27,075 nucleotides of DNA from positions 1-27,075 of IMG/VR virus record IMGVR_UViG_3300033141_001638; one strand, given 5' to 3'. The stretch is from a virus. Below, piece by piece: positions 1 to 27,075 of the stretch (position 1 is its first letter; every line of letters begins with the position of its first letter). Below the pieces are notes generated by a model. The model was not told the origin of the DNA and searched no databases. It saw nothing but the letters and a program-made list of their open reading frames with translations. Both the position numbers and the translations under genes were made by a program.

Positions 1-257
1 CCAGGAACCATCATCCGGACCTTGTAGTCGGTGACCCCCCACCGCTTCGCGAGGTTGACCCGGCCTGGATACGGAGTCCCGTCGTGCAGTCTTTTGGCCT
101 TGAGGTACCGAAGATCGCTTCTGATGGCGTCATCGCACCAAGGCTTTAGCAGTTCTCTTGCGACGGCTTCCCACATCCAGAACTCAACCCTGAAGGTGGA
201 TTCGTCGGTTTCTTGTACGTCGATGCCAGGCGCAAATGCGTCAGTCTTGGAGGTCAT
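1..257 (-). CDS. Helix-turn-helix protein, 3' end beyond window
   Basis: The frame opens with ATG at 257 and runs off the left edge, so only the first 85 residues are visible. The C-terminal part of what is visible (about residues 66-84) contains NLAKRWGVTDYKVRMM, which reads like the recognition region of a helix-turn-helix. The preceding stretch is rich in Trp, Arg and Lys. Position at the distal end of the leftward early operon would fit a replication or transcription protein, but that is inference. No strong Shine-Dalgarno sequence is seen; a GAGAAA lies a few bases upstream. A plus-strand frame across the same bases has no ribosome-binding site and was not accepted. Confidence 0.6.
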   Translation of the reverse strand, partial: MTSKTDAFAPGIDVQETDESTFRVEFWMWEAVARELLKPWCDDAIRSDLRYLKAKRLHDGTPYPGRVNLAKRWGVTDYKVRMMVP

Positions 258-292
258 TGATTTTCTCGATTTTCAGTGTTCTCCAGGCCCGC

Positions 293-323
293 CACCGAGC
301 CGCCTTGCAAAGCGGCTTCGGTG
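293..323 (-). other. Leader hairpin between the DUF2493 and helix-turn-helix genes
   Basis: CACCGAGCCGC at 293-303 pairs with GCGGCTTCGGTG at 312-323, giving about 11 base pairs with one bulged base and an 8-nt loop. No T-run follows on the minus strand, so it is not a clear intrinsic terminator. It lies 36 bases upstream of the ATG at 257 and could be a processing or attenuation structure. The rest of the 258-398 gap holds nothing else I can name apart from the weak extended -10 at 388-398. Confidence 0.4.
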
Positions 324-387
324 ACTGCTCGTCCGTCGTGGTGAGCGTGGGCTGAAAAGAGAACGATGTGACCCGAAGGCTAACTAC

Positions 388-398
388 TTCATAGCACG
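388..398 (-). promoter_or_regulatory. Possible extended -10 promoter element
   Basis: On the minus strand this reads CGTGCTATGAA. It shares CGTGCTAT with the promoters at 3934, 13228 and 20508 and has the TGn of an extended -10 box. No recognisable -35 hexamer lies 16-18 bp upstream, since that sequence is inside the end of the DUF2493 gene. It could start a separate transcript for the gene ending at the window edge. Confidence 0.3.
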
Positions 399-776
399 TT
401 ATCGCCCAGCCGGCCACCACACCGCCACCCCATGCTCCTCACACCGCCTCGCCATATCCGCCGTGCCCCGACCTCCGTGGAAGCCGACCGCGCCGTCGAG
501 TTTGCTGGCGGCCATCTCCGCGTTGCGGCGTGGGCCTGCGCTGTTGCCGTGCTTCTCCCAGTCGGCTGGGTGGGGCTCCTCAGTGAGGTTTAGCGCGGAC
601 TGGCTGAGGGCGAGCATGTAGCCGCACCACTCAGCGGCGAAGCGGTCGGCGCCGGTGGGGCACGCGCCGTGGACCAGGGTGAACTCCCCGTGTTTGGCGA
701 GGAGGGCGTAGAGCGCGTCTTCTACGGCGCGGCGGTTGGGGTAGTCTCGGCCGCCGAAGATTAGGATGCGTTTCAA
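399..776 (-). CDS. DUF2493 / YspA-like SLOG-family nucleotide-binding protein
   Basis: A 125-residue protein if it starts at TTG 776, which overlaps the methyltransferase stop (TTGA) and fits translational coupling. Family hallmarks are visible: a beta strand followed by FGGRDY near residues 7-12, HGACPTGADRFAAEW near residues 36-50, and GFHGGRGTADM near the C-terminus. Together these mark the SLOG Rossmann-like fold, whose members are thought to bind nucleotide-derived ligands. Phage copies have no settled function. The open frame extends upstream to an ATG at 908, but that part lies wholly inside the methyltransferase gene and is unlikely to be translated. Pairing with a methyltransferase suggests, but does not show, a role in DNA modification or host interaction. 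Confidence 0.8.
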   Translation of the reverse strand: MKRILIFGGRDYPNRRAVEDALYALLAKHGEFTLVHGACPTGADRFAAEWCGYMLALSQSALNLTEEPHPADWEKHGNSAGPRRNAEMAASKLDGAVGFHGGRGTADMARRCEEHGVAVWWPAGR

Positions 777-1882
777 AACATCGACGACTGAACGCCGCTC
801 CTCAAGTCCTTCACCACCATGTCGACATAGGCGGGGTCTGGCTCTATGCAGATCGCGCGCCTCGCCTCGCTTGCTGGCAACTCCTCGCAAGCCATGGCGG
901 CCCTGCATGTCCCGCCGAACGGCTCAAGCACCACGTCGCCAACGCGGGAGGATGAGCGAATCAGCCTATCGTAGAAACTCAGCGGCTTCTGGCATGGGTG
1001 ACTCTCACCGGCGCCAGTCTTCAGACGCGCAAGCCCAGCGACGGTTGGAGAACGCCACACGTTGCCGATTCCGGTTGGGTGGAAGAATGGCGAGCGGGCT
1101 GCCTCGTACTCAGCGCGGAGGTGGTCGTACTCAGCGCGGAGGTGGTCGTACTCAGCGCGGAGGTGGTCGTACGAGGCGCGGAGATCTCCGCCAGGCCAGA
1201 CGCTTGGGTGGACGAGGTAGGGTCGGTCTCTGTGTTGCCCATGCTCCGTCATTGCCTTGGCGCAGGTTTGATAGTGCTCCCAGATAGGAAATGACCCACC
1301 TTCCCAGTTGCTGACACAGCCAGTCAGACCACCAGTCCTGCTCGGAAAGTAGGCAGCCAAGCCCTTGACGTTGAGTCTGGCGGCGAGCCGCTCGGACTTA
1401 AAGAAGGCTGGCATCGGGTTGCGCTCGTCGGCGCCAGCCACGTCGGCGATCTCCGCGCCAGCCCCGCCGTCGAGGTTCCACTCGTCGCGCTGGTAGTGGT
1501 CGCATACTTCGGTGTAGTCCAGCCATTCCCGCATTCCCGCCGCTCCTATGTCCGCCTTCGATCCCCCCTTGTCCCAGATGATTCGCGTCTTCCTTCGCCA
1601 CCCCATCGACTCCACCAACTCCCGCAGCGCGCTTGCGCTGTCATCGGTGCCCCAGACGTACAGGTTCGCCGATGGCTTGCAGATGCGCCCAACCTGCTCC
1701 AGGTGCGGCCGATACCACTCGCGGAAGTGGTCCCACGACTGGAAGCAGTCCCAGTCGGCCTTGCGCATGTTGTACGGGCCGTCGAGTATCGCGAGGCTGC
1801 ATAGGCCGTCTGGCAGTGACGGCGCTATCTTGTCGAAGGTGCCTTGGTGGATGGTCGACCTGCTGCTCTTGTATGCTTCCAT
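773..1882 (-). CDS. Beta-class site-specific DNA methyltransferase (N6-adenine or N4-cytosine)
   Basis: A 369-residue enzyme that would transfer a methyl group from S-adenosylmethionine to phage DNA. The catalytic motif IV comes first, as a DGPY variant of DPPY at residues 34-37. The SAM-binding motifs are C-terminal: HPCQKP (motif X region), then GDVVLEPFGGTC around residues 315-326, then the acidic CIEPDP. Motif order IV, target-recognition region, X, I marks the beta class. The central recognition region contains a heptad-like run, LRAEYDH repeated, at about residues 238-258. I chose ATG 1882 because GGAGAGGAG lies just upstream; an in-frame ATG at 1912 lacks one. No partner restriction enzyme is visible, so an orphan, anti-restriction role is likely. 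Both DGPY and FGGTC depart from consensus, but neither looks disabling. Confidence 0.9.
   Translation of the reverse strand: MEAYKSSRSTIHQGTFDKIAPSLPDGLCSLAILDGPYNMRKADWDCFQSWDHFREWYRPHLEQVGRICKPSANLYVWGTDDSASALRELVESMGWRRKTRIIWDKGGSKADIGAAGMREWLDYTEVCDHYQRDEWNLDGGAGAEIADVAGADERNPMPAFFKSERLAARLNVKGLAAYFPSRTGGLTGCVSNWEGGSFPIWEHYQTCAKAMTEHGQHRDRPYLVHPSVWPGGDLRASYDHLRAEYDHLRAEYDHLRAEYEAARSPFFHPTGIGNVWRSPTVAGLARLKTGAGESHPCQKPLSFYDRLIRSSSRVGDVVLEPFGGTCRAAMACEELPASEARRAICIEPDPAYVDMVVKDLRSGVQSSMF
1109..1171. repeat. Three exact 21-bp direct repeats inside the methyltransferase gene
   Basis: The unit begins CTCAGCGCGGAGG and ends TGGTCGTA. It occurs at 1109-1129, 1130-1150 and 1151-1171 with no mismatch, and degenerate partial copies flank it on both sides. 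On the coding strand each unit is one heptad (Y-D-H-L-R-A-E). Because the unit is a multiple of three, copy-number change would keep the frame and only alter linker length. Confidence 0.95.
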
Positions 1883-1912
1883 GCTTGCTCCTCTCCGTTT
1901 CCTGTAACGCAA

Positions 1913-1999
1913 AGCGGCTCGCCTGCTCTTTCAACAGACGAGCCGCTATCGCTCGGGTGACGGCTGCTCGGTTGCCCGCCAAGGCTGTCAGCCGTCACC
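1913..1999 (-). promoter_or_regulatory. Tandem hairpin leader upstream of the methyltransferase gene
   Basis: Two perfect inverted repeats fill the 120-base gap between genes. AGCGGCTCG at 1913-1921 pairs with CGAGCCGCT at 1939-1947 (9 bp). GGTGACGGCTG at 1956-1966 pairs with CAGCCGTCACC at 1989-1999 (11 bp). Transcribed leftward, the 11-bp hairpin forms first. The 9-bp hairpin follows and is trailed by TTTGCGTT, a weak terminator-like tail, then the ribosome-binding site. This looks like an attenuator or partial terminator setting methyltransferase level. A clear promoter is not visible in the gap. Confidence 0.6.
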
Positions 2000-2002
2000 A
2001 CC

Positions 2003-2227
2003 TCACTCTGGTTGGCCAGAGAACAGCCCGTACTGTCTGGGCTTGTTTGATGTTGGGACCTCTCTACAGCCTGGCGCGGCGCCACGAGCTCCCGCGAAGG
2101 CTTCTGCTCGAGTCTGCACCTCGACGCGGCGACCTTGCGTGCTGCGGGCCCACCAACTCCATGGGAGTCTGAGGCCGGGTCCGGCGCCTGCCTCGAGGCC
2201 GGTGGGGCTGTAGAGGAGGAGGGTCAT
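2003..2227 (-). CDS. Small hypothetical protein, 74 aa
   Basis: ATG at 2227 overlaps the previous stop as ATGA, the same coupling used along this operon, and that is the main reason to accept it. The protein has a Gly/Trp-rich N-terminal third and a basic, Ala/Gly-rich remainder, and I recognise no domain. It is the last gene before the hairpin leader of the methyltransferase. The amino-acid composition is weakly protein-like, so it could be a chance frame. Confidence 0.45.
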   Translation of the reverse strand: MTLLLYSPTGLEAGAGPGLRLPWSWWARSTQGRRVEVQTRAEAFAGARGAAPGCREVPTSNKPRQYGLFSGQPE

Positions 2228-2463
2228 GTCGCGTCTCCAAACAGCAGGCAAAGGATCCGCCTGACCCTGGGGCGTTGCCGCTCTCGCTTCTTCGGCCAAG
2301 CGCGATGCCTGACTTCGGCGCCGACTGTCTCCTCGACGTAGCGGCGAATCTCGTACTCGGCCAGATTGCCGGATGCGCGAGCCCTGCAGGCCTTGGCGAA
2401 GGAGCCGGGGTGTGGGTCGGTTAGGTCTGAGGTGACGATGTTGATGAAGGTGGCGAGGGTCAT
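2224..2463 (-). CDS. Small basic hypothetical protein, 79 aa
   Basis: Start ATG 2463 overlaps the upstream stop (ATGA), and its own stop overlaps the next start in the same way. The N-terminal half is helical and polar; the C-terminal 30 residues are strongly basic (WPKKRERQRPRVRRI), which would suit nucleic-acid binding. No family is recognised. An in-frame ATG at 2499 lies inside the upstream gene and is not favoured. Confidence 0.6.
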   Translation of the reverse strand: MTLATFINIVTSDLTDPHPGSFAKACRARASGNLAEYEIRRYVEETVGAEVRHRAWPKKRERQRPRVRRILCLLFGDAT

Positions 2464-2672
2464 GTGATGCCGACTGCGATGACCACGTCGGTGATGCACT
2501 TGCGGGCAAGCTGCTTGCCGTGCTTGCGATGGTCTTCAGTGAGTTGATCTGGTGAGATGCTGAGCAGCCACGCGAGTTCTCGCAGGTTGTCGGCGATGGC
2601 GAGGTTCAGTTTGTGGATTCTCGCGTGCTCGTCGGCGACGATGTCGCGGTCTGCTTTGGCTGGGGCGCTCAT
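2460..2672 (-). CDS. Small helical hypothetical protein, 70 aa
   Basis: ATG 2672 overlaps the upstream stop as ATGA, with GGAGGCGAG just upstream as a ribosome-binding site. The sequence is charged and predicted mostly helical, with heptad-like Leu spacing around residues 20-40 (HKLNLAIADNLRELAWLL). Such small helical proteins in early phage operons are often host-takeover factors, but nothing here identifies a target. Confidence 0.65.
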   Translation of the reverse strand: MSAPAKADRDIVADEHARIHKLNLAIADNLRELAWLLSISPDQLTEDHRKHGKQLARKCITDVVIAVGIT

Positions 2673-2896
2673 GTCTCGCCTCCACTGAACGGCGACCCGT
2701 TGATGTTGTCGGGATGCAGCGCGATTCGCACCTGCTCGACACAGGCAGGGCAAGCCGTCAGACTGCCTCCAGCCTTGGCGTTGTAGGCCGCGTGGTCGAT
2801 GCTGATGAATGTGGAGCCGATGGCTCGGCGCCCGCACCATGTGCGCTTGTCGTGCTCGGCGTGGGTGTGGCGGATGCAGGTACTGGTGTCGCTCAT
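2669..2896 (-). CDS. Small Cys/His-rich, probably zinc-binding protein, 75 aa
   Basis: The start ATG 2896 overlaps the preceding stop as ATGA. Four cysteines (STC, TWC, ACPAC) and several histidines near the N-terminus suggest a zinc ribbon or treble-clef-like fold, with ACPAC in the C-terminal half as the second knuckle. The centre, GSTFISIDHAAYNAK, resembles small phage proteins with a strand followed by a helix. The function is unknown. Confidence 0.65.
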   Translation of the reverse strand: MSDTSTCIRHTHAEHDKRTWCGRRAIGSTFISIDHAAYNAKAGGSLTACPACVEQVRIALHPDNINGSPFSGGET

Positions 2897-3177
2897 GCTT
2901 TCTCCGAGTAGTCCGAGAGGCAGATGATGTGAGAAGTGCATGCATTAATCACGCCCTTGCGCGGCCTGCGGCTGGCCTTCTCCTGCTTCAGCATGGCCAT
3001 CACCAGCAGCAGGTCGTACTCTGGATCGTGGTCGGCCTCGTCGCCAGTCAGCGGCACTACTCGCGGAAGTCTGGCGATGATTTGTTTCGTCGCGCCTCGC
3101 AGGCGGCCCATGGCGTCTGCTCGGATATCGTCAGCGCTGAATCCGCTTGCCGTGATGCTGTCGTCTTCTGGTGTCAT
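2893..3177 (-). CDS. Small acidic-to-basic hypothetical protein, 94 aa
   Basis: ATG 3177 overlaps the stop of the upstream gene (ATGA). The N-terminal half is acidic (TPEDDS, SADDIRADAMGRL); the middle carries helices with Arg and Lys; the C-terminus has two cysteines. I recognise no domain. The in-frame ATG at 3219 lies inside the upstream gene, so the shorter form is preferred. Confidence 0.6.
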   Translation of the reverse strand: MTPEDDSITASGFSADDIRADAMGRLRGATKQIIARLPRVVPLTGDEADHDPEYDLLLVMAMLKQEKASRRPRKGVINACTSHIICLSDYSEKA

Positions 3178-3356
3178 GCTGTCCTCGGGTGCTGCCCGGT
3201 GCGACGCAGCCACGACCAAACGTCGTGGGCGGTGCCGGTGTAAACGGTCTCTTCGGCGATGATCGTGGTGACGATAATCTCCTTGCGGTAGTTGCCTGCT
3301 GGTCGGGTGGTGTAGTTGAGGGAGGCGAGGACTTGGTGGAGGGTGGGGTTAGTCAC
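3174..3356 (-). CDS. Small hypothetical protein, 60 aa (GTG start)
   Basis: I place the start at GTG 3356. It overlaps the previous stop by eight bases and has GGAGGTGG upstream. An ATG at 3386 is possible but sits within the upstream gene. The protein contains a strand-rich centre (KEIIVTTIIAEETVYTG) followed by AHDVWSWLRRTG, suggesting a small alpha/beta domain. The family is unknown. Confidence 0.55.
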   Translation of the reverse strand: MTNPTLHQVLASLNYTTRPAGNYRKEIIVTTIIAEETVYTGTAHDVWSWLRRTGQHPRTA

Positions 3357-3603
3357 CGTCCACCTCCACCGCGTCCAAGTCTTCAAGAGGAGCCCACAAC
3401 TCCACCGTCACAGCACACACGCACTGCTCCCCCACCAGCGCGATCGGCTTCATGCCGGCCACCCCGCCAGGCCCGCCTACGTCGGCGCAGGGCTGGTTGC
3501 AGGCGGTGAGGTCGGGCTGCTCTTGCGGCGCTGGTGTGTCGAGGGACCACGCGGCGAAGAGGATGAAGGCGGGGATTGCGGCGAGTCGGAAGAGGTCGCT
3601 CAC
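3349..3603 (-). CDS. Small membrane-anchored or secreted Cys-containing protein, 84 aa
   Basis: GTG 3603 overlaps the upstream stop as GTGA. The N-terminus has one or two charges and then a hydrophobic run (LAAIPAFILFAAW, residues about 7-19), read as a signal anchor or signal peptide. The remainder is soluble, with four cysteines in two pairs (CNQPC and CVC) and an acidic tail, which suggests a disulfide-bonded domain outside the cytoplasm. With the lipoprotein gene at 3994-4725 it is one of two exported products in the left arm. A role in blocking superinfection is conceivable but not shown. Confidence 0.6.
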   Translation of the reverse strand: MSDLFRLAAIPAFILFAAWSLDTPAPQEQPDLTACNQPCADVGGPGGVAGMKPIALVGEQCVCAVTVELWAPLEDLDAVEVDGD

Positions 3604-3890
3604 GACTGCTCCTGTTTGCGCTTCCAGTCGACCAACTCGAAGAGGATCGGCCAAGGGAGGGTGACCATCTCAGCGGTGTAGCCCATGTGGCCGTGGCTTT
3701 TCTCGCCCTTGGTGGTGAGTCCGCCGCTGTCAGTGACGGCGCCGAGGTCGCTGTCGTCGAAGTAGATCTCTGGCTCGTCACTCTCGGTGTTCGGGTAGAC
3801 GACCAACTCAGCGCTGGTGTGTAGATCCCGAATGGTATCGCCATGCTTGGCAGCGAAGTCAGCCTGGAGAGTGTTGAAGTATTCGTTCAT
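3600..3890 (-). CDS. Hypothetical acidic protein, 96 aa; first gene of the operon
   Basis: ATG 3890 has GGAG seven bases upstream and lies 44 bases downstream of a clear promoter, so it should be the first gene of the leftward operon. The protein is acidic in the middle (TESDEPEIYFDDSDLG) with a C-terminal hydrophobic/aromatic helix and a basic end (LVDWKRKQEQS). The open frame extends upstream to 4019, but that part crosses the promoter and was discarded. I do not recognise the family. Confidence 0.7.
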   Translation of the reverse strand: MNEYFNTLQADFAAKHGDTIRDLHTSAELVVYPNTESDEPEIYFDDSDLGAVTDSGGLTTKGEKSHGHMGYTAEMVTLPWPILFELVDWKRKQEQS

Positions 3891-3933
3891 GCTGTGCTCC
3901 GTTGCGGTGGGCTTGTCCCCTCCCGACACACTA

Positions 3934-3961
3934 ACTATAGCACGGCGAAACATGGCGACAA
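3934..3961 (-). promoter_or_regulatory. Sigma-70-like promoter of the leftward small-gene operon
   Basis: On the minus strand: TTGTCG, a 16-bp spacer ending in CGTGC, then TATAGT. The TGC before the -10 also makes an extended -10. Same design as the promoters at 13228-13255, 15942-15969 and 20508-20535. Transcription would begin near 3927 and reach the ATG at 3890. Confidence 0.75.
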
Positions 3962-3993
3962 GTAAATAACCGAGATGATCGCGGAAAGGATCC

Positions 3994-4725
3994 TCAGTCG
4001 ATCCGCCCATCACAGTCATTGTCGGCCCCGTCCATCACTTCAAGCCCCAGCGGATGCGCCGAAGCATCCCCGTCGTCGCAGTCGCCCGGCTCATCAGCCC
4101 AAGCGTCGAGATTGCCCACGAGTTCCCACGGGGCACAGGCGGTCACCGCGATCCGGCTGTCGCCCCACCCATCCCGATCGAGGTCGGCGTACCAGGTGAA
4201 GGTGTCGGCCGGGGTCTCGTCCACCATGCCGTCGCAGTCGTTGTCGATGTGGTCGCACCACTCAACCGAGGTTCCAGGGTGGGTGTCCGCGTCCTCGTCG
4301 TCGCAGTCGTCGCCGCGCGCTGAGGAGTCCTCAGGAGGAGCGCAGGAGACCAGCGCAGCGCCAGTCCCGTAGCCATCGCCGTCCGCATCGAGGTAGTAGG
4401 TCAGCCCCGCGCCCTCGTCGATGAGCCCGTCGCAGTCATTGTCCAGGCCGTCGCAGAACTCCTCGGCGCCCGGGTAGGTCCACCCGCTGGAGTCGTTGCA
4501 GTCGCCGCCGACATCGGTCATCGCCGGGAGGAGTTCGCAGGCCACCATCCAGCGCTCGGGGTCTCCGTGGCCGTCTCCGTCGGTGTCGGCCCACTGGAGG
4601 ACCGGGGTGCTGCTGGCGTCGAAGTCGTTGCAGTCGATGCTCGCGGGCCAGCCGTCTCCGTCCGCGTCGAGATCTGGGGTGAGAGGGGCAGTGGTGGTGC
4701 AGGCGAGTAGCAGGAAGAGGGTCAT
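3994..4725 (-). CDS. Lipoprotein with three MopE-type metal-binding repeats
   Basis: A 243-residue protein with a very short lipoprotein signal: hydrophobic LFLLLAC with the lipobox cysteine at residue 9. The mature part is three repeats of the MopE-type module (PF11617-like), each with an Asp-rich loop and a C-terminal signature. Unit 1 is DTDGDGHGD to CDGLDNDCDGLIDE (about 47-104). Unit 2 is DADGDGYG to CDHIDNDCDGMVDE (about 113-170). Unit 3 is DLDRDGWGD to MDGADNDCDGRID (about 181-243). The Asp loops resemble calcium-binding loops. Unit 3 has lost the first cysteine of its signature. The gene overlaps the HNH gene stop (ATGA) and has GGAG upstream. MopE repeats are, as I recall, common in Myxococcota surface proteins and unusual for a phage. 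A surface role after infection or during lysogeny is inferred. Confidence 0.85.
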   Translation of the reverse strand: MTLFLLLACTTTAPLTPDLDADGDGWPASIDCNDFDASSTPVLQWADTDGDGHGDPERWMVACELLPAMTDVGGDCNDSSGWTYPGAEEFCDGLDNDCDGLIDEGAGLTYYLDADGDGYGTGAALVSCAPPEDSSARGDDCDDEDADTHPGTSVEWCDHIDNDCDGMVDETPADTFTWYADLDRDGWGDSRIAVTACAPWELVGNLDAWADEPGDCDDGDASAHPLGLEVMDGADNDCDGRID

Positions 4726-5081
4726 TCGTTCTCCAGGGGTTGTGCAAGTCGTTGGACGCGGGCTGCGATGATCTTGTTCATGGTGTCGGCGGACCGGACG
4801 GGGGAGAAGGGTAGGGTCTCCTCATCCTCGGATTCGGCCTGCCTGAGTCTCATGTGCTGCTGGTTGTGGCAGGGGCGGCAGAGCGTGATCCCGTTGTCGA
4901 CGTCAAGCGCCACCTCGGGGTGCCTGTCCTTGAGGAGGATGTGGTGCGCCACGAGGTCCTCTTTGGTCTGGCAATGCTGGCAGGTGTGGCCGTCGCGTTC
5001 TCGGACCTTGTCCGACCACTGAGCCAGGGCGTAGGCGGTCGGGATCTTCACCAGCCTCAAGGGTGGGCGTTCGTCGCTCAT
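4722..5081 (-). CDS. HNH endonuclease
   Basis: A 119-residue protein with the complete HNH/McrA-type core: zinc knuckle CQHC (Cys34, Cys37), the catalytic VAHH (His46-His47), Asn63 in DVDNGITL, and CRPCHNQQH supplying the second cysteine pair and the final metal histidine. It would cut DNA with a divalent metal. In many cos-type phages an HNH protein lies beside the terminase genes and assists packaging; here it is close to them but on the opposite strand. ATG 5081 is chosen for GGAGAG upstream and the ATGA overlap with the regulator gene. The C-terminal 40 residues are acidic, then helical. Confidence 0.9.
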   Translation of the reverse strand: MSDERPPLRLVKIPTAYALAQWSDKVRERDGHTCQHCQTKEDLVAHHILLKDRHPEVALDVDNGITLCRPCHNQQHMRLRQAESEDEETLPFSPVRSADTMNKIIAARVQRLAQPLENE

Positions 5082-5416
5082 CGCATGCTCTCCAGTAGTT
5101 CGGCCAGCTGGGTCGCCTGCTTGTGGTGGAGTTCGTCCCACGCGCCAGCGATAGCTCGCAGCAGCCGCCCGCGTGGTGAGTCTGGCTCCTCATTGAAGAG
5201 GATCAGCTTTCCAGACCGCTCAAAGAGTTCGATCCGAAGCCTGGAAGGGTCAACAAAGTAGGCATCAGCTACCAAGACGATTTTGCTCGGAGTGATTGGC
5301 CTGTCCCTAACTTCGATATCGCGGATATGCGGGGCTGACATCCCCAGCGCTTCGCCCATTTCACCAGCAGTCAGGCCGAGTCCTTTTCGGGCTTTTCTGA
5401 GATCAACCAGGTCCAT
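5078..5416 (-). CDS. Cro/CI-family (XRE) helix-turn-helix regulator
   Basis: A 112-residue protein. Residues about 5-55 form an XRE helix-turn-helix: LRKARKGLGLTAGEMGEALG, then SAPHIRDIEVRDRPITPSK. The C-terminal half is a small helical extension, perhaps for dimerisation, without a self-cleaving peptidase domain. The gene diverges from the terminase small-subunit gene, and a perfect inverted repeat lies in the shared gap, so autoregulation and control of the divergent promoter are likely. It could be a lysogeny repressor or a late-gene switch. It heads the operon with HNH and the lipoprotein. Confidence 0.8.
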   Translation of the reverse strand: MDLVDLRKARKGLGLTAGEMGEALGMSAPHIRDIEVRDRPITPSKIVLVADAYFVDPSRLRIELFERSGKLILFNEEPDSPRGRLLRAIAGAWDELHHKQATQLAELLESMR

Positions 5417-5432
5417 TTTTCGTCCGAGGCGG

Positions 5433-5484
5433 TGAGGCGTCGTTGCCTCATTCTGTTATAGTCTATCCCATGACCGGACCACAA
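5433..5484. promoter_or_regulatory. Divergent promoter region with inverted-repeat operator
   Basis: TGAGGC at 5433-5438 and GCCTCA at 5445-5450 form a perfect 6-bp inverted repeat with a 6-bp spacer; another GAGGC lies at 5426-5430. Leftward, TTGTGG (5484-5479), 18 bp and TATAAC (5460-5455) make a plausible promoter for the regulator gene. Rightward, TATAGT at 5457-5462 ends 7 bases before the ATG at 5470 and lacks a good -35. The inverted repeat overlaps the start of the leftward transcript and the spacer/-35 zone of the rightward one, as expected for an operator. Confidence 0.5.
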
Positions 5485-6309
5485 ACGCCAGCGCTGACAC
5501 CAGAGATGAAGTCCTGGCTCGACGGCCAACTCAAGGCGGGCGTCTCTGACTTCAGAGATCTCGCGCGAGGTCTGGCGAAGGCCAAACTCATCTCGAAGAA
5601 GTTGCCGGTCATGAGGTCCTATGTGCCACTCATCCGTCAGTACCTCATCGCGCACGAGGGACAGCGAGGCGTGACTCCAGGCTCGACAGCCAACGAAGTC
5701 CCGCCGCCCGTAAGCAACAGGGACATCAGATCGGGGCCCCGCGAGACGCCGAACATAGACCGACAGCAGCGCCGAGCAGCAGCGGACGCAGAGAAGCGCC
5801 AGAACGAGACCAACAAGGCGGCCAGGCGCGCCCACGTCGAAGCCGTGATCATGCGGGGCGGCCTGACTCGGATGGCCGTGCTCGAGCTATGCGCCAAGTG
5901 GGGGTGCAAGCCAACCGACATCAAGGCCGACGAGCGGATCGTGCTGGACTCGATGACCGAGCAGATGTCCTCGGAGTCAGTCCTTAGCTACACCGCCCGC
6001 TGGTTCAAGGGTATGGACCTCTTGATCGCCGAGTCCGCCGATCGGGGCGACATGAAGACAGCGATGCGCGGCCAGATCGCGATGGGGGAGGCGCTGGGCA
6101 TCCTCGGCGGGGCTGAGAACGCGGTGACCGTGGTGATCGGGGCCGAGCAGGACGCGGGGGTGTACGTCTCGCGCGACCCTGAGGCGCTGAGGCTGGCCCG
6201 GGTGAACCGACGGGCTCGGCTGATTGAGTTGAGGCAGGAGAGGGCGGTGCTGGCTGAGGAGCGGGGTGGGCTCGTTCTTGAGGCTGTGCACCCGGTGATT
6301 GAAGATTGA
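5470..6309 (+). CDS. Probable terminase small subunit
   Basis: A 279-residue protein directly upstream of the terminase large subunit, where the DNA-recognition subunit normally lies. The N-terminal 60 residues are helical and basic (DLARGLAKAKLISKK), compatible with DNA binding. A polar, Arg/Gln-rich linker follows (IDRQQRRAAADAEKRQ), then a helical C-terminal half ending in a long charged helix. I cannot name a family from motifs; the call rests on position and architecture. ATG 5470 is preferred to an ATG at 5443, which lies inside the operator. No Shine-Dalgarno is visible, and a TATAGT box sits 7 bases upstream, so the message may be leaderless. Confidence 0.6.
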   Translation: MTGPQTPALTPEMKSWLDGQLKAGVSDFRDLARGLAKAKLISKKLPVMRSYVPLIRQYLIAHEGQRGVTPGSTANEVPPPVSNRDIRSGPRETPNIDRQQRRAAADAEKRQNETNKAARRAHVEAVIMRGGLTRMAVLELCAKWGCKPTDIKADERIVLDSMTEQMSSESVLSYTARWFKGMDLLIAESADRGDMKTAMRGQIAMGEALGILGGAENAVTVVIGAEQDAGVYVSRDPEALRLARVNRRARLIELRQERAVLAEERGGLVLEAVHPVIED

Positions 6310-6320
6310 AGGAGCATGAG

Positions 6321-6455
6321 ATGAGCGAGTACATGGAAAACAAAGGCGGGTCGCTCTATATATATGACGAGGGCTTCAGGCACGGAGTGGTTGAGAGCGA
6401 TCTCGGACCGGGAGAATACGAACTCGTCTATGACGAGCGAGAGAAAGGCCAATGA
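6321..6455 (+). CDS. Tiny hypothetical protein, 44 aa
   Basis: ATG 6321 is preceded by AAGGAG at good spacing and follows the terminase small subunit gene by 11 bases. The protein is acidic and rich in Tyr and Gly (GGSLYIYDEGFRHGVV, then EYELVYDERE), looking like a small beta-rich domain. Its stop overlaps the next start as ATGA. No family is recognised; location suggests co-expression with the terminase. Confidence 0.6.
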   Translation: MSEYMENKGGSLYIYDEGFRHGVVESDLGPGEYELVYDEREKGQ

Positions 6456-6544
6456 ATCAGAAAGTCAACCATCGGCCCAATAAGCGTCAAGCGATTGGAG
6501 GACCTTTTGCGTGGAGCTCGGCTACTTGGAAAGTGGGAGGCTAA
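6452..6544 (+). CDS. Tiny basic peptide, 30 aa
   Basis: ATG 6452 overlaps the previous stop (ATGA), and the TAA at 6542-6544 abuts the AAGGAAGG ribosome-binding site of the terminase large gene. The peptide is basic and Trp-rich (NQKVNHRPNKRQ, then FAWSSATWKVGG). It may be a genuine peptide or only a coupling reading frame that brings ribosomes to the terminase start. Confidence 0.4.
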   Translation: MNQKVNHRPNKRQAIGGPFAWSSATWKVGG

Positions 6545-6550
6545 GGAAGG

Positions 6551-8143
6551 GTGACCACCGAACACCTCGACCTCCTCGAAGCCCAACTCCTCGACGTAGA
6601 CGCCGAACTCCGGCTGCTCGAAATCGAGGAGCGGGCCGACAACGCCGAACTCGCAATCCAGGGCGGGCGCGGAGCTCTCGCCGCGTTCGTGCGGTGGGCG
6701 TGGCCGATCGTGGAGCCGGGGGTCGTGCTCGAATGGTCGTGGTTCCTCGACCTGCTGTGCGAGGAGTGGGAACTCTTCATCAGCGGGAAGACTCAGGACC
6801 TCCTGATCAACATGCCGCCCGGGATGATGAAGAGTTTGATCGGGTCGGTATTCGTGCCGGCGTTCGACTGGCTGCACCAACCATATCGGCGCTCCCTGTA
6901 CTGCTCAGGTACGGCCAGCGTCAACAAGCGAGACAGCCGGCGCTGTAGGGATGTCATCCGGTCTGATGACTACATCGTGCTTGCAGCCGAGGCCGCGCGG
7001 CGCAGGGGTGAGGAGCCCTGGACACTCAAGAAGGACCAGTCTGAGAAACTGGATTATGCGAATACGATACAGGGCCAGCGCCTGTCTGTACCGCTGGGCG
7101 GTAGGATCGTTGGACAGCGCGGCAACATGCTGGTCGTCGATGACCCGCACGACGTGAAGGAGATCGTCCTGGGTGGACCCGACCAGGTCCGAAAGAGGCT
7201 CGCGGATCGCGTCCACATCTTCGACAAGGTGCTCCCCACCCGACTCAACGACCAGCGCAGGGACGGGCGCGCCGTGGTCATGCAGCGGCTGCACACCGAC
7301 GACGTGTCGGGCCACTGCATCCGAGAGGGCGGCTGGCGTGTGGTGGTGTTCGCCATGCGCTTCAACCCGGACAACCCTCACAACCACCCGAAGGACCCGA
7401 GGACCGAGCGCGGCGAGCTGCTGGACCCGGTGCGGTTCCCCGAGGAGGTGCTGCGGAAGCTGGAGAAGCGCCTTGGCCCGTCACAGGCTGCCGCCCAACT
7501 CCAGCAGGAGCCCCGCATAGTCGAGGGTCTGAGGTTCAAGCGCGAGTGGTTCCGAGTCTACAAAGGCCTCCCGACCGCGATCGCCATGGCTTGCCAGATG
7601 CTGGTGCTCTCGGTGGACTGTGCCGCGTCGAAGAATAAGGAGGCGGACTGGACTGTGATGGTGCTCTGGGGGTTCATGCGTGGGCGGCGGTATCTGCTTG
7701 ACCAGATCCGAGTAAAGAGCAACTACCCCGAGCAGAAGCGGGCTTTGCTTCTGATGTGGAACAAGTGGCGCAACGCTGGGGTCCGCAAGCTGCTGATCGA
7801 GAACAAGAGCAACGGGCTCCCGCTGATTGACGAGGCCTTGGTCGCAGGGATGCCCGCGATCGCCTTCAATCCGGGCTCCATCGGCTCCAAGGTGGACCGC
7901 GCCAGCTACACCGAAGGATGTGCTGAGGCCGGGCTAATCTACATCCCCGACGAGAAAGACGAGGCGTGGGTAGCTGATTGGGTGGATGAGCATTTGGCTT
8001 TTGGGCCTGGCTGCACGCACGACGACATGGTGGACGCGACCTCGCAGGTGATGTGCCACTGGGGGAAGGACTCGGGCACGGGGGATCAGGGGCTGGTTGG
8101 GGCGGACTTGGTCAAGCAGCAGTTTGCGTTTTTGCTTGGCTGA
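6551..8143 (+). CDS. terL: Terminase large subunit (packaging ATPase-nuclease)
   Basis: A 530-residue packaging motor. The N-terminal ATPase has Walker A as MPPGMMKS (residues 88-95) and Walker B as LVVDDP (193-198). The C-terminal RNase H-like nuclease shows the expected acids: LSVDCAASK (Asp356), LLIENKS (Glu417) and CTHDDMVDA (Asp491/492). Length and order match Terminase_6-type subunits that cut concatemers and translocate DNA into the prohead. The GTG start at 6551 follows AAGGAAGG. The protein begins with a Leu/Glu-rich helix (residues 5-30), a common small-subunit contact. Confidence 0.97.
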   Translation: MTTEHLDLLEAQLLDVDAELRLLEIEERADNAELAIQGGRGALAAFVRWAWPIVEPGVVLEWSWFLDLLCEEWELFISGKTQDLLINMPPGMMKSLIGSVFVPAFDWLHQPYRRSLYCSGTASVNKRDSRRCRDVIRSDDYIVLAAEAARRRGEEPWTLKKDQSEKLDYANTIQGQRLSVPLGGRIVGQRGNMLVVDDPHDVKEIVLGGPDQVRKRLADRVHIFDKVLPTRLNDQRRDGRAVVMQRLHTDDVSGHCIREGGWRVVVFAMRFNPDNPHNHPKDPRTERGELLDPVRFPEEVLRKLEKRLGPSQAAAQLQQEPRIVEGLRFKREWFRVYKGLPTAIAMACQMLVLSVDCAASKNKEADWTVMVLWGFMRGRRYLLDQIRVKSNYPEQKRALLLMWNKWRNAGVRKLLIENKSNGLPLIDEALVAGMPAIAFNPGSIGSKVDRASYTEGCAEAGLIYIPDEKDEAWVADWVDEHLAFGPGCTHDDMVDATSQVMCHWGKDSGTGDQGLVGADLVKQQFAFLLG

Positions 8144-8176
8144 CCTGTTTCTCTGTGTTACGGTATTGGAGTAACA
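8136..8176 (+). promoter_or_regulatory. Possible promoter and inverted repeat before the accessory block
   Basis: TTGGCT (8136-8141), a 17-bp spacer and TACGGT (8159-8164) resemble a promoter. TGTTAC at 8156-8161 and GTAACA at 8171-8176 form a perfect 6-bp inverted repeat with a 9-bp spacer across the -10/start region, an operator-like position. A related GTAAC/GTTAC pair with the same 9-bp spacer occurs at 24571-24591. Confidence 0.45.
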
Positions 8177-8188
8177 ACGGAGAGCGAG

Positions 8189-8503
8189 ATGGGAGACAAG
8201 CACGAGGACGAAGCCAAGGCTTTCAGAGATTATGTCGAGAAGGCGATGGGCGAGTTCGTCGGTGAACGACTGGATGACCCGACTCTGGCCAAGCGCGTGG
8301 CCAAGAAGCTTGGGGAGATTGTCGAGTCAATCGACATGCCGCCAAGCATCACGCTGGCCATGCTCGTCGACGTGTTCGAGATGGAATCTTCGACCATTCC
8401 GGAGTTCGGCGCAGCCTACCTCGCCAAGAGGGCGGTCGATGCGCTGGATTTGGCACTGGTGCAGCACATGGCGCTTGACCTTAAGGAGGCCGACAATGAC
8501 TGA
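8189..8503 (+). CDS. Hypothetical helical protein, 104 aa
   Basis: ATG 8189 has GGAGAG upstream. The protein is charged and mainly helical (DEAKAFRDYVEKAMGEFV at the N-terminus, AYLAKRAVDALDLAL near the end). It is the first of seven overlapping accessory genes between the terminase and the portal. No domain is recognised. Confidence 0.75.
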   Translation: MGDKHEDEAKAFRDYVEKAMGEFVGERLDDPTLAKRVAKKLGEIVESIDMPPSITLAMLVDVFEMESSTIPEFGAAYLAKRAVDALDLALVQHMALDLKEADND

Positions 8504-8897
8504 CATCAAACGAACCGAGCGCGGCTGGGCGGGGCACTACATTCTCGCCAACCGCTGCCTCTTCCGGCGCAACACCCTGCTCCAGTACGCCGGACTCAGC
8601 GTGGTGGTGTCTACGGTTGGGCTTCAGGTGCGGCGAGAGAGTTTGATCGATCCTGGGGTTGAGGCCTCGCCGGAGGAGCATTTCGAGACGGTCGGCTCAG
8701 GGCGTTACTTCGAGACTCAGGCTTTCCACGCCATGGAGGGCGACCGCTGGCTTGATGCCGACGTGTGTCAGCCGATCAGTCTGAACTCGCCGCACACCAT
8801 CTCTGAGATCGACGCTGACGACAGAGCCAACAACATGCACGAGGCTGTTGTGGCTGAGCTCAGTGAGCGCCTTCTGGCTGGCGAGGTGTTGACATGA
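8496..8897 (+). CDS. Conserved-looking phage protein of unknown function, 133 aa
   Basis: ATG 8496 overlaps the previous gene by eight bases and has AAGGAGG at ideal spacing. The N-terminus (RGWAGHYILANRCLFRRNTLL) and the repeated strand-forming segments (LSVVVSTVGLQVR, RYFETQAFHAM, DRWLDADVCQPI) suggest a compact beta-rich domain, with a helical C-terminus. I have the impression that proteins with this type of start occur in other phages, but I cannot assign a function. Confidence 0.75.
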   Translation: MTDIKRTERGWAGHYILANRCLFRRNTLLQYAGLSVVVSTVGLQVRRESLIDPGVEASPEEHFETVGSGRYFETQAFHAMEGDRWLDADVCQPISLNSPHTISEIDADDRANNMHEAVVAELSERLLAGEVLT

Positions 8898-9466
8898 CCA
8901 AACCAACCCTACTCGTCACCGGCTTCAACCGCTGCGGCTCCTCCCTGATGATGAAGATGCTCGACAAAGGCGGGGCCGAAGTCATCGCCGAGAACACCGA
9001 CACCTACGAGGTCTCGTGGCTCGCCGACCTGACCACGCCTCAAACCAAGGTGGTCCTGAGCCAGGCGCCCGGCCGTGCGATCAAGATCCTCGACCCGCAC
9101 CTGAACTTCAAGCACCTGCCCGAGGGCGACTACATCGCGATCGTGGTGGAGCGCGACCACGGAGAGCAGGCCAAGAGCATCGTGCGGGTCATGCGGCTGG
9201 TTGGGGTGTTGGATGGCTCGGTAGACGAGGAGGAGGAGCGCCGGGTGCTGCGCAAGGTGAAGTCGGGGCTGAAGCAGGACCAGCCGAGGATGCTGGAGGA
9301 GGTCCGACGGGTGACTGGGGGGCGGTTCATTCGAGTCCGGTTTGAGAGTCTGCTTTCTGGCGAGTACCAGCCATTCTTCACCATGGGATTCGTCAGCAGC
9401 GTTTGTGCTGGCCTTGATCCAGAAGCCATGATGGACTGCATTCAGAAGCGCGGAGGTGACTCATGA
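8894..9466 (+). CDS. Sulfotransferase-like P-loop protein
   Basis: A 190-residue protein with an N-terminal strand and P-loop, TGFNRCGSSLMMKML (residues 9-23). It matches the 5'-phosphosulfate-binding loop of PAPS-dependent sulfotransferases, normally [G]xxRSG[ST]S. The second signature is also present: VVERDHGEQAKSIVR (residues 85-98), equivalent to the Arg and Ser that hold the 3'-phosphate. At 190 residues it is shorter than many family members. Substrate unknown; sulfation of a host or phage carbohydrate would be the family expectation. ATGA overlap with the upstream gene. A nucleotide kinase-like use of the same fold is the main alternative. Confidence 0.65.
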   Translation: MTKPTLLVTGFNRCGSSLMMKMLDKGGAEVIAENTDTYEVSWLADLTTPQTKVVLSQAPGRAIKILDPHLNFKHLPEGDYIAIVVERDHGEQAKSIVRVMRLVGVLDGSVDEEEERRVLRKVKSGLKQDQPRMLEEVRRVTGGRFIRVRFESLLSGEYQPFFTMGFVSSVCAGLDPEAMMDCIQKRGGDS

Positions 9467-9696
9467 AGCGCTTCATCCTGTTCACCACCGAGGACTACTA
9501 CCCAGCGGGCGGCGTCAAAGACATCGCTGGGTCGTTTGACTCATTCGAAGAACTCGACCTCGCGCTGGTGTCGTCCAGTGACCGCTACGCCGACGAGGCG
9601 CAGTGTCTCGACACCCAAGACGACCGGAAGCGCATCAGGCGGAGGGTGGAGTACAGCAGCAAGTGGGAAGCGTGGCGCGACTGGGAGGAGGCATGA
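9463..9696 (+). CDS. Small conserved-type phage protein, 77 aa
   Basis: ATG 9463 overlaps the previous stop (ATGA) and has GGAGG upstream. The start KRFILFTTEDYYPAGG followed by DIAGSFDSFEELD is a pattern I associate with a widespread family of small phage proteins of unknown role. A basic, Trp-rich C-terminus follows. Confidence 0.75.
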   Translation: MKRFILFTTEDYYPAGGVKDIAGSFDSFEELDLALVSSSDRYADEAQCLDTQDDRKRIRRRVEYSSKWEAWRDWEEA

Positions 9697-9968
9697 GCGC
9701 CGGGATCACCAAGTGCGGGAAGCGCGCCTACCCCGGCCAGGCTGAGGCGAAGCGCGAGGCCAAGCAGATCCGCTACCGGTCGGGGATGCCGTTCCGCGCC
9801 TACCCGTGCCCCGACTGCAAGGACTGGCACATCTCGAAGACGCCGCCCCGCAACGGGAAGATCGGCGGGAACAAGAAGCGGAAGCGTGGGCGCCGGCCTG
9901 TTCGGGGTCAGACGTTCGAGGAACTGGCGAAGAAGATGCGCGAGGAGCGCGTGGGAGGTGAGGTATGA
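9693..9968 (+). CDS. Small basic zinc-ribbon-like protein, 91 aa
   Basis: ATG 9693 overlaps the preceding stop as ATGA, with GGGAGGAGG as ribosome-binding site. The motif YPCPDCKDWHISK (residues about 36-48), with the earlier TKCGKRAY, fits a small zinc-binding or knuckle fold of the kind seen in many phage orphan proteins. The second half is very basic (GNKKRKRGRRPVRG), suggesting nucleic-acid contact. Confidence 0.75.
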   Translation: MSAGITKCGKRAYPGQAEAKREAKQIRYRSGMPFRAYPCPDCKDWHISKTPPRNGKIGGNKKRKRGRRPVRGQTFEELAKKMREERVGGEV

Positions 9969-10561
9969 GTGAGTGGACCAAAGAACGCGAGGACGAGATC
10001 CGCGCGCGGTGTGAGGCGGCGACTGATGGGCCGTGGATCCGCTACAGCCATAGGACCGGCATCGTGCTTGGTTGCGGCGGAGCGAGCGCCATCTGTAATG
10101 CCAGAAACTCAACTCAAGATGCATCATTCATCGCTAATTCTCGCCAAGATCTACCCGACTCCCTGGCCGAACTCGACCGCCGCGCCGAAGCGCTCACCAC
10201 CGAGCATAACCTCGGCTACCGCAAGGGCTACTCCAACGGCCACTACGACGCCACGGAGGGCGAGGAGTTCAGCGACAGCCCCGGCGATTCGGCCGAGATC
10301 GAGCGGACCACGGAGGCGGCGTATCTGGAGGAGATCGCGGCGCTGCGGACTCAGGTGCAGCGGGCTCTGAGGGTCGTCAATCGCTATCGCGGTGTCATCA
10401 GCGGCCGACAGTCAGCCCACCCTGACGAGGTGGTGGCTGAGTTCTGCGCGGAGACCGAGAAGGACTACGCCGATGTGTTCAAGGCTGCGGACGAGGAGCG
10501 GACTCGGTGGCGCCGTCGCGGGATACCCTATCTGATGCCTGGGCGGAAGACTGATGCGTAA
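9965..10561 (+). CDS. Ea22-like protein
   Basis: A 198-residue protein with the recurring Ead/Ea22 pattern: an N-terminal helix, then EAATDGPWIRY (residues about 17-27), a variable strand region, and DASFIANSRQDLPDSLAELD (about 52-71). These are accessory early proteins of lambda-like and other phages, generally non-essential and of unclear role. The C-terminal two thirds are charged and helical (EEIAALRTQVQRALRVVN) and probably form a coiled coil. ATG 9965 overlaps the previous stop. Confidence 0.75.
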   Translation: MSEWTKEREDEIRARCEAATDGPWIRYSHRTGIVLGCGGASAICNARNSTQDASFIANSRQDLPDSLAELDRRAEALTTEHNLGYRKGYSNGHYDATEGEEFSDSPGDSAEIERTTEAAYLEEIAALRTQVQRALRVVNRYRGVISGRQSAHPDEVVAEFCAETEKDYADVFKAADEERTRWRRRGIPYLMPGRKTDA

Positions 10562-10988
10562 GGTCTTTCAGACGATCATCGACCGCGAGCGAGGCGACTG
10601 CGAACGGGCCTGCGTTGCGACCATCTTGGGGCTCCCCATCGAGGACGTGCCCAACTTCGCTGACCCAGAGATGCGGACCCACCTGCACTTGTGGATGCGC
10701 GAATGGCTCCACACGCAGGGCTATGGCATCATCGAGACCAAGCGGGATCTGGGGCCGGTCGATTACACCTGCACCGGGCTGTACCGGCTTGCGGCCATCG
10801 CCACCGTGCCGTCGCAGGTGTTCAAGGACGGCAAGCACGCCATCGTCGTAGGCTGGCGCGTCCACCCCGAATACGAGGGCGCGTTGGAATGCTACGTTGT
10901 CCACGACCCCAACCACAGCAACGCGCCCTATGGGGACGTCACGGAGTTGGTGGAGCGGCTGCGCTGGATTGTTCCCCACATGCTGTAG
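10554..10988 (+). CDS. C39-like cysteine-protease-fold protein
   Basis: A 144-residue protein starting with the phage-type RKVFQTIIDRERGDCERACVA. Candidate catalytic residues are Cys16 (GDC), His95 (DGKHAIVVGW) and Asp118 (VVHDPN), in the order and spacing expected for a papain/C39-like fold. Phage proteins of this family are usually annotated as hypothetical; a protease role against a phage or host protein is possible, and bacteriocin-leader cleavage is unlikely without a transporter. ATG 10554 overlaps the Ea22-like gene by eight bases. It is the last gene of the accessory block and is followed by hairpins. Confidence 0.65.
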   Translation: MRKVFQTIIDRERGDCERACVATILGLPIEDVPNFADPEMRTHLHLWMREWLHTQGYGIIETKRDLGPVDYTCTGLYRLAAIATVPSQVFKDGKHAIVVGWRVHPEYEGALECYVVHDPNHSNAPYGDVTELVERLRWIVPHML

Positions 10989-11002
10989 AGCGAGTCATCC
11001 AT

Positions 11003-11026
11003 ACTCGTTGACTTCCAGCAACGAGT
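11003..11026 (+). repeat. Perfect 8-bp inverted repeat downstream of the accessory block
   Basis: ACTCGTTG at 11003-11010 pairs with CAACGAGT at 11019-11026. A third copy of the CGAGT half-site at 10991-10995 could pair alternatively with ACTCG at 11003-11007, giving mutually exclusive hairpins just before the terminator. It may be part of a termination/attenuation element or an operator. Confidence 0.6.
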
Positions 11027-11036
11027 CTCGCCCCGC

Positions 11037-11063
11037 AAGACCCCTCACCTCGGTGGGGGTCTT
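11037..11063 (+). terminator. Probable intrinsic terminator before the portal gene
   Basis: AAGACCCC at 11037-11044 pairs with GGGGTCTT at 11056-11063, with further CACC/GGTG pairing inside. A short CTTCTG tail follows, so the T-run is weak. It separates the accessory block from the portal gene, which has its own AGGAGG ribosome-binding site and possibly a promoter around TATTCTATGCAT at 11092-11103. Confidence 0.65.
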
Positions 11064-11117
11064 CTGCATTCGCCTTTCCAGCCGCGCGGCGCTATTCTAT
11101 GCATCAGGAGGTAGCCC

Positions 11118-12677
11118 ATGGGTCTACGCGAAGATCTTCAGGACTTGCAGGACCGGGCCGCCAGTGGCTTTACGGGGCCAACATTTGAGCCGCTGCAACT
11201 CCCGGCGCCAGTTGAGAGGGTGGACACCGCGCAAGTAGAGGTGCTGCCGGCGCCGGAGCCATACCGGTCGGACTCGATCGCGAACTTCCAGACTGCGCTC
11301 GGGACTACGAGGGACAAGGGGCAGGCCGCGCGGCCGAGCCGGAACCTGCTGCCGCTCAGCTTCGCCGAACTCTACATCCTCTACCGGCACAATGGGTACG
11401 CCAAGCGCTTCGTCGACGTGGTGCCCGACAACGCCACCAAGAAGAACTGGCGGCTCCTGCTCCAGCAAGAGAAGGACGCCGACCCCGGCGAGAAGGTCAA
11501 GGTCCAAGCCGAGTTCCAGCAGGAGATCCTGAACGAGAACAAGCGGCTCTCTCTGGTGAGCAAGACGGCGGACGCAAACCGCTGGGGCCGGCTATTCGGC
11601 GGCGCTCTGATGCTGATGATCACCGAGGACGATATCCCCGGTGACTTCGACGGGAACGCTCAGCAGTGGCTTGCACAGCCGCTGGACCTCGACAAGGTGA
11701 AGCGCCTGCAGAACCTCGTGGTGCTCGACGCGGTGGAGTTCACCGCCCAGTCCTACAACGACGACCTCACCTCCCCACGCTTTGGCCGGGTCGAGACATG
11801 GAGCATCAACGCCAGCACGGGCGGGCACTCGGTGGTCGGGACCATCCACGCGACCCGCGCGCTGTACTGGCCAGGCGCCAAACTCCCGCCTAGCCGGTCG
11901 GTGGCGAAGGGCGGCATTGACGACAGCGTGCTGCAGGCTGCTTGGGACCAGCTGCGCAACAAGACCTCGGTTGACCAAGGTGGCGCCGTTCAGGCTCAGC
12001 AACTCACGCGGGACATCCTGACGATCAAGGACGTCAGCACGATGACCCTGAGCGATCAGGCAGCGACCTTCGCCATGCGGATGAAGGCGCTCGCGATGGG
12101 GCTCAGCGCCAACAACATGGCGATCATGAACGAGGGCGAGGACTTCAAGAGCCACGTCGCCAACGTCACGGGCTTCGACAAGCTGGACAACGCCGCCCGT
12201 AGCGCACTCGCTGCTGCAACCGGCATGTCTCAGGTGCGCCTGTTCGGGGAGACCCCCGGAGGCCTCAACAGCGACGGGGAGAGCAGCCAGCGCCACGACG
12301 CGAACATGGTGGCCGGCGTGCAGGAGACTATCTATCGGCCGAACCTTGAGCCGCTGTACACGGTGATGCTCGCCGCGAGCGAGGGGCCGTTTGCTGGCCT
12401 CGAGGCCGACTGGAACCTTGAGTTTGTGCCCCTCGGCGAGCTCACGAAGAAGGAAGAGGCCGAGATCGGGGAGATCAACTCGCGCACTGACAAGAACTAC
12501 ACCGACGCCGGCGTGCTGCCTGCTGACCACGTAGCCGCCTCCCGATTCGGGCCTGGCGGGGATCAGGGCATTCTCCCGATCGACGCTGAGGCCGAGGATG
12601 CAGCCGACCTTGAGCGCACGCGGTTGGCGATGGAGGAGGAGAAGAAGCGGATCGCTGAGGAGCAGGCCGCAGAGTAG
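11118..12677 (+). CDS. Portal protein, DUF1073 family
   Basis: A 519-residue portal: the dodecameric ring at the capsid vertex through which DNA enters and to which the neck attaches. The DUF1073 type is suggested by SDSIANFQTALGTTRDKG near residues 55-72, by LYILYRHNGYAKRFVDVVPD followed by NW (about 89-114), and by NRWGRLFGGALMLMITEDD (about 153-171). The C-terminal 50 residues are acidic and helical, as in many portals. ATG 11118 follows AGGAGGT. Order terminase-portal-minor head protein is canonical. Confidence 0.92.
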   Translation: MGLREDLQDLQDRAASGFTGPTFEPLQLPAPVERVDTAQVEVLPAPEPYRSDSIANFQTALGTTRDKGQAARPSRNLLPLSFAELYILYRHNGYAKRFVDVVPDNATKKNWRLLLQQEKDADPGEKVKVQAEFQQEILNENKRLSLVSKTADANRWGRLFGGALMLMITEDDIPGDFDGNAQQWLAQPLDLDKVKRLQNLVVLDAVEFTAQSYNDDLTSPRFGRVETWSINASTGGHSVVGTIHATRALYWPGAKLPPSRSVAKGGIDDSVLQAAWDQLRNKTSVDQGGAVQAQQLTRDILTIKDVSTMTLSDQAATFAMRMKALAMGLSANNMAIMNEGEDFKSHVANVTGFDKLDNAARSALAAATGMSQVRLFGETPGGLNSDGESSQRHDANMVAGVQETIYRPNLEPLYTVMLAASEGPFAGLEADWNLEFVPLGELTKKEEAEIGEINSRTDKNYTDAGVLPADHVAASRFGPGGDQGILPIDAEAEDAADLERTRLAMEEEKKRIAEEQAAE

Positions 12678-12681
12678 AAAA

Positions 12682-12706
12682 CCCGCCACCGATTGCTCGG
12701 GGCGGG
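12682..12706. terminator. Hairpin between convergent portal and cassette genes
   Basis: CCCGCC at 12682-12687 pairs with GGCGGG at 12701-12706, five bases after the portal stop, with only a short TTGTC beyond. It lies between the rightward portal gene and the leftward gene ending at 12727, so a bidirectional terminator is plausible though the T-run is poor. Confidence 0.4.
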
Positions 12707-12726
12707 CGCCTTGTCGGGGGCTTGGC

Positions 12727-12969
12727 TTAGTCTACCACGGGAGCAGTCAAGTCGAGCCACTCTCCAGCCACCGGCTCGCGGTAGACGCGCTCTCCATTCA
12801 CCACCCTCACCTCAGTCATGCCGAGAGATACGGCTGTCGCGTTGACAGCGGCGATAAGGTCGGGAGTCCACTCCAAGGGTGGAGCACTGCGTGAGACTGG
12901 ACCATCGTGAAAGAGTAGCGCCTTCATGTCCTTGTCCGAGAGGAGGATCGATATTCTCACGTTCATCAT
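12727..12969 (-). CDS. Hypothetical protein in antisense cassette A, 80 aa
   Basis: Two consecutive ATG codons (12969 and 12966) are available. The first overlaps the stop of the upstream frame as ATGA, with GAGGTGAAGG just before it. The protein begins with a strand-like RISILLSDKDMKALLF, then a Pro-rich turn and ALA-type helix (DLIAAVNATAVSLG) and a C-terminal strand pair. No family is recognised. It is the last gene of the minus-strand pair inserted between the portal and the next head gene. Confidence 0.65.
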   Translation of the reverse strand: MMNVRISILLSDKDMKALLFHDGPVSRSAPPLEWTPDLIAAVNATAVSLGMTEVRVVNGERVYREPVAGEWLDLTAPVVD

Positions 12970-13206
12970 CCTTCACCTCGTAGCGTCCACGGCGTGAAGT
13001 CGGTCCGCCCTTCACGCGGGTCAGGACCAAGCCCCAGCGCGTGCTGCTCCATCGCCTCCCAGAACTTCCGCTTCTCAGCGTCGCCGGCTGGGTCGCCCGC
13101 ACAGGGCGTCCAGCATGTCGAGGGTGCTCAGGGTCTTCTCGTTGGTTCGGATGATTCCCTCGATACCGAGGCGGGTGAAGTTCTTGGCCAATTGCGTTGC
13201 GTTCAT
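12966..13206 (-). pseudogene. Small gene with an apparent +1 frameshift (cassette A, first gene)
   Basis: ATG 13206, preceded by GGAG, opens a frame (NATQLAKNFTRLGIEGIIR onward) that stops at 13075 after 43 residues. From about position 13100 the next frame becomes convincingly coding (GDPAGDAEKRKFWEAMEQHA onward) and stops at 12966, overlapping the next start as ATGA like its neighbours. That second frame has no usable start before an ATG whose ribosome-binding site is too close. Skipping one G in the GGG at 13096-13098 joins the two into a single protein of about 79 residues. Causes could be mutation, a sequence error, or programmed +1 frameshifting. Function unknown. Confidence 0.6.
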
Positions 13207-13227
13207 GTCGTTCTCCGTTCTGCTTCT

Positions 13228-13255
13228 ACTATAGCACGCTGTAACGACGCGTCAA
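13228..13255 (-). promoter_or_regulatory. Promoter of antisense cassette A
   Basis: On the minus strand: TTGACG (13255-13250), a 16-bp spacer ending in CGTGC, TATAGT (13233-13228). The start ATG 13206 follows a GGAGAACGAC leader. Facing rightward, a weak TTGACC at 13286-13291 with GATAGC downstream may restart transcription of the late genes. Confidence 0.8.
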
Positions 13256-13332
13256 GGAACACGATCACACGATCCCGCCCCGCGATTGACCGCCGCCCCG
13301 CTCGGCGATAGCCTGAGACAGAGGAGGAACTC

Positions 13333-13818
13333 ATGACCGAACAACTGCGCCGAGCTCTCGCCCGATACAAGAAGCACTTCATCATCGGCTTCACCAAGCC
13401 CGTGGACCGTGACGCGGTGGCCCGCCTTGCGAGCCTGGACCACCTGAGTGATGAGGAGTTCGCCGTCCGCCTGGACTCCGCGCGCCGCGCCTGCAAGACC
13501 GTCTTCGGTAGGGGCTGCGAGGACTTCCTGATTGCTCAGGTCATGATCGCCGAGGTTGAGACCGTCGAGGTTGAGCGGTTGGTTGGGGTCGCGCCTGAGC
13601 TTGAGCCAAAGGTCGAGCCGCCCAAAAAGGAAGAGCCCGCCCCTACGAAGCCCGGCAAGCGACTCGCCTCGTGGATGGAGGTCAACAAGGTGCCCGACCT
13701 CTCCTTCCTCGCTGACTACACCGAGAAGGACCTGCTCGACTCCGATGGTATCGGCCCCGCCGTGCTCAAGGAGATCAAGGTACTGCTCAAGGCTAAAGGC
13801 CTCTCCCTCAAGGAGTAG
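13333..13818 (+). CDS. Head-region protein with helix-hairpin-helix / alpha-CTD-like C-terminus, 161 aa
   Basis: ATG 13333 follows AGAGGAGG. The N-terminal 75 residues are a charged helical domain (ALARYKKHFIIGFTKPVDRD). A Pro/Lys/Glu-rich linker follows (EPKVEPPKKEEPAPTKPG, about 92-109). The last 45 residues resemble the C-terminal domain of the RNA polymerase alpha subunit: DLLDSDGIGPAVLKEIKVLL, then AKGLSLKE. That fold is a helix-hairpin-helix and can bind DNA or protein. Between portal and minor head genes a structural or DNA-contacting role is plausible; transcriptional mimicry is a second option. The gene order does not let me name it. Confidence 0.6.
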   Translation: MTEQLRRALARYKKHFIIGFTKPVDRDAVARLASLDHLSDEEFAVRLDSARRACKTVFGRGCEDFLIAQVMIAEVETVEVERLVGVAPELEPKVEPPKKEEPAPTKPGKRLASWMEVNKVPDLSFLADYTEKDLLDSDGIGPAVLKEIKVLLKAKGLSLKE

Positions 13819-13821
13819 CCC

Positions 13822-14610
13822 GTGGCGGCCATAACCACAGCACCTGGATCTGAGGCGACCACCAAGCGCGCCAAATACTACCCCCGCCAGTGGGAGGGCC
13901 AGTATGCGCGGTTCCTGCGTCGTAGGGTGAAGATCCTGACGGCGCTCGTTGCGGACCAGGTAGCCGAGTTGCTCGAGGACGCCCAAGAACGGGAAGACCT
14001 CGATGCCATGTTCCGCGCTGACTCGGACTCCGTCTTCGTGCGTGCCTTCGACGTGATGATTGAGGCCCTGCGCCGCGTGCTGCCGTCCATCGCGCTGATT
14101 CGCCCCAAGAGGCTGCTGCCCTTCGGCAAGGGCGTGGACCGGCACGCAGAGCGCACACTCGGGATTCAGGTCAAGGTCCCAGTGCGTGATGCCTTCACCG
14201 GCGACATCATCAACAACTGGGCCCGGACGAACGCCGATCTCATCACCAACATGGGCCACACCTATCTGGACGACGTAGCCAAGCAGGTCTCAAAGGCCGT
14301 CATCGAGGGGACCACGACGAAGGACCTCGCCAAGATCATCAGGGAGCGGACTGGCGTCGGGCTTCGGCGGGCTGACCTGCTCGCGCGAGACCAGATCTCA
14401 ACGCTCAACAGCCAGATCACCCGAGCACGCCAAGAGGCGGCCGGGATCACTGAGTTCGTTTGGGTGGACAGCGGGGACAGCCGGGTCAGGACGAGTCATG
14501 AGCAGTTGCACAATCAGACGTTCAGTTGGGTCACAGGCGCCCCCGGAGAGGGCCGGCCCGGCGAGCCGATAAACTGCCGGTGCACCGCTGAGCCCGTGAT
14601 TCCTGACTGA
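13822..14610 (+). CDS. Minor head protein, Mu F-like
   Basis: A 262-residue protein of the Mu gpF / SPP1 gp7 type, which binds the portal inside the capsid and helps head assembly. The signature is in the C-terminal half: RADLLARDQISTLNSQITR, then EFVWVDSGDSRVRTSHEQLH, and finally PGEPINCRCTAEPV with the paired cysteines. The N-terminal half is helical. The GTG start at 13822 lies three bases after the previous stop and uses the AAGGAG within that gene's end. Confidence 0.88.
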   Translation: MAAITTAPGSEATTKRAKYYPRQWEGQYARFLRRRVKILTALVADQVAELLEDAQEREDLDAMFRADSDSVFVRAFDVMIEALRRVLPSIALIRPKRLLPFGKGVDRHAERTLGIQVKVPVRDAFTGDIINNWARTNADLITNMGHTYLDDVAKQVSKAVIEGTTTKDLAKIIRERTGVGLRRADLLARDQISTLNSQITRARQEAAGITEFVWVDSGDSRVRTSHEQLHNQTFSWVTGAPGEGRPGEPINCRCTAEPVIPD

Positions 14611-14722
14611 ACTCAGGGGCCCAGGTTGCTTGCGCGTCGAGACCAAGGCGCTCGGCGAGCGGTCGGGGCTTTGGGTGGTGGGGTCGCTTCAGGCCTTGGA
14701 AGGTGAAGCGGGGGTCGAGCAT
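14531..14722 (-). CDS. Possible small hypothetical protein of cassette B, 63 aa
   Basis: ATG 14722 overlaps the previous stop as TGATG. The first 37 residues (MLDPRFTFQGLKRPHHPKP, then a helix with LAERLGLD) lie outside any plus gene and use G/C-ending codons. The rest runs 80 bases antisense into the minor head gene and looks unlike a folded protein. It may be a real short gene whose tail crosses the convergent end, or a chance frame. Confidence 0.35.
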   Translation of the reverse strand: MLDPRFTFQGLKRPHHPKPRPLAERLGLDAQATWAPEFSQESRAQRCTGSLSARRAGPLRGRL

Positions 14723-15087
14723 CACCACTCACCCCGCAGAAGCACGCACCGGATCACGGCCTCGCCCATCGTCTGGCTTGCCGGTGTCCCGCTCATGCGC
14801 CCGAACTCGTCGCGCCATCGAAGCATGGGCTGCCGGTCCTCGCGCATCACGTTGAGGATGTAGCGGTGCCGGAGCATCGAGAGCAGGATGTAGCCGGTGC
14901 GCTCGTCGTAGGCGTCGACGATTCGAAGACCGAGATCGTGCGGCCAGTCGTATTCGCCATGGGGGTTCTCGTTCCTGCTGAGCCGGTGCCCGAAGTACTT
15001 CAGGGTCGGCAGTTGCGTGTTCATGCCGGGCTCCCAATGGAAGCCGGGCAGCCGCATTGCCTCTTGGACTTGCTCGACGGTCAGCAT
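14722..15087 (-). CDS. Hypothetical protein in antisense cassette B, 121 aa
   Basis: ATG 15087 overlaps the previous stop by seven bases. The protein mixes helices and strands, with several aromatic patches (PGFHWEPG, YDWPHDLGLRIVD, TGYILLSMLRHRYILNVM, MLRWRDEFGRM), and looks like a compact globular domain. I recognise no family. It belongs to a block of leftward genes with one promoter at 15942-15969. Confidence 0.7.
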   Translation of the reverse strand: MLTVEQVQEAMRLPGFHWEPGMNTQLPTLKYFGHRLSRNENPHGEYDWPHDLGLRIVDAYDERTGYILLSMLRHRYILNVMREDRQPMLRWRDEFGRMSGTPASQTMGEAVIRCVLLRGEW

Positions 15088-15590
15088 GACTCGACCCCGA
15101 GCAGCGCCTTCAGCTGAGGCTCAAGACGCTCAACAGCATCTCGACCACTCTCGCCTTGCTCCAGATCGATGCCGCCGATGTAGGAGTAGACGCCGTGTGG
15201 GTCGTCCTCAATCTGCTGTTCATCGGTCCCGCACAACTCCCACACGGCGGCAACGGCGCGGTGGTAGTTCTCTGGACATGTGTGCTCGTCATAGAAATAG
15301 CTTTGGTCCTTCCCTTGTTCTCCGTGGCTCTCGAAGCGCATCCCTTCAACGATAAGCACGAGCGTCCCGCCCTCCAACTGGAGCACCTCAAGCGTCTTGA
15401 TGCGGCGCTCGGCGCGAGCCTTCACGGTGACAGCCTGGCCATCCACGGTCCCCTCGTAGGCCCCGCCGCAATGGTCGCAGTACCACGAGCCCCATTGGCG
15501 CTTACTGTCGAGTAGATGGTCGATGCGCCCGGCTGGCTTGAAGCAGTGTGGGCAGATCACTCTTGTGATGGTTTCTGTTGTGGTGCTCAT
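15081..15590 (-). CDS. Zinc-ribbon protein in antisense cassette B, 169 aa
   Basis: ATG 15590 overlaps the previous stop as ATGA. An N-terminal zinc ribbon is clear: CPHC at residues 13-16 and CDHC at 38-41, about 21 residues apart. The central part is beta-rich (GQAVTVKARAERRIKTLEVL, TLVLIVEGMRFE) and the C-terminal part acidic and helical. Zinc ribbon plus beta domain suits nucleic-acid or protein binding, but the role is unknown. Confidence 0.75.
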   Translation of the reverse strand: MSTTTETITRVICPHCFKPAGRIDHLLDSKRQWGSWYCDHCGGAYEGTVDGQAVTVKARAERRIKTLEVLQLEGGTLVLIVEGMRFESHGEQGKDQSYFYDEHTCPENYHRAVAAVWELCGTDEQQIEDDPHGVYSYIGGIDLEQGESGRDAVERLEPQLKALLGVESC

Positions 15591-15916
15591 GGCCGGCCTC
15601 CCTTGCCCGGAGTTCCGCGCAGCACGCCGGGGCCCTGCTTGAGATTCCCGATCATCTTGCCAGCCATTGGCACACGGACGGACTCGCCGAGAATCGTGAG
15701 ATTGAGCATCGGATGGAACTGCCTCACCGGATAGTCGTGGCCTTGGTCGGAGTAGTGGATGGTCCTGAAGGTTGCCGTGTACTTGACGTTGGAAATGACG
15801 CCATCCGGGAACCTCACATCACAGCGCCCGTCGACTTCAACGAGTTTCACGCCGTTGACGGTGTAGGTGAGATGTTCCCACGAGTTCGTCACTTCCACCT
15901 TGTAGAAGTCAATCAT
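15587..15916 (-). CDS. Beta-rich hypothetical protein in antisense cassette B, 109 aa
   Basis: ATG 15916 has the same GGAGAAC-GAT leader spacing seen before the first gene of cassette A, which decides the start over ATG 15928. The sequence alternates strands (IDFYKVEVTNSWEHLTYTV, VKLVEVDGRCDVRFPDG, VKYTATFRTIHYSDQ), suggesting a small beta sandwich or barrel. The last 20 residues are basic and Gly/Pro-rich. Function unknown; it is the first gene behind the cassette B promoter. Confidence 0.7.
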   Translation of the reverse strand: MIDFYKVEVTNSWEHLTYTVNGVKLVEVDGRCDVRFPDGVISNVKYTATFRTIHYSDQGHDYPVRQFHPMLNLTILGESVRVPMAGKMIGNLKQGPGVLRGTPGKGGRP

Positions 15917-15941
15917 ATCGTTCTCCATTCGATTCACCAGA

Positions 15942-15969
15942 ACTATAACGCAACGCCATGACAAGTCAA
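15942..15969 (-). promoter_or_regulatory. Promoter of antisense cassette B
   Basis: On the minus strand: TTGACT (15969-15964), a 16-bp spacer, TATAGT (15947-15942). The -35 matches the cassette C promoter exactly and the -10 matches cassette A. The -35 overlaps an ATG (15958) in the frame of the rightward head gene, which argues against that ATG as its start. Confidence 0.75.
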
Positions 15970-16047
15970 TCAACGATCGCCGCCCGTGTTGCCCGTGCCC
16001 CGAACCCGTGGTATTTCTTGGGTATCTCTTGCGCGCGCGAGGCCCGT

Positions 16048-17262
16048 GTGACCGTCCTACAGTACCGCACCGACTCCGATGAAGACGCGCCCACGTCGTA
16101 CCGCTACGATCGGGGACAACTCGGGCCACCCCGCAAAACCAAAGAGGGCTACCTGATCCTTGAGGGCTACGCGGCCAAGCCGGGGATCCTTGAGTACCGG
16201 ACTCCGAACGGGATTCGTCGGGAGCTCGTGCTGCCGGATGAGTTGGCTCGGCCCTCCTCGATGGATTCGTTGAAGCACAAGCCGGCGACCTTCAAGCACC
16301 CGAAACCCGCAGACAGGCCGGTCGGGCCGCACAATGTGAAACGGCTTGGTGTTGGCGACGTGCCCAAGGTCTGGGTCGATGAGCACGGCTTCCTTCAAGT
16401 CAAGGTCATCGTTCGGGACGCCGAGGCTATCCAGGCCATCGAGTCGCTGAAGTCCGTCGAACTCAGCCCCGGTTACATCGTCATGGTCGAAATGACCTCC
16501 GGCGAGCACGACGAGTTTGGCCCCTACGATGCCATCCAGCGGGGCCGGTTGTATGACCACCTCGCCATTGTTGATAGGGCTCGCGGTGGCTCCGAAGTCC
16601 GCTTGCGGGTAGACTCTGACGACAACCAAGTAGACTCACCACCTGATGGCGCTCCTGCGCTGGAGGAACCAAAGATGAACCCCACTCTTCTGGCCGTCGC
16701 GATGCTTCTCAGCGTCCGAGTAGATGCCGCCGACACTGATGAGACCCTCGGGCCCAAGGTGACCGCTGCCGCACAAGACATCAAGGACAAGGCTGAGCGT
16801 GTTGACGCTGCCGAGGTCGAGGTCACCAGCGCCACTGAGCGCGCTGATGCCGCCGATGCTGCCAAGACCAAGGCAGAGGCCGACCTGGCCACCGAGCAGG
16901 AAGCGCACCGCGCCGACTCCATGGACCTGCCCGCCCTGCAGGATTGGCACGCCAAGCGCTCGGTCCTCGAAGCCCGCGCCAAGGTCGCCAAGGTCGAGAA
17001 GGTTGACGAGATGGACAACGAGGCCCTCACCAAGGCCGTCGTCGTCGCCGTCGTCACCGATGCCAAGACCGACGCTGAGCCCGCCTACTACTCTGCCGCC
17101 TTCGACATGCTCCCCGAGATCAAGGTCGACGGCGCTGGTTCGTGGTCCGGTCTCCGCAAGGAGCGCCGCAAGGACAGCGACGACAAGCCCGCCAAGCCGA
17201 TCCAGACTTCCACCGCGAAGACCTGGAACAAGTCCTTCGAAGCCAATCGCCCTACCAAGTAA
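16048..17262 (+). CDS. DUF2213 head maturation protein (protease-like) with scaffold-type C-terminus
   Basis: I start it at GTG 16048, preceded by GAGG; the upstream ATG 15958 would make it cross the opposite promoter. The product is 404 residues. The N-terminal 190 are the DUF2213 part, normally linked to capsid maturation: YLILEGYAAKPGILEYR, then SLKHKPATFKHPKPADRPVG, then VKVIVRDAEAIQAI and SVELSPGYIV. Histidine and Ser-rich motifs (LKHKP, VELSPGY, YDHLAIVDRAR) fit the herpesvirus-like protease arrangement. After a linker (about 195-209) comes an Ala/Asp/Lys/Glu-rich coiled-coil region typical of scaffolds. Order portal, F-like, protease/scaffold, cement, capsid is canonical. Confidence 0.85.
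   Translation: MTVLQYRTDSDEDAPTSYRYDRGQLGPPRKTKEGYLILEGYAAKPGILEYRTPNGIRRELVLPDELARPSSMDSLKHKPATFKHPKPADRPVGPHNVKRLGVGDVPKVWVDEHGFLQVKVIVRDAEAIQAIESLKSVELSPGYIVMVEMTSGEHDEFGPYDAIQRGRLYDHLAIVDRARGGSEVRLRVDSDDNQVDSPPDGAPALEEPKMNPTLLAVAMLLSVRVDAADTDETLGPKVTAAAQDIKDKAERVDAAEVEVTSATERADAADAAKTKAEADLATEQEAHRADSMDLPALQDWHAKRSVLEARAKVAKVEKVDEMDNEALTKAVVVAVVTDAKTDAEPAYYSAAFDMLPEIKVDGAGSWSGLRKERRKDSDDKPAKPIQTSTAKTWNKSFEANRPTK
16675..17262 (+). CDS. Nested in-frame scaffold protein (internal start), 195 aa
   Basis: ATG 16675 is in frame within the DUF2213 gene and has its own strong ribosome-binding site, GGAGG, eight bases upstream. It begins exactly after the protease-like domain and yields a free copy of the C-terminal region: a short hydrophobic start (NPTLLAVAMLLSVRV), then a long coiled coil (KDKAERVDAAEVEVTSATER, DAAKTKAEADLATEQEAH). 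The phage lambda C/Nu3 pair is organised this way, with the scaffold made from an internal start in the protease gene. The internal site is seen; its use is inferred. Confidence 0.6.
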   Translation: MNPTLLAVAMLLSVRVDAADTDETLGPKVTAAAQDIKDKAERVDAAEVEVTSATERADAADAAKTKAEADLATEQEAHRADSMDLPALQDWHAKRSVLEARAKVAKVEKVDEMDNEALTKAVVVAVVTDAKTDAEPAYYSAAFDMLPEIKVDGAGSWSGLRKERRKDSDDKPAKPIQTSTAKTWNKSFEANRPTK

Positions 17263-17269
17263 ACCCACC

Positions 17270-17281
17270 GGGCTTCGGCCC
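17270..17281 (+). other. Short UUCG-tetraloop hairpin between scaffold and cement genes
   Basis: GGGC (17270-17273), TTCG and GCCC (17278-17281) form a short but stable tetraloop hairpin, followed by TTAGAATAGGAG. It is too short for a certain terminator; mRNA processing or partial termination that adjusts capsid stoichiometry is possible. Confidence 0.4.
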
Positions 17282-17299
17282 TTAGAATAGGAGATGGCC

Positions 17300-18484
17300 A
17301 TGACCATCAGCCAGCAGGCCACCGATGTCCGGGGAGATCGTTTTCTCCAGGGTCGTCCCGGTGAGCCTTCCCAGTACAGCCCGTTCAACAGCGTTCGGGA
17401 CTTCATCAACAGCGCGCCCCAGGCGAAGCAGACCGCGACCGTCGTGGTTGACACCGCCACCAACAGCACCATCTACACCTACACGGTGAACGGTGTGGAC
17501 ATCACCACCACCTCGGACGCCTCGGCTACCAAGATCGAGATCGCTGACGCTCTCGCGGTAGCCCACAACTCCGAGCCCGCCGTTCGCGGTCAGGTCGTGG
17601 CCGTCTCCGATGGCGTCGACACCGTGACCCTGACCAGCACCGTCTCCGGTCTGGCCTTCACTGCCTCCGATTCAGACTCCCGCCTGACCACAAGCGCCGG
17701 CACCTCCAACGCCGCTGCTGACTCCATCGGGTTCGGCCTGATCCTGGTCGCCCTGGCCCTGTCCGCCTCCGACCGCATGCCGCCCTGCGCCCTGCCCAAG
17801 TCGAGCCTGTACACCGCTCAGGTGATGACCGGCGCCTTCACCTACCAGGTCGGCAAGATCATCCGCTGCCAGGTCATCGACAAGCACAGCGGAGCCGTCA
17901 TCGCTGACGCCGAGCACGTGCAGGCCGCTGACCTCGCGACCTCCATCACCGCTCTCGTGGCTCAGCTGAATGCTCAGCTGCCCGCGAACACCGTGGTCGC
18001 GGTTGCCGGCGCTACCAGTTGGACCCTGACCGCCGAGAAGGCTGGCCTCGAGTTCGATGCCAACGTCTCCTCAGACGACAGCGTCAACGTTCTGGAGACC
18101 ATCGCCTACACCACCGGCCCTTCTCCAGTCACCAGCCTCATCCGGTCCTTCATCGGGCTGTCCAAGGCTACCCTGGACGAGGAGACCACCACCATCGGCG
18201 GCGACACTGTGGCGTACCCCGCTAACGCTGGCGTCAAGGTCGGTCAGGAAGGTCACTACTGGGTCAGTCGCGACTCCAGCGAGACCATCTCCTTCGGTGA
18301 CGGCGTCTACGTCGAGATGGACGCCACCAGCGATGACATCGGCAAGTGCTTCCAGGCCACCTCTTCCACGCGGCTGCTTCTGCCCTCCGTGATCTGGGAG
18401 CGGACCGACACCGGTGATGTCGCCACCGACCTGATCGGTGAGATCTCCTTCAACTGGCGCTCCACCCGCGCCGCTGCCCAGTAG
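17300..18484 (+). CDS. Structural cement / capsid decoration protein
   Basis: A 394-residue protein just before the major capsid gene, the usual position of the cement protein. The ATG at 17294 abuts the AGGAG, so the second ATG (17300), six bases from the GGAG, is preferred. The N-terminus (QQATDVRGDRFLQGRPGEPS) and C-terminus (SVIWERTDTGDVATDLIGEI) frame two similar inserted modules. Module 1 is about residues 42-125: a YTYTVNG strand, a helix with IEIADALAVAHN, then VTLTSTVSGLAFT. Module 2 is about 172-260: AFTYQVG, then ATSITALVAQLNAQL, then WTLTAEKAGLEFD. Such modules occur in phage sheath and tail proteins. Alternatively it is a capsid spike-like decoration. Confidence 0.65.
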   Translation: MTISQQATDVRGDRFLQGRPGEPSQYSPFNSVRDFINSAPQAKQTATVVVDTATNSTIYTYTVNGVDITTTSDASATKIEIADALAVAHNSEPAVRGQVVAVSDGVDTVTLTSTVSGLAFTASDSDSRLTTSAGTSNAAADSIGFGLILVALALSASDRMPPCALPKSSLYTAQVMTGAFTYQVGKIIRCQVIDKHSGAVIADAEHVQAADLATSITALVAQLNAQLPANTVVAVAGATSWTLTAEKAGLEFDANVSSDDSVNVLETIAYTTGPSPVTSLIRSFIGLSKATLDEETTTIGGDTVAYPANAGVKVGQEGHYWVSRDSSETISFGDGVYVEMDATSDDIGKCFQATSSTRLLLPSVIWERTDTGDVATDLIGEISFNWRSTRAAAQ

Positions 18485-18492
18485 GATTCCCC

Positions 18493-19617
18493 ATGACTGT
18501 CCTCCACATTGACGGCCGGGGAAACTCGCGCCCCTTCGCCCACGGCGATGCCCTCCTGAGTCGGCTTGAGGCAATCAAGCTCTCGGGTGATAGCTTCTCC
18601 ACCTGGGCCCAGCACCAGAACGCTGACGCCTTCGACACCCTGCTGGCCAAGGACTCCGGTCTCGCGGCTCGCATCAAGGGCGTGCGCGTCGACGGCTACG
18701 AGGAGGTGTACAACGCTGACGCCTTCTCCGACGCTGGCGGCCTGGCCCTTGCTCGTGACCTCGACTTCGTTCACCAGAAGGTGCTCGAGGAGGCCTCGCC
18801 TGCCAACAACGCGCTGAACATGTTCGCCACCGGCACCGGGATCCCACAGGGCGCCCGCACCCACTCCGTCCGTCGTCTCCTGTACGATGGCGAGGCCGCT
18901 TGGCACCGTGGCGGCAACAACGCTCCTCGCGTCGGCGTTCGTCAGAAGGAAGAGCAGTTCCCCGTCCGTCACATCGTGACCTCGGTGGAGATGAACCTCT
19001 TCGAGATGATGAGCAGCAACTTCGCCAACCTGAACGCCTACCAGCGCAAGCTGCGCGGCGCCCGCAAGGTGATGGAGAAGTTCCTGAACCACGCCCTGTG
19101 GAACGGAGACGAGGACCAAGGCTACAAGGGAGTTCTGAACTACCCGTACCTGGCCAAGAAGACCGCCGCGACCGCGTTCGACGGGTCCGCTACCGCTGCT
19201 GCGATGCTGGCTGAGCTCAACTCTGCCGCCAACTACCCCGGTGAGCAGTCTGGCGCCGTGTTCATGCCCAACCGCATGGTCACCAGCCCCCGCGTGAAGA
19301 ACCTCCTCATGCAGACGCAGAACAGCACCGCCAGCGACACCACGCTCGGCGAGTACTTCCTGCGGAACAACGACGAGATCGCCCGCATCGAGGCCGCCCG
19401 CGAGCTCAAGGACTTCAACGGCGTCTCCGGCGTCGATGCGATCCTGTTCTACAACGACGAGCCCGACAGCATCAGCCACGAGACCGTGGCCGGCATCCAG
19501 ATCCTGCCCCGTCAGGTCTTCGGATTCGATGAGGTCACCTACATGTACATGAGCACTGGCGGTATCGTCATGCGTGATGCTGGCAACAACATCCTGCTCC
19601 TCGTGACCGCCGCTTAG
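18493..19617 (+). CDS. Major capsid protein, DUF2184-like
   Basis: A 374-residue capsid subunit with the HK97 fold as the family expectation. Sequence features of the DUF2184/major_capside type include RRLLYDGEAAWHRGGNNAP and VGVRQKEEQFPVRHIVTS (about residues 117-156), MNLFEMMSSNFANLNAYQRK, and NHALWNGDEDQGYKGVLNYP (about 199-218). No N-terminal delta domain is evident, consistent with a separate scaffold. The codon choice is strongly C-ending, as expected for a highly expressed gene. ATG 18493 follows AGGA. Confidence 0.92.
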   Translation: MTVLHIDGRGNSRPFAHGDALLSRLEAIKLSGDSFSTWAQHQNADAFDTLLAKDSGLAARIKGVRVDGYEEVYNADAFSDAGGLALARDLDFVHQKVLEEASPANNALNMFATGTGIPQGARTHSVRRLLYDGEAAWHRGGNNAPRVGVRQKEEQFPVRHIVTSVEMNLFEMMSSNFANLNAYQRKLRGARKVMEKFLNHALWNGDEDQGYKGVLNYPYLAKKTAATAFDGSATAAAMLAELNSAANYPGEQSGAVFMPNRMVTSPRVKNLLMQTQNSTASDTTLGEYFLRNNDEIARIEAARELKDFNGVSGVDAILFYNDEPDSISHETVAGIQILPRQVFGFDEVTYMYMSTGGIVMRDAGNNILLLVTAA

Positions 19618-19636
19618 TCAGCGACTTCGCGTCAAC

Positions 19637-19667
19637 CGCCCCGGCTGCCTTCGTGGTAGTCGGGGCG
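19637..19667 (+). terminator. Strong terminator hairpin after the major capsid gene
   Basis: CGCCCCGGCTGCC (19637-19649) pairs over 13 bp, with two G-U pairs on the plus-strand RNA, with GGTAGTCGGGGCG (19655-19667), a 5-nt loop containing TTCG between. It is followed by ATTTGCG. It lies between the convergent capsid gene and cassette C and should insulate both. Confidence 0.8.
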
Positions 19668-19674
19668 ATTTGCG

Positions 19675-20031
19675 TCAGTCTTTGCGGCCCTTCGCTGCGT
19701 CGATCCAGCGCTCTTTGTTCTCCGCCCACTCCTCCAGAACAACAATGAGTTGCTTCTGGCAGTCCTCCGGATCCCACCAGCCCGGATAGCCGATGCCGGC
19801 GTAGACATCGAGAACAACGCTGTAGCCGTCGACTTGCTGCCCAAGCACGGCTGACACTGGGTCAAGCCCTGCTTCAACGATTGCCACCCTTGAGACGCCT
19901 CTGGCTCGGAAGTAGAACGGGTAGCCGTCGACAGTTCCGGTCGCCTGGACTGGACACTGGCCGCCGCACTCTTCGGTGAAGTGGATGATTGCTGGCGGTG
20001 TTGGCGTTGCTGTCGGTAGCCTGAAGGTCAT
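19675..20031 (-). CDS. Hypothetical protein in antisense cassette C, 118 aa
   Basis: ATG 20031 overlaps the previous stop as ATGA. The segment CGGQCPVQATGTVDGYPFYF, then RARGVSRVAIVEAGLDPVSA, is a pattern I know from small phage proteins of unknown function, with two cysteines close to a conserved GYPFYFRARG strand pair. A Trp/Asp-rich loop (YAGIGYPGWWDPEDC) and a helical C-terminus follow. It is the second gene behind the cassette C promoter. Confidence 0.7.
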   Translation of the reverse strand: MTFRLPTATPTPPAIIHFTEECGGQCPVQATGTVDGYPFYFRARGVSRVAIVEAGLDPVSAVLGQQVDGYSVVLDVYAGIGYPGWWDPEDCQKQLIVVLEEWAENKERWIDAAKGRKD

Positions 20032-20483
20032 TGGTCTCCCCCGTCAACGGCTGGCGGCTCCATCTTGGCGATCGCTCTCGCGAATGCAGCAGCGGCCTTG
20101 CACCGTTGACCGCAGTAGAGGAGGGGTCTGCCGGACGCTTTCCGCCCCGCTTCATCGTGTCCACCAGTTTTGCAGACGAACTCGGTGCTGCACACCCTGC
20201 ATTTGCGAAGCTTCCAGCCTGCCCATCGGACGAACTCGGAACCGACTTTTGTCGCCTTGATCAAGTCCGTTGACTCAACGTAGACAAGCCCCCTACGGAC
20301 TAACTCCCAGATCGTCTTGGAGTGATACTCGGAAATGTCCAGCCCGTTTTTACGTGAAGCGATGTCCTTGAGCGCCTTCACCATGTACTGGGTTGGCTTG
20401 TTGATTGCGTTCAGGATTCTCGCGGTCTCAATATCTGGCTTGGTCGCGTTCTTGTCCGGCCACTTGTGTTCGGCTGTCGCCAT
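20028..20483 (-). CDS. Winged-helix-like, zinc-knuckle protein in cassette C, 151 aa
   Basis: ATG 20483 has GGGAGA upstream. Residues about 25-90 look like a winged helix that ends in a strand hairpin (SKTIWELVRRGLVYVES, then LIKATKVGSEFVRW), so DNA binding is plausible. The C-terminal part has CRVCSTEFVC (Cys95, Cys98, Cys104) and YCGQRC (Cys124, Cys128), a zinc knuckle resembling MYM/FCS-type fingers. It could be a regulator, but no target is visible. Confidence 0.7.
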   Translation of the reverse strand: MATAEHKWPDKNATKPDIETARILNAINKPTQYMVKALKDIASRKNGLDISEYHSKTIWELVRRGLVYVESTDLIKATKVGSEFVRWAGWKLRKCRVCSTEFVCKTGGHDEAGRKASGRPLLYCGQRCKAAAAFARAIAKMEPPAVDGGDQ

Positions 20484-20507
20484 ATCGGTCTCCCTGTTCG
20501 TGCTTAG

Positions 20508-20535
20508 ACGATAGCACGGTGCTACAACAAGTCAA
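20508..20535 (-). promoter_or_regulatory. Promoter of antisense cassette C
   Basis: On the minus strand: TTGACT (20535-20530), a 16-bp spacer ending in CGTGC, TATCGT (20513-20508). Inside it, TAGCAC and GTGCTA form an inverted repeat around one base. The late-gene restart on the plus strand has a TACACT box at 20578-20583 without a good -35. Confidence 0.75.
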
Positions 20536-20602
20536 GCCACAACCCCAACACGATCGGCTTTTCCTCCCGAATCGCGCTACACTACAAGCGAGGAGGCTAT
20601 CC

Positions 20603-20911
20603 ATGCAGATCATCAACACAACCAACAGCCCGATATCCCTTTGCCCCGCCCTACCCCTTGAGCAGATCAAGAAGTTGGACGAGGCCTTCCTGTCGGACTC
20701 CACCCCGCGCATCGACTCCGAGGGCAACCACACCCCCGGCCCTGGCGTCCTGGTCCATCTCGGCTGTGACGCTGACAAGAACGTCGTCGGTGCCGTCAAG
20801 CCCCGGGTCGAGGTCTCCGAGGACTTCCTTCGGAGCATCATGCAGGACAAGACCTGCCGGGCTCTCTTCGAGCGTGGCGACCTGCGCCACGACAACCCCA
20901 TCGCCATCTGA
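20603..20911 (+). CDS. Hypothetical structural-region protein, 102 aa
   Basis: ATG 20603 has AGGAGG at ideal spacing; longer frames upstream have no ribosome-binding site and cross the cassette C promoter. The start (QIINTTNSPISLCPALPLEQI) followed by a long helix and a C-terminal helix (SEDFLRSIMQDKTCRALFE) resembles small virion-associated proteins located between capsid and neck genes. No family assigned. Confidence 0.7.
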   Translation: MQIINTTNSPISLCPALPLEQIKKLDEAFLSDSTPRIDSEGNHTPGPGVLVHLGCDADKNVVGAVKPRVEVSEDFLRSIMQDKTCRALFERGDLRHDNPIAI

Positions 20912-20921
20912 GGGATAGGCC

Positions 20922-21365
20922 GTGTCCACAAGTACCGATCTCCTCGACAAGGTTGCTCCTGAACTCGAATCTGTTGATTCGGATATCAAGGACCTATTCA
21001 TTGAGACGGCCACGACTGCGCACACGGCCACCCCTTGGGGCAACATTTACCTGTTCGCCATGGTGAACTACGCGGCGCACCTGATGACCCTCAGCGGCTA
21101 CGGGTCCTCCGACCCTGCTGCTGCATCTGGCGCGGCTGCGGGCAACGCTGGGGCCGCCACAAGCAAGAAGGAGGGCGACCTTGCCCTTGGCTTCGCTTCG
21201 GCCTCAAGCGTGGCCTCTACGGTCGAGCAGGCCTGGCTGATGGAGACCAAGTACGGGCGCACCTACCTGGCCCTGCGCAAGACGCGCGCCGTTGCTGCCC
21301 CGGGCCTGATCTACATCCTTGAGGGCAGCACCCCAAGCACCTTCGTCACCAGCGAGACGACATGA
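20922..21365 (+). CDS. Head-tail connector, DUF4054-like
   Basis: A 147-residue protein with the DUF4054 pattern: N-terminal APELESVDSDIKDLFIETA, then YLFAMVNYAAHLMTLSGYG as the long helix, an Ala/Gly loop, and the C-terminal ETKYGRTYLALRKTRA. This family forms the adaptor ring below the portal. GTG 20922 follows GAGG. The next gene starts inside its last codons (ATGA). Confidence 0.85.
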   Translation: MSTSTDLLDKVAPELESVDSDIKDLFIETATTAHTATPWGNIYLFAMVNYAAHLMTLSGYGSSDPAAASGAAAGNAGAATSKKEGDLALGFASASSVASTVEQAWLMETKYGRTYLALRKTRAVAAPGLIYILEGSTPSTFVTSETT

Positions 21366-21823
21366 GCGAGGTCATTGACCGGGACATGGGCATGGCCCAA
21401 CTCATGCGCGACTTCGCCGACATCGACCGCGCCGAGGTCTACGTCGGGATCCGTGGTGTGCGCGGCGCCCAGAAGGACCCGAGCGAGAATCTGAACCTCG
21501 CCGAGATCGCTGCGGTCAACGAGTTCGGCGGCGGCAACGTGCCCGAGCGCTCGTTCCTGCGGTCCACCGTGGACGAGAACGAGAAGAAGTACACCAAGCG
21601 GATCGAAGGCATTATCACCGGTGTCATCGACGGCAAGCGCGGGCTTGACCAAGGGCTCGACCTGCTCGGGCTCAAGGTGGTGGGCGATGTGCAGCGCAAG
21701 ATTCGCGACTTGAAGACGCCGGTAAATGCCCCGTTGACCATTGCGCTCAAGGGCTCGGCGAACCCGCTGATCGACACCGGCCGCCTTCGCCAGTCCATCG
21801 ACTATGAAGTGGTGAAGTCATGA
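21362..21823 (+). CDS. Tail-completion / virion morphogenesis protein (HK97 gp10-like)
   Basis: A 153-residue protein. The family pattern is visible as VYVGIRG near residue 27, LAEIAAVNEFGGGNVPERSF (about 46-65) and ANPLIDTGRLRQSIDYEV at the C-terminus. These proteins form neck or head-tail joining rings. ATG 21362 overlaps the DUF4054 gene stop. Confidence 0.85.
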   Translation: MSEVIDRDMGMAQLMRDFADIDRAEVYVGIRGVRGAQKDPSENLNLAEIAAVNEFGGGNVPERSFLRSTVDENEKKYTKRIEGIITGVIDGKRGLDQGLDLLGLKVVGDVQRKIRDLKTPVNAPLTIALKGSANPLIDTGRLRQSIDYEVVKS

Positions 21824-21990
21824 AGACCTACGGCGGCGAGAAGGCTGCTGCATGGGCTTGGCACGACTGGTGCGGCTGCCCGCGTTGTGAACGGAAGGCG
21901 CTGGCGCCCAACGAGAAGCGCCGCCTGAAGACTATCGCCCGCCGTCAGGGTCGACGTGAAATCGCCGCCCAACTCAGGGGTGCGTCATGA
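21820..21990 (+). CDS. Small Cys-rich basic protein, 56 aa
   Basis: ATG 21820 and the stop at 21990 each overlap a neighbour by four bases (ATGA), so it sits exactly between two neck genes. The motif WHDWCGCPRC (residues about 15-24) followed by a strongly basic helix (EKRRLKTIARRQGRRE) suggests a metal-binding, nucleic-acid-associated peptide, or an assembly factor. No family recognised. Confidence 0.65.
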   Translation: MKTYGGEKAAAWAWHDWCGCPRCERKALAPNEKRRLKTIARRQGRREIAAQLRGAS

Positions 21991-22349
21991 TCGGCGGCCC
22001 CATGCTCGGCGCCCAGGACATCACCTTGCGCCGTTACGCAGTTGGCTCTGTCGGCTCCGACGGGCGCCGCTCCGAGGGCTCCTCTGCGGACACCACCATC
22101 AGCGCGGACGTGCAGGACATCCCGGGCCGCGACCGCCAACTGCTCCCCGAGGGCAAGCGCCAATCCCAAGGGCTCCGGCTCTACGTCCCAAGCGCCAACC
22201 CGCTTAGGACTGCGAACCAGTACACCGGCACGCGCGCCGATCAGGTCATCGTGGATAGCCGGGTCTACGACATCATCGTGGTCCAGACGCGCACCGCCAT
22301 TATCCCGCACTGCAAGGCGCTGGCGATTCTCGTGCAGGAGTCCGAGTAA
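21987..22349 (+). CDS. Probable head-closure / neck protein, 120 aa
   Basis: ATG 21987 overlaps the preceding stop (ATGA). The protein is beta-rich (QDITLRRYAVGSVGSDGRR, then SAD-type loop, then GLRLYVPSAN, DQVIVDSRVYDIIVVQ), a layout seen in stopper proteins between adaptor and tail terminator. The call depends mainly on gene order. Confidence 0.6.
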   Translation: MIGGPMLGAQDITLRRYAVGSVGSDGRRSEGSSADTTISADVQDIPGRDRQLLPEGKRQSQGLRLYVPSANPLRTANQYTGTRADQVIVDSRVYDIIVVQTRTAIIPHCKALAILVQESE

Positions 22350-22921
22350 TGGCTTCGACTGTCGAGCAGGTCACCCAAGCCGTGCGCGAATGGCTCAAGG
22401 CTGCTGGCGCAAGCGGTGGTCTCACAGACGCTCAGGTCATCATCCCCGAGGGCGACAACACCCGTCCTCCGCTGCCCTACCTCACGGTCAAGCGCCTCAG
22501 CGATGCAGGCGTGGCCGAGCCCTCCGATGTCTACAGCACCAGCGGCGGGGACCCGACGGTCTACTTCACCCAAGACCGGGCCGCGACCTACAGCGTCCAG
22601 GGCTACGGCCGCACCACCGAGGAATGGCTCGAGCGAGTCGACGCCATCAAGCGCGACCCGACCATTCAGGCCCTCCTGCTCTCCAGCGGGATCACCGTTC
22701 GGCCTGGCCCTGTCGTGGACATCTCCGACATAGTCGCGAGCGGGTGGGAGACGCGCTATTCCATGGATGTTGCGGTAGACTATCGACGGTCCTCCGCCAC
22801 CGATACGGCCACAGAGGTCGGTCTCGGCGAAGTCTCCGTCGACTACACCCAGAACTCCCACCTGCCCATCTCGGAGACAGATCCGGATGAGCTCCAGCAA
22901 ACTGTCACCATCACCGTGTAG
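22349..22921 (+). CDS. Tail terminator / neck protein (LIC_12616-like)
   Basis: A 190-residue protein that shares one base with the previous stop (TAATG). The N-terminal helix (STVEQVTQAVREWLKAAG), the central PPLPYLTVKRLSDAG and YFTQDRAATYSVQGYGR strands and the acidic C-terminus fit tail-terminator folds that cap the contracted-tail tube. It directly precedes the sheath gene, the expected site. Confidence 0.7.
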   Translation: MASTVEQVTQAVREWLKAAGASGGLTDAQVIIPEGDNTRPPLPYLTVKRLSDAGVAEPSDVYSTSGGDPTVYFTQDRAATYSVQGYGRTTEEWLERVDAIKRDPTIQALLLSSGITVRPGPVVDISDIVASGWETRYSMDVAVDYRRSSATDTATEVGLGEVSVDYTQNSHLPISETDPDELQQTVTITV

Positions 22922-22929
22922 GAGGGCCC

Positions 22930-24006
22930 GTGACCACCACGCACGACCCGAACATTACAGTCAACGTCTACCTGTCGGCCTCGCCGGTACAGCGGGCGTC
23001 CTTCTCCATCCCCATGTACATCGTGCCGCTCGCCACCAACTCCCTGGACGGCAATCGGACGGTCACGTATGCCAACGTCACCGACGCTGCAGCTGATGAG
23101 ACCTCGGGCTTCATCTCGAGCCAGACGCTTGCGGTGATCACTCGGGCGTTCACGCAGAACCCGAAGCCCGCGTCCTTCAAGGTTGGCTACATCGACCTGG
23201 TCGGCGTCGAGACCTACTCGGCCGCGCTGATTGCCATCATCGCCGACGATCCTGACTTCTACATCCCACTCAGTGAGACCCGTGTGGCGGCTGACATCGT
23301 GGACATCTCGGCGGCTGTCGAGGCTCAGGCCAAGAAGATGCTCTACATCTCCCAGTCCGCAGATGCTGACTGGATCACCTCAGGCGTGCCTGCTGGGTTC
23401 AGTACCATCGTGACCAACGAGCGCACTGGCGTGCTCTACCACGACACCGACGCCAACCCGAACGCCGAGGGTTGGGCCTCTGCTGTGGCTGTCTTTGACT
23501 CGGATATCCAGTCTGCTCCATGGACCCGTACCGTCAAGAGCGGGGACGTGCTGGCGACCCAGATCACTGAGGCAGAGCGCCAGATCATTTTCGCGAACTT
23601 CGCGAACGTGGGTCTGCCCTACGGCGCCTCAAACTACTTCGTGGACTCCGGCCAGAGCATCACCGGCCGGCCTATCTACGAGCAGGTTACCGCAGACTGG
23701 TTCGCCACTCGAATCGCCGAAGATGTGGCCGAACTCGTCCAGGCCACCAACGACCTCGGTCAGAAGATCCCCGTCAGCGCTGCCGGTCAGGTTCGGATTC
23801 TGGCCATCCTCAAGAGCCGACTCGCACAGGGTCAACAGGCTGGCCACTTCGACCCAGACCCGGACGAGGTGAGCGCCGTCGCTGAAGACATCACCGCAAC
23901 AGACGAGACGAATCAGCGCATGCGGTTCACCGTCCGCGCAAAGAGTTCGATCAGCGCGCGTATCTTCACGTTCGATGTGTACTCTTCCACCACCTCCATC
24001 CAGTAG
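22930..24006 (+). CDS. Contractile tail sheath protein, DUF3383-like
   Basis: A 358-residue protein. N-terminal NITVNVYLSASPVQRASFSI, FKVGYIDLVGVETYSAALIA with a DPDFYIPLSETR stretch (about 78-117), and the C-terminal QRMRFTVRAKSSISARIFTF are the DUF3383 pattern. The sheath contracts around the tube during injection, so its presence defines a myovirus morphology. GTG 22930 follows AGGAGGG. Confidence 0.9.
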   Translation: MTTTHDPNITVNVYLSASPVQRASFSIPMYIVPLATNSLDGNRTVTYANVTDAAADETSGFISSQTLAVITRAFTQNPKPASFKVGYIDLVGVETYSAALIAIIADDPDFYIPLSETRVAADIVDISAAVEAQAKKMLYISQSADADWITSGVPAGFSTIVTNERTGVLYHDTDANPNAEGWASAVAVFDSDIQSAPWTRTVKSGDVLATQITEAERQIIFANFANVGLPYGASNYFVDSGQSITGRPIYEQVTADWFATRIAEDVAELVQATNDLGQKIPVSAAGQVRILAILKSRLAQGQQAGHFDPDPDEVSAVAEDITATDETNQRMRFTVRAKSSISARIFTFDVYSSTTSIQ

Positions 24007-24015
24007 GAGTAGGCC

Positions 24016-24459
24016 ATGTCCTCAGCACCCATCAAAACCTACGACCTGGATCGGGTGATCCTCGTCGTCGGAGGCCTACCGGTCAACGGCTTCGGCGAGA
24101 CCGATGCAGTCTCCATCGAGCCCGTGGAGCAGCGCACGGTCGTCAGCTACACCGCAGACGGCCAGGCTACTGCAAGCCGCAGCGGCGTCCGTGGCTACCG
24201 CGCCACCATCACCGTCAGCGAGACCAGCCTTGGCTACAAGACCCTGGCCGGCCTGCAGGCTGTTCAGCGCGCACAGAACCCGATCGTGCAGATGCCGTTC
24301 GCCTTGGAGGACCTGAACAACGGGGACTCCGTGATCGACCAGTACGCGGTATTCACCGACGCCCCGACCATCTCCAAGGGCAAGACCGTCGGGGAGCGCG
24401 TGTTCGTGATCGAACTCACCGCCCCCGTCGTTCTCGAAGGCGCCCTGATCTCGGCGTAG
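24016..24459 (+). CDS. Tail tube protein
   Basis: A 147-residue protein directly after the sheath gene, the standard place for the tube. It is beta-rich throughout (LDRVILVVGGLPVNGFGETD, then VVSYTADGQATASRSGVRGY, then ATITVSETSLGYKTL), like DUF3277-type tube proteins. ATG 24016 uses TAGGAG. A terminator follows 23 bases after its stop. Confidence 0.85.
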   Translation: MSSAPIKTYDLDRVILVVGGLPVNGFGETDAVSIEPVEQRTVVSYTADGQATASRSGVRGYRATITVSETSLGYKTLAGLQAVQRAQNPIVQMPFALEDLNNGDSVIDQYAVFTDAPTISKGKTVGERVFVIELTAPVVLEGALISA

Positions 24460-24481
24460 TTCCGCCCCCTCGGCTACGCCT

Positions 24482-24512
24482 GGGCCCCGTCTGTGTTCTG
24501 CAGGCGGGGCCC
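24482..24512 (+). terminator. Terminator after the tail tube gene
   Basis: GGGCCCCG (24482-24489) pairs perfectly with CGGGGCCC (24505-24512); the loop also offers CTG/CAG pairing. TTT follows. It would cut transcription between the abundant tube protein and the tail-assembly genes. Confidence 0.75.
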
Positions 24513-24540
24513 TTTGGTGTCGGGACCGTGGCCATTTTGG

Positions 24541-24611
24541 TTGTAGAATTGTACTGCCCAGTACACTGTCCGTAACATCCAGCCCGTTACGATCCTCTCG
24601 CCGTGTTACGA
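24541..24611 (+). promoter_or_regulatory. Complex promoter/operator region before the tail-assembly genes
   Basis: The gap 24460-24633 carries, after the terminator, a perfect palindrome GTACTGCCCAGTAC (24551-24564), an inverted pair CGTAAC (24571-24576) and GTTACG (24586-24591) with a 9-bp spacer, and a third GTTACG at 24605-24610. TTGTAG/15 bp/TACACT (24541-24567) and the TACGAT at 24606-24611 are candidate promoter boxes. The gene at 24634 follows an AGGAGG. Confidence 0.5.
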
Positions 24612-24633
24612 TACCCCCACACGAGGAGGTCAA

Positions 24634-25098
24634 ATGTCCGAGAGTTTCGTCCTGAAGGACGCCAACGGTGAAGAGCACGCTTACGAGGTCATCCTGCACG
24701 GCGCCCGCGCTGGTCGGCCCATTCACTTCGCCCTGATGCGCATGAGCGCCCGCCCGCTGCTTGAGGCGCTGGAGCAGGTGGCCAAGTCGGGTGAACTGAT
24801 GGACGCGCTCTTCAGCGACAAGGGGGATGCCGCCGCCGCGCTGATGGGCGACCCGCAGGCGATGATTGAGAAGCTGAACCTCGGCGGTCTCGGCTCCAAG
24901 ATCTCCACCGCGCTGGCCTCCGAGGACCTTGAGAACCTGAGCGATCTCATCTTCGCCCACACCAGGCGTGACAAGACCGCGCTCTCCGATGGGGTGGTCT
25001 TCGACCTCGCCTATCAGGCCAACTACGGAGAGATGCTGCTGGCGCTCATCAAGGTCATCAGGCTCAACCGTTTTCTGCCGCTGCCCGGTATCTCCTAA
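24634..25098 (+). CDS. Tail assembly chaperone, short form
   Basis: A 154-residue protein located between the tube and the tape measure, the classic place of the G-type chaperone. The N-terminus is beta-rich (FVLKDANGEEHAYEVILHG), then helical (RPLLEALEQVAKSGELMDAL, LENLSDLIFAHTRRDK). Chaperones of this class coat the tape measure during tube assembly. AGGAGG precedes ATG 24634. Its last 8 residues after LNRF may be replaced by a longer tail through a -1 frameshift. Confidence 0.75.
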   Translation: MSESFVLKDANGEEHAYEVILHGARAGRPIHFALMRMSARPLLEALEQVAKSGELMDALFSDKGDAAAALMGDPQAMIEKLNLGGLGSKISTALASEDLENLSDLIFAHTRRDKTALSDGVVFDLAYQANYGEMLLALIKVIRLNRFLPLPGIS

Positions 25099-25313
25099 AC
25101 AAAGAGGACGGAGCAGGGGCATCGCGACTCGTCCAGCGGGCCTTTGACCGAGCAGCAAAGGGCGGCGTTGACATGTGGATCTGGCGGCTCGTCGGGGACT
25201 CTCGTATCCCCGATGGGATGGCCCAGATCAAGCGCGAGTGGTCGTTTGCTGATACATTAGAGGCGCATCTGTTCCTCGACGCCTTGGATACCTTGAAGCC
25301 AACCCCGGAGTAG
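25074..25313 (+). CDS. Frameshift extension of the tail assembly chaperone (-1 frame)
   Basis: An open frame of 79 codons continues in the -1 frame from the TTT at 25072-25074 to TAG 25311-25313. Joined there, the long form is about 226 residues. The extension looks real: a helix (SAAARYLLNKEDGAGASRL), then DMWIWRLVGDSRIPDGMAQI, then EWSFADTLEAHLFLDALDTL, like the T-domain of G/GT chaperones. No credible start with a ribosome-binding site exists within it. TTTTC at 25071-25075 would allow Phe-tRNA slippage, but the preceding codon pairs poorly, so the exact slip point is unsure. A separate short protein from ATG 25172 is the alternative. Confidence 0.6.
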   Translation, partial: SAAARYLLNKEDGAGASRLVQRAFDRAAKGGVDMWIWRLVGDSRIPDGMAQIKREWSFADTLEAHLFLDALDTLKPTPE

Positions 25314-25316
25314 CCC

Positions 25317-27075
25317 TTGGCTCAGCGCCGCACCATCCGAGAGTTGCTGGTCAAACTCGGCATTGACGCCGACACCAAGGCGGTCAACGACTTCGACAAG
25401 TCGCTTGGCAGCGTCAAGAGCACGATGGTTGGGGTCGCCAAGGTGGCCGCCGCTGTTGCTGGTGCGTTTATCGCGGTGGGCACTGCTGCCTTCGGGATGG
25501 CGGTAGCCACAGCTACAGCGGGCGACGAGGCGAGCAAGGCGGCCAAGCGAATCGGGGTCACTGCCGAGGAAATGCAGGAGCTCACCTTCGCGGCTGGCCA
25601 GTCTGGCGCGGCGATGGCTGATGTTGAGGTGGGGTTCAGGACCCTGGCCCGAAACGCGCTGATGGCATCGCAGGGCACAGGGGAGGCGGCCAAGGCCTTC
25701 AAGCGGCTTGAGGTGGACGCGACAGACAGCAACGGGGAACTCAAGGGCTCGCTCGACTTGTTCACCGAGTTGGCGGGAGCTCTCGGCGGGCTAACAAACG
25801 AACAGGAGCGCTCGGCTCTCGCTCAACAGTTGTTCGGCAGGGGCGGCGCCAAGCTGCTCCCACTGCTAACGGCCGGCGCCGGTGGCATCGAAGAACTCCG
25901 CAAGCAGGCCCAAGCCCTCGGCCTGGTCATGTCCAACGAGGCAGCCAAGGCATCCGAGGACTTCGTTGATCGCATGGGCGAGGTCAGGGGCATCATGACC
26001 GGCCTCAGGAATGAGATCGGCGCTGAGTTCATGCCGGTCTTCTCCGACATGATGATCGCGTTTCGGGAGTGGTTCCTCTCGAACAAGGACCTGATCAACC
26101 AGAAGATCGACAAGTGGGCGGGCCGTGTGGCTGACGCCTTCCGAGAGGTCGGCGTCTGGCTCCAGAAGGTCGACAAGTTCGTCCGCGAGAACCTCGGCGG
26201 CTGGGATCGGGTCATCCGGACCACGGCTATCGTCGGGAGCATCGCCGCGATCACTGCCGGCCTGATTGCCTTCGGTCCCGCCATCCTCGCCGCCGCTGAG
26301 GGCGTGTTCATCTTCACCGCCGCACTGGCCACCCTCTTGCTCACCCAGCCCGAGATCTTGATCGTCGTCGCAGCGCTGGGGCTCCTGGCTTTGATTGTTG
26401 AGGACATCGTGACCTTCATGCAGGGCGGCGACTCGGTGATTGGCCGATTCTTCGACGCATGGGAGCGCGGCGGTCCAGTCCTGAATCAGGTAAAGCGCAT
26501 CTTCGAGGGCCTGAAAAGCATCGTCGTCACCCTCACCAGCGCCGTGCTGGCCCAATTCCGCATAGTCGGTGAGGTCTTCGGGTTGATGAAAGACATCGGC
26601 CTTGAACTCCTCGACGTGATCTTCCCCGGCATCAAGACGGCGGTCGACAACATCACCAACTCGCTCACGGGTGAGTTCGCGGACTCTCTCGGGTTCGTCG
26701 CCAGCCTGATCGAGCGCATCGCAGCGGCTATCGCCAGCTGGCCCGCTGAGATTCAGAAGTCGGTGGACTACGCCAAGGGGCTCCGCGAAGAGTTCAGCAG
26801 CCTCACGGACAACCCCGTGTTCAGCGCTTTGGCGTCTGGGGCCCGCGCCATTGCCGGCCCTGCTCAAGAGGCCATGGACTTCGCCACCACGCCACAGACC
26901 GCGCTTGGAGCGAGTCTCGCCAGTCAAGTCTCCAACGTCTCGACCAGCAACCGGACCACGACTATCGGCGGGGACACGAACACCTTCAACATCGGCAGCG
27001 GCGGAAACCAGTTGGCTGAGTTCCAAGAGGTCCAGCGCAAAGAGGGCGAGAAGAGGCGGCGCCACATGTCCGCAG
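25317..27075 (+). CDS. Tail tape measure protein, 3' end beyond window
   Basis: The visible 586 residues begin at a TTG (25317), the only plausible start, nine bases after a GGAG and just after the in-frame TAG at 25311. The protein has the usual long helical architecture: N-terminal RELLVKLGIDADTKAVNDFD, a hydrophobic Ala/Val/Gly stretch (residues about 40-65), and a membrane-like run at about 299-365 (IVGSIAAITAGLIAFGPAIL, then LLLTQPEILIVVAALGLLAL). The tape measure sets tail length and is ejected ahead of DNA, its hydrophobic part possibly aiding passage through the inner membrane. The long minus-strand frame across this gene is not considered real. Confidence 0.9.
   Translation, partial: MAQRRTIRELLVKLGIDADTKAVNDFDKSLGSVKSTMVGVAKVAAAVAGAFIAVGTAAFGMAVATATAGDEASKAAKRIGVTAEEMQELTFAAGQSGAAMADVEVGFRTLARNALMASQGTGEAAKAFKRLEVDATDSNGELKGSLDLFTELAGALGGLTNEQERSALAQQLFGRGGAKLLPLLTAGAGGIEELRKQAQALGLVMSNEAAKASEDFVDRMGEVRGIMTGLRNEIGAEFMPVFSDMMIAFREWFLSNKDLINQKIDKWAGRVADAFREVGVWLQKVDKFVRENLGGWDRVIRTTAIVGSIAAITAGLIAFGPAILAAAEGVFIFTAALATLLLTQPEILIVVAALGLLALIVEDIVTFMQGGDSVIGRFFDAWERGGPVLNQVKRIFEGLKSIVVTLTSAVLAQFRIVGEVFGLMKDIGLELLDVIFPGIKTAVDNITNSLTGEFADSLGFVASLIERIAAAIASWPAEIQKSVDYAKGLREEFSSLTDNPVFSALASGARAIAGPAQEAMDFATTPQTALGASLASQVSNVSTSNRTTTIGGDTNTFNIGSGGNQLAEFQEVQRKEGEKRRRHMSA

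Follow-up and report, generated by a model that had tools for sequence, protein, structure and literature searches.

A short MopE-repeat lipoprotein gene recurs as apparently mobile cargo in phages with a likely Myxococcota-like host

A contractile-tailed phage represented by an IMG/VR virus record of 27,075 bases (the whole stretch of DNA analysed here, hereafter the window) carries a gene for a 243-residue lipoprotein (3994..4725, minus strand) that is nearly all MopE repeat, and short lipoproteins of the same kind occur as lone genes in about ten other viral contigs. Since similar genes occupy different places in related phages, the view that this gene is a phage moron, or mobile cargo, is strongly supported. 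Lipoprotein morons as a kind and the MopE repeat family are already known, whereas MopE repeats as recurrent stand-alone phage cargo are new: no MopE protein linked with phages was found in the literature searched, and the lipoprotein had no match in PHROGs or, by tblastn, in INPHARED.

Results

To define the protein, we searched its translation against Pfam, in which membership of PF11617 is given by a score above the curated cut-off of 27 bits, and obtained PF11617 as the sole family (E = 2.1e-29, 101.9 bits); an NCBIfam search returned no useful family. The match falls into three stretches that individually exceed the cut-off, namely unit 1 (residues 75-104; 4414..4503, minus strand; 46.3 bits), unit 2 (residues 140-170; 4216..4308, minus strand; 37.9 bits) and unit 3 (residues 215-243; 3997..4083, minus strand; 39.8 bits). 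These results bear out the first-pass annotation, which had described a MopE-repeat lipoprotein and proposed the search with this profile. The layout is a degenerate half-unit followed by three DxDxDG plus PF11617 units, the last of which reaches the stop codon with nothing beyond it and is preceded by a 'WA' insertion that, among the loci fetched, is common to phage contig L017 and one cellular locus (L130). Asp makes up 21% of the mature protein (235 residues), which has 13 Cys, lacks Lys and carries a net charge of about -57.

The open reading frame starts with ATG and is preceded, 5 nt upstream and within the neighbouring HNH gene, by a GGAG ribosome-binding site (4731..4734, minus strand); its GC3 and codon fit agree with those of the other genes of the phage. 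The translated N-terminus reads MTLFLLLAC-TTT, in which an uncharged leader of 8 residues (MTLFLLLA), devoid of basic residues, is followed by Cys9 (leader and Cys9, 4699..4725, minus strand), residues 6-9 forming an L-x-x-C lipobox (LLAC). To place this unusually short leader, of a kind that might trouble a standard signal-peptide predictor, we counted the residues that follow very short uncharged leaders with a lipobox-like triplet in the 404 proteins predicted from GC-rich cellular contigs with MopE genes and found Cys 14 times, about 8-fold or more over any other residue after normalisation for residue frequency. Because of this enrichment, short uncharged lipobox leaders seem to be normal in MopE-carrying bacteria, and the export that we predict for the phage lipoprotein is not contradicted by its leader.

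The lipoprotein gene is the third of a minus-strand group that opens with a 112-residue HTH_3 (Xre/Cro-like) regulator (5078..5416; PF01381, 3e-9; PHROG transcriptional regulator, 7.7e-6), continues with a 119-residue HNH endonuclease-like protein (4722..5081; PF01844, 4.9e-6; PHROG HNH, 6.6e-14) and runs opposite to the packaging genes. Both junctions, HTH_3/HNH and HNH/lipoprotein, read as 4-bp ATGA overlaps, and the three genes therefore form one translation-coupled unit, confirming the coupling to a Cro/CI-type regulator and an HNH gene that had been noticed earlier. On the other side of a divergent intergenic region (5417..5469) with -10-like hexamers on both strands (TATAGT on plus, TATAAC on minus) lie a gene without a family match in the position of a small terminase (5470..6309, plus strand) and the large terminase gene (6551..8143, plus strand; PF17289, 8.6e-8, with TerL matches in phages). 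The same region holds a candidate operator palindrome, GAGGCAACGACGCCTC (5434-5449), which is uninformative as an operator because it occurs only once in the window.

Minus-strand blocks elsewhere in the window are preceded by a promoter-like motif, TTGNC-N13-GTGCTATNGT, at 3934-3961, 13228-13255, 15942-15969 and 20508-20535 (three exact copies and one with two mismatches, against 0.18 matches expected). The first of these sites (minus strand) lies downstream of the lipoprotein gene and opens the next unit (gene 3600-3890). We detected neither an exact nor a near copy upstream of the HTH gene, and none in the flanking parts of a sibling contig (see below); no clear terminator was seen for the lipoprotein gene. 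That the motif precedes other minus-strand blocks and not the HTH gene suggests that the lipoprotein is expressed together with the regulator and apart from the motif-bearing blocks.

The sibling contig (G001, 60,765 bases) represents the same phage, with 99.99% identity across the 10.7 kb that were compared, and adds 18.9 kb to the left and 14.8 kb to the right of the window. It carries the same locus with an identical copy of the lipoprotein gene, which rules out an assembly chimera and, together with the phage genes flanking the locus on both sides, contamination of the contig with host DNA. Rightward lie the large terminase, portal, major head protein and contractile-tail sheath genes, with an M15 endolysin gene further right, and leftward those for DNA methylases, RecT and a YqaJ exonuclease; within one of these methylase genes (N6_N4 methylase, 773-1912) we observed an in-frame tandem 21-base repeat (RAEYDHL repeats, about 1105-1180, minus strand) whose copy number could vary. 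A search for relatives based on the terminase retrieved no more than three short contigs besides the sibling. No match to a tyrosine integrase or resolvase family was obtained in the sibling, a contig that is possibly incomplete. The first-pass annotation had spoken of a repressor operon and of lysogenic conversion; the regulator is HTH_3/Cro-like and no more than a candidate lysogeny repressor, and a lysogenic state of this phage is unsupported because integrase and resolvase matches are absent from the sibling, so that lysogenic conversion stays conjectural, though an integrase is present in four other phage contigs with MopE genes.

To determine how widely such genes occur in viruses, we used the repeat alignment to scan 2.9 million viral contigs and recovered 24 loci of two classes. 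The first comprises long VWA-plus-MopE lipoproteins on contigs whose GC content is about 45% or lower (L005, L022, L028-L031, L033-L039); these are proteins of 640-820 residues in which MopE repeats are combined with a VWA-like C-terminal part, on contigs of up to 191 kb, and in L005 an adenylosuccinate-synthetase-like gene (5532-6527, plus strand; PurA/PurZ-like by eye), which could indicate a phage with modified bases, lies close to the VWA-MopE gene. The second class comprises short lipoproteins like the one studied, present as lone genes in about ten other viral contigs and mostly on the strand opposite to their neighbours. Two of them adjoin TerL, one follows an integrase, one lies by an M15 endolysin and five lie within tail modules. 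The first-pass annotation had suggested a search for viral copies next to XRE or terminase genes; the two beside TerL are of this sort, the others residing in tail modules or by integrase and endolysin genes. Of the TerL-linked copies, that of L018 lies upstream of TerL and portal and carries a lamin-tail domain, and in that of L027 the MopE unit is weak and does not reach the Pfam cut-off; the L020 copy follows a tyrosine integrase and the L026 copy is the one beside the endolysin. A long form in L019 (3996-6053, plus strand) lies between endolysin and TerL. This protein and its counterpart in L184, which likewise follows an endolysin gene, have a Cys-containing hydrophobic end plus RRR that by eye resembles a MYXO-CTERM sorting tail (without an NCBIfam match).

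Three of the copies in tail modules reside in or beside modules homologous to that of the studied phage (27-52% identity), between the gpD-like and spike genes on the opposite strand (L017), immediately before the spike gene on the same strand (L024) and beyond the tail fibre gene on the opposite strand (L032). A related phage retrieved by a tail-protein search, L046 (and also L047), encodes a MopE lipoprotein with an RCC1 domain (4431-5678, minus strand) between tail genes and opposite to them. Across five phages related by their tails, MopE lipoprotein genes thus occupy four different sites. A further lipoprotein-like frame with a single degenerate MopE unit, on a 73-kb contig (L185, about 4782-5537, plus strand), occupies the opposite strand of a Mu-like tail module that is unrelated to that of the studied phage. 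The tail alignments (A2/A3) were built from MopE carriers, so that the 5 of about 14 phages with MopE in them is a biased rate; out of roughly ten phages found independently of MopE, L046 alone carries it. PF11617 is absent from several related contigs, which are for the most part fragmentary.

The best cellular relatives of the lipoprotein (42-48% identity) belong for the most part to Myxococcota and deltaproteobacterial MAGs, and also to Bacteroidota and CPR bins. In keeping with the earlier remark that MopE modules are typical of bacterial proteins, PF11617 is present in 159 of 189 genomes of the phylum to which a 'Myxococcales' MAG belongs, many with at least 40 matches each, versus 0 of 14 control genomes. 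The cellular MopE-repeat proteins of Myxococcota and related bacteria have the same units (40-48% identity, up to full length) and many have a short lipobox leader, yet most run to hundreds or thousands of residues and greatly exceed the 243 residues of the phage-borne protein. Relatives of the tail and head genes of the phage were likewise found in genomes of the Myxococcota phylum; two of the loci (L151, L170) resemble other Mu-like tail regions, and, among the stretches read, a search for prophages in the phylum did not yield an intact close relative that carries a MopE gene. Given the abundance of the family and these tail and head relatives in the same phylum, a Myxococcota-like host is likely, and the lipoprotein gene is probably of bacterial, Myxococcota-like origin ultimately.

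Although the family is named 'Cu-binding_MopE', we dropped copper binding as a candidate property. The PF11617 profile has been noted to be unspecific and to span just a small part of MopE/CorA (PMC6189053). MopE/MopE* of Methylococcus capsulatus (PDB 2vov) shares with the phage protein a unit of about 30-40 residues (DxDxDG...DC(D/N)D...DxxCDG), and the repeat profile aligns with residues 4-44 of MopE* (3.7e-6), whereas the copper site of MopE* consists of Kyn130, His132 and His203 (PMC3423442). The family name is no evidence for copper because only residues 4-44 align, away from the copper ligands and outside the copper site; the phage protein also lacks the beta domain, these three residues and, more generally, the Trp/Kyn plus two His of a MopE/CorA copper site. 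MopE* is calcium-stabilised during purification. After MopE*, the next-best sequence match of the profile is a weak one to acyloxyacyl hydrolase (E = 0.04), an enzyme for which calcium binding has been reported (PMC12898756); no further solved structures besides MopE* and acyloxyacyl hydrolases were matched. An AlphaFold2 model of the lipoprotein (mean pLDDT 87.7, pTM 0.58) gave acyloxyacyl hydrolase in 10 of 10 Foldseek matches to the PDB, the best fold matches covering about residues 44-89 of its large subunit (5w7a-f), with a best E of 1.3 and none significant. Acyloxyacyl hydrolase differs from the phage lipoprotein in being an animal enzyme and in having one unit only. On the basis of these comparisons calcium is the putative ligand of the DxDxDG loops and a better guess than copper.

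Discussion

What might such cargo do? In the reading that we favour, although at somewhat less than an even chance, the gene is a phage moron of bacterial origin whose product acts as an envelope-surface lipoprotein and alters the infected or lysogenic cell, most likely by superinfection exclusion or receptor shielding. The lipoprotein would be made from the HTH-HNH unit, with a timing presumably separate from that of the motif-bearing minus-strand blocks, exported, lipid-anchored at Cys9 and moved to the envelope surface. There its Asp- and Cys-rich units would form a rigid, strongly negative stalk, stabilised by disulfides and probably by calcium, and further phages might adsorb to, or inject into, the altered cell less well. 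Superinfection exclusion is our leading functional guess because an exclusion role is established for small phage lipoproteins such as Ltp; Llp of T5 and Cor-type proteins are further superinfection-exclusion lipoproteins of phages. In Streptococcus thermophilus phage TP-J34 the gene for Ltp belongs to the lysogeny module (PMC3952083), and like Ltp the present protein is a small phage-encoded lipoprotein, with a predicted surface position and a gene that travels with an HTH gene, but Ltp-type proteins serve in a different host envelope. No sequence or fold match relates the lipoprotein to known exclusion lipoproteins, and a positively charged end of the tape-measure protein, sought by analogy with Ltp as a partner for the acidic lipoprotein, was not found. 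The missing integrase and resolvase matches in the 60.8-kb sibling and a leader devoid of basic residues also speak against this reading.

A true lysogenic conversion with no anti-phage role, in which altered adhesion, aggregation, predation or metal handling would aid the host and hence the phage, is the next most likely reading, though an unlikely one. Hundreds of host proteins carry the same modules, some phage copies have acquired extra domains (RCC1 in L046, lamin-tail in L018), integrases accompany four of the MopE-phage contigs and other lipoproteins, the SitA toxins, are a known cargo of myxobacterial prophage-like elements, the Mx-alpha elements of Myxococcus (PMC5562445). These points have to be set against the undetected integrase and resolvase of the studied phage and the fact that no short MopE lipoprotein has a known host phenotype. 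The SitA parallel extends to a lipoprotein carried as cargo on phage DNA; the phage lipoprotein has neither a C-terminal toxin domain nor a cognate immunity gene. A SitA-like toxin is ruled out, as the protein ends in repeat 3 with PF11617 as the only match.

A role in lysis or release, by disrupting the outer membrane in a spanin-like manner or by keeping progeny off debris, appears rather improbable: the L026 and L019 copies do adjoin an M15 endolysin, but the studied gene is tens of kilobases from its endolysin (L015:9137-9592) and in another operon, spanin features are absent and other copies adjoin terminase or integrase genes. We regard it as very unlikely that the protein sits on the virion and serves adsorption; several copies do lie inside tail modules, yet they are mostly antisense to the tail genes, the protein has a lipobox, the studied gene lies outside the structural block, and the most similar phages have the gene at other sites while some related contigs have no copy. 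The gene could also be host DNA present by chance, neutral or transient and without a function for the phage, since capture would be easy from hosts in which the family is so extremely abundant; the intact frame, ribosome-binding site, phage-like codon fit and translational coupling of the gene, together with its recurrence in about ten phages, make this explanation improbable too.

For the studied phage, superinfection exclusion by a surface lipoprotein is our preferred guess. Its extension to the family, namely that MopE lipoproteins are recurrent mobile surface-modification genes of phages with Myxococcota-like hosts, which would have reused a host module as a calcium-stiffened acidic shield against superinfection, is one that we put forward tentatively and with considerable doubt. 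Were the host capable of outer-membrane exchange, a lipoprotein of this kind could moreover pass to uninfected kin. Little is known about the phages of Myxococcota-like bacteria, and these bacteria hold hundreds of MopE-repeat genes of unknown function. The small cargo form in about ten phages offers a minimal, one-domain form in which the family can be tested, and ties it to the conflict between phage and host at the cell surface.
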